A DNA stretch of 64,000 nucleotides. It comes from an uncultured Cyclobacteriaceae bacterium (GTDB lineage: Bacteria > Bacteroidota > Bacteroidia > Cytophagales > Cyclobacteriaceae). The stretch spans positions 124,001-188,000 of the forward strand of contig CAKZRQ010000057.1 of the NCBI GenBank assembly GCA_937146645.1, read 5' to 3'. A program made the translations under genes and the position numbers. This document shows, piece by piece, positions 1 through 64,000 of this stretch (position 1 is its first letter; the number at the start of each line of letters is the position of its first letter). Under the pieces are notes generated by a model. The model worked only from the letters and a program-made list of their open reading frames with translations. It made no database searches and was not told the origin of the DNA.

Positions 1-291
1 GATCAGGGAGAGGTAATGACGGAAATACCGGAGCTCATTGACCTGATTGAATTCATTGATGAGGATGAATTCTGGAGTGCTCAGATTACGGAAATAGAAG
101 TGGAATCAAAGAATGATATCAGGCTGTATCAGCAGGTGGGAAGACAGGTGGTGGAGTTAGGATCAGCCCTTGATTTGGAAGAAAAATTTGAAAAGATCGA
201 AGTCTTTTACAAGGAGATTTTGCCTCGTAAAGGCTGGAATGCATACAACCGAGTAAGCGTAAAATTTAAGAATCAAATCGTTTGTGAATAA
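1..291 (+). CDS. ftsQ: Cell division protein FtsQ, 3' end only
   Basis: The frame is open from base 1 and stops at 289-291, so only the C-terminal 96 residues are present; the real start lies upstream of the window. The fragment carries the typical FtsQ beta-domain tail (EDEFWSAQI, DIRLYQQVGRQVVELG, FYKEILPRKGW, ending KNQIVCE), which I recognise from Bacteroidota FtsQ. FtsQ is a single-pass membrane protein of the divisome that links early and late division proteins in the periplasm. It lies just upstream of ftsA and ftsZ, the usual end of the dcw cluster, which supports the call. The ATG at 16 is an internal methionine, not a start. Confidence 0.9.
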   Translation, partial: DQGEVMTEIPELIDLIEFIDEDEFWSAQITEIEVESKNDIRLYQQVGRQVVELGSALDLEEKFEKIEVFYKEILPRKGWNAYNRVSVKFKNQIVCE

Positions 292-301
292 TAGCAAGGG
301 A

Positions 302-1612
302 ATGGAAAATGACAAACTAATTGTAGGCCTCGACATAGGGACTACCAAAATCTGCGTAATCATTGGTCGTAAAAATACTTTCGGCAAGCTCGAGGTACTC
401 GGAATGGGTAGAGCTATCTCCGATGGAGTGAAGCGAGGAGTGGTTACGAATATCGATAAGACCGTTCATGCCATTGAAAAAGCTGTAGAGGAGGCATCCA
501 ATATGGCCGATGTGGATATAGCGGAGGTGATCGTCGGTATAGCAGGTCAGCACATTCAAAGTAAGATAGTTCATGGAAGCATCATGAGATCTCAAAACGA
601 TGAGGAGGTGACGGTGGAGGATGTGAGAAGATTGTCAGATGACATGGAGAATATTGTGGTACCTCCTGGTAATAGCATTATACATGTAATGCCTCAGGAT
701 TATACTGTGGATTATGAAGGAGGAATCAAAGACCCTGTAGGAATGGCAGGTGCCAGACTTGAGGCAGACTTTCACATTATTACCGCACAAACTGGCGCCA
801 TCAGCAACATCAACAAATGTGTCAGAAAGGCCAACCTTACTTCAGAGCAGCTTATCCTTGAACCCCTTGCAAGCTCGCTTTCAGTTTTGTCCGATGAGGA
901 AAAAGAAGCCGGTGTTTGTCTGGTTGATATAGGTGGTGGTACGACTGATATTGCAATTTTCTACGAGAATATTATTCGTCATACCGCTGTGATTCCTTTG
1001 GGTGGTAACATCATTACTTCTGATATCAAGGAAGGATGCATGGTCATGCAAAAGCAGGCTGAATTACTAAAAACAAGGTTTGGCAAAGCCATAGCCGAAG
1101 AGGCGAATCCAAATGAAATAGTATCCATTCCTGGATTAAGAAATAGACCTCCAAAGGAGATTTCGATTCGAAATCTTGCTTCTATTATTCAAGCAAGGAT
1201 GGAGGAGATTATCGAAATAGTCCAGAATGAAATGATCCAAAGCGGCCATTATAAAAAGTTGGCTGGTGGTATCGTCCTTACCGGTGGTGGTTCGCAGCTG
1301 CAGTTTATTTCACAGCTGTTCGAATACATGACCGGACTTGATACTCGTATCGGGCATCCAAATGAGCACTTAGGTAAGTCGGTCGTGGAGGATGTGAAAT
1401 CTCCAATGTACGCCACTTCAGTGGGTCTTGTACTCGCTGGCTTTAAAGCACTAGATGATCGGGAAGAAGGCTATCGGAAGCGAGTTGCTAATGCTGGCCC
1501 AAGTCAAAGAGAAACACGAAAGGAAATTATTTCAAGAGATATTTTCTCCAGCATCGGAGCAAAGCTGAAAAAGCTGATCAACGATGATATCGGAGATGAC
1601 CAAAACTACTAG
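302..1612 (+). CDS. ftsA: Cell division protein FtsA
   Basis: FtsA is the actin-like ATPase that tethers FtsZ filaments to the inner membrane. From the ATG at 302 the product has 436 residues, close to family length. The N-terminus has the actin-fold phosphate-1 loop (VGLDIGTTKICVIIGR), the middle has VCLVDIGGGTTDIAIF (phosphate 2), and the adenosine loop reads IVLTGGGSQL. The last about 25 residues (DIFSSIGAKLKKLINDD) form the expected membrane-binding amphipathic helix. A GTG at 284 would add six residues and overlap ftsQ; I prefer ATG 302 because family members begin with M-E-N-(D/E)-K. It lies 10 bases after ftsQ and 95 bases before ftsZ. Confidence 0.95.
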   Translation: MENDKLIVGLDIGTTKICVIIGRKNTFGKLEVLGMGRAISDGVKRGVVTNIDKTVHAIEKAVEEASNMADVDIAEVIVGIAGQHIQSKIVHGSIMRSQNDEEVTVEDVRRLSDDMENIVVPPGNSIIHVMPQDYTVDYEGGIKDPVGMAGARLEADFHIITAQTGAISNINKCVRKANLTSEQLILEPLASSLSVLSDEEKEAGVCLVDIGGGTTDIAIFYENIIRHTAVIPLGGNIITSDIKEGCMVMQKQAELLKTRFGKAIAEEANPNEIVSIPGLRNRPPKEISIRNLASIIQARMEEIIEIVQNEMIQSGHYKKLAGGIVLTGGGSQLQFISQLFEYMTGLDTRIGHPNEHLGKSVVEDVKSPMYATSVGLVLAGFKALDDREEGYRKRVANAGPSQRETRKEIISRDIFSSIGAKLKKLINDDIGDDQNY

Positions 1613-1707
1613 GGCTTATGACGGGTGGAGATAAGTGGCTGTGCTGCTTATTTCCCCACTTAATACCCTATTGAAGATTAGAATTAAATAGTTCACCAAT
1701 TATAAAA

Positions 1708-3351
1708 ATGTCAGATTCAATGAAAGATTACAGATTTGATCTACCAAAAAACCCAAAATCCATTATTAAGGTAATCGGAGTGGGAGGAGGCGGATCTAAT
1801 GCCGTAAACCACATGTTTGCCCAAGGCATAAAGGATGTGGAGTTTGTAGTGGTAAATACGGATGCTCAGGCGCTTAAGTCTAGCCCGGTTCCACTTAGAT
1901 TACAACTAGGTGCCAGCCTTACTGAAGGTCTAGGTGCCGGAGCCAACCCAGAGCAGGGTAAGAATGCTGCTTTGGAGTCAGAAAATGAAATCAGAGAGCT
2001 ACTTTCTGATAATACCAAAATGGTTTTCATTACGGCTGGAATGGGTGGTGGTACCGGAACAGGTGCCGCGCCGGTTATTGCTCGTATCGCAAAGGAGCTA
2101 GATATCCTGACCGTAGGTATCGTGACTGCGCCATTCATGTTTGAGGGTAAGAAAAAGATGGGTGTTGCTCAGCGAGGAATTGAGTCTCTTCGAGAAAGCT
2201 GTGATACTGTCTTGGTTATCCTTAATGACAAGCTAAGAGAGATTTATGGAAATCTTGCGATCAGAACAGCCTTTGGCAAAGCTGATGATATCTTAACGAC
2301 AGCTGCTAAGTCTATTGCTGAAATCATTACCATCCATCAGGATGTAAACGTCGATTTTGAAGATGTGAAGACTGTGATGAAAGATGCGGGTGCTGCGGTG
2401 ATGGGTTCATCTACGGAAGAAGGAGAAGGAAGAGCGATCAGAGCTGCTGGTGCTGCTATTTCTTCGCCATTGCTTAATAATGTCGACATCAAAGGTGCCG
2501 AGAAGATTCTTCTTTCCATCATGTCTGGTGAAGAGGAAGAACTCTCTATGGATGAATTGAGTGAGATCACTGAATATATTCAAGAGAAAGCTGGTGATAA
2601 TGCCGAGGTTATTTTTGGTCAGGGTATCGATCAGGAATTAGCCAAAGGTATCCGAGTAACAGTTATTGCCACTGGATTTGAAATGGATAGATTATCTGGT
2701 TCTAGTTCGGCTCCCGCCAAAGTTGCTGAGCCAAAGACTGAAGTGGATACCAAAACAGTTATTGACCTTGAATCTGGTAAGGCCGAAAAGGTTCAGGAGG
2801 AGAAGATTTCTGAAGACAGTACGTTTGTATTCTCTATGCCAAAGCCAGAAGTACCAGCACCAGCTCCTGCGCCTGCTCCAGAACCTGTAGCCGAGCAAGA
2901 GCCTGTCGAGTCACGTCAGGAAGAGATTTCTTTTGAGGCGCCTGTTGAAGAAACACAAGAGGAGCCTATCGAATTTGTAGAAAAGGAAGAGAAGCCAGAG
3001 AAGATCGTTCATGAGCTTTATCCGACTGAAGAGGAGGAGGCAAAGAAGGAAGAAGAGCCTCAGGAAGAGGAAAAAGTGGAGCCAGCTTTCGGAGCGGATT
3101 TCTATGAAAAGATGAAGCAAAAAGCCATCCAGAGAGCGCATGAAAGATTTCAGAAACTTAAGGATAGCCGTTCATTGAACCCTACTCCAGAGGAGCTAAA
3201 GGAAAAAATGGAAGTCCCTGCTTATCAAAGAAAGAATGTTGTGCTGAAGGATCCAGAGCATAGCTCGGAGAATAACCTATCCAAGTATAATCTCAATGAT
3301 GACAATGAGATTCTAGGAAATAATAGGTTCCTTCACGACAATGTAGACTGA
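1708..3351 (+). CDS. ftsZ: Cell division GTPase FtsZ
   Basis: FtsZ is the tubulin-like GTPase that forms the division ring. The GTP-binding tubulin signature GGGTGTGAAPV is at about residues 114-124 and the early loop VGGGGSNAVNHM at about 26-37. The globular domain ends near residue 330. A long acidic linker of about 150 residues follows, with a PAPAPAPAPEPV stretch and many Glu/Lys runs. The conserved C-terminal peptide appears as MEVPAYQRK, but it is followed by about 40 further residues ending FLHDNVD, an arrangement I associate with Bacteroidota FtsZ. At 547 aa it is much longer than the roughly 380 aa of E. coli FtsZ, and the extra is all in the linker and tail. Confidence 0.96.
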   Translation: MSDSMKDYRFDLPKNPKSIIKVIGVGGGGSNAVNHMFAQGIKDVEFVVVNTDAQALKSSPVPLRLQLGASLTEGLGAGANPEQGKNAALESENEIRELLSDNTKMVFITAGMGGGTGTGAAPVIARIAKELDILTVGIVTAPFMFEGKKKMGVAQRGIESLRESCDTVLVILNDKLREIYGNLAIRTAFGKADDILTTAAKSIAEIITIHQDVNVDFEDVKTVMKDAGAAVMGSSTEEGEGRAIRAAGAAISSPLLNNVDIKGAEKILLSIMSGEEEELSMDELSEITEYIQEKAGDNAEVIFGQGIDQELAKGIRVTVIATGFEMDRLSGSSSAPAKVAEPKTEVDTKTVIDLESGKAEKVQEEKISEDSTFVFSMPKPEVPAPAPAPAPEPVAEQEPVESRQEEISFEAPVEETQEEPIEFVEKEEKPEKIVHELYPTEEEEAKKEEEPQEEEKVEPAFGADFYEKMKQKAIQRAHERFQKLKDSRSLNPTPEELKEKMEVPAYQRKNVVLKDPEHSSENNLSKYNLNDDNEILGNNRFLHDNVD

Positions 3352-3352
3352 G

Positions 3353-3877
3353 TTAAAACTCAATCAACATTTCGGCCTGCTGATGCAGCAGTTCTAAATA
3401 CAGCTTGTTGGTGAGCGAGCTATCTGACATATTACGCTCTATTTGTGCCAGTTTTGGCTTTAGAGCGAGGACATGCATCCCCAGGTAATTAAAAATATCG
3501 GAGAGGTGGCTAAGTGCAATGCCACCTCCCCCAACTCCAGAAGAGACGCCCACCAGGGCGCTCTTTTTGTTTTTAAGAGGGTTTGGGTAACTCATGCCAT
3601 CTATGAAAGTCTTGAGAATTCCTGGGAAAGAGCCATTGTATTCAGGGACAATAAATACATACTTGTCAGCTACGTTTAGCCTTTCGATGAAGGCATTATA
3701 GTCCTTATTTTTTCCATTATTCTCATACAGTGCTGATTCGATAAAGTCAATCGGCAAATCCAATAATTCCAAAATCTCAGATTCTTCTCCTTTCTCCTGA
3801 AGGATGGATTGATAAAGCTCAGCTATAGTTTTGGAGACAGCGTTCTTTCGATTGGTCCCCACGATAATTTTAATCAT
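3353..3877 (-). CDS. NAD(P)H-dependent FMN reductase-like flavoprotein
   Basis: The product (174 aa from the ATG at 3877) is a flavodoxin-fold reductase of the NADPH-dependent FMN reductase family. The phosphate-binding loop is IIVGTNRKNAVSKTIA at the N-terminus, and the second flavin loop is VPEYNGSFPGILKTFIDGMSYPNP at about residues 75-98. GVSSGVGGGG follows, as in SsuE/ArsH/azoreductase relatives. The substrate cannot be read from sequence. An upstream ATG at 3904 would add nine residues with no family resemblance, so I chose 3877. The gene converges on ftsZ with one base between the stops, and diverges from the purine nucleoside phosphorylase gene. Confidence 0.85.
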   Translation of the reverse strand: MIKIIVGTNRKNAVSKTIAELYQSILQEKGEESEILELLDLPIDFIESALYENNGKNKDYNAFIERLNVADKYVFIVPEYNGSFPGILKTFIDGMSYPNPLKNKKSALVGVSSGVGGGGIALSHLSDIFNYLGMHVLALKPKLAQIERNMSDSSLTNKLYLELLHQQAEMLIEF

Positions 3878-3969
3878 AGACTTATTTTTCTGCAGTGAAT
3901 ACACCCTTCAGGGGTGAAAAGTTCTACTCCTTTGGTATTTTTCGGAAACCATCCTGTCAAACCTCTACA

Positions 3970-4788
3970 ATGGAATACCTTAATCAAGTTTTAGAAGCCC
4001 GAGACTATATCAAGGACGTTTTCCCACAGCAAGTTGATATAGGGCTGATTCTCGGTACTGGTTTAGGAAAAATGGGTGATGAAATCGAAGTGATTGAGGA
4101 GATTGATTATGATGATATACCTCATTTTCCGATTTCTACCGTTGAGAGTCATCATGGGAAACTGATCATCGGAAGACTTTCAGGAAAACTTATTCTGGCA
4201 ATGAAAGGCCGCTTTCATTTTTATGAAGGGTATTCCATGAAGGAAGTAACCTTCCCCATTCGGGTGATGGGAATGATGGGAATCAAAAAACTTTTGGTAT
4301 CCAATGCTTGCGGGGGATTGGATCCTGAACACCGGGTGGGAGATGTAATGTTGATTCGTGACCAAATCGATTTATTTCCTGAGAATGCATTAAGAGGGAA
4401 GAATCCCGAAGTGTTTGGGCCAAGATTTCCAGACATGAGTGAACCTTTCTCATTGGATTATTTGGCTGAAGCCAAAGCCATTGCGAATAAACTGGACATC
4501 AAAATTCACGAAGGAGTATATGTTGGAGTGCAGGGACCAAATCTGGAAACCAAAGCCGAGTATAAATATCTCCGGATCATAGGAGCCGACGCCGTAGGCA
4601 TGAGTACAGTTCCAGAAGTCATGGTGGCGAATCAAATGGGAATGAAAGTTTTTGGGATTTCGGCCATTACAGATCTGGGGGTTATTGGAAAAATTAAAAA
4701 ACTCACTTTAGCTGAGGTTTTGGCTGCAGCGGAGATCGCGAGTCCCAAGATGATAGCCATAATCAGGGATCTTATCAGGACATTATAG
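3970..4788 (+). CDS. punA: Purine nucleoside phosphorylase (trimeric, inosine/guanosine type)
   Basis: This 272-residue cytosolic enzyme cleaves purine (deoxy)nucleosides with phosphate to give the free base and ribose-1-phosphate. Visible motifs are the phosphate-binding ILGTGLGKMGDEI, the ESHHGKLIIGRL stretch, the FHFYEGYSMKEVTFPIRVMGMMG segment characteristic of PNP family 2, VSNACGGLDPEHRVGDVMLIRDQID and VGVQGPNLETKAEY, then GADAVGMSTVPEV in the base-binding region. I start at ATG 3970 because family members begin shortly before LEARDYI; an upstream start at 3895 would add 25 residues of unrelated sequence. It diverges from the flavin reductase gene with 92 bases between starts. Confidence 0.93.
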   Translation: MEYLNQVLEARDYIKDVFPQQVDIGLILGTGLGKMGDEIEVIEEIDYDDIPHFPISTVESHHGKLIIGRLSGKLILAMKGRFHFYEGYSMKEVTFPIRVMGMMGIKKLLVSNACGGLDPEHRVGDVMLIRDQIDLFPENALRGKNPEVFGPRFPDMSEPFSLDYLAEAKAIANKLDIKIHEGVYVGVQGPNLETKAEYKYLRIIGADAVGMSTVPEVMVANQMGMKVFGISAITDLGVIGKIKKLTLAEVLAAAEIASPKMIAIIRDLIRTL

Positions 4789-4980
4789 GCTTTATCAAAT
4801 CCAAAATTGTCGACAATAAGTCAAGGGAAGTACCAATTTTCAGAAAATGATGCCCAAAAGATTCCTTGCTACATTCCAGTCGTCGATAAGATTACAGGCT
4901 TTATCGATGAATTGAGTCATTAATCGAAATTAGCAGGATGGGTGCGATGGCCTTTTCAACTTTGAGAAAATTCTAGAGGT

Positions 4981-6945
4981 ATGAAAAGGTTAATTTTATC
5001 ATTATCAGTAGCCATTTTAACTTATGGCTGTATCGAGAAACCAGACTTTGCCACTGATCAGGTTGTACCTGCCGAAGTTGCTCTCTCGAAGGTGGTTTTT
5101 CCAAAAGACTTCAACTTTGAAACAAGCCAGCAAGTCTCCCTTACCATCATAGATAATAACCAAACTGGAATATACAGTGTCAGTTATGAATTAGATGAGG
5201 ACTCCTACCAGATTGGAACTTTTGTTCAACAGGAAAATGGGTTGGTCACGGAAATTACACTGCCTACAGCAGTTGATGAAATTCAGGTAATAAAGCAGAC
5301 TGCCTCGACGAATATCTCCTACACGGTTAAAGTAATAAGTAACCAAGCAAACTTAGAGATTCCGCTATACCTTTCTTCCAATATTAGCAGTGGTTGCATT
5401 GACCATTTATATGCTGTTAACAACAATGGAGATTTCTTTACCATAGATGTTAGCTCACTTGATTTCCAAAAAACTGATTTCCCTAACCTTCAAGGAGGTG
5501 GATCAATAGCCAATGCCTTAGACCAGCAAAATGGCATAATGTATTATAATGTTAATGAAACCTTATATGCCTATGACATTGAGAACGGCACCTTTTCAGT
5601 AAAGCATAATGGAAATCCATTTGGTAGAAGCTATCCAAGATTAGAATTCAAGGATGGGTTCTTTTATATGTCAAATGGAAATAAAATGTACAAGGTTAAT
5701 GTGGACTCAAATGAGATTATCGCTGAATACAACATCAGCGGATTCATTAATAGTACAAGCGGTGGTGACCTTGCATTCGACTCTAATGGTGACCTGTATC
5801 TTGCCTGTTTTTCCGGACTATACAAGTTTACTTCTATCAATGATGGTAATGGCACTGCTTCGATCATTCGTATAAGCGCTGAAAATTTCCCCTTTCAACT
5901 CACCTCCATGGCAATAGATAGACAGGATCGGATTTTTGTGGGCACTAATGATGTCAATTCCAGGCTGATTGAAATAAGTAAGGAAGATGGTGCTTATTCG
6001 ATTGTGAAAATCTTTGATCAGAAAATAAATGACTTGACTGCCTGGAAGTGTGATACCACTGAGCTAAGCCAGGTCGATTCAGATAACGATGGAGTAATAG
6101 ATGAACTTGACGACTATCCATTTGACCCGGAAGCTGCAACGGATATTTATACTCCTTCACAATTAGGTATGGGATCTTTCGCCTTTGAGGATTTATGGCC
6201 TATGAAGGGTGACTATGACTTTAACGATATGGTTATCAGCTATAGATACACTAATGTCCTAAACAGCTCAAATAATGTGGTTAGATTAAAAATGGAATTG
6301 GTTTTGAGAGCAGTAGGAGCAGGGCAAAGAAGTGGTTTTGGAATTGAATTGAATGTCAATCCCTCAAAAATCGAATCTGTTTCTGGGCATAGTACGGCAG
6401 GAAATAACACCACCCTTAATGCTAAGGGCCTAGAAGCCGGACAGAATAAAGCAGTTTTAATTGTTTTTAATGACACCCATAATCATGTTCAACCAGCATC
6501 AGGCTCCAAATTTGTCAATACGGATTTGGGCGAGACATTGGTGCCAAATAAGACATTCAACCTCGTAATAGAATTTACTGAACCTATCAGTCAATCAGAA
6601 GTCGGAGACGCTCCATTTAACCCGTTTATTTTTTCTAGTAATGATAGAGGTAAAGAGGTTCATCTCTCAGGTAAATCACCTACGGCCTTAGCCGATAATG
6701 GACTATTTGGAACTGGAGAAGATGATACCAATTTCAGTCTAGGAAAGACATATATGACTGAAAATAACCATCCATGGGCCATTCATATCATACATAATTT
6801 CAGGTACCCGATTGAAAAAGCCAGAATCGACGAGGGGTATAATAAATTCACAGAATGGGCCCAAAGCAAAGGAGCGGTTTACAAGGATTGGTATGGAGAT
6901 AATAATGGATATCGGAATACTGGAAAACTATTCTTCAATAATTAG
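4981..6945 (+). CDS. LruC domain-containing surface-type lipoprotein
   Basis: The 654-residue product begins with a lipoprotein signal peptide (cleavage before Cys17 in YGCIEKP). The central part (about residues 135-355) has beta-propeller-like repeats (LYAVNNNGDF, MYYNVNETLYAYDIENG, DLAFDSNGDLYLACFSGLYKF). A calcium-type acidic repeat SDNDGVIDELDDYPFDPEAA (about 364-383) follows. The C-terminal third matches the LruC domain (FAFEDLWPMKGDYDFNDMVISYRY, then SGFGIELN and the closing PWAIHI segment). LruC proteins are secreted or outer-membrane-attached proteins of unknown biochemical role, common in Bacteroidota. It stands alone, with 192 bases before and 114 bases after. Confidence 0.85.
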   Translation: MKRLILSLSVAILTYGCIEKPDFATDQVVPAEVALSKVVFPKDFNFETSQQVSLTIIDNNQTGIYSVSYELDEDSYQIGTFVQQENGLVTEITLPTAVDEIQVIKQTASTNISYTVKVISNQANLEIPLYLSSNISSGCIDHLYAVNNNGDFFTIDVSSLDFQKTDFPNLQGGGSIANALDQQNGIMYYNVNETLYAYDIENGTFSVKHNGNPFGRSYPRLEFKDGFFYMSNGNKMYKVNVDSNEIIAEYNISGFINSTSGGDLAFDSNGDLYLACFSGLYKFTSINDGNGTASIIRISAENFPFQLTSMAIDRQDRIFVGTNDVNSRLIEISKEDGAYSIVKIFDQKINDLTAWKCDTTELSQVDSDNDGVIDELDDYPFDPEAATDIYTPSQLGMGSFAFEDLWPMKGDYDFNDMVISYRYTNVLNSSNNVVRLKMELVLRAVGAGQRSGFGIELNVNPSKIESVSGHSTAGNNTTLNAKGLEAGQNKAVLIVFNDTHNHVQPASGSKFVNTDLGETLVPNKTFNLVIEFTEPISQSEVGDAPFNPFIFSSNDRGKEVHLSGKSPTALADNGLFGTGEDDTNFSLGKTYMTENNHPWAIHIIHNFRYPIEKARIDEGYNKFTEWAQSKGAVYKDWYGDNNGYRNTGKLFFNN

Positions 6946-7059
6946 CAGAATTGAGTTGTACGATGAATTATTCTTGAGATGGAGTAGTATGTGATGTTTT
7001 TTAGTTTTGGTTGCATTTTTTAAATTGATGAGAAGTTTTTCAATTGCTAAACCAACACT

Positions 7060-8067
7060 ATGAAATCAGTACAACGCTTATTGCTAATGGCTATGGCCAT
7101 AGTATTAGCATCTGTTCCCGTCTACAGTCAGAAGGCAGAAGTGCAGGAACCCGAATTGGCTAAAGAGATCAAAGCCATGAGGGATGAGGACCAAAAAAAT
7201 AGGATTAAGTGGTCCAAAATGTACAGCCAAGGCAAGCAGGATACCAAAAAATTCAAGGATTTTACAAAGGAAATCATTGCTGTCGACAGACAGAATACAT
7301 CGCGAATGAGGGAGATTGTGGAACAATTTGGTTGGCCCACAAAAGACCTTGTAGGTGAAGGTCCAAGCAATAGTGCTTGGCTTATTGTTCAACATGCAGA
7401 CAGAAACCCGGCATTTCAAGCCAGATGTCTTCCAATGTTGAAGGAAGCAGTCGATAAAGGTCAAGCAAATCCTAGTAATTATGCATATCTCTACGATCGC
7501 GTAGCTGTCTCAAGAGGTGAGAAACAACTTTTTGCTACACAAAGCTCAACCAATAACGGTCTAACGGAGGGAAGTTTCTATCCTATAGCTGACGAATCTA
7601 ATGTGCAAATAAGACGTGCCGAAATGGGAATTGATCGGTCCATAGTGGATTACGCCCACTCTATGGATTTTGAATATCAGATTCCTACTGAAAAAGAAGC
7701 CGTGGAGCGAGCCGAAAAACTCGCCAAAGAATATGAATCTTCCGTCACTCTGGCCAAGGAAGAATTCTCTAAAGAAAACTATCTCCAAGCTTCTGATCAT
7801 TATTTGAAGGCAACCTCAGCATACGGTCATGTGACTACCGAAGATTTCGTGCAAGCGGCTCAATCTCTTTCTCTTTCAAAACATGATCAAATTTCTTTGG
7901 CCACAACATTCCTGACCAGAGCACTTGCCAGAGGCTGGGATGGTTTTGATGATTTAGCTCAAAGCCCCACCATGGACTATCTGAAGTCAGAATTACCGGG
8001 AAGTTGGGAGGATCTGCAGCTGGTAGCAGAACAGATAAGTATTGATTGGGATAAAGACTACTTTTGA
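7060..8067 (+). CDS. Secreted DUF6624 domain protein
   Basis: The 335-residue product has a Sec signal peptide (residues 1-23, ending VYSQ). The middle matches DUF6624 as I know it: RDEDQKNRIKW, then REIVEQFGWPTKDLVGEGPSNSAWLIVQHAD, CLPMLKEAVDKGQANPSNYAYLYDRV and KQLFATQ. The C-terminal 130 residues are helical, with TPR-like spacing (AKEEFSKENYLQASDHYLKATSAYG). The biochemical role of DUF6624 is not established to my knowledge. The gene is followed after 75 bases by a TonB-dependent receptor gene on the same strand; co-transcription is possible but not shown. Confidence 0.75.
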   Translation: MKSVQRLLLMAMAIVLASVPVYSQKAEVQEPELAKEIKAMRDEDQKNRIKWSKMYSQGKQDTKKFKDFTKEIIAVDRQNTSRMREIVEQFGWPTKDLVGEGPSNSAWLIVQHADRNPAFQARCLPMLKEAVDKGQANPSNYAYLYDRVAVSRGEKQLFATQSSTNNGLTEGSFYPIADESNVQIRRAEMGIDRSIVDYAHSMDFEYQIPTEKEAVERAEKLAKEYESSVTLAKEEFSKENYLQASDHYLKATSAYGHVTTEDFVQAAQSLSLSKHDQISLATTFLTRALARGWDGFDDLAQSPTMDYLKSELPGSWEDLQLVAEQISIDWDKDYF

Positions 8068-8142
8068 GACTTTTTGCAGACTAATTGATCTATTTTTTGC
8101 AAAAAAAAGCGCATCAAAAGAAATTGAAATATAATTTAGAGC

Positions 8143-10554
8143 ATGGGTAGAATTCTGTTAGCGGGGTTGATCTTTTTTGTGTTGTGTTTTGGGGCTTTCG
8201 CCCAAACAGATTCCTTAACCTATTCTTTTGGGAAAGCTTCTACATCCAAAGGAAATTCCTATGTGCTTACCGGAAAATTGGTGGATAAAAGTACCAAAGA
8301 ACCTATCGAGGGAGTGGGCTTGTACATTGATGGTACTTACAAGGGTGTAAATTCCGATCGTTTTGGCACCTATATTATTAATCTTAGCCCCGGCTATCAT
8401 AAAGTAGCTTATCGCCAGATTTCAAAAATCCCCGTGATTATTGAGGTTACCATTTATGAGAACGCCGTGGTAAATCTTGAAATGAGTGATAAGAGTTTTG
8501 AGTTGGATGGTGTAGTTGTGATGTCGGATGAGCCTGATAGAAATGTAAGAAACCCAATCACTGGTGTGACAAAGCTCACAACACGAGAGCTAAAAGCTAT
8601 TCCTGCTTTTTTGGGAGAAGCCGATATATTTAAAGGGCTGCAGCTCCTACCGGGTGTTAGTTCAGTTGGGGAAGGAACATCTGGGATCAATGTAAGAGGA
8701 GCTAAAACTGATCAGAACCTACTTTTGATGGACGAGGCTTTGGTCCTTAGTTCAAATCATGCCTTGGGCTTTTTATCTGCTTTTAATACGGACGTGACCG
8801 AGACTTTCACCCTTTATAAAGGCAACCTTCCTTCCACCTTAGGTGGTCGAGCTGGTTCCGCTTTGGACATCCGGATGAGGGACGGAGACTTTGAGAGTTG
8901 GTCCGGGCAGGTTGGAGTTGGAACATCTAATGGTAGACTATTAGTGGAAGGCCCGATTGTTAGCGAAAAATTGAGTGTGATTCTTGGTGGGCGTATTTCA
9001 AATGTGAATTGGCTCCTGAATCAGGCTAGAGATTTTGATATTCAGAATAGTGAATTGAATTTCCATGATGTTTATGGAGGCTTGTCATGGAAGATAGCAA
9101 CTGGCCATACTCTTGAGGCCAATACCTTATTGACAGGAGATTTCTTCAGATTTTCAGATGAGTTTGGATATGACTGGGCGAATAGGGTAAGCTCTCTGAA
9201 ATACAGAGGAGTACTTAGCGAAAATATCTCTCTTAGTGCCGTTTACGCGAATGGAGATTTTGACAATGCCTTTTTCGATCCTGAAGGATTGGATGCTGCT
9301 CAGGTCGATAATGGAATGACTTATCAGCAGGGAAAAGTGACGGCGACCTGGGCCAATGAATCACTGGCAATAAATGTAGGTGGTGAAGCTATCTATTATA
9401 AAGGTAAACCAGAAACTCTTAGCCCTTTTGGAAGTGAAAGCTCGGTGGAAGAAGATAGAGTGGAAAAAGAGCGAGGGCTCGAATATTCTGCCTTTGCGAA
9501 TCTGGAATTCGAGCTAGGAGCAAGCACAGGAATAGTAGCTGGAGTTAGATTTTCTAACTACAGTCAGTTTGGTCCGGATTCAGTTTATCAATACAGAGAA
9601 AATGCTCCACTCACCGAAGAGAATCAAATTGGTGTGGTTGGGATAGAAAGTGGAACTATAGCGAGCTACTCTGGAATAGAGCCAAGGCTTTCCATCCGCC
9701 AAAACCTCTCTCCATACTCTTCAATTAAAATGAGTTATTCAAGACTGAATCAATATATTCAGTCCGTCTCAAATACCTTTGGTCCAACTCCTATAGATCT
9801 TTGGCAACTCAGTACCACATACATACCTCCACAGCGTTCTGATAGTTTTTCATTGGGCTATTTCAGAAACTCAAAGGATAACACTTGGGAGTATTCCGTA
9901 GATGCATTTTATAGAAGAACAGATAATCAGGTAGAGTATCGGGATTTTGCTCAGGTCTTTTTGAATCCCCATATGGAAACTGAGTTGGTTTTTGGTGAAG
10001 GAGAATCCTATGGTGCTGAATTCTTGATTAAGAAAAACCTAGGAATTGTTACCGGGTGGTTAGCCTATACTTATTCCAGATCTTTTTTCCGAACACTGAG
10101 TCCCTACCCGGAGGAGCAAATTAATGGGGGAGAGTGGTACCCATCAAACTTTGATAAGCCACATGAGGTAAATTTTATTTTGAGTAAGAAGATGTACCCA
10201 CGTGGGCTGTTCAACGTGAGCGTCAATTATGCGACTGGTCGGCCTGTAAATGCTGTTAATTCAAGCTATGTACTTGGAGGATTGGTAGTGCCTGAGTATA
10301 GCGATAGGAATGAATATCGGATTCCAGATTATTTCAGGGTGGATATTTCATACACATTCGAGAAGGTCTTTTCCAAAAAGGGAGATAGTCTGAACTTCAG
10401 TATTTACAACCTTCTGGGAAGAAGAAACGCATACAGTGTTTTTTGGCAAAAAGATGATGATTCTCGGCAATTGAGGCCATATAGACTGGCAATTTTGGGA
10501 TCTATCTTCCCTTCAATTACGTATAGCATTAAGTTTGGAGGTGTAGATGAATAA
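8143..10554 (+). CDS. TonB-dependent outer-membrane receptor with carboxypeptidase-like N-domain
   Basis: The product has 803 residues. A signal peptide (1-20, ending AFAQ) precedes a CarboxypepD_reg-like domain (about residues 40-120: VLTGKLVDKSTKEPIEGVGLYIDGTYKG) and a plug domain (about 140-245: LPGVSSVGEGTSGINVRGAKTDQNLLLMDEALVLSS, then GGRAGSALDIRMRDGD). The rest is a beta-barrel rich in alternating aromatic residues. Such receptors import ligands across the outer membrane using TonB energy. The last eight bases overlap a DUF4249 lipoprotein gene, a pairing common in Bacteroidota that resembles SusC/SusD pairs. The ligand cannot be deduced; there is no adjacent glycoside hydrolase, which argues against a classical polysaccharide utilisation locus. 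Confidence 0.88.
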   Translation: MGRILLAGLIFFVLCFGAFAQTDSLTYSFGKASTSKGNSYVLTGKLVDKSTKEPIEGVGLYIDGTYKGVNSDRFGTYIINLSPGYHKVAYRQISKIPVIIEVTIYENAVVNLEMSDKSFELDGVVVMSDEPDRNVRNPITGVTKLTTRELKAIPAFLGEADIFKGLQLLPGVSSVGEGTSGINVRGAKTDQNLLLMDEALVLSSNHALGFLSAFNTDVTETFTLYKGNLPSTLGGRAGSALDIRMRDGDFESWSGQVGVGTSNGRLLVEGPIVSEKLSVILGGRISNVNWLLNQARDFDIQNSELNFHDVYGGLSWKIATGHTLEANTLLTGDFFRFSDEFGYDWANRVSSLKYRGVLSENISLSAVYANGDFDNAFFDPEGLDAAQVDNGMTYQQGKVTATWANESLAINVGGEAIYYKGKPETLSPFGSESSVEEDRVEKERGLEYSAFANLEFELGASTGIVAGVRFSNYSQFGPDSVYQYRENAPLTEENQIGVVGIESGTIASYSGIEPRLSIRQNLSPYSSIKMSYSRLNQYIQSVSNTFGPTPIDLWQLSTTYIPPQRSDSFSLGYFRNSKDNTWEYSVDAFYRRTDNQVEYRDFAQVFLNPHMETELVFGEGESYGAEFLIKKNLGIVTGWLAYTYSRSFFRTLSPYPEEQINGGEWYPSNFDKPHEVNFILSKKMYPRGLFNVSVNYATGRPVNAVNSSYVLGGLVVPEYSDRNEYRIPDYFRVDISYTFEKVFSKKGDSLNFSIYNLLGRRNAYSVFWQKDDDSRQLRPYRLAILGSIFPSITYSIKFGGVDE

Positions 10555-11641
10555 GGTATACAGGCTGATATCATTCTTTTTAGTTTTTCTTCTTTTTGGG
10601 GGTTGCGTAGATCAAATCGAATTTCCTCTGAATCTAGGAGATGAACGACTTGTTGTAGCTGGCCAGCTCAATAATTGGGATGAAACACAATACGTTTTCC
10701 TCTCCGAGACCACGTCAGCAGACAGAGAGCCGATTCTTACTGATGGTTATTTTACCATAAATGATTTACCTAGACCTGTGAGAGGAGCTCAGGTTTCAGT
10801 ACAAAGCAGTAATGGACAAAGTTGGGATTATGTGGAGACAGAACCGGGAACCTATGCTTTGGATGATTTTCCTGGACCCGAATCCGGGGTAGAGTATTAT
10901 GTTCAGATTCTGGCCAATGGACGCGTGTATCAGTCCACTCCTGAAGTGATGCCTGAAGCCATTGGTCGGGATGAAATAAGCTATACCTTCGACAGGGGTG
11001 AATTCAATAATCAGCCAGAAATTCCATTTATCAGCATAAATTCTGAAGTCACGCTTCCTGAGCAGCAAGGTGACTATTTCCTCCGCTGGGATGTGGAAGA
11101 AGTCTTTTATTGGAATTTGACATTTTTCCCTAACCCATTTAACAAGCCTCCACCAGATTGCTATGTTTTCGGCTTTGCGGATCCTGAAAGAATAACCCTG
11201 CTAAATGGAGATCTCTTAAATCGACCTGGAGGAACTTCTGTTCAAACCCTTGCTGAAAGGCAAGTAGATCAGTCCTTCTTAAGTCGACACTATTTTAATG
11301 TAAGACAAGTCAGCACCACCAGAGAGTCGTACGAGTACAGGAGAAAGATTCGTGAATTGGTGAATAACTCGGGATCCGTTTTTGACGCTCCTCCGGCACC
11401 TATTCAGGGAAATTTAAGAAACGTCAATAATGATGGCGAAACGGTTTTAGGATACTTCGAGGTAGCAAAAGTTGATATCACGAGAATCTACACAACGAAG
11501 GCTGATGTCCCGTTTTTTATCGAAGAGATTTGTGAATATGATCCTAATCGCCCATTCAGTGACTATCCTAGGACTTGTCTAAGCTGTAGTGAATGGGATA
11601 ATAGCACAGGAATAACTCCGGAGTGGTGGTTTGATCAGTAA
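10547..11641 (+). CDS. DUF4249 domain-containing lipoprotein
   Basis: The 364-residue product has a lipoprotein leader with Cys20 in LLFGGCVDQIEF. The mature N-terminus carries the DUF4249 pattern (LVVAGQLNNW, VFLSETTS, PVRGAQVSVQSSNGQ, YALDDFPGPESGVEYYVQILANGRVYQSTPE). The C-terminus includes SGSVFDAPPAPIQGNLRN and a CEYDPNRPF...TCLSC cysteine cluster seen in the family. DUF4249 proteins are thought to be outer-membrane partners of TonB-dependent receptors. It overlaps the upstream receptor gene by eight bases, so the two are almost certainly one transcript. It converges on the M20 amidohydrolase gene, 14 bases away. Confidence 0.85.
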   Translation: MNKVYRLISFFLVFLLFGGCVDQIEFPLNLGDERLVVAGQLNNWDETQYVFLSETTSADREPILTDGYFTINDLPRPVRGAQVSVQSSNGQSWDYVETEPGTYALDDFPGPESGVEYYVQILANGRVYQSTPEVMPEAIGRDEISYTFDRGEFNNQPEIPFISINSEVTLPEQQGDYFLRWDVEEVFYWNLTFFPNPFNKPPPDCYVFGFADPERITLLNGDLLNRPGGTSVQTLAERQVDQSFLSRHYFNVRQVSTTRESYEYRRKIRELVNNSGSVFDAPPAPIQGNLRNVNNDGETVLGYFEVAKVDITRIYTTKADVPFFIEEICEYDPNRPFSDYPRTCLSCSEWDNSTGITPEWWFDQ

Positions 11642-11655
11642 AGAAGGATTAGGAA

Positions 11656-12969
11656 TTATTCTGTAATATCCTTCACTTTTCCTTCCTTAGCCATCTCCAT
11701 GTAATCTACCGCCAGATAGCTCAAAGCTCTAACTCCTAAGACAAAAGCATCCTCATCAATGTAGAAATCAGGAGTGTGGTGCGATGGTGTTTTTCGAGGA
11801 TCTCCTCCTTTTTTCATTCCTCCTAGCATAATGAAAAAACCGGGCTTTTCCATTTGGAAAAAGCTGAAATCTTCAGCGCCTGTGATAGGAGGCATCATAA
11901 TTACATTTTCTGAACCAGCCACATCATTTAATGTCGGGAGCATGGTGGCAGTGAGTTCCGGATGGTTTACCGTGGATGGGTACAAAGTACCTATTCTTAC
12001 ATCGGCATCTGCACCTGCACTTTCGGCTATGTTCTCAGCTATTTCTTTGATTCTTCTATGTACCAGGACTTGTTGAGGCATCCCAAAGGTTCTCACAGTT
12101 CCAATCATCTCTACTTTTTCAGGAATAATATTATGTCTGATTCCTCCATGTATTGCACCAATGGTAACGACAGCAGGGTTTTCTGAAATATTTACATTTC
12201 GAGAAAGGATAGTCTGAAGTCCCATTACGATTTGTGAGGAAGTCACCACAGGGTCGACGCTAGACCATGGAGAAGCCCCATGAGCCTGGGTTCCAGTGAG
12301 AGTGATTTCGAGATTATCCACAGCAGCCATGAAGGGACCCGAACGATATCCAATGGTTCCCACTTCAGCCTGGGACCATATGTGCAGCCCAAAAATAGCA
12401 TCAACATCTTCCATTACTCCCTCCTTAACCATGAGTTCTGCACCTGCAATATCTACGTCATAGACGCCCTCTTCCGCAGGCTGAAAAATAAACTTGATGT
12501 TCCCATGTAATTCCTCTCTCATACCAGCCAAAACCTCTGCTACTCCCATGAGCATGGCAACATGTGTATCGTGTCCACAAGCATGCATGACACCAGTTTC
12601 CTGACCATTATATGTTGTGATAACCGTTGATTTAAATGGAAGATCGACTCTTTCTGTTACAGGAAGTGCGTCCATATCAGCTCTAAGGCCAACTGTAGGC
12701 CCGGGTTTCCCACCTCTAAGCATTCCGATTACACCGGTTACCGCCACTTCTTCAGTTACTTCGATACCAAGCGAGCGCAAGTGATCTGCGACTTTTTTTG
12801 CAGTTCGAAATTCGCGATTACCTAACTCAGGATTTTGATGAATGTCTCTACGCCATTCAATTACCTTGTCTTCAATCGCCGCCGCTGACTCGTCGATACT
12901 TCCCCGCAAGGGGCTTTGACCGTAGGTAAAAAAGGAAATAAAAATGAGGGGGATAAATAGTTTTTTCAT
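11656..12969 (-). CDS. Exported M20 family amidohydrolase (N-acyl amino acid / hippurate hydrolase type)
   Basis: This is a 437-residue zinc peptidase-fold amidohydrolase of the M20D group, which removes acyl groups from amino acids or releases amino acids from conjugates. A signal peptide covers residues 1-18 (FFTYGQ). Metal-site motifs are HACGHDTHVAMLMG (about 133-146), the Glu pair in FQPAEEGV, and the later GLHIWSQ and GAEDFSFF. The lid/dimerisation segment is LTGTQAHGASPWSSVDPV. The C-terminus shows SHHTPDFYIDEDAF, also typical. Most relatives are cytosolic, so the clear signal peptide points to a periplasmic role, as in other Bacteroidota. It diverges from the SDR gene at 13101. Confidence 0.9.
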   Translation of the reverse strand: MKKLFIPLIFISFFTYGQSPLRGSIDESAAAIEDKVIEWRRDIHQNPELGNREFRTAKKVADHLRSLGIEVTEEVAVTGVIGMLRGGKPGPTVGLRADMDALPVTERVDLPFKSTVITTYNGQETGVMHACGHDTHVAMLMGVAEVLAGMREELHGNIKFIFQPAEEGVYDVDIAGAELMVKEGVMEDVDAIFGLHIWSQAEVGTIGYRSGPFMAAVDNLEITLTGTQAHGASPWSSVDPVVTSSQIVMGLQTILSRNVNISENPAVVTIGAIHGGIRHNIIPEKVEMIGTVRTFGMPQQVLVHRRIKEIAENIAESAGADADVRIGTLYPSTVNHPELTATMLPTLNDVAGSENVIMMPPITGAEDFSFFQMEKPGFFIMLGGMKKGGDPRKTPSHHTPDFYIDEDAFVLGVRALSYLAVDYMEMAKEGKVKDITE

Positions 12970-13100
12970 AACTCAGAATCTTCTTTGTGTCTCAAAATAC
13001 TAAAAATGATTTGCGATGCCACGGGACTTAATATTCAATTTTCAGGTAGGTGATGAACCATTTACAAGTTTTTGGATTTGAATTAGAAACCAAAAAGAAC

Positions 13101-13805
13101 ATGGAATTAAAAAATCAAATAGCGGTCGTAACTGGAGTCAGTAAAGGAATAGGATTAGAAGTGGTGAAGCTTCTGGTAGAAAAAAATGTCGTAGTGGCAG
13201 GGTGGGGAAGGACTTCACCAGATTTCACACACGAAAATTTTCACTTTTTCACTTGCGATGTCGCGAAGGAGGATTCGGTTGAGCAGGCATATTTAGCCAC
13301 TACCTCAAAGCTTGGTTTGGATATTCGAATATTGATCAATAATGCTGGTTTTGGAGTTAATGGACCTACCGAAAGCTTCTCATCTGAAGACTGGAGAGCC
13401 ATGTTTGATACCAATGTTCATGGCATTTTCTATGTGACCAAACGATTTATTCCGGCCATGAAGGAGGCAGATGAAGGACATATTTTGAATGTAGCTTCTA
13501 TCGCTGGGTTGAATGGAGTAAATCAATTTGCCGGATATGTGGGCACAAAGCACGCAGTTCGTGGAATTTCTCATTCTCTCTACATGGAGCTAAGGGATTT
13601 TGGGATCAAGGTTTCTACGATTTATCCAGGTTCAGTTCGAACCAATTTCTTTGATGATATCCCAGCCATTGAGGCGAATGAAAATATGATGCGACCAGAG
13701 GATGTAGCACTTACTATGGTCCAAACTTTGGAAACGCATCCAAATTACTTTGTGCCCGATGTGGAATGTCGACCATTAAGACCCAGAGGGAAGAAAAAGG
13801 CTTAA
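13101..13805 (+). CDS. SDR family NAD(P)-dependent oxidoreductase
   Basis: A classical short-chain dehydrogenase of 234 residues. The cofactor loop is VVTGVSKGIGLEVV at about 9-22, NNAG is present in LINNAGFGVNG, the catalytic Ser is in NVASIAGLNG, and the Tyr/Lys pair is in YVGTKHAVRG. A proline-glycine substrate loop follows (IYPGSVRTNFFDD). The final residues are basic (RPRGKKKA). The upstream ATG at 13050 would add a 17-residue extension with no family resemblance, so I chose the ATG at 13101 in front of ELKNQIAVVTG. The substrate is unknown. It precedes gldA by 68 bases on the same strand. Confidence 0.88.
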   Translation: MELKNQIAVVTGVSKGIGLEVVKLLVEKNVVVAGWGRTSPDFTHENFHFFTCDVAKEDSVEQAYLATTSKLGLDIRILINNAGFGVNGPTESFSSEDWRAMFDTNVHGIFYVTKRFIPAMKEADEGHILNVASIAGLNGVNQFAGYVGTKHAVRGISHSLYMELRDFGIKVSTIYPGSVRTNFFDDIPAIEANENMMRPEDVALTMVQTLETHPNYFVPDVECRPLRPRGKKKA

Positions 13806-13873
13806 GGCTTCTTTCATCATCGGGATAATCGAAGGGCAGGAATTTTGCTTACTTTTATTTCCGTCAATTCAGC

Positions 13874-14779
13874 ATGTCACTAGAAGTCTCCCAACTCACG
13901 AAATTATACGGCTCTCAAAAGGCATTGAGCTCGGTTTCATTTTCCGTAAAACCTGGAAGGATATTAGGTTTTTTGGGTCCAAATGGGGCTGGAAAATCAA
14001 CCACTATGAAAATCATCTGTGGCTATATCTCAGCGGATGAGGGTACGGTGAAAGTGATGGGACAGGAGCAGGTTAAGAGCGCCAAAGCTATCAGCAACAT
14101 GATAGGTTATTTGCCCGAGCATAATCCCTTGTACCATGACATGTATGTGAAAGAATTCCTGGAATTTTCCGGAGGGCTTTATGGCCTTTCAGGCAAAGCT
14201 TTGAGCGATCGAGTAAATTTGATGCTAGAAAAAACTGGATTAAGCCCTGAGCAGCACAAGAAAATTTCTCAATTATCAAAAGGGTACAGACAGCGCGTTG
14301 GATTGGCTCGAGCATTAATTCATGATCCAAGTGTGGTAATTCTTGATGAACCTACTACAGGGCTCGATCCCAATCAGCTCGTAGAAATCCGTGCTCTCAT
14401 CAAAGAAATATCAGAAAATAGAACGGTGATTCTTTCGACTCATATCATGCAGGAGGTGGAGGCGATTTGCGATGATGTGGTGATTATCAGTAAAGGAGAA
14501 ATCAAGGCTTCAGAGTCTCTGGAGAATTTAAAATCAAAATCCAATCAAACTGATTTGCTTCTTGAAACAGAGGAAGAGTTAGATATTCTGTGGTTCAAAA
14601 GTTTCCAAAAAGCTGAAATAAATGAGGCCCAAAGTAATCAGATAATAATACCATCAAATAACCCGACGGAGGATAGAAAAAAATTGATGAGCTTAATTCA
14701 AGAAAAGAACTTGAACATCATTGGCTTGAGTGAGAAGAAGAAAGGTCTGGAACAAATTTTCCGAGAAATCACCCAATGA
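13874..14779 (+). CDS. gldA: Gliding motility ABC transporter ATP-binding subunit GldA
   Basis: The 301-residue product is an ABC ATPase with Walker A GPNGAGKSTT (about 36-45), signature LSKGYRQRVGLARAL (about 135-149), Walker B VVILDEPTTGLDP and switch His in STHIMQEVE. Size, C-terminal extension and the immediate gldF-gldG neighbours identify it as GldA, the ATPase of the GldAFG complex needed for gliding in Bacteroidota. The stop overlaps the gldF start in an ATGA junction (14776-14779), indicating translational coupling. Confidence 0.93.
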   Translation: MSLEVSQLTKLYGSQKALSSVSFSVKPGRILGFLGPNGAGKSTTMKIICGYISADEGTVKVMGQEQVKSAKAISNMIGYLPEHNPLYHDMYVKEFLEFSGGLYGLSGKALSDRVNLMLEKTGLSPEQHKKISQLSKGYRQRVGLARALIHDPSVVILDEPTTGLDPNQLVEIRALIKEISENRTVILSTHIMQEVEAICDDVVIISKGEIKASESLENLKSKSNQTDLLLETEEELDILWFKSFQKAEINEAQSNQIIIPSNNPTEDRKKLMSLIQEKNLNIIGLSEKKKGLEQIFREITQ

Positions 14780-15495
14780 AGAGCCTTTTCCTAAAAGAGA
14801 TCAATTCCTTTTTAGGTAACCTTTTGGGTTACCTCATTATCTCAATTTTTCTGGTGACACTTGGGTTGGTGGTTTGGGTTTTTCCTGAGACCAGTATTCT
14901 CAATTATGGCTATGCCGATCTTGAACCATTATTTGTCTACACCCCTTACGTTTTTACTTTTCTGATCCCTGCACTTTCTATGCGTTCTCTGGCGGAGGAA
15001 AAGAGAACTGGAAACTGGGAGATTTTGATGACTTCTCCTTTGAGTGTCACCCAGATCATTATTGCAAAGTACCTTGCCTTACTGGTTCTGGTGTTCTTAG
15101 CAGTCTTTCCGACTTTACTTTATTTCCTCACGGTTTATCAGCTAGGTGATCCTGCCGGAAACCTCGATCAAGCAGGCTTCTTTGGCTCATGGATTGGTTT
15201 GCTGATGATAGGAGCTGTGTTTTCTTCTGTAGGGTTATTCGCGAGTTCCATTACGTCGCAGCAGGTGCTGGCATTTGTGCTTGGGGTATTTTTCTGTTTT
15301 GTACTCTATTTTGGCTTCACCGCTCTGGCCGATCTTCAGCTAGGTGCCTGGTCCTACTTCTTTGAGGAAATCAGCTTAAGCTATCACTTCGCCAATCTCG
15401 GAAGAGGTGTCTTAGACTCGTCTGATTTATTCTTCATGCTCGCCATGATATGGCTGTTTCTAGGTTTGTCCATTTTAGTTTCGAGAAAAGAATGA
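14776..15495 (+). CDS. gldF: Gliding motility ABC transporter permease GldF
   Basis: This 239-residue integral membrane protein has about six hydrophobic segments, starting with NLLGYLIISIFLVTLGLVVWVF. The central motif MRSLAEEKRTGNWEILMTSPLSVTQIIIAKYLA is characteristic of ABC-2 type permeases and of GldF. It is the membrane channel part of GldAFG. It overlaps gldA upstream and gldG downstream by four bases each (ATGA), so the three are one translationally coupled operon. Confidence 0.93.
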   Translation: MKSLFLKEINSFLGNLLGYLIISIFLVTLGLVVWVFPETSILNYGYADLEPLFVYTPYVFTFLIPALSMRSLAEEKRTGNWEILMTSPLSVTQIIIAKYLALLVLVFLAVFPTLLYFLTVYQLGDPAGNLDQAGFFGSWIGLLMIGAVFSSVGLFASSITSQQVLAFVLGVFFCFVLYFGFTALADLQLGAWSYFFEEISLSYHFANLGRGVLDSSDLFFMLAMIWLFLGLSILVSRKE

Positions 15496-17177
15496 AAGGA
15501 GGAACCTCAAGGCTAATTTCGTGGGGAGTTCTTCTTTTGGGGACTCTTATCCTCTTTTGGTTAGGTCAATTTTGGAGATTCAGAATTGATCTGACAGAAG
15601 AAAACAAATATTCCTTAAGCCCAGCTACTGAAGAAGTTCTGGACCAAATCACTGAGCCTCTGCATGTGGATATTTTGCTGGTTGGAGATGATTTTCCAGG
15701 GGGTATGAGGAGATTACAAAAATCTCTAGAAGAAACTATCCGGACTTTTGATGCTTACAGTCCTGAGCGAATTACCTTTTCCTATTTCGACCCGCTATCA
15801 GTGAGCGGAGAGGAAGGTCAACAGCTCATTCTTGATTTGAACGAATATGGAATAAACCCTACTGATCTATTCGTGGGTCAGGATGCAGGTCAGCAGGTCA
15901 TGCGAATTTTCCCAGGGTTTTTGATTAGCGATTCCGAGTATGAAACTGGAGCCTTGATTCTAAAAGGAGAGCAAGGAATGTCACAGGAGCAGGTTTTGAA
16001 TCAGTCAATCGAAAATCTAGAATTTGAATTGAGTTTGGCCATTCAGAAACTCATTGATCCTGCTGCAAATTCTATTGCCATGATCATTGGACATGGCGAA
16101 ATGTCGGAGGATGAAGGTTTCGGTTTAGTAGAAGCATTGGATGGTAGAAATGAGCTTTTTAAGGTTCCTTTGGAGCAAGCTCGAAGCCCGGATGATCTGG
16201 ATAATTTCAGCACTATTTTTATTCAAGGTCCAAGAGAAAGCTATGAGCCGAGAGAAATCTATCTTCTTGATCAGTATGTGATGAGAGGTGGAAACTTGGT
16301 TGTGCTTTTGGATGGAGTGGCCGTAGATATTGCTGCAGCCGGTGGAGAAGGAACTTTGGCCATGCCAATGGAACTTGGGCTTGATAATCTCCTTTTCCGA
16401 TATGGGGTTCGAGTGAACAAGGATCTTATACAGGATCTGAACTTTGGCTATTTCCCGGTGATGGGAGGGAATTTTGGAAACCAGGAACAAATCGTCCCTT
16501 TGCCTTGGCCCTTTTATGTGCAGGCTGGAAGGGTGCAAAATCACCCGATTACAAAAGGACTTGATGTCATCAATTTTAGATTCGTCAGTAGTCTAGATAC
16601 CGTGAAGGCGGATGGAGTGACTAAGACACCGCTAATTTTTTCCTCCGATTTTGCGCGGATTTTACCTGGGCCTACTAGAGTAGCTTTTCGGGGCATGGAG
16701 ACTGCTCCTGATGTGAATCTGTTCGGAGAGAAGAATTTGCCATTGGCGTATTTACTGGAGGGAGAATTCACTTCACTTTTCAAAAACCGCTTTGTACCTG
16801 ATGGATTTGATAAATCAGAATTCCTGGAATCTGGAACGGGCAAAGTGGTAGTGATTGGAGATGGTGAGATTTTTCAAAGTCAAAGGAGTCTAAGTGATGG
16901 TAGTCCCCTAGCACTTGGCGAGGACCCTTTTAATCAGGTAACTTTTGCAAATCGGCTCCTGCTCAGGAACCTTGTTCAATACCTGAATGATCCTGAAGGC
17001 ATCATCATGACCCGAACTCGCTCATTCAAAATCAGACCGCTAAATAAGGTGAAAGTGTCTGAGCAAAAGACATTCTGGCAAGTAACCAATGTTCTGGGTC
17101 CGGTGATTTTTTTACTGGTTTTTGGTTTGATCGTAGCAGCTTTGCGAAAGCGAAATTTCTCTAAAAAAGCAGCCTGA
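15492..17177 (+). CDS. gldG: Gliding motility ABC transporter auxiliary/substrate-binding subunit GldG
   Basis: The product has 561 residues. It has an N-terminal membrane segment (LISWGVLLLGTLILFWLG), a large periplasmic part beginning RIDLTEENKYSLSPATEEVLDQI, which is the GldG/ABC-2 auxiliary signature, and a C-terminal membrane anchor (ILGPVIF-like segment, LLVFGLIVAALRKR). I start at ATG 15492, which overlaps the gldF stop by four bases; the upstream in-frame ATG at 15450 lies inside gldF and gives unrelated residues. GldG works with GldA and GldF, and loss of the complex abolishes gliding in Flavobacterium. dnaN follows after 117 bases. Confidence 0.93.
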   Translation: MKGGTSRLISWGVLLLGTLILFWLGQFWRFRIDLTEENKYSLSPATEEVLDQITEPLHVDILLVGDDFPGGMRRLQKSLEETIRTFDAYSPERITFSYFDPLSVSGEEGQQLILDLNEYGINPTDLFVGQDAGQQVMRIFPGFLISDSEYETGALILKGEQGMSQEQVLNQSIENLEFELSLAIQKLIDPAANSIAMIIGHGEMSEDEGFGLVEALDGRNELFKVPLEQARSPDDLDNFSTIFIQGPRESYEPREIYLLDQYVMRGGNLVVLLDGVAVDIAAAGGEGTLAMPMELGLDNLLFRYGVRVNKDLIQDLNFGYFPVMGGNFGNQEQIVPLPWPFYVQAGRVQNHPITKGLDVINFRFVSSLDTVKADGVTKTPLIFSSDFARILPGPTRVAFRGMETAPDVNLFGEKNLPLAYLLEGEFTSLFKNRFVPDGFDKSEFLESGTGKVVVIGDGEIFQSQRSLSDGSPLALGEDPFNQVTFANRLLLRNLVQYLNDPEGIIMTRTRSFKIRPLNKVKVSEQKTFWQVTNVLGPVIFLLVFGLIVAALRKRNFSKKAA

Positions 17178-17294
17178 TTTTCAGCAAAGTATTTACCGGT
17201 TTTTATTCAAGGATTTCGGACAAGTGGCGACGCGAATTCGATTTTATTTATAAATTTACCTGCTCTAATTAATTCATAAAATAAGCCCTATCAT

Positions 17295-18419
17295 ATGAAA
17301 TTTATTGTTTCCTCTTCTGCTTTACTGAAGCAGCTCTCCGCGATCAATGGAGTGGTTACGACAAACCCAGTGGTCCCTATTTTGGAGAACTTTCTTTTTG
17401 AAATTCAGGATGGTTTGTTGACTATCACCGCTTCGGATTTGCAGACTTCCATGATGACTGAAATCAATGTGGAGGCCAAAGAAGATGGAAATATCGCAGT
17501 GCCTGCAAGAATTCTGATTGAAACACTTAAGAACTTGCCTGAGCAACCTGTTACATTCAGTATCGATCATGATACCTATGCTGTGGAAATCAGCTCCGAT
17601 AATGGTCGATATAGATTAGCTGGAGAAAATGCGACGGACTTCCCGAAGATTCCAACAGTAAGTAATGCGACTTTGGTGGATATGTCCACTGAGGTGCTTT
17701 CCAGTGCTGTCGCAAATACGATTTTTGCTACGAGCAGTGACGAATTGAGACCGGCGATGACAGGGGTTTACATTAACCTAAGTGATACCAATACCACTTT
17801 CGTGGCCACTGATGGGCATAGATTAGTGAGATACAGAAGAGTCGATATTGCTTCTCCTGATGCTACAAGCCTGATCATTCCCAGAAAGGCGCTTAACCTT
17901 CTCAAGTCCACTTTACCAGCAGAGAATGTTCCTGTAAGTGTAGAATTTAATCAGTCGAATGCTTACTTCAAGTTTGATAACATCAAGATGATCTGTAGGC
18001 TAATCGACGAGAGATTTCCTGATTATGAGAATGTGATTCCTACTGAGAATCCAAACACCATGACTATCGATCGTCAGGAGCTATTGGGGACGCTTAAGAG
18101 AATTGCGATTTACGCAAATAAGACCACTCACCAGGTTCGACTCAAATTGACTGGCAGTGAATTGCTTATTTCTGCAGAAGACCTAGACTTCTCCAATGAG
18201 GCGAATGAAAGACTTTCTTGCGAGCATGAAGGAGAGGATATTGAAATTGGATTCAATGCAAAGTTCCTAGTGGAGATGCTTACTAATCTCTCCTCGAAAG
18301 AAGTGACGCTGAAGTTCAGTGCACCGAATCGAGCTGGTTTGATTCTGCCTTCAGAGCAAGATGAAAACGAGGATATCCTGATGCTTGTAATGCCAGTGAT
18401 GCTGAATAATTACGTCTAA
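17295..18419 (+). CDS. dnaN: DNA polymerase III sliding clamp, beta subunit
   Basis: The 374-residue product matches the DnaN clamp, with three repeated domains of about 120 residues. Recognisable segments are MKFIVSSSALLKQLSAINGVV at the N-terminus, NLPEQPVTFSI, GRYRLAGENATDFPKIP, FVATDGHRLVRYR in domain 2, FPDYENVIP before domain 3, and a C-terminal VMPVMLNNYV that matches the usual MPM tail. The clamp encircles DNA and gives the replicase processivity. A strong symmetrical terminator follows. It is not next to dnaA here, which is common in Bacteroidota. Confidence 0.97.
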   Translation: MKFIVSSSALLKQLSAINGVVTTNPVVPILENFLFEIQDGLLTITASDLQTSMMTEINVEAKEDGNIAVPARILIETLKNLPEQPVTFSIDHDTYAVEISSDNGRYRLAGENATDFPKIPTVSNATLVDMSTEVLSSAVANTIFATSSDELRPAMTGVYINLSDTNTTFVATDGHRLVRYRRVDIASPDATSLIIPRKALNLLKSTLPAENVPVSVEFNQSNAYFKFDNIKMICRLIDERFPDYENVIPTENPNTMTIDRQELLGTLKRIAIYANKTTHQVRLKLTGSELLISAEDLDFSNEANERLSCEHEGEDIEIGFNAKFLVEMLTNLSSKEVTLKFSAPNRAGLILPSEQDENEDILMLVMPVMLNNYV

Positions 18420-18442
18420 CAACCACCATCTCTTATAACAAC

Positions 18443-18469
18443 AAAAGCCCTGAAATTTCAGGGCTTTTT
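18443..18469. terminator. Bidirectional rho-independent terminator between dnaN and the AhpD-like gene
   Basis: The perfect palindrome AAAAGCCCTGAAA/TTTCAGGGCTTTT forms a GC-centred stem with a U-run when read on either strand. It lies 23 bases after the dnaN stop and 20 bases from the stop of the convergent gene, so it can serve both. Confidence 0.9.
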
Positions 18470-18488
18470 CATTGTGGTTTGATAGGTT

Positions 18489-19037
18489 TTAAGCTTCCAC
18501 AGTTTCCAATTCTGGAGCAACAGGGAAGTCGATTTCAAACTGAGTTAGGTTGTGTATGTAATTTGAGATGATTTTATCTCCAATCACCACTACCACGTCC
18601 ACTAAGTTTCCTTCATCGTATCCTGCTTCAAGGAAAGCGGAAACAGCAGCTTCATCTGCTCTTCCTCTGTTTTCAGCAACAGACTTTGTGAATCTCGCAA
18701 GGGCATCAAGCTTTGCATCGAAAGATGCAGAACCACCTCTGATTTCCAAAATTTGATCGTCAGAAAAACCATTCATTTTTCCTAAGGCCGTGTGAGCCGA
18801 CTGGCAATATCTACATCCGTTAACTTGAGAAACCACAAGGTTGATCACTTCTCTTTCTTTAGCTTTCAAAGAAGACTTTCTGTTTTGAAGTGCTAGGTAG
18901 TCACCCAAGGCAGTTTCGCTTTTCGCGAAATAAGCGTAAAGGTTTGGAACAAATCCTAAGCCCTTGTTTAGGTTGTCAAAAATAGCCTGATTGTTTTCAG
19001 ATACTTCGTCTCTAGTTGGTACTGTGAAATTTTTCAT
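18489..19037 (-). CDS. Carboxymuconolactone decarboxylase / AhpD-like peroxidase family protein
   Basis: The 182-residue product is of the CMD/AhpD fold. The redox motif CRYCQSAH (CxxCxxxH) is in VSQVNGCRYCQSAHTALGKMNG, as in alkylhydroperoxidase D-like proteins. The surrounding helices (LKAKEREVINLVV, FDAKLDALARFTKSV, NLVDVVVVIGDKIISNYIHNL) fit the CMD domain. The likely role is peroxide or quinone detoxification using the two cysteines, though many members have unknown substrates. I start at ATG 19037; an upstream start at 19079 adds 14 Thr/Asn-rich residues. An AraC-type regulator gene lies 68 bases upstream on the same strand and may control it. Confidence 0.87.
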   Translation of the reverse strand: MKNFTVPTRDEVSENNQAIFDNLNKGLGFVPNLYAYFAKSETALGDYLALQNRKSSLKAKEREVINLVVSQVNGCRYCQSAHTALGKMNGFSDDQILEIRGGSASFDAKLDALARFTKSVAENRGRADEAAVSAFLEAGYDEGNLVDVVVVIGDKIISNYIHNLTQFEIDFPVAPELETVEA

Positions 19038-19105
19038 CGTTGTATTGTTTGTTGTGGTTTTAAATAATGTACAATACAAAGATGCAGTACGAAGAGCCGC
19101 TTCAG

Positions 19106-19969
19106 TTAGACTCGATTTCCCTGCGGGTTATCAATTTTTCCCAAATTGAAATTTTCTCGGTAATCGGAGGGTGAACAGCCATCATTTTTCTTGAAAAAGC
19201 GACTGAAGCTTTGAATATCTTCAAAACCTAACTCATAGCCGATTTCTTTCACTGACTTGTCCGTGTAGCCCAAAAGTCTTCTTGCCTCCAGAGTTATCCT
19301 GTCATGGATATAGCTCAATGGACTTTTCTCTCCCAGCTTGGAGAAAGCATTACTGATGGTCTTGGGAGATTTGAAAAGCAGGTCGGCGTAGTCTGCCACT
19401 TGATGCTTTTCCCTGAAATGCATTTCTACAAGGAAATTGTACTCTCGGACCAAATTGGATTTTTGGCTATCCATCTGGTCCAGATCAATCTGACTCGAGT
19501 AGAAGCGGGTACAAAGGATCAAAAATCTTTTCAGAAGCATCTGCAGCATCTCTAATTGGAGAGTGTCTTGTGCTTCTTTCATTTCCATAGAAAAGACATT
19601 CCAAAGCGCTTCCAGCTTTGCCTTAGCTGCTTCATCCAAATTTATTACCGGAAGGGTAGAGGATCCATAAAATAGGATTCCTTTACAGCCCACTTCAGAG
19701 TCATGGTCCAGGACGCAGAAGAATGGCCGGTTAAATTTGATGAGTCTAGCCTCGGGAATTTCTACCTCTTTGACTTCGTGAAATCCTGTAAGGCAAATGA
19801 CTTGATCCTTCTCGAAACTTTTTTGAACGCCATCGATAATCAATTCAGCTTTCTCCAAAATCCAGATAAAGGCTAATTCAGATTTATCCTGTTCTTCTAC
19901 CAGATTTGAATTGCTGGTGGAGATAAGTTCCAGTTGTAAATGCTCGTGTGTGGGTCCTGCAAAAATCAT
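19106..19969 (-). CDS. AraC family transcriptional regulator
   Basis: The 287-residue product has an N-terminal cupin-like sensor region (about residues 1-150) and a C-terminal AraC double helix-turn-helix. The latter is seen as KTISNAFSKLGEKSPLSYIHDRITLEARRLLGYTDKSVKEIGYELGFEDIQSFSRFFKKNDGCSPSDYREN (positions about 205-275), with the classic GFEDIQSFSRFFKK second recognition region. It lies directly upstream of the AhpD-like gene on the same strand, which makes that gene a plausible target. The effector is not apparent. Confidence 0.92.
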   Translation of the reverse strand: MIFAGPTHEHLQLELISTSNSNLVEEQDKSELAFIWILEKAELIIDGVQKSFEKDQVICLTGFHEVKEVEIPEARLIKFNRPFFCVLDHDSEVGCKGILFYGSSTLPVINLDEAAKAKLEALWNVFSMEMKEAQDTLQLEMLQMLLKRFLILCTRFYSSQIDLDQMDSQKSNLVREYNFLVEMHFREKHQVADYADLLFKSPKTISNAFSKLGEKSPLSYIHDRITLEARRLLGYTDKSVKEIGYELGFEDIQSFSRFFKKNDGCSPSDYRENFNLGKIDNPQGNRV

Positions 19970-20040
19970 ATCTAGTGAAATCTATTAAGAATATGATTGG
20001 TTCCCAAAGCTCTTTTAAGAACTGTATTTTCATTATCGTC

Positions 20041-20625
20041 TCAAAGACCAATGGAGTCATTTCCGGCTGATAGCTCTTTGAGCAAAGCTCTTTCTTTGCG
20101 GTAGCTCTTCCGTAGCACCCAAATGAATACAAACCAGAAGCCCACTCCTGTAACGAGGCAATAATAGAAGAATCCGGTGCTGATATTCGGTTCAAGTCCT
20201 ATCAAGAATAATACTATCCCGATGCCATAGGTGATGTAGATAAGAGGGGTAAAGGTTCTCTGGACCCTTAATCTCGACTTGTAATAGGATTTAACTTTTT
20301 CTAAATACTCGAGGGATGGTAAGAATAGCTGTATGCTTCCCAGGTCTATTCGGCTTCGATACTCCATTCCTATACGAATTAGTAGAGAGAAGAACATCAA
20401 TGCCAGACCAGTGATTAAGGTCCAGTCGCCAAACCTTCCAATGAAAGAAAAGAATAGGGCGATGGCTATAAGTGTTATTCCTAAAACCACGATGGTGATG
20501 ATCTGCTCTATTTTAAGTTTTTTCTTGGCTGATTTTGCGGAAGTCATCATGCTCTCAGAGCTTAAGCTCGAGGAAGAAGTTTTTTGCGAATCGTAAGTCG
20601 ATTGAAGTTTATCTAGATTTTCCAT
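20041..20625 (-). CDS. Membrane protein of unknown function, coupled to the ECF sigma gene
   Basis: I do not recognise the family. The 194-residue product has a Ser/Lys-rich cytoplasmic N-terminus of about 40 residues and four hydrophobic segments in two pairs: ITIVVLGITLIAIALFFSFI with WTLITGLALMFFSLLIRIG, then FTPLIYITYGIGIVLFLIG with FFYYCLVTGVGFWFVFIWVL. A charged loop (LEYLEKVKSYYKSRLRVQR) separates the pairs. The start overlaps the 3' end of the sigma factor gene by 17 bases, so they are translated from one message. That position suggests an anti-sigma or sensor role, but there is no zinc anti-sigma (HxxxCxxC) motif. Confidence 0.75.
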   Translation of the reverse strand: MENLDKLQSTYDSQKTSSSSLSSESMMTSAKSAKKKLKIEQIITIVVLGITLIAIALFFSFIGRFGDWTLITGLALMFFSLLIRIGMEYRSRIDLGSIQLFLPSLEYLEKVKSYYKSRLRVQRTFTPLIYITYGIGIVLFLIGLEPNISTGFFYYCLVTGVGFWFVFIWVLRKSYRKERALLKELSAGNDSIGL

Positions 20626-21202
20626 GGGTCATGCAGATGTTTAGTTCCTTTTTAATTCGATGAATTTTCACTCTCAGATTTTCGGGGCTTAGGCCCAAAG
20701 TTGATTCAATAGTACTGTAGGGAATACCCTCCAAGACCATAAGAATCAACATTCGATTTTCTGGCTTTAATTTTTGGATGCAGGTGTGCATCAGTTTAAT
20801 GCTTTGCTCCTTTTCAGGGTTTTCTTCCCATGGACTTTCACTCGAGAAAGCCTGAGCTTTTTCAAATTCCTTTTTCTCTTGTTTTATTTTAAGAAGACAG
20901 GTATTGATGGTGATTCGATAAATCCAGGTTTGCCAGTTTGCATCATCTCTGAACTGCTTTCGATTCAACCAAGCCTTTATAAAGGCCTCTTGCATGGCAT
21001 CTTCTGCAAGTGAATGATCATGTTGGAAATATCCGAGGCATAGCCTAAAGACCACATCTTTGTTTTCCTCAAAGCGAGCTTTAAATAGCTCCTCTTCATT
21101 TGCGTGATCCTGGTTCTTATTCAAATCGATTTCCGTTTTCTGCTTCTTTCCTGTTAGAGTCAGACTTTTTCGAATTGTTACAAAATCTGAAATATTTTTC
21201 AC
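20609..21202 (-). CDS. ECF-type RNA polymerase sigma-70 factor
   Basis: The 197-residue product has sigma region 2 (VFRLCLGYFQHDHSLAEDAMQEAFIKAWLNRKQF, then NWQTWIYRITINTCLLKIKQ) and sigma region 4 (NRMLILMVLEGIPYSTIESTLGLSPENLRVKIHRIKKEL). It lacks regions 1 and 3, so it is an extracytoplasmic-function sigma. The first about 35 residues are a basic extension, and a later start is possible. It overlaps the downstream membrane protein gene and diverges from another membrane protein gene at 21319. Confidence 0.92.
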   Translation of the reverse strand: MKNISDFVTIRKSLTLTGKKQKTEIDLNKNQDHANEEELFKARFEENKDVVFRLCLGYFQHDHSLAEDAMQEAFIKAWLNRKQFRDDANWQTWIYRITINTCLLKIKQEKKEFEKAQAFSSESPWEENPEKEQSIKLMHTCIQKLKPENRMLILMVLEGIPYSTIESTLGLSPENLRVKIHRIKKELNICMTHGKSR

Positions 21203-21318
21203 TCGAATCTCTAATTCTATTCCGGTAGTTCTAATTCTTCAGAAGCAGGATTATCGTAAAAAGTCAATCGAAACTGTAACAATTAATTCATTCTGCGATC
21301 TAAGTAGAAAAAATAGAT

Positions 21319-21906
21319 ATGAAAACTTCTACTATTCAAAGCCTTGGATTAGAATCTGATATGATCGATACCTGGCGAGATCAACTCAGTATCGCTTGTA
21401 AAAACGGCATCAATTTCATTTTTTCTGCATCCCTAGTTTGGGCGATTGTTGCAGTAATTTGGAGCATGAATTTCTCTGATTTCCAAAAAGGAATTTTCAC
21501 CTTTTGGGTATCTGCGATCATGTTACCCCTCGCCTGGATACTGGGTAAGCTGTTGAAAACTGAATGGAATGTAGCAGGGAATCCCTTGAATAGACTTGGA
21601 TTGATTTTCAATATCTGCCAGCTATTCTATTTCCCTATTCTATTCATTTTGCTGGGGAAAATGCCGGAATACTTTGTAGCGGGCTATGCGATTATCACAG
21701 GGGCACATTTCTTCCCCTATGCCTGGTATTACCGAACAAATTGGTTTGGGATTTTCGCGGGGGTCATAGCTGTTGGGGTCTGGATGCTTTCGGCCTTCTT
21801 TTCAGAAATGACAGTTTTGGTTCCAATTTTCACTTCTGCTAATCTGTTGGTATTAGGATTCTTCTTGATGAGGGATTATAAAAAGAAAATGGTCAATGAA
21901 AATTGA
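21319..21906 (+). CDS. Multi-pass membrane protein, DUF7010-like
   Basis: The 195-residue product has about six hydrophobic segments (INFIFSASLVWAIVAVIWSM, FTFWVSAIMLPLAWILG, LIFNICQLFYFPILFILLG, YFVAGYAIITGAHFFPYAWYY, IFAGVIAVGVWMLSAFF, TVLVPIFTSANLLVLGFFLM). The layout, with MLPLAW and AHFFPYAWYY motifs, resembles DUF7010 membrane proteins, whose function is unknown. It reads away from the ECF sigma gene. The family assignment is from memory and moderate. Confidence 0.7.
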   Translation: MKTSTIQSLGLESDMIDTWRDQLSIACKNGINFIFSASLVWAIVAVIWSMNFSDFQKGIFTFWVSAIMLPLAWILGKLLKTEWNVAGNPLNRLGLIFNICQLFYFPILFILLGKMPEYFVAGYAIITGAHFFPYAWYYRTNWFGIFAGVIAVGVWMLSAFFSEMTVLVPIFTSANLLVLGFFLMRDYKKKMVNEN

Positions 21907-22025
21907 AACATCGCTTGAGATACGGGCAGCAATAAGTACCATCACTAGACTTAGCCACAAAGAAGCATTGAGATGTAGCTAACTTAAATCGATTATCTTG
22001 CCAATCCGAAAACTATCTACTTCCC

Positions 22026-23225
22026 ATGAAAGTGTTGTTTTTTGTCAGAGATATTCGTGCGTCTAGTGTAACGTTTATACGGAGGCAGATTCAGCTAATA
22101 AGTGAAGAGAATGAGGTTTTAGTTGTGACGATTGACCATGAACCGGAATTCTCAATAAATTCATTTTCATGCGTTGGAATTCCTTTTCAAGATAGTTTTT
22201 GGACGAATAAGCCGTTTCGTAGACTTAAGGAATGGGATGTTTTTTTCGGATCATTTAATCCTCCGTTTGGTAAAAGACTGCGTGCAGTGGTTAATGATTT
22301 CGAACCCGATCTGATCCATTGCCAATTTGGAACTGATGCTCTATTTTTTTTAGATCATTTTACGAACGCTAAAGAAATTCCCGTTTTCATTCAGTTTCGG
22401 GGATATGACGCATCTTTGATGTATTCCAAGGAATCTTATAAAAGAAGATTAAGGGCATTATTTAAAACCTCATGGATTCATCCAATTTATGTTTCGAATG
22501 ATCAATATAACCGAACCCTAGAGCAGGGGATTTTTCCTGATAAGAAACGGATTCTATATTCCTGCACTGATGTTGACTTTTTTGACTTTAATCCTAAAAA
22601 TATTGGTGAAGAAATTAAAACCTTCCAATTGCTGCAGGTGGGTAGATTGGTAGAGGTCAAGGGTCATAGGTTTAGTCTCCAAGCGATCCAAATCGCATCA
22701 GAATTTTTAGACAAGTACGATATAAAAATTGAATTATTACTCGCCGGTGAAGGTCCGCTATTTCTCGATTTAAAAGAAGAGGCTAATCAATTGGGTATCT
22801 CAGAAAAAGTATCATTTCTAGGTGGTGTAACCCCACAAGAAATCCGTGAAATACTTTCAAAGGCGGATTGCCTTCTTCATCCTAGTACTACCACAAAAGA
22901 TGGAGGAATGGAAGGTATTCCTAACGCCATAATGGAGGCTCTTGCTGTTGGTATGCCGGCTGTTGCTACCCGGCATTCGGGCATAGCGGAACTATGGTGT
23001 GAGAATGGAGGGCTATTTTTATTTGAGGAACGAGAAATAAAGAATTATGCTCAGATTATTATTGATCTAGCCCTAAAGAACTTGAAATTCGATCCAAGAA
23101 TTAGTCGCAATCATATCGTCAAGAACTTCAGTACAGACCAGCATAGGACACAACTATCAAAATTTTACCATAACGAACTCGGAGTGCCGTCGACCCAAAA
23201 AGCTGAGTTGGCCCATGAGTCTTAG
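22026..23225 (+). CDS. Glycosyltransferase family 4 (GT-B) protein
   Basis: The 399-residue product has a GT-B fold typical of GT4 sugar transferases. The second Rossmann half includes FQLLQVGRLVEVKGHRFSLQAIQIA, LLLAGEGPLFLDLKEEANQLGISEKVSFLGGV and the nucleotide-sugar-binding E-x7-E motif in MEGIPNAIMEALAVGMPAVAT. The N-terminal half contains LIHCQFGTDALFF. Retaining GT4 enzymes of this kind build exopolysaccharide or O-antigen chains from NDP-sugars. It stands alone, with no other polysaccharide gene in the window, and the acceptor is unknown. Confidence 0.88.
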   Translation: MKVLFFVRDIRASSVTFIRRQIQLISEENEVLVVTIDHEPEFSINSFSCVGIPFQDSFWTNKPFRRLKEWDVFFGSFNPPFGKRLRAVVNDFEPDLIHCQFGTDALFFLDHFTNAKEIPVFIQFRGYDASLMYSKESYKRRLRALFKTSWIHPIYVSNDQYNRTLEQGIFPDKKRILYSCTDVDFFDFNPKNIGEEIKTFQLLQVGRLVEVKGHRFSLQAIQIASEFLDKYDIKIELLLAGEGPLFLDLKEEANQLGISEKVSFLGGVTPQEIREILSKADCLLHPSTTTKDGGMEGIPNAIMEALAVGMPAVATRHSGIAELWCENGGLFLFEEREIKNYAQIIIDLALKNLKFDPRISRNHIVKNFSTDQHRTQLSKFYHNELGVPSTQKAELAHES

Positions 23226-23271
23226 ATTTTTTTGATTTTTCACCATACTGATTAGAAGTCCGAATTCCTGA

Positions 23272-25068
23272 TTATTCCTGCTTCTCTCCCCTAAATGATC
23301 CATTTGGTTGCACTGCCGTGAGTGCTACGATCTCTCCATCCTTTTCTTCAAAGACAACCTTGTACCCGTCCAGATCTTTAAATCGGAATTCATTATTCCC
23401 AAGTGGAATCTGCTCGTATTCTGGTTGACCTGCAACAAATAAGAATAGGCTGCCATCCTTAACGTAGACTTTGGCTTCCTGAACACCCAGAATCAGATAA
23501 GAACCTTCATATTTGGATAGATCATCTTCTGAAATCTCCACAGCTTTTGGAGTTCGTTTGAATGAAATTGGATCAAGGGCTGGTTCAAAAGCAATGTTTG
23601 CTCCGTTAATATCGCCATTCAGATCTGTGGTGAATTGAGTTTTGAAGGCGAAGTCATCTCGAATTTCCTCTGTGAAAATCAGCTTGGATAAGAAGGTGTC
23701 GTAGTTGTCATGCTCCAGATACATTCGATAAGATCCTGTATCCATAAATAGTGAGTCGTTTTCCAAAGTCAACTCCATGGCCCCGTAACCAGGGTTTGCA
23801 AAAGTACCTAAATATTGATCCAAAGTATGAGAGGGCTTAGAATTACCAGGAGTGCTCTCTTCTTCATCCTCTTCGGCATTCGCCGCAGCTTCTTTCATTT
23901 TTTTCAGTGCTTCCAGTCCTTCAGCAGACCAATCTACAGGATCAAGCTCTAGCATCCGATCTGCAATGATATTTCTCACATTTCCGGCAGTAGAAGATCT
24001 ATTTTGATTTACCAGCACCATCACGCCTATACTGTCAGTTGGAAAGAATGAAGCTGAAGCTGTAAAGCCATCGATATTCCCACCATGCTCGACCCTGTAG
24101 TGCCCCCGATATGAAGATAGAAACCATCCGTAGCCGTAATTTGCAAAATGAGCATCAGGATGTTCTTTTGAAGGAGTGCCTGCAGAGACTACCATGTGTG
24201 AGCTCATAGCTTCTTTGACATAGGGTTCAGGGATTACCTGTTCACCTTGGAATTTTCCTCCATTAATCCATGTGATCAGCCAGTTGGCCATTTCGTTAAC
24301 ACTACTATTGATGGCACCGGCAGGAGCCATGGCTGAGATATCATAATAGTCAAGAAGACTATTGTCGCCATTGTTATCAGTTTCATATCCCTTGGCGCTA
24401 TTAGAATCTTTGCCCAAGTCCTGAATGCTGAAGTTACTCCTCTCCATTCCTAGCTTGTCAAAAAACATGGATTGGACATTTTCTTCCCAACTATTACCAG
24501 TGATTCTTTTCCCTATTTGGCCCTGAAGAAAAAACATCCAGTTGTTATAATACCATTGTTGTCTCAAACCTGTAAAAGGTTTTTGATGAGCTATCCTGGA
24601 TAAAAGCTCCTCATCAGAATTCGATGGGAATAAATACCAACCATAGTCATGCCTTGGAAGACCAGTCCGATGTGCCATGAGATCCTTGATTATGATTTGC
24701 TCATTCATCCAAGGCTCGGTAAATCGTAATTCAGGAATATACTTTCCGGGCCTCTCATCTAGATTCACTTTTTCCTGGCCCCGCAACACTCCTAGAACAG
24801 CTGAGGTAAAAGCTTTCGAGCTGGAACCAATAGCCAGTAAAGTATTTTCATCCATAGGTATCTCATTCTCTAGATCGCGGTAACCGAATCCTTTGGCATA
24901 GATGATTTTATCTTTTTCTACCACTGCTACAGCAAAGCCTGGGACAGACCATGGACCCAATAACTCCTCTAGTTGCTTATCCACCCCTTTTAATCGAGGA
25001 TCTGAGTTCTGAGCAAAAACTGATAGTGATAATAAAAACCCTAGTGTAATGGATAGTAGTTTCTTCAT
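23272..25068 (-). CDS. Exported serine hydrolase, class C beta-lactamase family
   Basis: The 598-residue product has a signal peptide (1-20, SVFAQ). A beta-lactamase/D-aminopeptidase domain follows, with the SxxK nucleophile motif at Ser82-Lys85 (AIGSSSKAFTS), the YxN motif in WYYNNWMFF, and the HxG-type triad in YRVEHGGNIDGF. A C-terminal DUF3471-like domain starts near residue 420 (LDQYLGTFANPGYGAMEL), with a further beta-barrel-like segment. An acidic EDEEES linker separates the two. Such proteins are esterases, peptidases or penicillin-binding-like enzymes; the substrate is unknown. The start of the gene is 9 bases from the stop of the upstream VOC protein gene. Confidence 0.88.
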   Translation of the reverse strand: MKKLLSITLGFLLSLSVFAQNSDPRLKGVDKQLEELLGPWSVPGFAVAVVEKDKIIYAKGFGYRDLENEIPMDENTLLAIGSSSKAFTSAVLGVLRGQEKVNLDERPGKYIPELRFTEPWMNEQIIIKDLMAHRTGLPRHDYGWYLFPSNSDEELLSRIAHQKPFTGLRQQWYYNNWMFFLQGQIGKRITGNSWEENVQSMFFDKLGMERSNFSIQDLGKDSNSAKGYETDNNGDNSLLDYYDISAMAPAGAINSSVNEMANWLITWINGGKFQGEQVIPEPYVKEAMSSHMVVSAGTPSKEHPDAHFANYGYGWFLSSYRGHYRVEHGGNIDGFTASASFFPTDSIGVMVLVNQNRSSTAGNVRNIIADRMLELDPVDWSAEGLEALKKMKEAAANAEEDEEESTPGNSKPSHTLDQYLGTFANPGYGAMELTLENDSLFMDTGSYRMYLEHDNYDTFLSKLIFTEEIRDDFAFKTQFTTDLNGDINGANIAFEPALDPISFKRTPKAVEISEDDLSKYEGSYLILGVQEAKVYVKDGSLFLFVAGQPEYEQIPLGNNEFRFKDLDGYKVVFEEKDGEIVALTAVQPNGSFRGEKQE

Positions 25069-25077
25069 AGTGCTTGG

Positions 25078-25440
25078 TTAAATATCTTCTACAAAAAAGA
25101 TAGCGTTTTTATTCAAATCAAATAGCCCAAATTCATGAGTTTCCCAAGGGGTGTTTTTCCTCAACTTGTTTTTTGAGACAAACCCCTTCTCGCAAAGCTG
25201 ATTGAAATAGGGTTCAATATTCTCCACAAAAATTCTTACTACTGATCCCCCTAATAGTGGGTCATCCTCAGTATCTGCATGCCATTGTAAATGGAGCTCT
25301 AGTCCTTCTAGTCTAATTCCTGAATACATGGAATCTCCAAAGGCCTTTTTGAATCCAAGAGTTTCATGGTACCATTTAATATCCCTTTCTATGTTTTGAG
25401 AGGGTAGAACCGGGATGGTGGAAATGAATTTTGTTTTCAT
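25078..25440 (-). CDS. VOC superfamily (glyoxalase/bleomycin-resistance-like) protein
   Basis: This 120-residue single-domain protein has two beta-alpha-beta-beta-beta units: TIPVLPSQNIERDIKWYHETLGFKKAF at the start, LEGLELHLQWH in the middle and FGLFDLNKNAIFFVEDI at the end. The pattern resembles bleomycin-binding resistance proteins, which bind drug without catalysis, but binding partners vary. The start codon abuts the U-run of an apparent terminator (25441-25470), so its promoter placement is odd. The serine hydrolase gene follows after nine bases. Confidence 0.82.
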   Translation of the reverse strand: MKTKFISTIPVLPSQNIERDIKWYHETLGFKKAFGDSMYSGIRLEGLELHLQWHADTEDDPLLGGSVVRIFVENIEPYFNQLCEKGFVSKNKLRKNTPWETHEFGLFDLNKNAIFFVEDI

Positions 25441-25470
25441 AAAAAATGCCTCCCACTTTCGTAGGAGGCA
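25441..25470 (-). terminator. Rho-independent terminator after the TIM-barrel isomerase gene
   Basis: On the minus strand TGCCTCC, a 10-base loop and GGAGGCA form a stem, followed by six U residues. It lies 20 bases after the isomerase stop. The U-run ends directly at the ATG of the VOC gene (25440), so the same element may also act as an attenuator for that gene. Confidence 0.75.
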
Positions 25471-25490
25471 GTTATTTGAGTATGATTTAA

Positions 25491-26438
25491 TTAACCTTGG
25501 TTCGCTAGAGTTCTTCGAATCTGATCGAGGTTAACTCTTATATCTTCGATTCCTTCCCACTCTCTATTCGGCTCACCATGTTCGATTCCAACGTAACCAT
25601 TGAAGCCTCGGGCTGTGACAATCTTAAGCATCCGCTCGTAATCTAGTGGATTCTCATTGCCTCGATCATCCCAAACGGTTGGCTTCAAAGAAACACCCTT
25701 AGCATAAGGCATTAATTCATCCACACCTCTGTATGAATCATAACTATAAATTCTATCACCCTCCGTATGCATTCTGAAGTTGCCAAAATCAGGAAGAGTA
25801 CCAGCTCTAGGGTGGGCGGTTTGCTCTATCAAGGAAGCCAGCCACTTACCATTTGATGAAAATCCGCCATGATTTTCTATCAGGACATTTATATCATAGC
25901 CTTCTGCGAATTCGCAAATTCTGCGGAAGGTAGAGCTACATATATCAATGGCCTCTTGTCTTTTGTCCTCATCTTCTGTCCAAGGTACCGCATGATAGGC
26001 GTTTACTCGAATAGAATGGCAACCTAAATACGCTGCAGCTTCCACCCATTTTTTGTGATTCTCAACGGTTTGTGCCCTGCCTTCGGAAGAAGCTTCACCC
26101 AGCATTCCTTCTCGATCTACCATGATCAATACGGACTCAACACCTTCACCATCTGCCCTAGTTTTCATCTCTCTTAGATAGCTCATGTCCTGAGCCTTAT
26201 CCATAAAGAATTGATTCACATATTCTACCGCATCTATTCCATTACTTTTTGCAAGTTTGGCAAAGTCCAGGTGGTCCATTCTTCCCGCAAAGAGAATCCG
26301 TTGCAGAGACCATTCTGCAAGTGAAATCTTAAATACATCTTCTGGCTTTTTAGCGCCAAAACTAAGGTTGGGTAAACCTAAGGTAAGAGCAGCAGCGGAC
26401 AAACCTGCAGTCTTTAAAAATTCTCTTCGATTGTTCAT
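25491..26438 (-). CDS. Tat-exported sugar phosphate isomerase/epimerase-like TIM-barrel protein
   Basis: The 315-residue product starts NNRREFLKTAGLSAAALTLG, a twin-arginine leader. The rest is an AP-endonuclease-2-like xylose isomerase TIM barrel: FKISLAEWSLQR, DAVEYVNQFF, VESVLIMVDREG, SIRVNAYHAVPW, INVLIENHGGF, TLPDFGNFRM and the C-terminal YVGIEHGEPNREWEGI. Glu/His residues at strand ends (IENHGG, IEHGE) fit a divalent metal site. Despite the family name, periplasmic members act on non-phosphorylated sugars. It lies 57 bases downstream of a Tat-exported Gfo/Idh/MocA protein gene, a familiar pair in Bacteroidota carbohydrate loci. Confidence 0.85.
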   Translation of the reverse strand: MNNRREFLKTAGLSAAALTLGLPNLSFGAKKPEDVFKISLAEWSLQRILFAGRMDHLDFAKLAKSNGIDAVEYVNQFFMDKAQDMSYLREMKTRADGEGVESVLIMVDREGMLGEASSEGRAQTVENHKKWVEAAAYLGCHSIRVNAYHAVPWTEDEDKRQEAIDICSSTFRRICEFAEGYDINVLIENHGGFSSNGKWLASLIEQTAHPRAGTLPDFGNFRMHTEGDRIYSYDSYRGVDELMPYAKGVSLKPTVWDDRGNENPLDYERMLKIVTARGFNGYVGIEHGEPNREWEGIEDIRVNLDQIRRTLANQG

Positions 26439-26495
26439 TTACAATTTAATTTGATTGGCTTTGGAATTTAATAAAAATACTTGAATACAAGATAT

Positions 26496-27998
26496 TTAAA
26501 TTTCCCAGCCTGATCTGTAGTCTCGGGTGAGAAATCTATTTGCGTCTTCATCATTCGTGAATTTCAAACTTTCCGCATCAAACTCTAGTCGCTTACCGGA
26601 TCTGAGCGCCGCAGCCCCAAGGTTCACAGTATCCGTAATGGTTTGGGCCCTGATGAAGCTTCCAGGTGTTTGTTCACCGGCTTGAATCGCATCCACCCAT
26701 GCAAGGGTTTTTCTATCCACTTCTCTGGAATTAATCCTTTCTGATTCAGGTCTGGCGTTCATGGCACTCTCGGGAAGTAAAACTGGGTTTTCTCCGCGGA
26801 AATCACCTAAAATTTTACCTTTTGTACCCACGATCATCAGTCCTTCCATTCCTACATCTTTACCATCTATTTCCAGCTCCTCCGGAGCAAAAGGCTTCAT
26901 TCCTCCATCATACCAATAAAGATCAAAGCTTGGCAAATTAGCCTGCTCTGGAAATTTCCATTTGATGGTACAGCTTGCTGGAAAGGCCACATCATTGTTT
27001 ACCCATCGATACACTTGATCTACTTCTTCTCTCGAAGTAGTTCCATAAGCTTTGGTAGCGATTGGGGACCGATCAATTCCAAGAGTTTCGAAAAGTGGAA
27101 AGAGACTATAGTGTCCCATGTCAGCAACTGATCCACCACCGAAATCGTACCAGCCTCGGAATACATTATGGGTGTAATTTTTATGGTATGGCCTATCTTT
27201 TTCTGGGCCGAGCCAAAGATCCCAATTGAATCCTTCTGGGATGGGCATAGCGGGTTCTGGGGCTTTGGTCCACTGCTGCCAAACAGGCCTGAATGACCAA
27301 TTATGGATTTCCTTTAAATCACCAATCAAACCTTCATCCATCCAGGCTTTGATTTGCCGGTATTCTGGTCGGTCTGACCATGCCAATAGGTGAGTAATTG
27401 CACCGGTTTCTTTGGCTTTTTCTATTACCTTTCTTCCCTCAATGAGGCGATTTGAAATTGGCTTATGAGTGACTACATTGACTCCATTATCCATCGCCAA
27501 AATAGCTATGGCGGCATGCGTATGATCGGGTGTCATCACCTTTACCGCATCTAAGTCCTTTTCCTTTGCGAATAGCTCTCTAAAATCCTCGTATGAAGTA
27601 CAACCTGCATTGGCTTCTGATTTATAAAATTTGTCGATGTAGGCCTTTCCTACATCCCGTCCGCCGGGGATACCAGGAACACCTTCCCACCAGCTATCAT
27701 CCTTAAGGACCTGCTTGATTCCATTTCTGATGCCATTTGGTGACCAGTCTATATAATCTGTAGAGAACTTATTCGAATCACACACTGAAACCACACGAAC
27801 TTTCGGATTATTGAGTAATTCTCCCATTTCCCTCAAGCCTTGTGTTCCACAACCAATATTGGCGACGGTAATCTGATCCGATGGAGGAATGTGTCCAGTT
27901 CCTGCTATTACTGAGGAGGGGACCACAGATATGGATGCAGCAATTGCGGCGGCAGAGCCCATGAATTCTCTGCGGTTCATATTTTTTGGAGGTGTCAT
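26496..27998 (-). CDS. Tat-exported Gfo/Idh/MocA family oxidoreductase
   Basis: The 500-residue product begins with a twin-arginine leader (NMNRREFMGSAAAIAASISVV). The NAD-binding Rossmann loop reads ITVANIGCGTQGLREMGELL. The conserved Lys/Pro motif is seen as VVTHKPISNR, where the usual Glu of EKP is His. The C-terminal half carries the family's alpha/beta domain (FGGGSVADMGHY, where a Gly-rich loop and His often lie in the active site). Exported members keep NAD tightly bound and act on sugars or glycosides by transient oxidation. Translation could also start six codons in, at 27980. It is followed by the TIM-barrel isomerase gene and preceded closely (24 bases) by the nucleoside hydrolase gene. 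Confidence 0.87.
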   Translation of the reverse strand: MTPPKNMNRREFMGSAAAIAASISVVPSSVIAGTGHIPPSDQITVANIGCGTQGLREMGELLNNPKVRVVSVCDSNKFSTDYIDWSPNGIRNGIKQVLKDDSWWEGVPGIPGGRDVGKAYIDKFYKSEANAGCTSYEDFRELFAKEKDLDAVKVMTPDHTHAAIAILAMDNGVNVVTHKPISNRLIEGRKVIEKAKETGAITHLLAWSDRPEYRQIKAWMDEGLIGDLKEIHNWSFRPVWQQWTKAPEPAMPIPEGFNWDLWLGPEKDRPYHKNYTHNVFRGWYDFGGGSVADMGHYSLFPLFETLGIDRSPIATKAYGTTSREEVDQVYRWVNNDVAFPASCTIKWKFPEQANLPSFDLYWYDGGMKPFAPEELEIDGKDVGMEGLMIVGTKGKILGDFRGENPVLLPESAMNARPESERINSREVDRKTLAWVDAIQAGEQTPGSFIRAQTITDTVNLGAAALRSGKRLEFDAESLKFTNDEDANRFLTRDYRSGWEI

Positions 27999-28022
27999 AT
28001 TTTCGGACTTAAGGTTTAAGGA

Positions 28023-28940
28023 TTATTCTTTGATGATTCGCCAAAATTCATTTTGCATAGCTTTGGCGTCTATTTTGGTGTAAACATTCACGAGTCGCTG
28101 GGTATTCTCCGGGGGTGCCATGATCTGAGAAACAGTAGCCAATTCAGGATAAAGATAGGCTTCCACTAAGGCTAGATCCCACATTACCCTTGTTTTGTCC
28201 TGAGGGTTTTGTGTTCTCCAACGATCTGCTAGGATTTTTTCGATTTCAACGGACTCATCCAGTTTTGAATAAGTTTCATCTCTATCGAATTGGAGTGCAA
28301 ATGAGGTTGTAGTCGTCATGATGGTAAAGTCTAGCCCTTCGAGATTCAGGAGATAATCAAAGGCATTTAAGTCGCACCGGATGTTAAATTCATTTTTACT
28401 CCAGGCATTTTTCTTTACATCGTACCAAGACCCCAGGGAAAACAGACGGATTTTATCTTTGATTTCTGGGGCCAGAATCAATGCTGAGGCGACGTTACTC
28501 ATGGCTCCAAGCGTTAGTACATGAAGACGCTTTCCTTTGGGCATTGCTTTAGCTTCCTTAATTATAGCCTGTACGGCAGGAGAATCTCTGGGCTCTTCAC
28601 CGCCCCAAGCTCTTCCGATTTGTCGATCTCCGCCTAGGGGATGAGGGATGTCCATTCTATCAAGAGCTTCGAGAATTTGCTCGTTCAGACGTTGACTTTC
28701 TTCCACGGGCTTCAGAGTCTCTGTATCATAGGCATTCCACTTTTCGAAAACATTTAAATCAGAGTTATTAAAGTGGGCGGAACTTATACCGATAAGGTCA
28801 ATTTTATCCGATTTAACCAAGTGAGCAATCGCATAGAGGTCATCCATTTCATTGCCGGTATCTGCATCCAGCCAAACTTTTTGCTGGGCTGAAATAGCAG
28901 TCGAAAGAAATAAAAGACCGATCAAAAATGTTAGGCGCAT
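28023..28940 (-). CDS. Exported nucleoside hydrolase-like protein
   Basis: The 305-residue product has a signal peptide (1-18, STAISAQQ). The calcium-binding N-terminal motif of inosine-uridine nucleoside hydrolases is present in variant form as WLDADTGNEMDDLYAI (DxDxGxxxDD). Later segments LHVLTLGAMSNVASALILAPEIKDKI and VMWDLALVEAYLYPELA match the family's central and C-terminal regions. The family hydrolyses the N-glycosidic bond of nucleosides, but exported variants may act on other glycosides. It heads a probable three-gene minus-strand operon with the Gfo/Idh/MocA and TIM-barrel genes. Confidence 0.85.
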   Translation of the reverse strand: MRLTFLIGLLFLSTAISAQQKVWLDADTGNEMDDLYAIAHLVKSDKIDLIGISSAHFNNSDLNVFEKWNAYDTETLKPVEESQRLNEQILEALDRMDIPHPLGGDRQIGRAWGGEEPRDSPAVQAIIKEAKAMPKGKRLHVLTLGAMSNVASALILAPEIKDKIRLFSLGSWYDVKKNAWSKNEFNIRCDLNAFDYLLNLEGLDFTIMTTTTSFALQFDRDETYSKLDESVEIEKILADRWRTQNPQDKTRVMWDLALVEAYLYPELATVSQIMAPPENTQRLVNVYTKIDAKAMQNEFWRIIKE

Positions 28941-29026
28941 GGAATCAAGGGTTTATCTTGGATTTAAAGTAAAATATTTGGTTTTTAAAACAAATTGAAA
29001 AAGACTCAACGGTCTAATAATACTTT

Positions 29027-30661
29027 ATGAAAAAGATTCTGCCATCCTTTCTTATCCTGTTACTATTTGTATCCTGTGGGTCACCTCAAAGCGAAACCTC
29101 TGAGGAAGTTTCGTTAGATACGAAACCGAATATCGTTTGGATAGTCAATGAGGATATGTCTCCCGAGCATTTGGGTTCGTACGGCGGAACAGGAGGTAAG
29201 ACGCCTTTTCTTGATGCCTTAGCTGAGGAAGGTTTGAGATATACCAATGCCTATTCAACGGCCGGTGTTTGTGCACCAAGTAGGGCAGCTTTGATTACAG
29301 GATCTTATCAAACCTCTATCGGGGCTCATCACATGCGAACTCTTGGAATGTCTCAAAATGCCCTTGATGCTTACCCTCCAGGCCATAAGTCCTATTCTGC
29401 TGTAATTCCAGCTGATATGAAGACTTACCCTGAACTATTGAGAATGGCCGGTTACTACACTAGTAATAATTCCAAAGAGGATTATCAATTTCGTGGGCCG
29501 GTCACTATGTGGGATGAAAGTAGTAGAGATGCACATTGGAGAAATCGAGAGGATCCCAATCAACCCTTTTTCTCCATTTTCAATTTTACCGTTTCACACG
29601 AGAGTCAAGTTTGGGCAAGAGCAGATGAGCCATTGCTAGTCGATCCGGATTCTGTGGTGGTTCCCCCGGTCTACCCTGATGATTCAATTTCCAGAGTGAC
29701 GATCGCCCGTTTCATTTCTAATGTGATGAAAATGGATGAGCAAGCAGGAGAGATTATCCAACAGCTCAAGGATGACGGTCTGTATGAAAACACCATTATC
29801 TTTTATTATTCAGATCATGGAGATGGCATGCCTTATTACAAAAGAGAACTTTACGATAGGGGGCTAAAAGTTCCTTTGATTGTTAAAGCCCCAGAATTGC
29901 AGCCTGGTTCAGTGACTGATGAACTGGTTAGCTTCGTGGATTTTGGACCAACTGTTTTATCTCTGGCTGGTGTCCAAATCCCAGAAAGCATGCAAGGTCA
30001 GGCTTTCCTCGGAGAGCAAAAGGCTCTTGATCGGAAATACATCTATGCTGCGCGTGACAGGATGGACTCAGAATATGATCGTGTTCGTGCCGTTTCGGAT
30101 GGTAGGTATAAATACATCAGGAACTATATGCCTGAAAAACCCAATTATCAGAATATACAATATCGTCTGAATAACCCATTAATGCTTCATTTGCTGGATC
30201 TCCAAGAGAGAGGGCTATTGGATGAGAATCAGTCAAGATGGTTTGATAAAACTAAACCTGAGGAAGAGCTTTATGATACAGAAAGTGACCCTTGGGAGTT
30301 TAAGAATTTGGCGGATGATCCAGAATACGCAGAAAAGCTCGCAGAGCTTCGCAAAGCCCATGAAGATTGGGTAGCAGAATTCGGTGATCTCGGAAGTAAA
30401 AACGAGCAAGAAATGGTTCGAGAATGGTGGGGTGGAATGGAAGAAGCTCCTGCTACTTCGGAGCCGGAAATTAGCTTTAAGGATGGGATGCTCACTATTT
30501 CTTCTTCTACTGAAGGGGCCTCAATCGGCTATAGAGCTTCTGATTCGGATCCCTGGAAAGTCTATCAGAATCCCATAGAGTGGGAAGCTGGAAAGGAAAT
30601 CATAATCAATGCTCACCGAATAGGTTATTTGCCAAGCGAAAAAGTTTTTTCTCCAGAATGA
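29027..30661 (+). CDS. Sulfatase lipoprotein with chitobiase-like C-terminal domain
   Basis: The 544-residue product starts with a lipoprotein leader (LLLFVSCGSPQ). The sulfatase formylglycine motif CAPSR is present in GVCAPSRAALITGSYQ, with metal and active-site context in PNIVWIVNEDMSPEHLGSYGG and YYSDHGDGMPYYK. It belongs to the S1 arylsulfatase type, needing a formylglycine-generating enzyme that is not in the window. The last about 60 residues (ASIGYRASDSDPWKVYQNPIEWEAGKEI, HRIGYLPSE) match the chitobiase/hexosaminidase C-terminal module. It diverges from the nucleoside hydrolase gene and converges on a second sulfatase gene. Confidence 0.9.
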   Translation: MKKILPSFLILLLFVSCGSPQSETSEEVSLDTKPNIVWIVNEDMSPEHLGSYGGTGGKTPFLDALAEEGLRYTNAYSTAGVCAPSRAALITGSYQTSIGAHHMRTLGMSQNALDAYPPGHKSYSAVIPADMKTYPELLRMAGYYTSNNSKEDYQFRGPVTMWDESSRDAHWRNREDPNQPFFSIFNFTVSHESQVWARADEPLLVDPDSVVVPPVYPDDSISRVTIARFISNVMKMDEQAGEIIQQLKDDGLYENTIIFYYSDHGDGMPYYKRELYDRGLKVPLIVKAPELQPGSVTDELVSFVDFGPTVLSLAGVQIPESMQGQAFLGEQKALDRKYIYAARDRMDSEYDRVRAVSDGRYKYIRNYMPEKPNYQNIQYRLNNPLMLHLLDLQERGLLDENQSRWFDKTKPEEELYDTESDPWEFKNLADDPEYAEKLAELRKAHEDWVAEFGDLGSKNEQEMVREWWGGMEEAPATSEPEISFKDGMLTISSSTEGASIGYRASDSDPWKVYQNPIEWEAGKEIIINAHRIGYLPSEKVFSPE

Positions 30662-30734
30662 CTAGGCTCTTCTAGTCAAGAAAGTTCAGGATTTGTAATC
30701 CGGAACAACAAGGAACCTTGAACAGTAGAATTAA

Positions 30735-32237
30735 TCATTCCAAATCAGTGAGACAGGGAATTCCTTCTCTCGAATATTTTCCGAAAGGAGGAAGGATCCT
30801 ATACTTTTCAATTTCACTTTGCCAGTCGATATCCTTCATCTGATAATTCGGCGTATATCGACCTTCGTCCCAGTACGTTGATCTCGGGTTTTTGGCTCTT
30901 CGATCACCAGTGGATTCCATCCATTCGAGAAGCTTAGCTTTCATTTCGGCCTTTAAAGAAGTCAGCTCTGGATTCGCGGCAAGATTATTCAACTGATAGG
31001 GATCGTTCACTACGTCATAAAGTTCTTCCTCAAGCCTTTGTCCAAAACTGAGGTTGAATAAATCCACTCCATTCGGATCCAGTTTCCCCTCCATGTTCAT
31101 AATTAGGAATTTGGTAATGGAATGATCGACATCTCCGTATTGTCCGACAGATTGATGCACTGTGGGGTTTCCGGCAGGATTACGCTCAGGCATGGGGTTC
31201 CAGATGTATAAATACTCATGGTTTCGAATGGCCCGCATGGGGTAGCTGAGGTCACCCTTTCGAACATTAGCATGTCTTTCTCTTTCCAAATAAACTTGTT
31301 CTCTATCTTGGGTTTCTCCTGCGAAGAGTGGCCAAAGAGATTGTCCTGACATAGAATTTTGGCTTTGGCCTGCGGCCTCCACAAAGCTCGGGGCGAAATC
31401 CACAAAATTCACAAAATCTTCAATCACGGTACCAGCCTTAATTTTCTCTGGCCAACGAATCGCCAAGGGCATTCGGGTCCCATAGTCATAGAGATTCGCC
31501 TTGGCACGTGGAAAAGGCATGCCGTTATCACTGGTCATCACGATGATAGTATTGTCCAGTTCGCCCATTTCCTCCAGCATAGCAATGATTTGACCGCATT
31601 CCCGATCGAATCGTTCTATCTCGAAGTAGTAGTCCAGAATGTCATTTCTCACACAGTCATTATCCGGAAAGAAACCGGGAACCGTCACATCATCTAACTT
31701 CATCCCTGATCGAATGCCGGTGTTGGTTTCATACACCCGATGCGGATCCGAACTTCCAAACCAAAAAGTGAATGGTTCGTCCTTTGGTCTTTCTTCCATG
31801 AAGGATTTAAAGTCGGGGTATCCCATTCCAGCCGGATTATGAGAAAAGCCAGTCACCTCATACTCCCCAGGGCCCCAACCCTTTCGAGTGGACCCAGTGA
31901 AATATCCAGCTTGGTCGAGAATCTGAACATAGGTTGGGTGGGCATTTGGAAACTCCGACCAGAGATTACCTCCTTCTCCATTTTGGTGTGGGTATCTACC
32001 TAGAAGCACTGAAGCCCTGGAAGGTGAACATGAAGGAGATGCGGTATATCCATTTACAAATAATGCCCCTTCTTTTGCTAAGCGATCAAACGTTGGGGTC
32101 CTAACAACTTTATCTCCATAAACCCCAGCATGAGGAAATGACCAATCGTCAGCAATCAAAAACAGGATATTCGGTCTCTCTTGAGAGAAGGAGGAAAGCG
32201 TAAGAAAAATTAGAAATAGAAAAGGAAGCTTTTTCAT
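30735..32237 (-). CDS. Exported sulfatase
   Basis: The 500-residue product has a Sec signal peptide (1-18, SSFSQ). The formylglycine motif is CSPSR in SPSCSPSRASVLLGRYPHQNG. Other S1 sulfatase landmarks are PNILFLIADDWSFPHAG, IIVMTSDNGMPFPRAKANLYDYGTRMPLAIRWP, and the C-terminal VNDPYQLNNLAANPE. It would remove sulfate esters from carbohydrates or other organics in the periplasm. It is clearly divergent from the neighbouring sulfatase at 29027, which converges on it. The GH13 gene lies 50 bases upstream on the same strand. Confidence 0.9.
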   Translation of the reverse strand: MKKLPFLFLIFLTLSSFSQERPNILFLIADDWSFPHAGVYGDKVVRTPTFDRLAKEGALFVNGYTASPSCSPSRASVLLGRYPHQNGEGGNLWSEFPNAHPTYVQILDQAGYFTGSTRKGWGPGEYEVTGFSHNPAGMGYPDFKSFMEERPKDEPFTFWFGSSDPHRVYETNTGIRSGMKLDDVTVPGFFPDNDCVRNDILDYYFEIERFDRECGQIIAMLEEMGELDNTIIVMTSDNGMPFPRAKANLYDYGTRMPLAIRWPEKIKAGTVIEDFVNFVDFAPSFVEAAGQSQNSMSGQSLWPLFAGETQDREQVYLERERHANVRKGDLSYPMRAIRNHEYLYIWNPMPERNPAGNPTVHQSVGQYGDVDHSITKFLIMNMEGKLDPNGVDLFNLSFGQRLEEELYDVVNDPYQLNNLAANPELTSLKAEMKAKLLEWMESTGDRRAKNPRSTYWDEGRYTPNYQMKDIDWQSEIEKYRILPPFGKYSREGIPCLTDLE

Positions 32238-32287
32238 GTAACACAGAACTTTCCTTAAGCTACTGAATTTAATTTTTCAGTGAAAAT

Positions 32288-34147
32288 TCACTTCACTTCA
32301 AAGACCGCCGATTCCCAAGGCCCAAAGTTCAGGTCGATCTCTGCTCCCTCTTCTGTCACCCTAAGCATGGTATTCTTTTTCCCAAACATGAGCTCTTGAA
32401 TTTCTTTTTCACCTTTTTCCAGATTCCATTCTTGCAATAGTTCTGGCGAGAGCCTGAGGGTGGTTTTTATGGAATCGCTGTCATGGAAATTAGTCACCAC
32501 AATGATCCTTTGATCCTCATCCCAACGGGCATAAGCGAAGGCCTTGTCCGTGTAATCTGGATTTATTGATCTATTGAAAGCATGTAAATCCATGTATTCA
32601 CCCATCAGAGCCGAGCTATTTCGAGTGAAATTCAATACTTCAGAATAATAGTTTCTTAAAGCCTTTTCATTTTCACTGAGCTGAACACCATCAAAAGCCC
32701 CTTCATTCACCCATTTCTGGTGTTGGGGAACACCGATGTAATCGAAAATTGACGTACGACTGGGATCACCAAATCCGGCATCCTCAGCTCCGGGTTCACC
32801 TACTTCCTGACCGAAGTAAATCATAGTAGGAGAGGTAGTGGAGGTTGCAGACACTACCATGGCTGGTAGCGCTTTCCATGGATTTCCAGCGAATTCTGGG
32901 CTTGCAATTCTTTGCTCATCGTGATTCTCAAGGAAATGAAGCATGTGATGCTCGATATCCTTTAATCCATCGAGAATTGGTGGTAGATTATCCGTTGATC
33001 CATACCCATACATGATATGCTTGAGAGTATCATAAAGCTCCACTTTATCATAGAGGTAATCCATCTTACCCTTATGGATATAATCCCGGTATAATGCCGG
33101 CTGATACACTTCGGCAAGCAGAAAAGCTTCAGGATTTGTCTTTTTAATATGAGAATTCAGGTAAGACCAAAACTCCACAGGAACCATCTCTGCCATATCA
33201 AATCGGAATCCATCCACTCCTTTTCCAAGCCAAAACTGCGTGATGTCCTTGAATTTATCCCATGAGTTTGGAACGTCCTTTCCTTGCCAGAAATCATAGT
33301 GAGCATTCCAGTCTAGGGAATCTGCCCCTTCGGGCAAAGCTGGGAAGTCCTTCGTCCCGTCAGGTTTTACTCCGTAATTCACTTTTACGGTTTCATACCA
33401 ATCGTAGAAGTTTGGCTGAGCCAATCTTGAACCATTCCCCGTCCATTTAGCCGGGTTCTCATCAAATTGGCCATCGGCCAAAGGATGATTTTCGCCACCA
33501 AGAGGTTGGTAGTTATTTAGAGGTTCTGGGACTTTAAATGATTCTTCAGGGATATAATAGAAGTTATTATTCCTGTCATATTCCACTGAGGTGTCATCAT
33601 CTGCTCCAAAATCACGGACTCCTTCAGGATTATTTTTCCCTTCATAATGTCTGGAAACATGATTTGGAACAATATCAATAATCACCTTCATTCCATGTGT
33701 ATGAGTCCGTGCGATCAAAGACTCAAACTCTTCCATTCTCTTCGTCACATCCACAGCAAGATCAGGATTCACTTGATAGTAATCCCGTACTGCATAGGGT
33801 GAACCCGCGCGGCCTTTGATTACATCTGGGTCATCAGAGGTGACCCCTATCTCAGGAAATTCTCCTATTACTCCATGGTGTGGAACACCGGTATACCAAA
33901 TATGAGATACACCAAGCTTATTAATTTCTGAAAGGGCCTTATCCGTGAAGTCATTAAACTTCCCAACGCCATTTTCTTCCTTCGTACCCCAGGGTTTATT
34001 GTTTGTGTTCGTGTTTCCAAAAAGGCGGGTGAAAACCTGATAGACGACGACTTTTTTGGGTTTCATAGGTTTTGGTTCAGTTTGATCTTTCGGTTGACAA
34101 GCGAGGCAAATCAGCAGAATGGATAGGACAGAGAAAAGTCTTTTCAT
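32288..34147 (-). CDS. GH13 alpha-amylase family lipoprotein
   Basis: The 619-residue product has a lipoprotein leader (LSILLICLACQPKD). The TIM barrel starts VVYQVFTRLFGNTN, and the GH13 regions are visible: DIVPNHVSRH (region I), GVDGFRFDMAEM (region II, nucleophile Asp in RFD), FLLAEVYQ (region III Glu) and FLENHDEQRI (region IV Asp). The C-terminal beta-domain ends GPWESAVFEVK. The protein acts on alpha-glucans or related oligosaccharides in the periplasm or on the outer membrane. No other starch genes are adjacent. It shares its strand with the sulfatase gene 50 bases downstream. Confidence 0.93.
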   Translation of the reverse strand: MKRLFSVLSILLICLACQPKDQTEPKPMKPKKVVVYQVFTRLFGNTNTNNKPWGTKEENGVGKFNDFTDKALSEINKLGVSHIWYTGVPHHGVIGEFPEIGVTSDDPDVIKGRAGSPYAVRDYYQVNPDLAVDVTKRMEEFESLIARTHTHGMKVIIDIVPNHVSRHYEGKNNPEGVRDFGADDDTSVEYDRNNNFYYIPEESFKVPEPLNNYQPLGGENHPLADGQFDENPAKWTGNGSRLAQPNFYDWYETVKVNYGVKPDGTKDFPALPEGADSLDWNAHYDFWQGKDVPNSWDKFKDITQFWLGKGVDGFRFDMAEMVPVEFWSYLNSHIKKTNPEAFLLAEVYQPALYRDYIHKGKMDYLYDKVELYDTLKHIMYGYGSTDNLPPILDGLKDIEHHMLHFLENHDEQRIASPEFAGNPWKALPAMVVSATSTTSPTMIYFGQEVGEPGAEDAGFGDPSRTSIFDYIGVPQHQKWVNEGAFDGVQLSENEKALRNYYSEVLNFTRNSSALMGEYMDLHAFNRSINPDYTDKAFAYARWDEDQRIIVVTNFHDSDSIKTTLRLSPELLQEWNLEKGEKEIQELMFGKKNTMLRVTEEGAEIDLNFGPWESAVFEVK

Positions 34148-34233
34148 GCTGGAAAATTAGAACAAAAACCAGTTAAAACTCAAGGGATGGATGATTTTGA
34201 CTGTTGGTTAGCATGAATGATATGATTGATTAA

Positions 34234-34289
34234 TTGATAATTAATCTATTTTTATTGTTTATCAATAAAAATAATATGATATTTGATAA
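34234..34289. promoter_or_regulatory. Possible operator array upstream of the DUF2975-HTH pair
   Basis: The heptamer TTGATAA occurs at 34234-34240, as its complement TTATCAA at 34259-34265, and again at 34283-34289, with start-to-start spacings of 25 and 24 bases. An overlapping perfect inverted repeat TATTTTTATTG/CAATAAAAATA runs 34247-34273. The array lies just before the ATG at 34301. It would suit autoregulation by the HTH protein, but the region is very AT-rich, so chance is possible. Confidence 0.4.
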
Positions 34290-34300
34290 AATTAAAATCT

Positions 34301-34828
34301 ATGATACCGTTAAAAACTGAAACCATCCTTAAAGGACTTAAAGTGATTTCTTGGATAGCATTTATTGGATTTTCCATCCAGGCTGGGGCAATGCTTGTTT
34401 CTTTGTTTATATGTTTGAAAAACCCAGAAGCGGCAGAGAATTTTTATGGTGGAATTAACCTTTTGGAGCTAAGAAATGAAGGTACTTATCTCTTTCTCAT
34501 ATATGCCGGTAATCATGTTCTTGTAGCTTTCTTCAAGGCCTATGTATGGTATTTGGTTATAGGGTTGATGTCCAAATTCAGCCTTAAAAACCCCTTTTCC
34601 ATGGAAGTAATTGGTAAGCTGGAGAAAATAAGTATGGCTCTTTTTGTCACTTGGATCACCTTAATTCTTGGTAACATGGAGGATAATTATTTGCATTATA
34701 CCATGCAAAGAAGATTCGGCAGTCCTGTTGGAGGAGAGTTTCTCTTCATGGCAGGTTTGGTATTTGTGATTTCACAGATATTTAAAAGAGGGGTGGAAAT
34801 ACAGTCAGAAAATGAGCTGACCATTTGA
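34301..34828 (+). CDS. DUF2975 family membrane protein
   Basis: The 175-residue product has four hydrophobic segments (VISWIAFIGFSIQAGAMLVSLFI, GTYLFLIYAGNHVLVAFFKAYVWYLVIG, ISMALFVTWITLILG and FLFMAGLVFVISQIF). The pattern, with FSLKNPFSMEVIGKLEKIS between segments 2 and 3 and a final ISQIFKRGVEIQSENELTI, is characteristic of DUF2975 proteins. These are commonly followed by a YozG-like HTH gene, as here after two bases. Function is unknown. I use ATG 34301 rather than the upstream TTG at 34283. Confidence 0.85.
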   Translation: MIPLKTETILKGLKVISWIAFIGFSIQAGAMLVSLFICLKNPEAAENFYGGINLLELRNEGTYLFLIYAGNHVLVAFFKAYVWYLVIGLMSKFSLKNPFSMEVIGKLEKISMALFVTWITLILGNMEDNYLHYTMQRRFGSPVGGEFLFMAGLVFVISQIFKRGVEIQSENELTI

Positions 34829-34830
34829 CC

Positions 34831-35043
34831 ATGGGTATCATTGTTAATCTTGATGTGATGATGGCCAAGAGAAAGGTTTCACTGAATGAGCTATCTGAAA
34901 AGGTTGGAGTTACCATTGCCAATCTTTCCATACTGAAAACAGGAAAGGCTAAAGCAGTTAGATTTAGTACTCTTGGGGCTATCTGTGAAGCCCTTGAATG
35001 CCAACCAGGTGATTTACTTGAATGGAGAGACGATCCAATTTAG
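34831..35043 (+). CDS. Small Cro/C1-type HTH regulator (YozG-like)
   Basis: The 70-residue product is a single helix-turn-helix domain: MGIIVNLDVMMAKRKVSLNELSEKVGVTIANLSILKTGKAKAVRFSTLGAICEALECQPGDLLEW spans the whole protein, with the characteristic CQPGDLL end. It is translated two bases after the DUF2975 gene, the usual arrangement. It probably represses its own operon. The stop overlaps the convergent eutBC stop by four bases. Start at ATG 34831 rather than the TTG two codons earlier. Confidence 0.9.
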   Translation: MGIIVNLDVMMAKRKVSLNELSEKVGVTIANLSILKTGKAKAVRFSTLGAICEALECQPGDLLEWRDDPI

Positions 35044-37385
35044 GTAGTGATTATCTCACGACTGGATTCCTCAAACAGCTCACCCAGAATCTTAACCGTG
35101 AGCTCTGAGGCTTCTTTTGGAGTCAAAGCCGTATCTGAAATTCCCGAAACCACACGGGATATATCATGATCTACATTGCCCTTTTGATTCCAGGTAGTAG
35201 ACTTCGCTACGCTTAGATAGGCGGAGAAATTATGATGCCCAGAACCCGGTCGTTCCCCTATTATATGAATGATTCCATGGGAGGCAGGATTCGAAGATTC
35301 CTTACCGAATAAGAATTCACCGCAGGCGTATCCGGCTCGAACACGACCATGTTGGATGAAAATATTGTCCTGACTCACTTTCAAACCTTGAGCTGTGAGT
35401 TTAGATCCTAATTCAGATAAATAAGGAGACAAATGACCTTCATCCATCAGAGCTCTGGAGTTTAATCCATCTGAAATAATGATCTGAACCTCGGGCATTT
35501 CTGCACCCCATTTTGAGCGAACCCGCTTTAGGGATTGTATGGATTCCTCGCTCAGGGATTCCCCTGATTCAGGATGATAGACATAATCCTTTCGATCTAT
35601 TGATTGAGTTTTTAATGCTACCGCAGAAGGAATAGTCTTCACAAAGCCCCTATCGACTTCAGTCCAAAGACTCACTTTTGCATCCTCATAAAGTCGCTTT
35701 ACTTCGGCTTCCAGCTTTGGCTCCAAATCCCAAATATTCTCTCCATAACCTTGTGCGATCGGCACCCCTCTACCTTGAATTTTTGCAATGGTAGCTTTTC
35801 CCTCGGCATATAGCACATCAAGAGATAGCTGATCATTCTTGGCCTGTCTGTATTTGGCATACACCCAAATCGGATCTCCAAAATGTTCCGTTGGTTTACC
35901 TTCTGAATCGATCACTTCCAATTCCTTGAAGAAATCCCACATGGCATCATTCACCTTGTATCCAAACTTCTCACGAATCTCCACATGATTATTGAAAGCT
36001 GTGGTCAGGTAGCTGAGCATTGGATCATTTTTGGTGGGCAAAGCCATCAGATACGCCGGATTGGCAGGCATAACTTCGCTGATGCACCAGTCTAAGTCCT
36101 CGAGACTCACATCCATGTGAAGCGTGGAACAAATATCCAGTCCGATGGTCAATCCATGAAGTTTACCCATTACCGTGTCTTCCAGGCAACAGCGAACCAG
36201 TTGTTCTTTATTCTTGAATACCTCAGGACCAATAAAGCCAGCCACATCATTGACATGAACCCAGGATTCATTTCCATCAATCTGCTCATTGATCTTTTGC
36301 TTCAAGGCCCTCAAGAATCCATACTTTCTGGACTCATGAAGAACCATGTCAAAGCCTTTGGCGTGGCCATTCGTTAGATCGGCACCTTGACCAGTTTCAG
36401 CATAAAAACCGTATTGACCATTACGCATGGCAGCATATTTCATCATTTTATCTATGCTGACATCGAAGGTCTTATTGGCATCCACAGTCCCTGCAATACT
36501 CTGAAACCAAACTCCTGTTTTTCCCGGGTTTAAAGCCTCCACTTCTGCCTGAACATCCACATGCGACAGCACGCAGTTAGGAATGGTTTCTTCCAACCCA
36601 AAGGTGGAAATGATATCGAAAAGAGAATTTTCAATGGCGGCAACAGATTCCACCTCACTGGATACGGGGTTAGTCCCCAGAACCACATCTCCAACGGCAT
36701 AGGACCATGCGTCGAAGACTTGCCAGTTGATATCGTCGAGATTATCAGTAGGAGAGTTCGGTTGAACTCTGGCCCCTATATATCCCTTGCTACCGATTTT
36801 ACTATTTGGGAGAGGGTTGAAGACTTTTTGACTCAAGCTTATCAGTTCCTCGTTGCTCATGAGCTTTACGAGGCACCCAATCACGTCACTGCTTAAGGAA
36901 GGCATGATGGCTTTAATTTCTTCCTCAGGCTTTTGAAGCATAAATTTTTTAAGCTCCTCAAAGGTCCAGGAGCTTAGCTCGGTATTTTGCTCAGTAGTGG
37001 ATTGGATTAGGTTTAGGATATCATCTTCAAAAATGATATGCTTATCGATATCTCCGATTTTGGTATTGGATAGGAGAGTTCTGGCATTATCCCTTGAATT
37101 ATCCGAATCCGCAGCAACATGGATCGTTTCATCCCCTTCTTTGAATTCATTCGCTGCTCCCAGAATCTTTCGATAGATGCTTATATCAAATTCACCATTC
37201 ACTCGATCGATGTAAGCGAAAATGTCTTCTGCAGATTCTGGTGTTTTGATACTTATGGAACCGGCAGATACCTGTTCTTTTCCTGTAAAGAAATTACATC
37301 CATTCAAGAGTAGAACGGAGCTGCCCATAAGGCTTGCCGCTTGAAGAAATTCCTTTCTATTCATCTTCTTCATACTGAATCCCAA
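35040..37385 (-). CDS. eutBC: Fused ethanolamine ammonia-lyase EutB-EutC with an export leader
   Basis: The 781-residue product is one polypeptide with the large (EutB, about residues 45-600) and small (EutC, about 630-775) subunits in that order. EutB landmarks are GYIGARVQPNSPTDN (201-215), AVGDVVLGTNPV (230-241), FYAETGQGADLTNG (327-340), HVNDVAGFIGPE (377-388) and IGLDICSTLHMD. EutC landmarks are QIIISDGLNSRAL, RVRAGYACGEFL, IHIIGERPGSGHHNFSAYL and SGISDTALTPKEA. The enzyme uses adenosylcobalamin to convert ethanolamine to acetaldehyde and ammonia. The N-terminus reads KKMNRKEFLQAASLMGSSVLLLNGC, resembling a Tat-like lipoprotein leader with Cys30, which is unexpected for this normally cytosolic enzyme. 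Start could also be 37373 or 37364. It is the third gene after a serine hydrolase and an FKBP gene. Confidence 0.88.
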   Translation of the reverse strand: MGFSMKKMNRKEFLQAASLMGSSVLLLNGCNFFTGKEQVSAGSISIKTPESAEDIFAYIDRVNGEFDISIYRKILGAANEFKEGDETIHVAADSDNSRDNARTLLSNTKIGDIDKHIIFEDDILNLIQSTTEQNTELSSWTFEELKKFMLQKPEEEIKAIMPSLSSDVIGCLVKLMSNEELISLSQKVFNPLPNSKIGSKGYIGARVQPNSPTDNLDDINWQVFDAWSYAVGDVVLGTNPVSSEVESVAAIENSLFDIISTFGLEETIPNCVLSHVDVQAEVEALNPGKTGVWFQSIAGTVDANKTFDVSIDKMMKYAAMRNGQYGFYAETGQGADLTNGHAKGFDMVLHESRKYGFLRALKQKINEQIDGNESWVHVNDVAGFIGPEVFKNKEQLVRCCLEDTVMGKLHGLTIGLDICSTLHMDVSLEDLDWCISEVMPANPAYLMALPTKNDPMLSYLTTAFNNHVEIREKFGYKVNDAMWDFFKELEVIDSEGKPTEHFGDPIWVYAKYRQAKNDQLSLDVLYAEGKATIAKIQGRGVPIAQGYGENIWDLEPKLEAEVKRLYEDAKVSLWTEVDRGFVKTIPSAVALKTQSIDRKDYVYHPESGESLSEESIQSLKRVRSKWGAEMPEVQIIISDGLNSRALMDEGHLSPYLSELGSKLTAQGLKVSQDNIFIQHGRVRAGYACGEFLFGKESSNPASHGIIHIIGERPGSGHHNFSAYLSVAKSTTWNQKGNVDHDISRVVSGISDTALTPKEASELTVKILGELFEESSREIITT

Positions 37386-37432
37386 GATTTAAAATAAGTT
37401 GATTCGATAATTTAATCCTTTAGAAATCAGTA

Positions 37433-38245
37433 TCAAATCTTTCCTTCCAGCTCTTCTTTCTTGTCTAGCAAAAAGCTTTCATCGGGTTCTTCTTCTAGTG
37501 CTTCATTCACTAAGGCTAGAGCCTTTTTGTAATCACCTTTGCCTTCATATGTAAGCAATAAGGCATATCGAAAAGTCTGGCGATCATTTAGATTGTTTGA
37601 TTCGCTAAGGAAATATTTGGACAGTTCTTCAGAATCCTCATATTTTTCTTCTTCGATCATGCCCTGAATGAAGCGAAACAGAGGTTCCAATTCCATATGA
37701 AAATCGACTACAGATTCAGTGCTTTTGATTTCTTCATAAGATGCGATGACTAAATCAACTCCTCCCTGTTCGTAAAAAGTGGCAAGGGTGTCTGCTAGTG
37801 GGATTTTTGGATCAGAGGCGGAAACAATTTCATATCGGTCATAGACCAAAGTTGCGTTCGGAGGAATCACATCGCCGGCTCCATCATCTCCATAAGCCAA
37901 TGAATCTGGGAGTATGGCCAAAACATTATCGCCTTCTCTCATGAGATAAGCCATTTCTTCAAAGCCAGAAATCACAGGATCATAGCCTAGGATAAATGAG
38001 AAAAGTGAGTCTGGGGCTTCATAAGAATTCCAAACTACCGAGTCTTCCACCATCAAACTTAGCTTGGTTTCAAGTCTTGAACCCTTTTCCGCTTTCTTGC
38101 CCTCACCTCTTTTAAGAAATACATATTGAAGACCGCTTTCAGTTTGTATGGTATCTCCGGTTTCAGCTTCTTCCATCGAACCTGATGGTTCGGAGCAAGC
38201 TGAAAGTAGAAATAGGCTTATCAGTAAGTATAGATTGAATTTCAT
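37433..38245 (-). CDS. FKBP-type peptidyl-prolyl isomerase lipoprotein
   Basis: The 270-residue product has a lipoprotein leader (LFLLSACSEPSG). The FKBP domain (about residues 35-140) shows ESGLQYVFLKRGEG, an atypical FILGYDPVISGFEEMAYLMREGD and the active-site end AYGDDGAGDVIPPNATLVYDRYEIV. The C-terminal half has TPR-like helices (YEDSEELSKYFLSE, GDYKKALALVNEALEEEPDES). It would assist folding of exported proteins in the periplasm. It lies 17 bases after the serine hydrolase gene and 47 bases before eutBC on the same strand, suggesting co-transcription. Confidence 0.87.
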   Translation of the reverse strand: MKFNLYLLISLFLLSACSEPSGSMEEAETGDTIQTESGLQYVFLKRGEGKKAEKGSRLETKLSLMVEDSVVWNSYEAPDSLFSFILGYDPVISGFEEMAYLMREGDNVLAILPDSLAYGDDGAGDVIPPNATLVYDRYEIVSASDPKIPLADTLATFYEQGGVDLVIASYEEIKSTESVVDFHMELEPLFRFIQGMIEEEKYEDSEELSKYFLSESNNLNDRQTFRYALLLTYEGKGDYKKALALVNEALEEEPDESFLLDKKEELEGKI

Positions 38246-38262
38246 AATCGAAATAAATTACC

Positions 38263-39642
38263 TTAAAACAGGTCATAACTAGGCCAGATGGATCTGGCTT
38301 GAATTTGCAACCTCATTATTTTTTCCATTTGCTGAAGTATAGATTCTATTGGGATAGTTCGGGTATTGGTTAGAATTACGAAGCTAAAGTTGTTATCCAT
38401 CCTAGAAATAACAGTGGAAGTTCCAGGCAAAGAACCGGAGAACCACCAGTTTTCATAACCAAAATATTCCCGCTCTATGAACGGAGTTCCGACTATATCC
38501 GGAACTCCAATTCCGCGATCAATGGTTACCAGAAAGCGGGCTAAATCAGATGCTGAGGCTATCCATCCCCCATGAGAATCCATTCTTGTTACATTCATTG
38601 AATATGGGCTAAAGCCTTCTTGTTCGTAATAAACTACCTCATTCTCAAATTTTTCTTCGAGTAAATTTCCGCCGATTCTCATGTCTGAGATTCCAGCCGG
38701 TCCTAACACTTCATCGAGCACATATCTTTCATAGTTTTTTCCTGAGACTTCCTCAATAATTCTCCCTAAGAGGCTATATCCGAAATTAGAGTAATAATAG
38801 GTTGTTCCTGGGCTGGAACTTAACCCTCTGTTGTCAAGAACTTCAGAAATAAGTTGGTCTTGAGTAAGGCTTGGGTCATCAAACATGATGTCATAAGGGT
38901 TATTAGTAAATCCGGATGTGTGATCCAACAGGTGCCTTACTTGAATTAATTTGATATTATCCGGGTATTCACCATCTCCATAGCGCTTACCTAAAACCCC
39001 ATTATCCCCAAAAACGGTCATATTTAGACTTAATTCTCCTTTCTGTGCAAGATTATATATGGCAATTGAAGTAATGGGCTTTGAAATACTGGCTATTCTA
39101 AAAAGTGAGTTATTCTTAACCTTAGTATTATTTTCCACATCACTGAGTCCTAGAGAACCCTGATAAACTAACTTTTCATTTCGAATTATAGCGAACTGTA
39201 ATCCAGGGACATTGAAATCTTCCATAAATGCCAATAAAGCTGCTTCCATTTCTTCGAATTTTGAGATAGAAGTAATCTCATATTCCCTTTTAGAACCGTC
39301 TTCAGCGACTACCTCAAAGTTTAACCTATTGTTGAAATCCACTCTAGAGGATCCTGATAGCATTTCCTCTCCCTGAAGAAAAAGTTTGGCTTTTTGAGAA
39401 ATGCCGAACTCTATTTTTATGCTTGAAAGATCCGCTCCTACTGGAAAGAAAATGGTGCCAGTATTCCGGTCCAATACAGCATTAGTCTTTATTGATCTTC
39501 CCTCAAAATCTACCTGAGCGCTTAGCTGAATCAGATTCTTTGAGCTTGAAGGAGGATCATTTGGTACGAGGTCGGGATTATCTGAATCACATGATATGGA
39601 TATCAGGATAATTGAAATAAGAAGGATAATTCGATACTTCAT
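38263..39642 (-). CDS. Serine hydrolase lipoprotein (class C beta-lactamase family) with N-terminal beta-domain
   Basis: The 459-residue product has a lipoprotein leader ending ILISISCDSDNPDL; the acidic residues after the cysteine resemble the surface-export signal of Bacteroidota lipoproteins. Residues about 35-125 form a small beta-domain (IFFPVGADLSSIKIEFGIS, EVVAEDGSKREYEITSI) like those of DUF5018-type repeats. The hydrolase domain has SxxK at Ser185-Lys188 (RIASISKPITS), the YxN motif in YYSNFGYSLLG and a late GSLPGTSTVI. The substrate is unknown. It is a paralogue in type, not a close copy, of the one at 23272. Confidence 0.85.
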   Translation of the reverse strand: MKYRIILLISIILISISCDSDNPDLVPNDPPSSSKNLIQLSAQVDFEGRSIKTNAVLDRNTGTIFFPVGADLSSIKIEFGISQKAKLFLQGEEMLSGSSRVDFNNRLNFEVVAEDGSKREYEITSISKFEEMEAALLAFMEDFNVPGLQFAIIRNEKLVYQGSLGLSDVENNTKVKNNSLFRIASISKPITSIAIYNLAQKGELSLNMTVFGDNGVLGKRYGDGEYPDNIKLIQVRHLLDHTSGFTNNPYDIMFDDPSLTQDQLISEVLDNRGLSSSPGTTYYYSNFGYSLLGRIIEEVSGKNYERYVLDEVLGPAGISDMRIGGNLLEEKFENEVVYYEQEGFSPYSMNVTRMDSHGGWIASASDLARFLVTIDRGIGVPDIVGTPFIEREYFGYENWWFSGSLPGTSTVISRMDNNFSFVILTNTRTIPIESILQQMEKIMRLQIQARSIWPSYDLF

Positions 39643-39716
39643 GCATTAATCCAAGCTTGAACGAAGTATAATATAGTTATTTAAAGTGAAGAACTTAAAA
39701 CTGCAATAAGGGATCT

Positions 39717-40106
39717 TTAAATCGTCAATTCCACCCAGTTTCCTTCGGGATCTTCGATCACGCTTTCGAAGTATCCGTCTCCTGTGGTTCGGGGTTCGCC
39801 TACGACTTTGATTCCTTCATTTTTAGCTTTGGCCGTGAAGGCCAAAACTTCGGATTCACTTCCCAGAGAAATGGCGAAATGGGCTAGGCCTATCCGGTCA
39901 GAGAGCGAAGGATTTATGTCTGAAATGTTTTCCTTGCGATGCATCAGTTCCACTCTGGCACCAGTGGGAAAAGAAAGAAAATAAGAGCTGAATTTTTTCT
40001 TTGGGTTATGATAAAGCTCATTGCTTTTGAGATCAAAAAAATCACAGTAGAAAGAGCGCATCTTCTCAAGATCCCTCACCCATATGGCCAGATGTTCAAT
40101 GTGCAT
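39717..40106 (-). CDS. VOC superfamily dioxygenase/glyoxalase-like protein
   Basis: The 129-residue product starts MHIEHLAIWVRDLEKMRSFYCDFF, the classic VOC opening with a metal-ligand His, has ARVELMHR in the middle and GLAHFAISLGSES at the start of the second module, and ends FESVIEDPEGNWVELTI with the ligand Glu. It probably binds a metal ion and a small molecule. The exact reaction is unknown; relatives include lactoylglutathione lyase-like proteins. It is 16 bases downstream of the PPK2 gene on the same strand. Confidence 0.87.
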   Translation of the reverse strand: MHIEHLAIWVRDLEKMRSFYCDFFDLKSNELYHNPKKKFSSYFLSFPTGARVELMHRKENISDINPSLSDRIGLAHFAISLGSESEVLAFTAKAKNEGIKVVGEPRTTGDGYFESVIEDPEGNWVELTI

Positions 40107-40122
40107 ATCCGAAAAAGCAGCT

Positions 40123-40917
40123 TTAAGCTTCTATTTCAATTGCCTCTTTGTATGGAATCGTCTCCAAGAAATGATTTATCGCAAACAGCCTGGCCTCAAG
40201 TTTCTGATTAGCCTTCACGATGACCCAAGGGGCATGATCGGTGTCTGTTTTATCAAACATGAGTTGTTTATAATGCGTGTATTCATCCCATAATTCCTGT
40301 GCCTTCGCATCCACAGGTGTCATCTTCCACCTCTTCAAAGGATTCTTCCGAATATCGCTAAATCGTGTCGCTTGCTCCTCTTTAGAGATAGAGAAATAAT
40401 ACTTGATCAGGTAGGTATCTGATTCCACCAGCATTTTTTCAAATTCATTTACCTGGTTCATGAAAATGTGATATTCCTCCTCGGTACAGAAGCCATTCAC
40501 CGGTTCGACTACTGCGCGGTTATACCAACTTCGATCAAAAAAGACGATTTCGCCGGGCTTAGGGAGCTGATTGATATATCTCTGAAAAAACCACTGATCT
40601 CTCTCATCTTCCGTAGGCTTATCCAATGCCACGATTCGAAAATGTCGTGGATTAATGTATTCTGTGAATCTTCGAATAGCTCCACCTTTCCCGGCTGCAT
40701 CCCGGCCTTCGAAAACCACAACAACCTTTTTTCGCTCCTCGATTACCCATTGCTGGACTTTTATGAGTTCCTCCTGACGTTTTTTGATTTCGTCATTGTG
40801 CCCCGCGATGTAAAGTGCCTTTTCCAGATTCACCTTCTTTGGCTTTAACAAAGCATGTAATCCCACCTTGGAGTTGAGGAGTTCTACCTCCTTTTCGGTC
40901 AATTTTATCTTACTCAT
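40123..40917 (-). CDS. Polyphosphate kinase 2 family protein (second of a tandem pair)
   Basis: The 264-residue product is a PPK2 family P-loop kinase. Walker A is GRDAAGKGG (residues 71-79), the lid-type segment WFFQRYINQLPKPGEIVFFDRS follows, and the Walker B-type motif FDRSWYNR is at 127-134. PPK2 transfers phosphate between polyphosphate and nucleotides, usually making GTP or ATP from the diphosphate. It lies four bases after a paralogue, and many segments match it closely (RAVVEPVNGFC, DRSWYNRAVVEP, NPLKRWKMTPVDAKAQELWDEYTHYK). Class (ADP versus AMP preference) cannot be set by eye. Confidence 0.9.
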   Translation of the reverse strand: MSKIKLTEKEVELLNSKVGLHALLKPKKVNLEKALYIAGHNDEIKKRQEELIKVQQWVIEERKKVVVVFEGRDAAGKGGAIRRFTEYINPRHFRIVALDKPTEDERDQWFFQRYINQLPKPGEIVFFDRSWYNRAVVEPVNGFCTEEEYHIFMNQVNEFEKMLVESDTYLIKYYFSISKEEQATRFSDIRKNPLKRWKMTPVDAKAQELWDEYTHYKQLMFDKTDTDHAPWVIVKANQKLEARLFAINHFLETIPYKEAIEIEA

Positions 40918-40921
40918 AATT

Positions 40922-41770
40922 TTAGACGTCTATTTGTAGAACACTTCTGTGATAGGGCATGATCACGTTAGGATCAGGTAAAAGATTTGCGCCGCTTTCT
41001 CCTTTGCCTTCATAATCAAACTGTGAAAGAACATACCTCATACTTTCCAGTCTCGCTATTTTTTTATCATTCGTTTTCACGATTACCCATGGGATATAGT
41101 GAGAATGTGTACGGCTGAACATTTGCTCTTTGTAGTGGGTGTAGTCATCCCAAAGCTCCTGTCCCTTCATATCCACAGGGCTAAATTTCCAGCGTTTTAG
41201 TGGATTGCTCAACCTGTCTTCAAAACGCTTATTTTGCTCCTCCTTCGAAATGGAAAACCAGAACTTAATGATGTTCATATTATCCTCGTAAAGCAGATGT
41301 TCGAACTCTGGTACCTGAATCATGAACTGCTCATACTCCTCTGGCGTACAGAATCCCATGACTGGCTCAACTACTGCTCTGTTGTACCAGCTTCTGTCAA
41401 AAAACACAATTTCACCCGGATTAGGAAGGACCTTGATGTATCTTCTAAAGTACCATTGCCCTCGTTCTACTTCAGTCGGCTTGGTCAATGCCACAACTCT
41501 GGAAGAACGTGGGTTGAGATGCTCTTTGAATCGCTTGATCGATCCACCTTTGCCAGCCGCATCACGGCCTTCAAAAATCACGGCAACTCTCTTTTTCTCA
41601 TTCGCGATCCACTTTTGTAGATTAACGAACTCTGTCTGAAGCAAAGCGAGCTCTGCTTCATATCTCAGTTTCTTTAGAGTTTTCTTAACGGGGATGTTAT
41701 TCTTCTTTGCAATTTTGATGAGATCATCCCGGGTTTCTGCATTTTGTAATTGCTCAGCAGTAAATTTCAT
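40922..41770 (-). CDS. Polyphosphate kinase 2 family protein (first of a tandem pair)
   Basis: The 282-residue product has Walker A GRDAAGKGG (68-76) and FDRSWYNR (124-131), and shares the order of motifs with its downstream paralogue at 40123. C-terminal segments SISKEEQNKRFEDRLSNPLKRWKFSPVDMKGQELWDDYTHYKEQMF and HYIPWVIVKTNDKKIARL are typical of PPK2. It has an extra C-terminal tail ending VIMPYHRSVLQIDV that the paralogue lacks. The four-base spacing implies one transcript and possibly joint function in polyphosphate-driven nucleotide phosphorylation. Confidence 0.92.
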   Translation of the reverse strand: MKFTAEQLQNAETRDDLIKIAKKNNIPVKKTLKKLRYEAELALLQTEFVNLQKWIANEKKRVAVIFEGRDAAGKGGSIKRFKEHLNPRSSRVVALTKPTEVERGQWYFRRYIKVLPNPGEIVFFDRSWYNRAVVEPVMGFCTPEEYEQFMIQVPEFEHLLYEDNMNIIKFWFSISKEEQNKRFEDRLSNPLKRWKFSPVDMKGQELWDDYTHYKEQMFSRTHSHYIPWVIVKTNDKKIARLESMRYVLSQFDYEGKGESGANLLPDPNVIMPYHRSVLQIDV

Positions 41771-41910
41771 AGAGTGCTTTTAAAATGCCATGCTCTTCGG
41801 TGCTTCGCACAAAGCTCAATGGCTTCTGACTTTCCTAATATCCGTTTTTCCTGATGATCAAAAAAATTTTCAGCATTACCATTTCACCATTCATCCCCGG
41901 AATACAAATG

Positions 41911-42327
41911 TTAGTTACCCAGAAGTGGGAGATGTTTAATCCTATGGTAATTCAAAGCCATAGCAATGCATTGACTGAGCTCTTTTTCAGGAATTTCTTC
42001 TTCCAGATTAAACCTGATTTCTCGGTTTCCTTCAAAACGGAATGTTTCTGGATAGAGTGCTCTGAAGGTTGGGACTAGCTTAGAAGTACACTTGAAAAAG
42101 ATGGAGAAGGAATCAGGATTCTTTTTTGTCCATGCTATACGAACCGTACTTCCTTTTTTTGCTAAAAAACTTGGCTCACCCCATCTCAAGGCTTCCTCGA
42201 CCTCACCAATTACTTTAGAATCATTGGCAGTTTTTAGAATCAATTCCCTCAGCTCAGAAATTCTCTGTTGAGCCTTTTCTGGATAGGATTGAATTACCTG
42301 CATGACTTCAATAGTGGGCTTCTTCAT
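41911..42327 (-). CDS. DUF1801 domain-containing protein
   Basis: The 138-residue product matches the DUF1801 (YdhG-like) fold, with helix-rich start VIQSYPEKAQQRISELRELILKTAND, the VEEALRWGEPSFL motif, AWTKKNPDSFSIFFKCTSKLVP and FRFEGNREIRFNLEEEIPEKEL. The function is unknown; relatives are iron-chaperone-like. The ATG overlaps the stop of the upstream aminotransferase gene in a TAATG junction, so the two are translationally coupled. Confidence 0.85.
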   Translation of the reverse strand: MKKPTIEVMQVIQSYPEKAQQRISELRELILKTANDSKVIGEVEEALRWGEPSFLAKKGSTVRIAWTKKNPDSFSIFFKCTSKLVPTFRALYPETFRFEGNREIRFNLEEEIPEKELSQCIAMALNYHRIKHLPLLGN

Positions 42328-43595
42328 TAGGATTTCGCTATTTCTTTCAAGGCTTTTCCAAGCTTTCTTATGTCCTCAGTTTGAGTGTATAAACCAGGAG
42401 TCACACGAATGCAACCCTTTTCACCGAGGACTCTCGCGACGGTAAAAATGCCATGTCTGTCCAGTAATTCGTTTTCCACTTCCTTATCAGTTTTTCCTTC
42501 GATTCGAAAAGAGGCAATACCACAAGATAGATTTGAGTCGGTCGGTGTGATCACCTCAATAGCGTCACTATTCGCCACCTCATCAATCCAAATTTCTTTG
42601 AGTAATTGCATTCGTTCCTGAATCCGATTAATCCCGACCATCTCGTGAAAATCAATGGCATGAGGAATGCTCAATTGCACAGCAAAAGGAGTGGTACCGA
42701 TATGTCCTAGCCTTCGGATATTTCCATCCTTTGGATCCTTATCTCCGAAAAGTGATTCAAGTTCCTGAATACGATCTTTCTTTACATATAGCAGACCTGC
42801 TCCAATCGGATTGCCCATCCATTTATGAAGATTCATCCCTACGAAATCTGAATCCATATCCTTGATGTCAAAAGGAATATGTCCTAATGCATGAGCGGAG
42901 TCCGTAATGGTGTCTATTCCTCTTGACTTAGCCATGACGGTGATTTCTTTGACAGGAGTAATTAAGCCTGTGATATTCGAAACCTGAGTGAGGAGAATTA
43001 CCTTGGTGTTTGGAGTGATTTGATCCTCATAGGCTTGAATAATTTCTTCCGGACTCTTAGGTAGCAAAGCCATTTCAAATGGTTTGACTTTGAGCTTACC
43101 TCTTTGCTCCAGCATCTGAAAAGTTTCTATCATGCTGTAGTAATCGAGTTGGTTTACGATGACTTCATCTCCTTCTTTCCAGGGATAACCTTGAATAGCA
43201 ATGTTCAATGCTTCAGTGGCATTTCGGGTGATCAGGATTTCACCTTCTTCCACTTTTAGAAACTCCTCAATTCTTGAAATGACCGACCTGAATTTTTCAG
43301 GGAAAGTTCTTCTAGCGAACAAAGCTCCTTCTTCGTTGACCTGATTCACATAGGATTCATAAGCCTCTAAAACTGGTTTGGGCTGGATACCAAAAAATCC
43401 GTTTTCCAGATTGATAAAATCCGGAGAAAGCTTGTAGTTCTTTTTAGCCAGGGAAGTCCAAAATTTCTCTTCAGGATCTACCAAGGAGCTTTCTGAAATG
43501 GCCGTTGTAGCAAATGCATTTCCCGAGAAGGGTATGCTGGAAAGGGCTACAGAACTACCGAGTACCTTAAGAAATTCTTTTCTGGAATATTTCAT
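42327..43595 (-). CDS. Exported class V aminotransferase-fold PLP enzyme
   Basis: The 422-residue product begins with a Tat-type leader (SRKEFLKVLGSSVALS). The PLP domain has LITRNATEALNIAIQGY, VIVNQLDYYSMIETF, the cofactor-base Asp in GIDTITDSAHALGHIPFDI and the Lys in MNLHKWMGNPIGAGLLYV. The C-terminal half ends in RVLGEKGCIRVTPGLYTQTEDI. The type resembles isopenicillin-N-epimerase or cysteine desulfurase-like enzymes. Export of a PLP enzyme is uncommon but occurs in Bacteroidota with Tat signals, because cofactors are loaded in the cytoplasm. It diverges from the GMC oxidoreductase gene. The substrate is unknown. Confidence 0.85.
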   Translation of the reverse strand: MKYSRKEFLKVLGSSVALSSIPFSGNAFATTAISESSLVDPEEKFWTSLAKKNYKLSPDFINLENGFFGIQPKPVLEAYESYVNQVNEEGALFARRTFPEKFRSVISRIEEFLKVEEGEILITRNATEALNIAIQGYPWKEGDEVIVNQLDYYSMIETFQMLEQRGKLKVKPFEMALLPKSPEEIIQAYEDQITPNTKVILLTQVSNITGLITPVKEITVMAKSRGIDTITDSAHALGHIPFDIKDMDSDFVGMNLHKWMGNPIGAGLLYVKKDRIQELESLFGDKDPKDGNIRRLGHIGTTPFAVQLSIPHAIDFHEMVGINRIQERMQLLKEIWIDEVANSDAIEVITPTDSNLSCGIASFRIEGKTDKEVENELLDRHGIFTVARVLGEKGCIRVTPGLYTQTEDIRKLGKALKEIAKS

Positions 43596-43712
43596 CTTAA
43601 ACCGAAATCAATTCAAGCTGAATTTAATCCAATTCCTCTGGATTTAGGATGTTCCGCCGGGTTTATATTTCTCTCTTGGAGATTCCTTATATTGATTTCA
43701 AATTTTCATTTT

Positions 43713-45419
43713 ATGGCCAATTATAATATTGATGCTGAAAAGGATTTGACCTACGATGCTATCGTGATCGGCTCCGGAATTAGTGGCGGCTGGGCTGCCA
43801 AGGAGCTTTGCGAGAAGGGTTTGAAGACTCTGGTTTTGGAACGGGGTCGAATTGTGGAGCATATTAAGGATTATACCACCGCCTATCTGGATCCATGGGA
43901 CATGGAATATCGGGGAGCCATGACTCCTGAGCAGAAGAAAATACATCCTATCGGTGAACGAGTGGGTTTTGTGGGTGAAACAAACCAACATTTTTATGCC
44001 AATGACCTCGAAAATCCATACACCGAGGTAAAGCCGTTTTTGTGGGTTCGCGCACATCAGATGGGTGGAAGATCATTGCTTTGGGGAAAGCAAACGTATC
44101 GATGGTCGGATCTTGATTTTGAAGCAAATGCCAAGGATGGGCATGGTGTGGATTGGCCCATACGATATAAAGACATTGAGGATTGGTATACCTATGTGGA
44201 GAAATTTGCTGGAATTTCCGGTGATCCAATTGGTTTGCCTCAGCTTCCGGATAGCCATTTCCTTCCTCCCATGGAGTTGAATTGCGTAGAGAAGCATGTG
44301 AAGGAAAGATTGGAATCGAATTTCAAGGGAAGAAATCTGATCATAGGTCGATGTGCGCATTTGACTGAGGCGATTAATGGTCGTGGAAAGTGCCAATTCC
44401 GAAATCGATGTGATCGGGGATGCCCTTACGGTGCATATTTCAGTAGTAATTCATCCACTTTACCAGCGGCTCATGCTACAGGAAATCTTACCATTCGACC
44501 ATTTTCCATAGTCCAATCCATCGAATATGATGAGGCCAAAGGCAAAGCTTCTGGTGTGAGAATAATCGATGCAGAAACGAGTGAGGAGATCATCTATAGG
44601 GCGAAGGTTATTTTCTGCAATGCATCGGCCATGAGCACCACTCAGATTCTTTTGAATTCCACCTCCAATCGATTCCCGGAAGGTCTGGGAAATGACAGCG
44701 GTGAGCTAGGGCATAACCTGATGGATCATACCTATCGAATCGGAGCTACCGGATTGGTAGACGGGTTTGAAGATCAGTATTATTCTGGCCGTCGGCCGAA
44801 TGGAATTTATATTCCGAGATATGTCAACCTAAAAGATGGACCTCAATCAGATAAGTTTGTTCGAGGCTTCGGTTTCCAGGGTGGAGGTTATCGCCAGGGC
44901 TGGGGCCAAGGAACAAACATGGAAGATTTCGGAGCCGATTTTAAGGACAAAATTATGAATCCGGGTCAGTGGGAGTTTTTCATTACGGGCTTTGCAGAAT
45001 GCCTGCCATACCACAGCAATAGAGTTTTCTTGAATAAGGAAGTTACCGATAAGTGGGGTCAACCTACACTTTCGGTGGATGCGGAATGGGGTGAAAATGA
45101 ATATGCGCTGAACAAGCAAATCCGTTCCGATGCAAAGGAAATGCTGGAAACAGCCGGATTAAGGGATGTACTAGATTTTGATAACAAACACGAAATGGGT
45201 TATGGAATCCATGAGATGGGTACAGCAAGGATGGGTAAGGACCCAAAAACTTCTGTGCTTAATGGAACCAATCAGGTTCATGCCTGCAAGAATGTTTTTG
45301 TGACGGATGGGGCATGCATGACATCCTCATCTTGTGTGAATCCATCGCTCACCTATATGGCTTTGACCGCCAGAGCTGCGGATCATGCAGTTAATGAATT
45401 GAATAAATTAAACCTCTAG
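43713..45419 (+). CDS. GMC oxidoreductase, glucoside dehydrogenase-like catalytic subunit
   Basis: The 568-residue product is an FAD-dependent GMC family dehydrogenase. The FAD-binding loop is YDAIVIGSGISGGWAAKELCEKG near the N-terminus, with GGRSLLWGKQTYR later. Cys227, Cys233 and Cys237 form a Cx5Cx3C cluster matching the spacing that holds the [3Fe-4S] centre of the Burkholderia FAD glucose dehydrogenase. The catalytic His/Asn region is IHEMGTARMG and NPSLTYMAL near the end. There is no signal peptide, while the next gene (three bases on) encodes a Tat-bearing subunit 3, so hitch-hiker export is likely. I start at ATG 43713. Confidence 0.9.
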   Translation: MANYNIDAEKDLTYDAIVIGSGISGGWAAKELCEKGLKTLVLERGRIVEHIKDYTTAYLDPWDMEYRGAMTPEQKKIHPIGERVGFVGETNQHFYANDLENPYTEVKPFLWVRAHQMGGRSLLWGKQTYRWSDLDFEANAKDGHGVDWPIRYKDIEDWYTYVEKFAGISGDPIGLPQLPDSHFLPPMELNCVEKHVKERLESNFKGRNLIIGRCAHLTEAINGRGKCQFRNRCDRGCPYGAYFSSNSSTLPAAHATGNLTIRPFSIVQSIEYDEAKGKASGVRIIDAETSEEIIYRAKVIFCNASAMSTTQILLNSTSNRFPEGLGNDSGELGHNLMDHTYRIGATGLVDGFEDQYYSGRRPNGIYIPRYVNLKDGPQSDKFVRGFGFQGGGYRQGWGQGTNMEDFGADFKDKIMNPGQWEFFITGFAECLPYHSNRVFLNKEVTDKWGQPTLSVDAEWGENEYALNKQIRSDAKEMLETAGLRDVLDFDNKHEMGYGIHEMGTARMGKDPKTSVLNGTNQVHACKNVFVTDGACMTSSSCVNPSLTYMALTARAADHAVNELNKLNL

Positions 45420-45422
45420 ATC

Positions 45423-46016
45423 ATGAACAGAAGAGAAGCATTAAAGAAGACAGGTCTATTGGGAGGAGTAGCAGCAGGTGCTCCGGGTTTATTGTCCCTG
45501 TTGCAATCATGCAGCCAGCAGTCCAGGTCAGGCTGGGTACCTCAGTTTTTATCTGAAAAGCAAGCCCAATTCATATCTGCTTTTGTGGATACCATCCTGC
45601 CCAAAACGGATACTCCAGGGGCCCTAGATGTGAAGACCGATATGTTTATTGATTTGGTTTATGCCAAAACGCTGACATCGGAAGCTCAGGAAGGAGTTAA
45701 GGCTGAATTAGATAAGTTCGATTCAGATTGCGAATCCAAATACGGAAAAAGCTTCGCTGATTTAAGTAATGAAGAGAAGAGAGATTGTTTGATGACTCAC
45801 GAAAAAGAAACAGCAAAATTCAATCGAGGAGTTTGGGGAACGACTGTCGGGGAACAGGAACCCGTTGCCTTTTACAGAAATCTAAAGTCAATGGCACTTT
45901 GGGGCTATTTCAGCTCTGAAGAAATTGGGAAAAATGTGCTGAACTATGATCCAATTCCAGGTCAATACCGGGGCTGTGTTCCTGTGGAAGAGATTGGAAA
46001 AATCTGGACTTTATAA
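45423..46016 (+). CDS. Gluconate 2-dehydrogenase subunit 3-like small subunit, Tat leader
   Basis: The 197-residue product begins MNRREALKKTGLLGGVAAGAPGLLSLLQSC, a twin-arginine leader that ends in a possible lipobox cysteine. The rest matches the subunit 3 family: LSEKQAQFISAFVDTILPKTDTPGALDVKTDMFIDLVYAKTLT, then FAD(L)-type helix YGKSFADLSNEEK and FYRNLKSMALWGYFSSEEIGKNVLNYDPIPGQYRGCVPV at the end. In characterised glucoside 3-dehydrogenase and FAD-GDH systems this subunit carries the Tat signal that exports the catalytic GMC partner. It lies three bases after the GMC gene and converges on the Nif3-like gene. Confidence 0.88.
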   Translation: MNRREALKKTGLLGGVAAGAPGLLSLLQSCSQQSRSGWVPQFLSEKQAQFISAFVDTILPKTDTPGALDVKTDMFIDLVYAKTLTSEAQEGVKAELDKFDSDCESKYGKSFADLSNEEKRDCLMTHEKETAKFNRGVWGTTVGEQEPVAFYRNLKSMALWGYFSSEEIGKNVLNYDPIPGQYRGCVPVEEIGKIWTL

Positions 46017-46017
46017 T

Positions 46018-46914
46018 TCAGTAAATCTCCAGAGAGTTTTTGGAAGGAAGGTGATGTACTGGTAGTTCTGGGTAATTTTTTCGTATCCAATCTGCCATAA
46101 AAGCGCCACCACCTTCTTCACTGGCAGAGTGACCCGTAGCGATGTAAGAGATTTCCTTTCCCATTTCGTTGGCGTTTCGAACATATTCCGGTGTTTCCCA
46201 TTCCGGTGCTTCTCCCACGATTATGACATCCGGATTTTCCTTCATGGCCATTTCTATTTGCCTTCTGCCACCGATAGCTCCTGGAAGTAATAGCACCTTT
46301 TCTATGGGTTGATTTAAATCACCCACATACCTCATGGCAGGTACATCCAGACGGTCCTTCATGTGATCAATTAATCCCTTCAAGGTCGTTTTTGGGATGT
46401 TTAGAACGGCATTTTGCTTGTAATAATCATTCCAGCCCAGCTGATTGACCACACCGATTTGAATTCCGTCCACCTTCATGGAGTGGATATAGTCATGGTT
46501 TCTCCAGAGTGCTATTTGATTCTGTTCTAAAAGATCGCGCTTAAACTTAAAGACATCATCTTCTTCCAGCCAATCAGTCTCATCCAAATGATTATAAAAA
46601 GTAGGTTCATGAGCAATGATGAAATTTGCGCCAAGTTCTATGCTTTTCTGAATGACTTTTACTGTTGCGAACATGGTGGTTACCACACCTGTCACTTTTT
46701 GATCTCGGGTCCCGGATTTAAGTGTATCCACAGTTTGAGCGAATGGTGCATGGGGTATTCGCTGAATGAAGCGATCCATAATGTCTCCCACGGTCAAGTC
46801 GTCATTTGCGAAAGCAGAAAAGATGGGCATTGAACTAGAGGTCAAAGTTGCTCCCGACCAAAGAGCTGATTTTAAAAGAAACTCGCGTCTCGAGTTGTAT
46901 GATCTATTTTTCAT
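46018..46914 (-). CDS. Exported Nif3-like dinuclear metal-centre protein
   Basis: The 298-residue product starts with a Tat-type leader (SRREFLLKSALWSGATLTSS). The mature part matches the Nif3/DUF34 fold: VTGVVTTMFATVKVIQKSIELGANFIIAHEPTFYNHLDE, where the HEP and later HxNxD-type (LWRNHDYIH) residues belong to the di-metal site, and the C-terminal VIIVGEAPEWETPEYVRNANEMGKEISYIATGHSASE, whose final HSASEEGG is also typical. Nif3-like proteins are usually cytosolic, and their biochemical role is unclear. Its start overlaps the end of the MscS gene by four bases. Confidence 0.85.
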   Translation of the reverse strand: MKNRSYNSRREFLLKSALWSGATLTSSSMPIFSAFANDDLTVGDIMDRFIQRIPHAPFAQTVDTLKSGTRDQKVTGVVTTMFATVKVIQKSIELGANFIIAHEPTFYNHLDETDWLEEDDVFKFKRDLLEQNQIALWRNHDYIHSMKVDGIQIGVVNQLGWNDYYKQNAVLNIPKTTLKGLIDHMKDRLDVPAMRYVGDLNQPIEKVLLLPGAIGGRRQIEMAMKENPDVIIVGEAPEWETPEYVRNANEMGKEISYIATGHSASEEGGGAFMADWIRKNYPELPVHHLPSKNSLEIY

Positions 46915-47432
46915 GAGGAAATCTTTTCTCGTTCCTGATGGGATTTATTCACGATACTTTTCGATATGAAAACGCTATTTGGAATGGTCAAGTCATCCGA
47001 ATCTTTGGTTTCCAGGGAAATGAAAAATAGTCCCAAATCCTTCACTTTTCCTTCAATGACGTAATCTTTCCCTTCTAAAATCTGAATTTCATCCCCAAGT
47101 TTTACCGGATGATTAAAGAAGATGATTATGCTTGAGGTGATGTTAGAAAGAATGGACCACTGGGCAAAAAGCGCCACACCTACCACTGTTAAAGCGGAGC
47201 CAACAAAGACGGCAAGTTCGCTTTCATTTACTCCCCAGATAAGCAGAATGATGATCACCGAAACGATTAATAAAAGTAGGTTGATGGCCCGCTTGATTAT
47301 GACACTCCTGATGGGCTGGATGAGCTTTTCATTCTTGGTCTTGTCAATTATTCTGGACGAAAGACTCCTTATCACCAAGTAAGCGATAATGATGGCTAGG
47401 GTCTCCGCTATTTTCAAATAGTTTAATTCCAT
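46911..47432 (-). CDS. Small MscS-type mechanosensitive channel
   Basis: The 173-residue product has an N-terminal helix (LKIAETLAIIIAYLVIRSL), a second (LLLLIVSVIIILLIWGV) and the pore-lining TM3 with a Gly/Ala-rich face (ELAVFVGSALTVVGVALFAQWSILSNITSSIIIFF). A short beta-domain follows (HPVKLGDEIQILEGKDYVIEGKVKDLGLFFISLET, then IPNSVFISKSIVN). The C-terminal cytoplasmic cage of full MscS is missing, so it is one of the short bacterial forms. It would release solutes on hypo-osmotic shock. It is translationally coupled to the Nif3-like gene. Confidence 0.9.
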   Translation of the reverse strand: MELNYLKIAETLAIIIAYLVIRSLSSRIIDKTKNEKLIQPIRSVIIKRAINLLLLIVSVIIILLIWGVNESELAVFVGSALTVVGVALFAQWSILSNITSSIIIFFNHPVKLGDEIQILEGKDYVIEGKVKDLGLFFISLETKDSDDLTIPNSVFISKSIVNKSHQEREKISS

Positions 47433-47508
47433 GTTCTTGCTGGAAGTTTTCCTTAAGATACTATCTCTGGATTAGATCAAGAGTTCTTGCCGAAGAATAT
47501 TTAAGCAT

Positions 47509-47534
47509 AAAAAAAGCCAGCGAAAGAGCTGGCT
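47509..47534 (-). terminator. Rho-independent terminator after the lipoprotein gene at 47559
   Basis: On the minus strand AGCCAGC, a six-base loop and GCTGGCT form a stem followed by seven U residues. It lies 25 bases past the lipoprotein stop and separates that gene from mscS. Confidence 0.85.
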
Positions 47535-47558
47535 CTGGTTTTTCTTTGGTGAGACATC

Positions 47559-48479
47559 TCAAAGGACAACAGGAAAGACCCCTCGTGTTCCCATGTCTAC
47601 CACTTCTTCTCCTAGGAGAGGTTCATACTTTCCATTCCCATTTGCATCTATCCATTCAAAGCTTTGATTGATTGAAATGACCACCCGAATATTAATGTCC
47701 TGGGTGGGGTTTTCCGGGATAATTAAAGCGGTAGGAAACTGCCCTGTAACTACACAAGAACCATCTGGAACAGGTGAAGTCTCATCAATTGGATTAGGGA
47801 CTGTAGTCACGGGAGCATCGCCTTGAGAAAGGTCTGAAAAAGGAAAACCAGCGACTTCTCCTCTGGAATACATACCGAAATATCCTTGAAGTTTATTTTC
47901 ATTGACGCTCACCATTTCACCTGCGATGTCATAACTTCCTATGTAAGTGTTGTAGCCCAAAAAGGAAGCGATGGTTCCTTCCACAGCCACATCATCACTG
48001 ATTCCATCAGGCCAATCAGGATCGGCTGACGCTCCTCCCAAATTATACTCGATTTTAAACTTTTGAAACCCGATTGAACTTCTGAAAAACTCATAAGTTC
48101 CTGCTTCTAATTGATCCAGTGGAATGCTGTAGGTATCCTCATCTTTTGTCAGGAAAAGCTCTTGCTCAAAGTCAATTGCTGAGAAACCACCAGCCTCGGT
48201 GGTGGGAGATAGGAATACCGTGGTGCCCTGATCATATGGGGTAAATTTGTCCGGGTATAATCCGATAAAATGTAGCCCAAGTACTTCAAAATCCGGGTTT
48301 TGACCGGCGTTTCCATCCGGAACACCTATAGGATCTCCAAAATTATCTAAACGATCGGCATTTTCATCCATCACAAAGGTGATGTTCAGCAGAGGAGAAA
48401 AAGGAAGAGGATCATCCTCCGAGCATCCGAGAAATAATAATGCACTGAGCGTGGAGAGAAATAGGCCGGACTTTTTCAT
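47559..48479 (-). CDS. Lipoprotein of unknown function
   Basis: I do not recognise the family. The 306-residue product has a lipoprotein leader (LSALLFLGCSEDDPLPF). The acidic residues directly after the cysteine (SEDD) resemble the export signal that places Bacteroidota lipoproteins on the cell surface. The body is beta-rich with many Asp/Gly turns (LNITFVMDENADRLDNFGDP, IDANGNGKYEPLLGEE), and has a potential calcium-type loop DANGNGKYE. No catalytic motif is visible. A terminator lies just downstream, so it is probably monocistronic. Confidence 0.72.
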   Translation of the reverse strand: MKKSGLFLSTLSALLFLGCSEDDPLPFSPLLNITFVMDENADRLDNFGDPIGVPDGNAGQNPDFEVLGLHFIGLYPDKFTPYDQGTTVFLSPTTEAGGFSAIDFEQELFLTKDEDTYSIPLDQLEAGTYEFFRSSIGFQKFKIEYNLGGASADPDWPDGISDDVAVEGTIASFLGYNTYIGSYDIAGEMVSVNENKLQGYFGMYSRGEVAGFPFSDLSQGDAPVTTVPNPIDETSPVPDGSCVVTGQFPTALIIPENPTQDINIRVVISINQSFEWIDANGNGKYEPLLGEEVVDMGTRGVFPVVL

Positions 48480-48561
48480 AAGCTTTGGTTTTAAACTAAT
48501 AACGTAAAAAAATCAGATTGGTGTCTATGATGTAAATCAATTTCAAAAATGGCTAAGCACC

Positions 48562-49413
48562 CTATGTATTTTGTTCCAAGGACTGGATCATCGCTTTAGG
48601 AGAGAGATGCTCTCTTCCGGTAACCTCCTCGAAATTGGAATTAACCTCATTGGCTCCAAGCTGGATTCCCTCATAAATTCCGGCGATTACTGTGCCTATA
48701 AAATCTCCTAGCGCTTGGATTCGTTCCTTCTTGTATTCTTCAACTGTCAGGGGTTTATAGGAAAGCTTTGTATCAAACACTTCATTAAAAAGATTGGCTA
48801 ATTCAGTTTGGCTAATGCATTGCCCACATAAGTTAAAAACCTGTCCCTTTAGGGAATCCGAGGTTAGAAGCTTTGCGTAAGCAAATCCAAGCTCTGCCCT
48901 AGTTGTGTATCCACATTTACCTTCGCCCGCTGAATTACTGATTTCTCCTGCCTTGATGTAATGATCAAGGTACTCGATGTCTGGTTCAATGTAGATTCCA
49001 TTTCTACCAATGGCCCAATCCATTCCAGAATTACGAATGTCTTGCTCAGTTTGCCTATTACTTTTCACGATGGGCTTAAAGCCCGATTGATGTTCATCTC
49101 CGATAATGGAGGTATAGACGATTTTTTCTACTCCATTCTCTTTGGCGGCTTCGATTACATTTCGGTGTTGTCCTATTCTTTTTTCGGGTAGATCCATTCC
49201 TGACACCAATAGAAGTCGATCAATTCCCTTGAGGGACTCCAAAAACTCCTCTTTTGAATTATAGTCGCCCTTTCGAACTTCGATACCGAGATTCTTCGCT
49301 TTTTCGGGAGTCCTAACTATTCCCACTACCGATTTAGCTCCCAATTCTTCCTTGAGAGCATTGACGATGGCTTTTCCTAATTGTCCGTTTGCTGCAGTGA
49401 CTGCGATTTTCAT
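48562..49413 (-). CDS. NmrA-like NAD(P)H-binding oxidoreductase
   Basis: The 283-residue product is an atypical short-chain dehydrogenase of the NmrA/QOR2-like type. The cofactor loop is MKIAVTAANGQLGKAIVNAL, with VVGIVRTPEKAKNLGIEVRKGDYN for nucleotide selection. The central part shows GVEKIVYTSIIGDEHQSG, and GMDWAIGRNGIYIEPD follows. Relatives reduce quinones or azo compounds, or sense redox state. It stands 82 bases from the lipoprotein gene at 47559 on the same strand. Confidence 0.85.
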   Translation of the reverse strand: MKIAVTAANGQLGKAIVNALKEELGAKSVVGIVRTPEKAKNLGIEVRKGDYNSKEEFLESLKGIDRLLLVSGMDLPEKRIGQHRNVIEAAKENGVEKIVYTSIIGDEHQSGFKPIVKSNRQTEQDIRNSGMDWAIGRNGIYIEPDIEYLDHYIKAGEISNSAGEGKCGYTTRAELGFAYAKLLTSDSLKGQVFNLCGQCISQTELANLFNEVFDTKLSYKPLTVEEYKKERIQALGDFIGTVIAGIYEGIQLGANEVNSNFEEVTGREHLSPKAMIQSLEQNT

Positions 49414-49483
49414 GGGAGTTCAGTTTTTATAAAAATAAGGAATCCATCATCTGGAATACTCTTGTAATTCGTTTTATGCAGTA

Positions 49484-50254
49484 TTAGGCTTTACTGCCAA
49501 GCAAATAAAGAATTACACCCGGCCCTGATTTGATCCGTTGTATTTCCCATTCATAATGTTCAGCATTTCGCAATTCTCCAGTCAAAGCTTTCATTTCATC
49601 CACGGAATACGTTCTCAAGCAGGAAACCACTCCATCCCAAAGAACAAATAGGGGGACGATCGGGATGAGGTAGGTGAATAGTACTCTGCCGATTTTAAAG
49701 GGTCTGATAAAAAGTGTAGTCAACCAAACTGTAATTGGTGAGAAAATCATGGCCAGAATACTCGGAAAGCTCCTTTCCTGAGCTTCAAAAATAGCAATTG
49801 AGCTTCCTGAGTCCACTGCATTCTGAAGGATCTGCTTTGCATCTTCTCGCTTGAAATGATGGAAGGAGAGAAATTGAGTTCTTAAGCCATTTAGATCGTT
49901 TGGAACATCTCTCGCATCCACCGGTGAATCGATAAATTCAAAGTTGTCAGATTTCGATTTCGTGTACTCGAAGGCGCTAATGTTTGGATAGAAATCGGTC
50001 AATGTGATTTTTAAATCAGGGACTTCTTTCTTGAGTTCTTCATTTAACCAGATCAGGCCACCACCTCCACCGGAGCCTAAATCTATTATCCCATTGGTTC
50101 CTGCTTTTGCTAAACCATCTTTTAAAACAGGGATGATTGGCCTGTACATCTTGGTGCCATTGGAGAGAAACTGGAGGAAATCAGTCCCGTAGTTCCGTAA
50201 AAAATCGGGAAACCAGCTTTGATCTTCAAACTCGAATAAGTGAATCCTACCCAT
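49484..50254 (-). CDS. Class I SAM-dependent methyltransferase-like protein
   Basis: The 256-residue product has a SAM-binding motif I in TNGIIDLGSGGGGGLIWLNEELKKEVPDLKITLTDFYP (about residues 54-90). FHHF and SGSSIAIFEAQERS are in the later motifs. Residues about 160-210 are strongly hydrophobic (ILAMIFSPITVWLTTLFI, VLFTYLIPIVPLFVLWDGVV), suggesting membrane association, perhaps with a lipid substrate. The substrate is unknown. Confidence 0.78.
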   Translation of the reverse strand: MGRIHLFEFEDQSWFPDFLRNYGTDFLQFLSNGTKMYRPIIPVLKDGLAKAGTNGIIDLGSGGGGGLIWLNEELKKEVPDLKITLTDFYPNISAFEYTKSKSDNFEFIDSPVDARDVPNDLNGLRTQFLSFHHFKREDAKQILQNAVDSGSSIAIFEAQERSFPSILAMIFSPITVWLTTLFIRPFKIGRVLFTYLIPIVPLFVLWDGVVSCLRTYSVDEMKALTGELRNAEHYEWEIQRIKSGPGVILYLLGSKA

Positions 50255-50344
50255 AATTCAGTCGTTTGTTTCTCAATTCAGGGAATTGGTTTCACTCTTA
50301 ATTAATTAACACGAGCGAATTGGTTGTGACTTAATCGATAACTT

Positions 50345-50680
50345 TCATTTAAGACTTGCTGGATCATTCATTGAATAGTTGCCATCCAAATCTCTATAAA
50401 CAATGGCATTCCAGGTTTCACCATTATCTAATAGAAAATCAATATCATAATTAAACCCTTTTACTATTTGTGACTTGGCTGAAATAATCTTATCAAGTTT
50501 TGCATTGGTATTCATTTCGCTGATAACATATTCAACAGCTCCTTCAATCTCCGGGGTTATCTCCGATTCACTCCATCCACCAGGAGTGCTTAAAGATTCA
50601 TTTTCTTTGACTTCTTTATTGCCTGAACAGGCGAAAACAGATGCGAGGAATAGTAAGAGGATAATGGACTTCAGATTCAT
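50345..50680 (-). CDS. Cystatin-like lipoprotein
   Basis: The 111-residue product has a lipoprotein leader (LASVFACSGNK, Cys18). The mature part reads as a cystatin fold: the N-terminal Gly pair (GG at 34-35), the long helix ITPEIEGAVEYVISEMNTNA, the first hairpin loop QIVKG (residues 71-75), which matches the QxVxG inhibitor motif, and the following strands NYDIDFLLDNGETWNAIVYRDLDG. In eukaryotes this fold blocks papain-like cysteine proteases. The second-hairpin Pro-Trp is not visible, so protease inhibition is inference. It stands alone. Confidence 0.75.
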   Translation of the reverse strand: MNLKSIILLLFLASVFACSGNKEVKENESLSTPGGWSESEITPEIEGAVEYVISEMNTNAKLDKIISAKSQIVKGFNYDIDFLLDNGETWNAIVYRDLDGNYSMNDPASLK

Positions 50681-50747
50681 ATTCGTTGAGTTTTATTGTT
50701 GACTTTAAATTTTGATGTTGTTCAATCAGATTCTTACCGCGAATGGT

Positions 50748-52544
50748 CTAATTCCTTCTTGAATAATGCTGACTAATTAGTTTATTACTTGAATTTTTAT
50801 ACACAGTTTGCCCTTCCTTTATGGTTTCCAGAACCTGAATTTTGTTGATTTCAGTAGGATCAATTTTCAATGGATTGGAATCCAAAACAACGAAATCTGC
50901 GAGCTTACCAATCTCAATTGAGCCTTTGGAATCTTCTTCGAAATGCTGTTTGGCAGACCATATTGTTAAAGACTGAAGAGCTTCATAGGGAGTAATTCTT
51001 TGGTCGGGGCCTAAGATAAAACCACTTCTGGTAACCCTGTTTACGGTGGCGTCAAGCACCCTTAGAGAATTAGGGAAGGTAACGGGGGCATCATGATGAG
51101 AGGTTATGGTTCTCCCGGCGTCAATTACATCTCTGGTCGGAGAAATATAGGCCGCGCGTTCCTCACCGAGTACCGACTCTCGATGCCAATCTCCCCAATA
51201 ATAGGTATGCATTGGAAACAGAGAGGGATAAATATCAAGCTCCACTATGGATGGGATTTGGTCTTTCCTAAGGGTTTGACCATGGATTAAAACTGCCCGA
51301 TGATCTTCTAACCCTGTGGAATCCAAGGCTGATCGTACCGATCGGATCATTTGATCAATTGCAGCATCTCCATTCGCATGGAACATGATTTGCCAATTAT
51401 TCACAAAGGCCGTTGTGATATAGCTTGTTACCATTCTATCAATAAGGATTTGGTAGCCCATATAGCAGCCTGTTTGCCCTGCAGGATTGACGTGGTAACA
51501 TTTGCTCAACCATGCCGTCTTCCCTTGTGGGGATCCGTCCAGAGTCAGTTTTACCCCTCCAATTCTGTAATGGTTCGTGTAACTTTTGTCAAGGGTATAA
51601 TATTCAGTACTCATCGCTTCCTTATTCCAAATAATATCTGGATAGGCCACAACATCAATAAAAAGTTTGTTTTGATCAGCCGCCATGGCCAGAGCGCTAG
51701 TATTGTCAGGAGTACTTCGACCATCTTGAGCGGTGGTATACCCATATCTCGCATATTCTTCCTGCCCGCTCTGTACACATCGCATTTGCACCTCCTCATC
51801 AGATTCACCGAGGACTGGTAGAACTGAATTAAAAAAAGCGGCCTCTTCCAATACTCCGTTGGGTACGCCATCAGCATCCCTACGAATTACGCCACCTTCA
51901 ATCTCCGGGCTTTCTTTGGTAAGTCCAAAAAGCTCCAAAGCTTTAGAATTAACACAGGCCAAATGACCAGATTGGTGGACCAACACTACAGGTATTTCGG
52001 TTGAAATTTTATCCAAAATGTCCTTGGTTGGATGCTCTTTTTCTTCCAGTTGAGAATCGTCATATCCATTGGCCAAAATCATCCCAAATTTTCCGATAAT
52101 GAATTGTCCCTTTTCAGAATCGATCCAAGACTTGACGCTCTCAACAAGACCATCATAATTTCCCCCTGGACCATCTGGAGGAGGAAGAATATTAGCTGCT
52201 AAGCCAGAGAGGAGTCCTACGTTGTAGATATGTCCATGTCCATCAATGAACCCAGGAAGTAAAGTGTGCCCCTGAAGATTTACTGTTTTGGCATCGAGAT
52301 ATTTGTCTTCAGCTTGGGCTAATGAACCAACGAATACAATCTTGCCATCTTCTTCCACCACAGCTTCAGCATACTCGGGTGATTCACCTGCCATGGTAAT
52401 AATATCTCCACCAGAATATATGGTTCGTTGAGCTGTGTTTTCTGCATTATCATTCGATAGTTGACCATAGCAGCCATTTAATAATACCGAGAGGAATAAA
52501 ATCCACAGACTATTTTCAAAACTCCACTTTTTCATCTTCTCCAA
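50748..52544 (-). CDS. Exported amidohydrolase (YtcJ-like, DUF/amidohydrolase 3 type)
   Basis: The 598-residue product has a leader ending LSVLLNGCYGQL, so a lipoprotein is possible. The metal-dependent TIM barrel has the HxH motif GFIDGHGHIYNVG, VLVHQSGHLACVNSKAL, MFHANGDAAIDQMIRSV and ITSHHDAPV. The C-terminal composite domain ends with GSIEIGKLADFVVLDSNPLKIDP, the amidohydrolase tail. Members of this group hydrolyse varied amides or carbamates. The start could be three codons in. No clear partner is near; a lipoprotein gene precedes it on the strand. Confidence 0.87.
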   Translation of the reverse strand: MEKMKKWSFENSLWILFLSVLLNGCYGQLSNDNAENTAQRTIYSGGDIITMAGESPEYAEAVVEEDGKIVFVGSLAQAEDKYLDAKTVNLQGHTLLPGFIDGHGHIYNVGLLSGLAANILPPPDGPGGNYDGLVESVKSWIDSEKGQFIIGKFGMILANGYDDSQLEEKEHPTKDILDKISTEIPVVLVHQSGHLACVNSKALELFGLTKESPEIEGGVIRRDADGVPNGVLEEAAFFNSVLPVLGESDEEVQMRCVQSGQEEYARYGYTTAQDGRSTPDNTSALAMAADQNKLFIDVVAYPDIIWNKEAMSTEYYTLDKSYTNHYRIGGVKLTLDGSPQGKTAWLSKCYHVNPAGQTGCYMGYQILIDRMVTSYITTAFVNNWQIMFHANGDAAIDQMIRSVRSALDSTGLEDHRAVLIHGQTLRKDQIPSIVELDIYPSLFPMHTYYWGDWHRESVLGEERAAYISPTRDVIDAGRTITSHHDAPVTFPNSLRVLDATVNRVTRSGFILGPDQRITPYEALQSLTIWSAKQHFEEDSKGSIEIGKLADFVVLDSNPLKIDPTEINKIQVLETIKEGQTVYKNSSNKLISQHYSRRN

Positions 52545-52671
52545 ATTTGTTTGACCAAAAATTTCTTTCGGTCTCCATCTTGGAAACCAAATAGCCTTTT
52601 TAAGTTAATAAATAGCCGCTTAATTATGAATCTGACTGAACCTCTCGGGGCATAGCTAATCTTTTAAGCAC

Positions 52672-52702
52672 AAAAAAAGCCCTTCTCGATGTCGAGAAGG
52701 GC
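52672..52702 (-). terminator. Strong rho-independent terminator after acnB
   Basis: On the minus strand an 11-base stem (GCCCTTCTCGA with TCGAGAAGGGC, two-base loop centre) is followed by a run of seven U. It lies 23 bases after the acnB stop. Confidence 0.93.
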
Positions 52703-52725
52703 TTATGTGTCAGTTCTGCTTTGGC

Positions 52726-55512
52726 TTATACAGCCGCTGCGCTAAGCTTCTTCATAGAAGGAGAGAACTTAGTTAATTGGATACCATCCACAGCTGCTTC
52801 ATATTCTTCCATGGTAGGAGTTCGTCCCAAAATAGTGGAAAGAACTACTACTGGAGTAGAGGAAAGAAGGGATTCTCCCTTTTTCTCGTTTGAGTCTTTC
52901 ACTACTCTACCCTGGAATAGTCTCGTGGAGGTTGCCATTACTGTATCCCCTGGCTCAGCCTTTTCCTGATTACCCATGCAAAGGTTACAGCCCGGTCGCT
53001 CAAGGTAAAGCATGTTCTCATACTTAGTTCTTGCCAAGGCTTTAGGGTTGTCATCGTTGAACTCAAAGCCTGAGTATTTTCTAAGCACTTCCCAATCTCC
53101 TTCTTCTTTTAGCTCATCCACAATGTTATACGTAGGAGGGGCCACCACCAAAGGAGCTTTGAAGTCCACTTCCCCGTGGATTGCTTCAACATTTTTCAGC
53201 ATTTGAGCGAGAATCTTCATATCACCTTTATGAACCATGCAAGATCCTACAAAACCAAGATCCACTTTCTTTTCTCCTCCATAATAAGAGAGAGGTCGGA
53301 TAGTATCGTGCGTATATCTCTTTGATATATCATCATTATTCACATCTGGATCGGCGATCATTGGCTCAGCAATCTGATCAAGATCAACCACCACCTCAGC
53401 GTAATATTTTGCATTTTCATCAGGTCTCAAAGCTGGCTTTTTCCCGGATCTGATTTCATCGATGCGCTGGTTAGCTTTGTCGATCAGACCCTGAAGAACC
53501 TGCTTTTCATTATCCATGCCCTTCTCGATCATGATCTGGATTCTGCCTTTGGCAATTTCCAACGATTCGATTAAGGTCTCGTCTTCCGAGATATTGATGG
53601 ATGCCTTGGCCTTCATTTCTGCCGTCCAGTCGGTGAAGGTAAATGCCTGGTCAGCCGTCAGCGTACCAATATGCACCTCGATTACTCTTCCTTGGAAGAC
53701 ATTTTCACCACCAAACTGCTTGAGCATTTGCTGCTGCGTAGCATGAACCACGTCCCTGAAGTCCATGAAGCTCCTCATTTTACCCTTGAAGGTCACCTTC
53801 ACAGATTCTGGGATTGGCATCGATGCTTCACCTGTGGCTAGCGCCAAAGCTACGGTTCCCGAATCAGCGCCGAAAGCAACACCTTTTGACATTCTGGTGT
53901 GAGAGTCACCACCAATAATAATTGCCCAATCATCGATCGTGATATCATTCAGAACTTTGTGAATCACATCAGTCATTGCATGGTATTGACCCTTGGGATC
54001 ACGACCTGTAATCAGACCAAAGTCATTCATGAATTTCATCAGCTTTGGAATGTTCTCCTGTGCTTTGGTATCCCAAACTGAAGCTGTGTGGCAACCAGAT
54101 TGGTAAGCTCCATCCACGATTGGAGAGATGACTGTAGCAGCCATGGATTCCAATTCCTGAGCCGTCATAAGACCTGTGGTGTCCTGGGAACCTACAATGT
54201 TTACCTCCACTCTTGCATTTGATCCTGCATGAAGAGTTTTACCAGGAGTATTTCCAACGGCATTTTTATTGAATATCTTCTCAACGGCTGTTAGACCCTG
54301 GCCCTCATGCGAAATTTCTTTAGAAGGAGCGAAGACCACAGGAGCTTCAATTCCTAGAGTTTTAGCAGCGAATGTCTGAAGCTTCTTTCCGAATACCACA
54401 GCATAGGATCCGCCAGCTTTAATAAATTCAACCTTCTGCGGAGTCAGTGCTGCAGAAATATCCATCAGCTCTTCATCGCCCTTATATAGCTTCTTCTCTT
54501 TCGTATTGATGGTGAGTACAGTCCCAGTTTCAACTGAATACTTTTGCTCAAGAACAGGTTCTCCATCAGCATCCACAACGGTGTTGCCGTTTTCGTCCTT
54601 TTTCTTCACCCAGTTTTTCAAGTCGATTCCAATTCCTCCGGTAACCCCAACAGTAGTCAGGAAGATCGGTGCGATTCCATTGGTACCGGCGATGATAGGA
54701 GCAATGTTGATAAATGGAACATAAGGGCTGGCTTGAATTCCTGTCCAAAGTGCCACATTGTTTACACCGGACATTCTGGAAGAACCAACACCCATGGTAC
54801 CTTTTTCAGCAATAAGCATCACGCGTTTATCAGGATGCTGAGCTTTTAAAGCCTTAAGTTCTTCCTGCATTTCTTTGTTATGCTCGAAGATACATTGACC
54901 GTGAAGCTCCCTATCGGATCTCGAGTGCGCATCCGCTCCTGGAGAAAGTAAATCAGTGGAGATATCTCCTGTTCCAGCGATGAAAGTTACTATTTCAATC
55001 TCCTCTTCCACATCAGGAAGCTTAGTAAAGAACTCGGCATCAGCATAGCTCTCTAAAATATCTTTGGCGATGGCACTACCATTTTGGTATGCCTCAGCTA
55101 ATCGCTCTGTGTCAGCATCATAAAGGAAAACTTGTGTCTTCAGAACTTTGGCCGCTTGGCTAGCAATAACCTCGTCATTCCCTAAAGCCAAATCCAATAA
55201 CACTTTAATGGATGGCCCACCCTTCATATGCGAAAGAAGTTCGAAAGCAAAATCCGTTTTGATCTCCTCCAGCTGGACTTGTCCAAGAATAATTTCTTTT
55301 AAAAATTCAGCCTTTACACCTGCAGCTGGAGTAGTTCCCGGAAGTACATTATAAATCAGAAAATTGAGTGAGTCTTCTCGATACTGGTTATCACTATCTG
55401 TGATCTGTGTGATAATCTCGCTGAGTAAATCCGCATCATCGATCGGCTTTGGGTGAAGACCCTGACCTTTTCTCTCTTCTATTTCCTGTAGGTATTCCTG
55501 GTATCTGCTCAT
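52726..55512 (-). CDS. acnB: Aconitate hydratase B / 2-methylisocitrate dehydratase
   Basis: The 928-residue product matches AcnB, the bifunctional aconitase of the TCA cycle and methylcitrate pathway. The N-terminal HEAT-like domain (residues 1-160) is typical of AcnB and absent from AcnA. Domain 4-like order is seen, with VEEEIEIVTFIAGTGDISTDLLSPGADAHSRSDRELHG, then VERNE... -type swivel segments, KFMNDFGLITGRDPKGQ, and DDWAIIIGGDSHTRMSKGVAFGADSG. The [4Fe-4S] cysteines are in VGSCMVHKGDMK and RPGCNLCMGNQEKAEPGD. The length fits the family (about 860-930). It is followed by a strong terminator. Confidence 0.96.
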   Translation of the reverse strand: MSRYQEYLQEIEERKGQGLHPKPIDDADLLSEIITQITDSDNQYREDSLNFLIYNVLPGTTPAAGVKAEFLKEIILGQVQLEEIKTDFAFELLSHMKGGPSIKVLLDLALGNDEVIASQAAKVLKTQVFLYDADTERLAEAYQNGSAIAKDILESYADAEFFTKLPDVEEEIEIVTFIAGTGDISTDLLSPGADAHSRSDRELHGQCIFEHNKEMQEELKALKAQHPDKRVMLIAEKGTMGVGSSRMSGVNNVALWTGIQASPYVPFINIAPIIAGTNGIAPIFLTTVGVTGGIGIDLKNWVKKKDENGNTVVDADGEPVLEQKYSVETGTVLTINTKEKKLYKGDEELMDISAALTPQKVEFIKAGGSYAVVFGKKLQTFAAKTLGIEAPVVFAPSKEISHEGQGLTAVEKIFNKNAVGNTPGKTLHAGSNARVEVNIVGSQDTTGLMTAQELESMAATVISPIVDGAYQSGCHTASVWDTKAQENIPKLMKFMNDFGLITGRDPKGQYHAMTDVIHKVLNDITIDDWAIIIGGDSHTRMSKGVAFGADSGTVALALATGEASMPIPESVKVTFKGKMRSFMDFRDVVHATQQQMLKQFGGENVFQGRVIEVHIGTLTADQAFTFTDWTAEMKAKASINISEDETLIESLEIAKGRIQIMIEKGMDNEKQVLQGLIDKANQRIDEIRSGKKPALRPDENAKYYAEVVVDLDQIAEPMIADPDVNNDDISKRYTHDTIRPLSYYGGEKKVDLGFVGSCMVHKGDMKILAQMLKNVEAIHGEVDFKAPLVVAPPTYNIVDELKEEGDWEVLRKYSGFEFNDDNPKALARTKYENMLYLERPGCNLCMGNQEKAEPGDTVMATSTRLFQGRVVKDSNEKKGESLLSSTPVVVLSTILGRTPTMEEYEAAVDGIQLTKFSPSMKKLSAAAV

Positions 55513-55676
55513 AAATGATATTTTAATTTTCCAGTGTTTCCTATAAACACTTTTATGATTATTTGCTTCAAAAACAACCTCAGAGCCAAACTAGTTCACG
55601 GTTTTTGAGCCTTCAGAAAGGCCTACTCTTTGGGACTGCAAAGATACTTATCTTTTTGAAAAAGAGCTAGAGCAGT

Positions 55677-56495
55677 TCAAAGTCCTGACTGTAATTCTAA
55701 GATGTCTACACGATAAATCTCGTCTGGAAATTCCCGATAGGGATCGTACATCGCTTTCCCTATGTCATACATTTCAAGAGCTGTATTTAGAAAATCCTTT
55801 GCTTTTGCTTTATTTCCAGCCAGGAGATGGGCCTTGGCCGAATAGAAATAGGCTTCACTGATTTCATCATAGGCGTTTTGAGTTTCCAAAGCCGCCAAAG
55901 CTTTTTCAGGCTGGTTCATCTCAAGATACAAGACCCCAAGATGTAAATAATCGTAGACCCCCTGGTAATACTCCGGATCATTCATGCACCTTTCGATGAT
56001 CTGAAGTGCCTTTTTGGAATCTCCAAGGCCCTTGTAACATAGCCCTTTCAGGATGTTGAGGTGATATTTTCCATCGCCTGTGGTCCCTAAGTCATAGTCG
56101 ACTAATGTGTCAAGACTGTCAATGTCGGCGATGGCTTTTTCGTAATTATGGGCAAAAAACCAGTGATACCATCCCCTCCAACCGAGATGTCTCTCCGGTG
56201 AAATTTCAACAGCTTGATCAATTAGCTTTTTCCATTCCGGCAGCATCCCTCGCTTGGCATAGTTTACTGAAAGCTCAAAATAGGCCATGTCAAAAGTTGG
56301 GCATAGTTCTATGGCCTTCAATAGGCTCTTTTGGAACTTTAAATCACCGCTGTAATTGGTCATGGCTTTTTCGGTCTCCCTGCAGGCTTTAAAGCAATCG
56401 GAACCTTCTTCGTACAGGTAACAATTCACTTGGGCTATGAGGTTGGTAGAGCTCACCATCAGTAGAATCATGAGAAGTACTTTATGATTTCTCAT
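55677..56495 (-). CDS. Exported TPR-repeat protein
   Basis: The 272-residue product has a signal peptide (1-21, STNLIAQ). Helical TPR-type repeats cover most of the rest (FDMAYFELSVNYAKRGMLPEWKKLIDQAVEISPE, LKGLCYKGLGDSKKALQIIERCMND, LHLGVLYLEMNQPEKALAALETQNAYD, SEAYFYSAKAHLLAGNKAKAKDFLNTALEMYD). TPRs mediate protein contacts; no enzyme domain is seen. Its start overlaps the upstream TonB-like lipoprotein gene by four bases (ATGA-type), so they are translationally coupled. Confidence 0.82.
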   Translation of the reverse strand: MRNHKVLLMILLMVSSTNLIAQVNCYLYEEGSDCFKACRETEKAMTNYSGDLKFQKSLLKAIELCPTFDMAYFELSVNYAKRGMLPEWKKLIDQAVEISPERHLGWRGWYHWFFAHNYEKAIADIDSLDTLVDYDLGTTGDGKYHLNILKGLCYKGLGDSKKALQIIERCMNDPEYYQGVYDYLHLGVLYLEMNQPEKALAALETQNAYDEISEAYFYSAKAHLLAGNKAKAKDFLNTALEMYDIGKAMYDPYREFPDEIYRVDILELQSGL

Positions 56496-57025
56496 GGTAG
56501 AATGTCTGTTATTTTCCCGTCCTGAATTCTGAAAGTGAGATAGCGAGTGTAATCTAATTTGGTTCCACCTTCATCCAAAATATCCCAACCTTCCAGGGAT
56601 TTGGTGATACCAAAAATCTGAGAGCTCAGCTCTTCACTGAAGGTCTTGAGTTCATAATTCTCATCCATTTCTATCATCCTGAATCGTCCCGTTTTGCCTT
56701 CGCAATTCACGATAAATCGGATGGTGATAAACCCATTTTCGGGAGTAGAAGAAGGCTTGAAGCGTTCTTGAAATTCATTTGTGATGGTAGGCTTCTCCCC
56801 CTGAATGCTCAAATATTTATGATGAAAATGGGCATAGACAAAGTCTTCATGACAGACTTCAAAAGATAGGGTATCGATTGAAGGATCAAATTCGATAAGA
56901 CCAATGTGTTTCGGGAGGGTGTCGTTGATGACCGGCTTTTCTACTGGTGGTTCTGCCTTTTGCTCCTTCGAACCACAGGCAATAAGGAGATAGAAGGCAA
57001 AGAGAAATAAGGTGTTTTTCTTCAA
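56492..57025 (-). CDS. Lipoprotein with TonB C-terminal-like domain
   Basis: The 177-residue product has a lipoprotein leader (FAFYLLIACGSKEQK). The C-terminal half shows FQERFKPSSTPENGFITIRFIVNCEGKTGRFRMIEMDENYELKTF, which resembles the TonB-like C-terminal fold (strand-turn GxITVRFxVxxxG). There is no N-terminal TM or proline-rich part, so it is not a complete TonB. It overlaps the TPR protein gene, suggesting joint function of unknown nature. Confidence 0.65.
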   Translation of the reverse strand: MKKNTLFLFAFYLLIACGSKEQKAEPPVEKPVINDTLPKHIGLIEFDPSIDTLSFEVCHEDFVYAHFHHKYLSIQGEKPTITNEFQERFKPSSTPENGFITIRFIVNCEGKTGRFRMIEMDENYELKTFSEELSSQIFGITKSLEGWDILDEGGTKLDYTRYLTFRIQDGKITDILP

Positions 57026-57061
57026 TTCTTGAAGCGTTTTGAGGTGGTAATTGATCAGTTT

Positions 57062-57346
57062 TCAGTTGAGATTTCTCTTCTCCAATTCCTTTTTGAGAGC
57101 GGCCTGCTGTTTCGGTTTTTTGAGGAATAAGTAAATCAAGAAAAGTGGGACAATCATAAAGAAACCCAGCGAATCAGCAAGGATACCGAAGATGATTATC
57201 CCGATCAGGAAACCTATAAAGAAAGCATCAAAAATGGGTGAAGGCTTATTATTCTTTGCATAGTCCAGGAGCTCCTCGTCGCTCAGTTTAGAGAGTTCAT
57301 CTACATTCATACCCTTCGATTTTTTCAGATCAACATTAAGTGGCAA
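57062..57346 (-). CDS. Small membrane protein of unknown function
   Basis: I do not recognise the family. The 94-residue product has an acidic/basic N-terminal helix (LKKSKGMNVDELSKLSDEELLDYAKNNKPS), two hydrophobic segments (FDAFFIGFLIGIIIFGILA and FFMIVPLFLIYLFL) and a basic C-terminus (KKPKQQAALKKELEKRNLN). Start codon choice is uncertain, since MNVDEL is a second possible start. It stands 36 bases from the lipoprotein gene on the same strand. Confidence 0.65.
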   Translation of the reverse strand: MPLNVDLKKSKGMNVDELSKLSDEELLDYAKNNKPSPIFDAFFIGFLIGIIIFGILADSLGFFMIVPLFLIYLFLKKPKQQAALKKELEKRNLN

Positions 57347-57447
57347 GCTGAGTAACCAATTTAGTCAAAATTCTAACTGTTCGGCTAGGAATCCAGATGT
57401 ACGTCAAAATCATTTTTTGATACGAGAATAAAAAACTGAATTTATTT

Positions 57448-57502
57448 GGAACAATCGTTCTGGTATTTCTATTATTATATTCGGAACGATCGTTCTGGTA
57501 TT
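57448..57502. promoter_or_regulatory. Two near-identical TetR-type operators upstream of the SDR gene
   Basis: GGAACAATCGTTCTGGTATT at 57448-57467 and GGAACGATCGTTCTGGTATT at 57483-57502 differ at one base. They contain the 12-base palindrome core GAACGATCGTTC (perfect in the second copy, 57484-57495; one mismatch in the first, 57449-57460) and are 35 bases apart. A TetR family gene lies downstream of the SDR gene, so these are the likely binding sites of that repressor. Confidence 0.75.
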
Positions 57503-57526
57503 ACATCAAAATAAAATTCTAAAGAA

Positions 57527-58282
57527 ATGAGTAAGCTAAATGGAAAAGTTGCCGTGGTTACAGGAGGTAATAGCGGTATAGGTTATGCTTCAGCTGCAGA
57601 GCTGAAAAGTCAAGGTGCATCAGTGGTGATCACTGGTAGAAATTCAGAGAAGGTGCAAGCGGCCGCCGAGGAGCTGGGCGTTACAGGTATCGTGGCAGAT
57701 GTGAGTGACCTGTCTGCTATTGACTCTCTCGTAGAGCAAATAAAAGGAGAATTTGGTACGGTAGATATACTTTTTGTTAACGCTGGAATATTCCAACCAG
57801 CACCTGTAAGTCAAATCTCAGAAGAAATGTTTGACCATCAAATGGGTATAAATTTCAAAGGGGCTGTTTTTACCATTGAGAAATTCTTGTCTATCCTAAA
57901 GGACGGAGCCTCTATCATCAACTTATCTTCGGTGAATGCCTACACCGGAATGCCGAACACCGCCGTGTATGCCGCATCCAAAGCCGCATTAAATTCTTAT
58001 ACGAGAACAGCTGCGACTGAATTGGCGCCAAGAAAAATCAGAGTGAATGCCGTGAATCCAGGACCGGTTTATACCCCGATTTTCGGAAAAACGGGAATGT
58101 CTGAAGAGCAGATGAATGGCTTTGCGGAAGCTATGCAAAATCGAATTCCACTTAAGAGATTCGGACAGCCAGAAGATATTAGTAAGCTGGTTGCTTTTCT
58201 TGCATCCGATGATGCTTCTTTCATCACAGGAGCTGAATACAATATCGATGGAGGAATTAACGTAAATCCTTTAGTGGCTTAA
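57527..58282 (+). CDS. SDR family oxidoreductase, putatively TetR-controlled
   Basis: A 251-residue classical short-chain dehydrogenase. The cofactor loop is VVTGGNSGIGYASAAELKSQGASVVITGRN, with the NAG motif in LFVNAGIFQ, catalytic Ser in INLSSVNAYTG and Tyr/Lys in YAASKAALNS. The C-terminus ends FLASDDASFITGAEYNIDGGIN. Two repressor-type palindromes lie upstream and a TetR gene 79 bases downstream, a layout typical of inducible detoxification reductases. The substrate is unknown. Confidence 0.92.
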   Translation: MSKLNGKVAVVTGGNSGIGYASAAELKSQGASVVITGRNSEKVQAAAEELGVTGIVADVSDLSAIDSLVEQIKGEFGTVDILFVNAGIFQPAPVSQISEEMFDHQMGINFKGAVFTIEKFLSILKDGASIINLSSVNAYTGMPNTAVYAASKAALNSYTRTAATELAPRKIRVNAVNPGPVYTPIFGKTGMSEEQMNGFAEAMQNRIPLKRFGQPEDISKLVAFLASDDASFITGAEYNIDGGINVNPLVA

Positions 58283-58327
58283 AAAATTTGGGTGGTATTG
58301 GAATGATGATTCCAGTAAGATAAATTT

Positions 58328-58351
58328 GTGGGAGCGGGAAACCGCTTCCAC
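58328..58351 (+). promoter_or_regulatory. Perfect hairpin with a GAAA loop just before tetR
   Basis: GTGGGAGCGG, a GAAA tetraloop and CCGCTTCCAC form a 10-base-pair stem (one G-U pair), ending 10 bases before the tetR ATG. There is no U-run, so it is not a normal terminator. It could stabilise or process the message or limit tetR translation. Confidence 0.5.
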
Positions 58352-58361
58352 AATTAAAAAT

Positions 58362-58943
58362 ATGCCTAGAGTTAAACTATTTGATGAGCAAGAAGTGCTT
58401 GAGAAAGCCATGAATCTGTTTTGGAAGCAGGGCTATTCTGCCACGTCCATCCAGGATTTGGTGAATCATTTAGGAATTAATCGGGCAAGTATTTATGATA
58501 CTTTTGGCGATAAGGAAGAACTTTTTCTTCAAGCCTTTCAAAACTATCGAAGAATAAACAAGGACGGCATTTCTCGATTCCTGGAGCGAGAATCAGATGT
58601 GAAATCTGGCCTCCAGAAACTTTTTAAAGCCGCAATTGAAGAAGCGATAAGTGATCAGGATCGCAAAGGTTGCTTTGTGGTGAACACTACAACGGAGCTT
58701 ATTCCTGGAGATGGTCAGATTGCCAAAATGATAGAAGAAAATCAAAAGGCATTCGAATCAGTTTTCTTAGACTATTTGGAAGAAGGAGATAAGGCAGGGC
58801 AGTTTTCCTCAGGCAAAGACCTGAGAGCCATTGCCACTTTACTATTCACCCTTTACAATGGCATCAAAGTGGTTTCCAAGGTGTCGAATGATCAAGAAGC
58901 CTTAATGAAATCCGTGGATCAGGTTTTGACCTTGCTGGATTAA
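58362..58943 (+). CDS. TetR/AcrR family transcriptional repressor
   Basis: The 193-residue product has the TetR helix-turn-helix at the N-terminus (LFDEQEVLEKAMNLFWKQGYSATSIQDLVNHLGINRASIYDTFGDKEELFLQAF), then a helical ligand-binding domain with an early KGCFVVNTTTEL segment typical of the NemR/AcuR-like subgroup. That domain may sense electrophiles through its Cys. I start at ATG 58362; the upstream codons in frame read WERETASTIKN and belong to the hairpin region. It probably represses the SDR gene through the palindromes at 57448-57502. Confidence 0.92.
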   Translation: MPRVKLFDEQEVLEKAMNLFWKQGYSATSIQDLVNHLGINRASIYDTFGDKEELFLQAFQNYRRINKDGISRFLERESDVKSGLQKLFKAAIEEAISDQDRKGCFVVNTTTELIPGDGQIAKMIEENQKAFESVFLDYLEEGDKAGQFSSGKDLRAIATLLFTLYNGIKVVSKVSNDQEALMKSVDQVLTLLD

Positions 58944-59075
58944 GTGGGCTGATTCTGTTTTTACCCCCATTTTCCCGCAAGAACAGTTTTTGACTCACCC
59001 GTCCTATTTTATTTTTCAAAGGAAGAAAACTTTCTTTTTTTAACTAGGCTTATTACATCAAGTCTAACCTTTCAA

Positions 59076-60401
59076 TTGCTAATGGATTTCCAAACAAAAA
59101 CTCAAAGACCTCTATTTCTTAAGGCCATTTGCCTTGTGGCGGCCCTCATGCTTTACCAAATAGGTTTTGGTCAAGAGCCCTATGCTAAATTCGAATCATT
59201 CAAGTTTGAACTGGATGAAAGTTTTGAGTTGGAGAATACGGAGTTGAGTGAGAATGATATAAACCGAATTGCTCAGGCTCAGGAAGAAATGAAGGCTGAT
59301 TCATGGTCCTTGAAATATTGGAATGATTCCTACCCTTCATATCGATGGCATCAGATTCTGATTGAGGCGAGTAAAAATCACAAAGGCCACAAGAATGGAG
59401 GTAGGGTAGCTATCATGCATTTGGCTATTTATGATGCAATGGTTGAGGTATGGAAACATAAAAAAGCTTATCCCCAAAAAGCTGCCTCACAGCTAGATTC
59501 TAGAATTGAATTGCTTTCTCAGGAACCAGAGTATTCCACATTTATTTGCGAATGGAGTGCGGCGGCAGGTGCTGCTCAGCTAGTCATCTCTCATTACTTC
59601 CCTGAGCAAAGTGATTTTATCGATAGCCGATTGGAAGAATTCAAATTAGCTCGATTAGCCACCGGAATCCAAACTCCTTCAGATATCGAAAAGGGTCTGG
59701 AGATAGGAAGAAAAATCGCTGAGAAATATATCCAATATGCTAAAGATGACAGAACCGATATCCAATGGACAGGTACTGTTCCTGAAGCAGATAGTCTGTG
59801 GTCTGGTAACCCTGGACCATGGGATCCCATGAAAAGACAGTGGAAGCCTCTCACCCTCTTGCAGGCTGATCAATTCCGACCAGCTCCACCACCCACCGAT
59901 TGGACGGCTGATATGGAGGAGCTAAGAAAATTCAACGCGGAAAATGATTACAGTGAGATAGCTTGGAAATGGAAGAGCGAACCGATTTGGGATCTTACGC
60001 TAGAGCGGAAAATCCTAGAATATGGTCTCAGTCCATTAGAATCAGCATATGCTGCTGCGGTTTTTCACACGGCTCGCTTTGATGGAATCATCGCGGCCTG
60101 GGATGGAAAATATAACTACTGGGGGATAAGACCTTTTCAGTACGACCCTGATTTCAAGCCTATTTTAATCGATACGCCAAACTTCCCTGGTTATCCCGCA
60201 GGACACACTACTGTAGCAGGATCGCTTTCAAGGGTGCTTGCTTTCCTTTTTCCCAAGGATGAGCAGCTATTTTATGAAATGGCAAGTGAATGCTCTGAGT
60301 CACGATTCGAAGGGGGGGTACATTTCCGAACCGATAATGAAGTTGGTTTAGAAGTTGGCTATCAGGTAGGTCAGCAGGTAATCGATACTTTTAACCAATA
60401 A
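59076..60401 (+). CDS. PAP2 superfamily protein with vanadium haloperoxidase signature
   Basis: The 441-residue product has a hydrophobic leader (AICLVAALMLYQIGFGQ). The three phosphatase/haloperoxidase motifs are complete: Lys345 with Arg352-Pro353 (KYNYWGIRP), PAGH at 374-377 and Ser409-Arg410 with His416 (SRFEGGVHF). These ligate vanadate in haloperoxidases or phosphate in acid phosphatases. The family includes exported vanadium-dependent haloperoxidase-like proteins. Whether it uses halide or hydrolyses phosphate cannot be read from sequence. Start could also be the second ATG at 59082. Confidence 0.85.
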   Translation: MLMDFQTKTQRPLFLKAICLVAALMLYQIGFGQEPYAKFESFKFELDESFELENTELSENDINRIAQAQEEMKADSWSLKYWNDSYPSYRWHQILIEASKNHKGHKNGGRVAIMHLAIYDAMVEVWKHKKAYPQKAASQLDSRIELLSQEPEYSTFICEWSAAAGAAQLVISHYFPEQSDFIDSRLEEFKLARLATGIQTPSDIEKGLEIGRKIAEKYIQYAKDDRTDIQWTGTVPEADSLWSGNPGPWDPMKRQWKPLTLLQADQFRPAPPPTDWTADMEELRKFNAENDYSEIAWKWKSEPIWDLTLERKILEYGLSPLESAYAAAVFHTARFDGIIAAWDGKYNYWGIRPFQYDPDFKPILIDTPNFPGYPAGHTTVAGSLSRVLAFLFPKDEQLFYEMASECSESRFEGGVHFRTDNEVGLEVGYQVGQQVIDTFNQ

Positions 60402-60408
60402 AATTCAG

Positions 60409-60440
60409 AGGTGCCTTCAGCACCTAGCTTAAATTTTTTT
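60409..60440 (+). terminator. Weak terminator after the PAP2 gene
   Basis: AGGTGC, a five-base loop and GCACCT form a stem, and a run of seven U starts about eight bases later. The gap between stem and U-run weakens the call. It lies eight bases past the PAP2 stop, within the 45 bases between convergent genes. Confidence 0.4.
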
Positions 60441-60446
60441 CTTCGA

Positions 60447-61301
60447 TTATACCGTCAAGAAAACAAGAATAAAGATGATAAATCGGTAGAATATACTGGC
60501 TAAAAGCACTCCGGCGGAAACACCGATGCCAGCCAGAATCGCCCAAACCCATGATGTATTTATAAAGCGCCTCATCCCAAGGATGGAATAAAGGGTAGGG
60601 CCAATCGCCCCAAAACTCAAAAACAGGATTAGTGAAGCAGTATTGAGAAAAGCTGAGTCTTCAGGTAGATCGAATGAAGAGAGCAAATCTATAGTCCATC
60701 TGAACAAGACTAAACTAAAGATGAAAAGGGAAAAGAAATGCGTACTAAAAATTAGGCTGTCAAAGTAAAAGCGCCGATGCCTAAAAGTCATCAGATATAT
60801 CACCGAGGCGATAAGAGGGATGTTGAGAAACATTAGCGACTTAGAAATATTATCGCTCGCCTTTTGATAGGTCTCACTGAATCCTTCCACATCAGTGCTC
60901 ATCTCTTCTAATTTTTGAGATGCCCAATCTACCGTCCAGTCGCTATATACCTGATAGTACATCTGATCCACCAGCTCAAGCGAGTAATCCGTAACTGGAT
61001 TGACGATGAAGTAAATGACGTTAAGAAATAAGAAAAGGGAAATCGGAGACATGAACTTCCTCCTTTTCCCATCCAAGAATTCTACAGTCATCTTGCCGGG
61101 ATACCTAAATAGGTACCATAGGCTTTTAATGAACCGATTGTCAAAAATGAAGACATTATCCAGAAGCTCACCTGCCAACCTCGGAACAGAGCGATCGGAA
61201 TTATCCCTCACATGCTGACCACATTCATGGCAGTAAGGGCCTCGAACGATAGCTCCGCAATTATGACACTTGATTTCTGTGAAGTCTCGGTTTCTTTCCA
61301 T
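60447..61301 (-). CDS. DUF3667 membrane protein with zinc ribbon
   Basis: The 284-residue product starts with a zinc-ribbon pair (IKCHNCGAIVRGPYCHECGQHV, two CxxC), then the DUF3667 membrane region: PRLAGELLDNVFIFDNRFIKSLWYLFRYPGKMTVEFLDGKRRKFMSPISLFLFLNVIYFIV, followed by four or more further hydrophobic segments. DUF3667 proteins are common in Bacteroidota; function unknown. It converges on the PAP2 gene. Confidence 0.88.
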   Translation of the reverse strand: MERNRDFTEIKCHNCGAIVRGPYCHECGQHVRDNSDRSVPRLAGELLDNVFIFDNRFIKSLWYLFRYPGKMTVEFLDGKRRKFMSPISLFLFLNVIYFIVNPVTDYSLELVDQMYYQVYSDWTVDWASQKLEEMSTDVEGFSETYQKASDNISKSLMFLNIPLIASVIYLMTFRHRRFYFDSLIFSTHFFSLFIFSLVLFRWTIDLLSSFDLPEDSAFLNTASLILFLSFGAIGPTLYSILGMRRFINTSWVWAILAGIGVSAGVLLASIFYRFIIFILVFLTV

Positions 61302-61361
61302 TTGGCTGCGCCAAAGTAAAAAAAGTCAGTCTTAAACAGGGATGATTGTTTAAAAAGTCAC

Positions 61362-61556
61362 TCAGTCTGAGTCACTAACCTTAATCCTTTCATCTTGGTA
61401 TAAAAAACTTCCAATGCAGATCAGCGAAAAAAGCAAGAAGCTGATGGGAACCCAGATATGCCCTTCCCATAGCCATCGAACTTCGGTTTCATTTCCTCTA
61501 ATTGGGAGGCAAAGGACAATAAATAAGATGGCGAAGTACAAAAGATATTTTCTCAT
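61362..61556 (-). CDS. Small membrane protein of unknown function
   Basis: I do not recognise the family. The 64-residue product has two hydrophobic segments (YLLYFAILFIVLCLPI and HIWVPISFLLFSLICIGSFLY) separated by a short polar loop, and an acidic C-terminus. The start is the only reasonable ATG. It lies 60 bases upstream of the DUF3667 gene on the same strand and may be co-transcribed. Small size makes this a moderate call. Confidence 0.55.
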   Translation of the reverse strand: MRKYLLYFAILFIVLCLPIRGNETEVRWLWEGHIWVPISFLLFSLICIGSFLYQDERIKVSDSD

Positions 61557-61666
61557 GACGATACGGTTTTAATGAAATATTGATGTCCGCAATTTTTCAC
61601 ATGGAGATCGGTAAGCCAAGAAATAAGGGGTTGATAAAGGGTTGATTTTGATAGAAACGTGAGTTT

Positions 61667-62116
61667 CTAGTTTCTCAATTGAGATTTGAGCTGACTTCTG
61701 TTTTTGATTTTTAGCTTGCGGTAAATCTGATTGATGTGAGTTTTTAGGGTGCTTTGCTCAATAAAAAGTTCTGCCTTAATCTCCTTATTTGACTTTCCTG
61801 AAATAATCATTTCATAGACCTCCCGCTGTCTTTCGGTCAGCCCATGGAGAAGTGGGGCGAACTCCTGGCTCTGATCCTCGGACAGTTCTTTTATCTCATT
61901 GGAGAGTATTTCGATCTTCTCCTGGTTCGCTCGAACGTAAAGTGCGATAAATCCAGAGCTGATAAGAACCAATAGAAAAATAATCAGTGGATATTCTCCC
62001 AAAACCAGAACCACTTCACCATCCTTGGATCTAATGGAGATGGCCAGCGAAATGAGGATTATCGCAATACCGATGAAGTAATTCCTGTATTTGACAAGTA
62101 ATCTTTCTGCGTTCAT
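61667..62116 (-). CDS. Membrane-anchored LuxR-type HTH regulator
   Basis: The 149-residue product (from ATG 62116) has two hydrophobic segments near the N-terminus (FIGIAIILISLAISI and LVLGEYPLIIFLLVLISSGFIALYV) and a C-terminal LuxR helix-turn-helix (LTERQREVYEMIISGKSNKEIKAELFIEQSTLKTHINQIYRKLKIKNRSQL). It is thus a membrane-bound transcription factor with no obvious sensor domain. An upstream in-frame ATG at 62173 would overlap the GGCT-like gene and add a basic tail. It lies 23 bases downstream of that gene. Confidence 0.85.
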   Translation of the reverse strand: MNAERLLVKYRNYFIGIAIILISLAISIRSKDGEVVLVLGEYPLIIFLLVLISSGFIALYVRANQEKIEILSNEIKELSEDQSQEFAPLLHGLTERQREVYEMIISGKSNKEIKAELFIEQSTLKTHINQIYRKLKIKNRSQLKSQLRN

Positions 62117-62139
62117 TGTTAGCAGGATAGGACGGTTGA

Positions 62140-62814
62140 TCAGTCTTCTTTTGGAGGAGCTACTATGCTGCATTCCAAAACAACCGACTTAGGTATGGGT
62201 AAAGTGGTTTGATAAAATTCGGTTCTATAAGTTTCACCTAGTTCAGCAAATCCAGCTTCTAAAAATTCAAGGTAAACATTCGGTAGGACGAAATTGTATG
62301 AGCCATCTTCTTTCGGGTACTCAGTAAATTCTTCCATCGCCTGGTAAGCCCAGACCTTTCCTTCACTTACATCAAATTCCTGAATCTTGTCTGTGACCTC
62401 GATTCTTTTGTATCCCTTTTCAGTTTTATCTAGAAGGAGTAAATCCTTCTCTTCTATGATGAAAAAGCAACAGTTAATCGCGACAGAATCATTTTTTCTA
62501 ATATTTAGGACCGATAATTTATTCGGATAGATGGAATCGCCCTTTAACAAACATCTTATAAGATCTCCTTTGGGTGGAAATTCTATCTCATTCGGTGTAG
62601 TGGCAGACCATGTGCGTTGATAGCCCTCTAAATGGACGATTTCTACCTCTCCTTCATATGGCTTTCCTAATTGTATTGCCATTTGCTTTTGTGATGTGAG
62701 GGATCCATACCCGATCAGGCCAACCATTCCATCCGGGATTGCCTTTTGAGGTTTCTGGGCTGAGTCGCAGGAGGTAATAAAAATCAGAAGTGCCAGTAGG
62801 GTAAGATTTCTCAT
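62140..62814 (-). CDS. GGCT-like lipoprotein
   Basis: The 224-residue product has a lipoprotein leader (ALLIFITSCDSAQK). The mature part resembles the gamma-glutamylcyclotransferase fold: the YGSL signature is in MVGLIGYGSLTSQKQM, and the typical acceptor-loop pattern LxDxTEKGYKRIEV appears in the middle, followed by VWAYQAM. The family releases pyroglutamate from gamma-glutamyl compounds in the cytosol, so a lipid-anchored periplasmic form is unusual. The assignment is by motif only. The LuxR gene follows. Confidence 0.68.
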   Translation of the reverse strand: MRNLTLLALLIFITSCDSAQKPQKAIPDGMVGLIGYGSLTSQKQMAIQLGKPYEGEVEIVHLEGYQRTWSATTPNEIEFPPKGDLIRCLLKGDSIYPNKLSVLNIRKNDSVAINCCFFIIEEKDLLLLDKTEKGYKRIEVTDKIQEFDVSEGKVWAYQAMEEFTEYPKEDGSYNFVLPNVYLEFLEAGFAELGETYRTEFYQTTLPIPKSVVLECSIVAPPKED

Positions 62815-62921
62815 AAAAAAGTAGTCAATTGATTGGTAGTCAATATATTGAATTCCAAATGCATTGTTAAAATAGCAATAGGTGAGAATTTAGACTATTT
62901 CAATTTTTTCTCCAATCCGAG

Positions 62922-62951
62922 TGAATCGTATATAAATTATTTCACGATTCA
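62922..62951. promoter_or_regulatory. Inverted repeat upstream of the acetolactate synthase gene
   Basis: TGAATCGT (62922-62929) and ACGATTCA (62944-62951) form an inverted repeat with a 14-base AT-rich spacer. It lies about 115 bases before the ATG at 63065, in the 250-base region between divergent genes. It could be an operator overlapping a promoter; this is only a structural observation. Confidence 0.35.
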
Positions 62952-63033
62952 AGAAACCTTATGCATTTGAATCTCGGTTAACCTTAAAACCTGCACTTTG
63001 ATCCTATTATTTTTCACTAAACCCAAAATAAGC

Positions 63034-63052
63034 TTTGGCCGATAAGGCCAAA
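63034..63052. promoter_or_regulatory. Hairpin close to the acetolactate synthase start
   Basis: TTTGGCC, GATAA and GGCCAAA form a perfect seven-base-pair inverted repeat ending 12 bases before the ATG at 63065. It may be a 5'-leader hairpin or an operator. No U-run follows. Confidence 0.4.
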
Positions 63053-63064
63053 TCCATCTTTGCC

Positions 63065-64000
63065 ATGAAAGCATCAGACCTATTTATCAAGGCACTCGAA
63101 AACGAGGGTGTAAAGTACATTTTCGGAGTCCCGGGAGAAGAAAATCTCGACTTCCTCGATTCTCTAAAAAATTCAAGTATCAAGTTAGTCTTAACCCGAC
63201 ATGAGCAGGCCGCAGGATTTATGGCAGCCACTTATGGGAGGTTCACAGGTGAGCCAGGAGTTTGTTTAAGTACCCTTGGGCCGGGAGCCACGAATTTCGT
63301 GACTGCCGCGGCTTATGCTCAATTAGGAGCTATGCCCATGATGATGATCACCGGGCAAAAACCCATCAAAAAGAGTAAACAAGGCCAGTTTCAGATAGTG
63401 GATGTGGTGGATATGTTCCAGTCCATGACGAAGTTCACCAAGCAAATCATCAGTGGGGACAGCATTCCTTCCTTAGTTCGGGAGGCTTTTAGGCTGGCGA
63501 AGGAAGAGAGGCCAGGAGCGGTCCATCTGGAACTCCCAGAAGATATTGCAGCTGAGGAATCTCATGAGCCTATATTCCACGTTCCCCAAAACATGAGATC
63601 TGGCCCGAATCACTTGGCGATTCAGGATGCCGCTAAGATGATCAAAGAGTCGAAGATGCCTTTGATTCTTATAGGAGCTGGAGCCAATAGGAAACGCACG
63701 AGTGAAGCGCTCGCTCAATTCATAGACAAGACTAAAATTCCATTTTTCAATACTCAAATGGGTAAGGGAGTGGTAGACGAAGGTCATGAACTCTTCCTTG
63801 GAACTGCCGCTCTCTCGAGTGATGATTATTTGCACTACGCCATTGACAAGGCTGACCTGATCATCAATGTGGGTCATGATGTGATCGAAAAGCCGCCATT
63901 CTTTATGGAGCATGGAGGCAAGAAAGTGATTCACGTGAATTTCTTCTCTGCGGAGCTTGATCAGGTTTATTTTCCAGACTTAGATGTGGTGGGCGATATC
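63065..64000 (+). CDS. Acetolactate synthase large subunit-type TPP enzyme, 5' part only
   Basis: The frame is open from ATG 63065 to the window end (312 codons), so the C-terminus is missing. The TPP-binding N-domain shows MKASDLFIKALENEGVKYIFGVPGEENLDFLDSL, the catalytic Glu in LTRHEQAAGFMAATYGR, GVCLSTLGPGATNFVTAAAYAQLGAMPMMMITGQ and KQGQFQIVDVVDMFQSMTKF. The middle domain begins at LIGAGANRKRT. It resembles acetolactate synthases, catabolic or biosynthetic; the catabolic (AlsS) type or a related carboligase remains possible because neighbouring ilv genes are out of view. No minus-strand gene conflicts with it. Confidence 0.9.
   Translation, partial: MKASDLFIKALENEGVKYIFGVPGEENLDFLDSLKNSSIKLVLTRHEQAAGFMAATYGRFTGEPGVCLSTLGPGATNFVTAAAYAQLGAMPMMMITGQKPIKKSKQGQFQIVDVVDMFQSMTKFTKQIISGDSIPSLVREAFRLAKEERPGAVHLELPEDIAAEESHEPIFHVPQNMRSGPNHLAIQDAAKMIKESKMPLILIGAGANRKRTSEALAQFIDKTKIPFFNTQMGKGVVDEGHELFLGTAALSSDDYLHYAIDKADLIINVGHDVIEKPPFFMEHGGKKVIHVNFFSAELDQVYFPDLDVVGDI

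What the first reader, a model, noticed from the sequence alone, without database searches (positions are those of the whole stretch)
35040..37385. Ethanolamine ammonia-lyase subunits fused in one protein with an export leader
EutB and EutC are normally two cytosolic polypeptides. Here one 781-residue chain has EutB then EutC motifs, and an N-terminal KKMNRKEFLQ...LLLNGC leader that resembles a Tat-type lipoprotein signal. The substrate-site residues Arg206, Gln208, Asn239 and Glu330 appear to be retained. An AdoCbl-dependent lyase loaded in the cytoplasm and exported folded through Tat would be a new location for ethanolamine breakdown, perhaps on phospholipid-derived ethanolamine in the periplasm.
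Basis: partly seen in the sequence, partly recalled or inferred. Interest (0 to 1): 0.78.

Follow-up and report, generated by a model that had tools for sequence, protein, structure and literature searches.

The report
Exported, fused ethanolamine ammonia-lyase
The gene encodes both halves of a vitamin-B12 enzyme that splits ethanolamine in a single chain with an export signal, and many relatives in several phyla carry export signals too, so ethanolamine may be broken down outside the cytoplasm in many bacteria.

Summary
Confirmed. Window 35040-37373(-) encodes one chain, EutB then EutC, behind an export leader. It is not a stray fusion or mis-set start: a capped search returned 80 loci with close relatives. 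Of 107 proteins at least 45% identical to it with a readable N-terminus, 106 carry a leader: 38 RR-Tat, 29 RK-Tat, 5 variants, 34 Sec-type (hand-corrected). In the tree they form one clade (76 rows, SH-aLRT 99), the Sec forms in one subclade. All 80 aligned members keep R160, Q162, N193, E287 and D362 (E. coli numbering, roles recalled); the fold matches E. coli EutB and EutC. Many Sec forms sit beside B12 genes, an aldehyde oxidoreductase, a binding protein and a membrane protein, F1. That cluster with fused eutBC was described in Pelobacter carbinolicus in 2012 (PMC3543383), whose strains grow on ethanolamine; the section read does not mention export. Best reading: an extracytoplasmic AdoCbl-dependent ethanolamine ammonia-lyase. 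Tat for the window protein is likely, not proven (RK, not RR); how Sec-exported members obtain AdoCbl is open. No localisation or activity data here.

The parts
35040..37373 (-). fused exported EutB-EutC coding sequence (777 aa from the likely ATG start, stop included; 781 aa from the TTG at 37385)
37296..37373 (-). export leader MKKMNRKEFLQAASLMGSSVLLLNGC: Tat-like R-K-x-F-L, hydrophobic core, lipobox LNGC
35886..37175 (-). EutB domain (residues 71-500 in the TTG numbering)
35067..35750 (-). EutC domain (residues 546-773 in the TTG numbering), divergent
37433..38245 (-). FKBP-type peptidyl-prolyl isomerase with a lipoprotein-like leader, 59 nt upstream on the same strand; possible co-transcription; not among the 28 largest neighbour clusters of the relatives
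38263..39642 (-). serine beta-lactamase-fold protein with a lipoprotein-like leader, upstream on the same strand; not among the 28 largest neighbour clusters that hold a window gene

Best explanation
The gene encodes an AdoCbl-dependent ethanolamine ammonia-lyase, with both subunits in one chain, that works outside the cytoplasm. In this Bacteroidota genome it most likely folds and takes up its cobamide in the cytoplasm, crosses by Tat, and is held as a lipoprotein in the periplasm. There it splits ethanolamine into acetaldehyde and ammonium, and these products enter the cell. Steps shown here: the fusion, the conserved leader, the retained active site and predicted fold, one clade, TatC and corrinoid-uptake-type genes in the genome, no full-length EutA and no microcompartment shell in it. 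Steps inferred: Tat rather than Sec for this protein, cofactor loading before export, activity on ethanolamine, fate of the products.
For: Leaders in 106 of 107 readable N-termini among 114 proteins or fragments at least 45% identical to the window protein, 7 having no readable N-terminus (hand-corrected). Sec-type leaders in one subclade of the tree, with two Tat-type rows in it. All 80 aligned members keep R160, Q162, N193, E287 and D362. AF2 model pLDDT 88.6; Foldseek TM-score by target 0.88 to 3abo_A and 0.68 to 3abo_B. TatC, two PduO-type adenosyltransferases, and a cobalamin riboswitch between Peripla_BP_2/FecCD genes and a TonB-receptor gene in the own genome. Only one EutB gene in it. 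Many Sec-type relatives lie beside corrinoid genes and aldehyde:ferredoxin oxidoreductase. P. carbinolicus, which has such a cluster, is reported to have strains that grow on ethanolamine and to lack eutA (PMC3543383, section 12 read in full). RK, RN and RQ pairs are tolerated by E. coli Tat (PMC1182353, passages).
Against: No SignalP-type predictor could be run and there are no localisation or activity data. The window leader is R-K, and PMC5539426 (passages) says lysine changes are poorly tolerated. Five relatives have another frame: R-D, R-E, R-N, R-Q, and a shifted R-R. One relative, L048, lacks a recognisable leader though it has both domains. In Bacteroidota no conserved ethanolamine, aldehyde or B12 neighbours were seen; the commonest neighbour families reach 6 of 79 loci. 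The clade sits on a very long branch, so the substrate could have changed although the contact residues did not. Lack of EutA is not special: 9 of 11 Bacteroidota genomes with ordinary EutB also lack full-length EutA.
Confidence: 0.68

Rival explanations
1. The window protein is exported as an unfolded lipoprotein by Sec (not Tat) and is loaded with AdoCbl in the periplasm, as the Sec-type relatives must be.
For: An R-K pair plus lipobox is compatible with Sec/SPII; 34 relatives have plain Sec-type leaders; BtuC-, BtuF- and BtuD-like genes lie near 6, 5 and 4 of 18 Sec-type loci.
Against: R-x-x-F-[LIV] stays in register in nearly all Bacteroidota leaders, and RR forms occur among them and in Planctomycetota and Myxococcota. 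F1, found in 18 of 23 Sec-type genomes, is absent from all 23 Tat-type genomes examined, the window's own included.
Confidence: 0.2
2. The N-terminal extension is not an export signal but a hydrophobic anchor or an encapsulation-type peptide, and the enzyme works in the cytoplasm.
For: EutC of microcompartment systems carries an N-terminal targeting peptide (recalled; PMC3299773 seen as a listing and abstract start only). No fractionation data.
Against: No BMC shell gene in the own genome; shell genes in 3 of 34 exported-type genomes, each on other contigs than the lyase. Leaders of two unrelated types, with -3/-1 cleavage motifs (Sec) or lipoboxes, have the form of export signals.
Confidence: 0.08
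3. The family is exported but has taken another substrate (choline, 2-aminopropanol or another amino alcohol).
For: Very long branch between the exported clade and ordinary EutB; EutC half far below the equivalog cut-off in the window protein and in 4 of 4 exported relatives scanned; two paralogues in P. carbinolicus, whose authors suggest that ethanolamine and choline lyases may be distinct enzymes (PMC3543383).
Against: All five recalled ethanolamine contacts invariant in 80 of 80; P. carbinolicus strains grow on ethanolamine, and the section read names no other ethanolamine lyase.
Confidence: 0.2

Closest known systems
Ethanolamine ammonia-lyase EutBC of E. coli / Salmonella (PDB 3abo)
   Same: EutB and EutC folds, order and substrate residues; AdoCbl chemistry expected
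   Different: one chain instead of two; export leader; no full-length EutA and no shell in the window genome; about 30% identity in EutB
Fused eutBC1/eutBC2 of Pelobacter carbinolicus (PMC3543383)
   Different: Sec-type leaders there, Tat-like here; a large B12/AOR/transport cluster there, orphan gene here; the section and passages read do not mention export of the lyase
Leaderless EutBC fusions (L130 and L146 beside EutA; L120/L121/L123; L138)
   Same: EutB and EutC in one chain (for L130, L146, L138, L120)
   Different: no leader seen; L130 and L146 adjoin EutA (L130 also EutH); L120/L121/L123 branch among ordinary EutB; L138 is nearest to the exported clade, its start codon unclear
Reductive dehalogenases (RdhA)
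   Same: corrinoid enzymes with Tat signals (PMC4771760, passages)
   Different: unrelated fold and chemistry, no AdoCbl radical rearrangement (recalled)

Membership tests
Ethanolamine ammonia-lyase (EutB/EutC superfamily) | EutB domain over curated cut-off | tested here: met
   Pfam 444.5 bits against 25; NCBIfam 585.9 against 554
Ethanolamine ammonia-lyase (EutB/EutC superfamily) | EutC domain | tested here: met
   Pfam 107.6 bits against 25.8; but the NCBIfam EutC equivalog cut-off is not reached, 72.5 against 230
Ethanolamine ammonia-lyase (EutB/EutC superfamily) | substrate residues R160, Q162, N193, E287, D362 (roles recalled) | tested here: met
   invariant in all 80 aligned fused rows and the 11 ordinary EutB rows
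Ethanolamine ammonia-lyase (EutB/EutC superfamily) | fold of both subunits | tested here: met
   predicted model; Foldseek TM by target 0.88 to 3abo_A, 0.68 to 3abo_B
Ethanolamine ammonia-lyase (EutB/EutC superfamily) | AdoCbl-dependent deamination of ethanolamine | not testable with these tools
   needs purified protein
Classical two-subunit cytosolic / metabolosome EutBC | separate EutB and EutC chains | tested here: not met
   single ORF
Classical two-subunit cytosolic / metabolosome EutBC | EutA reactivase in the genome | tested here: not met
   the one PF06277 match passes the cut-off (29.4 against 27) but covers 139-216 of 475 positions and lies in the ftsA gene at window 284-1612, which Pfam names FtsA at 155.9 bits; many ordinary EutB genomes lack EutA too
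Classical two-subunit cytosolic / metabolosome EutBC | BMC shell proteins (metabolosome form only) | tested here: not met
   no PF00936 match in G000; G132 and G062, with ordinary EutB, ring
Tat substrate | twin arginine in S-R-R-x-F-L-K context | tested here: inconclusive
   N-R-K-E-F-L-Q here; RR in 38 relatives, RK in 29 proteins, this one included
Tat substrate | Tat translocase in the genome | tested here: met
   TatC 212 bits; TatA not searched
Tat substrate | Tat-dependent export in vivo | not testable with these tools
   needs a tatC mutant
Lipoprotein | lipobox with cysteine after the hydrophobic core | tested here: met
   LLLNGC, Cys26; the column is Cys in 25 of 80 aligned rows, so the trait is not general in the family

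The most novel reading that the evidence does not exclude
In the Sec-type subclade the apoenzyme is exported unfolded and receives intact AdoCbl in the periplasm, with the linked membrane protein F1 serving as a dedicated cofactor exporter or loader. Tat-type members carry the cofactor with them and need no F1. That would be coenzyme-B12 radical catalysis assembled outside the cytoplasm.
Probability: 0.22. Interest if true: 0.92.

Novelty: new variant of a known kind. Interest (0 to 1): 0.73.

Why it matters
Ethanolamine breakdown is treated as cytosolic or inside microcompartments; [quoted passage not shown] A widespread exported lyase would place a radical B12 reaction, and its toxic aldehyde product, outside the membrane. 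It would raise the question of how an AdoCbl enzyme is loaded and kept alive without ATP-driven EutA, and would make the membrane protein F1 a candidate in cofactor delivery. Several cultured Bacteroidota carry it, so it can be tested directly.

Tried and rejected
Mis-set start: rejected, because leaders are conserved across the clade and L014, L018 and L074 share the ATG. Chance leader: rejected by the ORF control. Conserved operon in Bacteroidota: looked for in 79 loci of all phyla; no neighbour family exceeds 6 loci. Microcompartment enzyme: rejected for this genome. Disulfides as an adaptation to export: fused-clade cysteines at 395 (78 of 80), 396 and 430 (80 of 80 each); the columns of 395 and 430 are A344 and L379 in all 11 ordinary EutB. 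But L138, which lacks a leader, also has 396 and 430 by eye, and no coordinates were available to measure, so nothing is claimed. EutA absence as a mark of export: weakened by its absence in 9 of 11 ordinary EutB genomes. VIA-align: library not available. The locus count headed 'TAT' held Sec loci by mistake and was not used; the genome count replaces it. The automatic leader classes were corrected by hand: L035 and one L183 protein moved from Tat-RK to Sec; L067, L068 and L002 set aside as cut at the 5' end; seven readable Sec leaders and one RK (L010) recovered from the 'nocore' rows; four fragments dropped. By construction one search left out relatives under 45% identity, among them the leaderless L130, L138 and L146.

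Full report
OBSERVATION. The ORF at 35040-37385(-) is real. Its likely start is the ATG at 37373 rather than the TTG, because relatives L014, L018 and L074 begin with the same MKKI[ST]RK. Pfam places EutB at 71-500 and EutC at 546-773. NCBIfam names the first part EutB over its cut-off, but the EutC half falls far below the EutC equivalog cut-off. PDB matches by sequence are EutB chains of Listeria and E. coli and EutC chains. It is the only EutB gene found in its genome.

ACTIVE SITE AND FOLD. I aligned 80 fused proteins (the window protein, L093 and 78 of the 80 loci; the fragments L073 and L079 were left out) with 11 ordinary Bacteroidota EutB; the EutC part used 79 fused rows (L069 left out, cut short) and 9 ordinary EutC. 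Of 145 EutB columns invariant in the ordinary proteins, 72 keep the same residue in at least 90% of the fused ones, including R160, Q162, N193, E287, D362, S247 and F329, all at 100%. For EutC it is 21 of 43. The residue roles are recalled; the numbering follows the 3abo alignment. An AlphaFold2 model from 52 family sequences has mean pLDDT 88.6; the stretches under 50 are residues 1-3 and 21-37, in and after the leader. Foldseek puts its EutB part on 3abo_A (TM 0.88 by target length, rmsd 2.4) and its EutC part on 3abo_B (0.68).

THE LEADER IS A FAMILY TRAIT. The related-locus search found 83 relatives and kept 80; with the rows added later they span Bacteroidota, Balneolota, Planctomycetota, Myxococcota, Thermodesulfobacteriota and Pseudomonadota by record title. 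Adding loci from genome searches, 114 distinct proteins or fragments at least 45% identical to the window protein were inspected. Of 107 with a readable N-terminus, 106 have a leader: 38 with RR, 29 with RK, 5 variants of the same frame (R-D, R-E, R-N, R-Q, and a shifted R-R), and 34 Sec-type, often with -3/-1 motifs such as AGA|V, ASA|V or SA|I. The exception is L048; 7 were cut or fragments (the script's classes were corrected by hand as told under Tried and rejected). The Tat-like motif appears in 13 of 440 other ORFs of the Bacteroidota loci and window, against 32 of 38 EutBC ORFs. The window also holds other Tat-type leaders, with RR at 25491, 26496, 45423 and 46018 and RK at 42327, and the genome has TatC.

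TAT OR SEC FOR THIS PROTEIN. The window leader reads NRKEFLQ. PMC1182353 (passages) reports that either SufI arginine can become lysine with slower Tat transport, and that the second TorA arginine can become lysine, asparagine or glutamine. The family shows RK, RN (L015) and RQ (L012), but also RD (L004) and RE (L019), which that list does not cover. PMC13323110 (passages) describes a pocket for the consensus phenylalanine, which is kept here. PMC5539426 (passages) reports overlap of Sec and Tat signals and says that lysine changes are poorly tolerated. I therefore call Tat likely, not shown.

TREE. On the EutB domain (100 rows of 122 extracted, near-copies thinned; quick IQ-TREE, SH-aLRT only) the exported proteins, with L048, form one set of 76 rows (99) on a long branch. 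L138, a leaderless fusion, is its neighbour (also a long branch, place unsure). Tat-type rows are spread through the set. The 18 Sec-type rows lie in one 20-row subclade (100) together with two Tat-type rows, L055 and L108, so the Sec label needs two changes; the simplest reading, Tat to Sec once and back once, depends on the root. Fusion arose more than once: L120/L121/L123 form a set (100) that groups with ordinary EutB, and L130 lies with an ordinary EutB on a long branch.

GENOME CONTEXT. Over 79 loci of all phyla no neighbour family exceeds 6 loci, and in Bacteroidota, Planctomycetota and the other Tat-type lineages I saw no conserved partner. In the Sec subclade neighbours recur. Of 26 loci examined, 18 are distinct Sec-type places (L129 repeats L039; 7 are Tat-type or leaderless). 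Near them are an outer-membrane-like protein (11 of 18; Pfam names 4 of 5 scanned Gcw_chp), F1 (9 of 18 by clustering), aldehyde:ferredoxin oxidoreductase (8 of 18, and one Tat-type place, L141; 4 of 4 scanned confirmed), a solute-binding protein of the SBP_bac_6/8 families (7), and BtuC-, BtuF- and BtuD-like genes (6, 5 and 4). L038 has CbiG, a tetrapyrrole methylase and CbiJ upstream. These tie the Sec-type enzyme to corrinoid supply and aldehyde oxidation.

PELOBACTER CARBINOLICUS. PMC3543383 (section 12 read in full; [quoted passage not shown] None of the signal-peptide passages shown concerns the lyase; supplements were not read. A CobA/BtuR-type adenosyltransferase lies in the cluster.

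F1. This 260-330-residue hydrophobic protein has no Pfam match in any of the 5 members scanned and no NCBIfam match in the one scanned. Genome-wide it is found in 18 of 23 Sec-type genomes (one a fragment, G457), 0 of 23 Tat-type genomes and 0 of 8 genomes in which no exported form was found. The five Sec-type genomes without it are G394, G395, G399, G576 and G788. The Sec forms are one subclade, so this is not independent evidence, but the two Tat-type members inside it (G690, G410) also lack F1. The 2012 paper suggests uptake of ethanolamine or choline for it; a cofactor role is my speculation.

REACTIVATION AND COFACTOR. Full-length EutA was found in 3 of 30 exported-type genomes (G394, G395, G415). 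In G394 and G415 it adjoins a leaderless fusion (L130, L146); in G395 it is on another contig. The other matches are short; many pass Pfam's cut-off, that of the window genome included (29.4 against 27), but the latter is the ftsA gene at window 284-1612, and I take the rest for the same kind. Against any special meaning, 9 of 11 Bacteroidota genomes with ordinary EutB also lack full-length EutA. PduO-type adenosyltransferase is in 18 of 19 Tat-type, 1 of 11 Sec-type and 10 of 11 ordinary EutB genomes examined. The window genome has a cobalamin riboswitch between Peripla_BP_2/FecCD genes and a TonB-receptor gene.

DISTRIBUTION. In 392 Bacteroidota genomes 13 have EutB: 11 ordinary (453-486 aa frames) and 2 fused, one being the window's own. 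The 3 same-genus and 5 same-family genomes listed have none, which suggests gain by transfer. In 25 genomes behind the loci all 29 EutB matches lie in long frames (705-1107 aa) and none is of ordinary size; two of the 29 are the leaderless L130 and L146. The exported form is in 19 of 395 genomes of one phylum sample, one as a fragment, and in 14 of 136 of an order, with a fragment in a fifteenth, judged by score.

LITERATURE. Seven searches returned no paper that, as far as listings and the passages read show, reports an exported ethanolamine ammonia-lyase; only open PMC papers are held. Tat signals are known on corrinoid-containing reductive dehalogenases (PMC4771760, passages).

VERDICT. Its fusion is in print; its location was not found in print. 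The weakest steps are the lack of any experiment, the RK motif, and the unknown way the Sec-type enzymes gain AdoCbl.

Noticed in passing
L038:10213-11196, L050:8868-9674, L128:10096-11064 and others: F1, an unnamed hydrophobic protein family usually directly downstream of Sec-type EutBC, absent from the 23 Tat-type genomes searched; no Pfam or NCBIfam match in the members scanned.
   Followed up: partly
L130:1332-6480; L146:4894-8582: Leaderless EutBC fusions directly beside EutA (L130 also EutH), in assemblies that also hold the exported form: perhaps a cytosolic and an exported lyase in one cell.
   Followed up: partly
L120, L121, L123: A separate leaderless EutBC fusion of about 705 aa that branches with ordinary EutB: fusion arose more than once.
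   Followed up: partly
window 46018-46914 (-): A DUF34/NIF3 protein with a Tat-type RR leader (NSRREFLLKS); the family is usually regarded as cytosolic (recalled).
   Followed up: no
window 42327-43595 (-): Class-V aminotransferase-fold protein with an SRKEFLK leader; it matches the periplasmic PvdN model below cut-off (132.8 against 650). A second RK leader in the same window.
   Followed up: no
L148 (G000:C26) and L149 (G000:C20): Two similar blocks around PduO-type adenosyltransferase in the own assembly, one on an 8.4-kb contig: a duplication or a second strain in the assembly.
   Followed up: no
L048:7890-10166: The one member with a complete N-terminus and no recognisable leader (Cytophagaceae MAG), nested inside the exported clade.
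   Followed up: no
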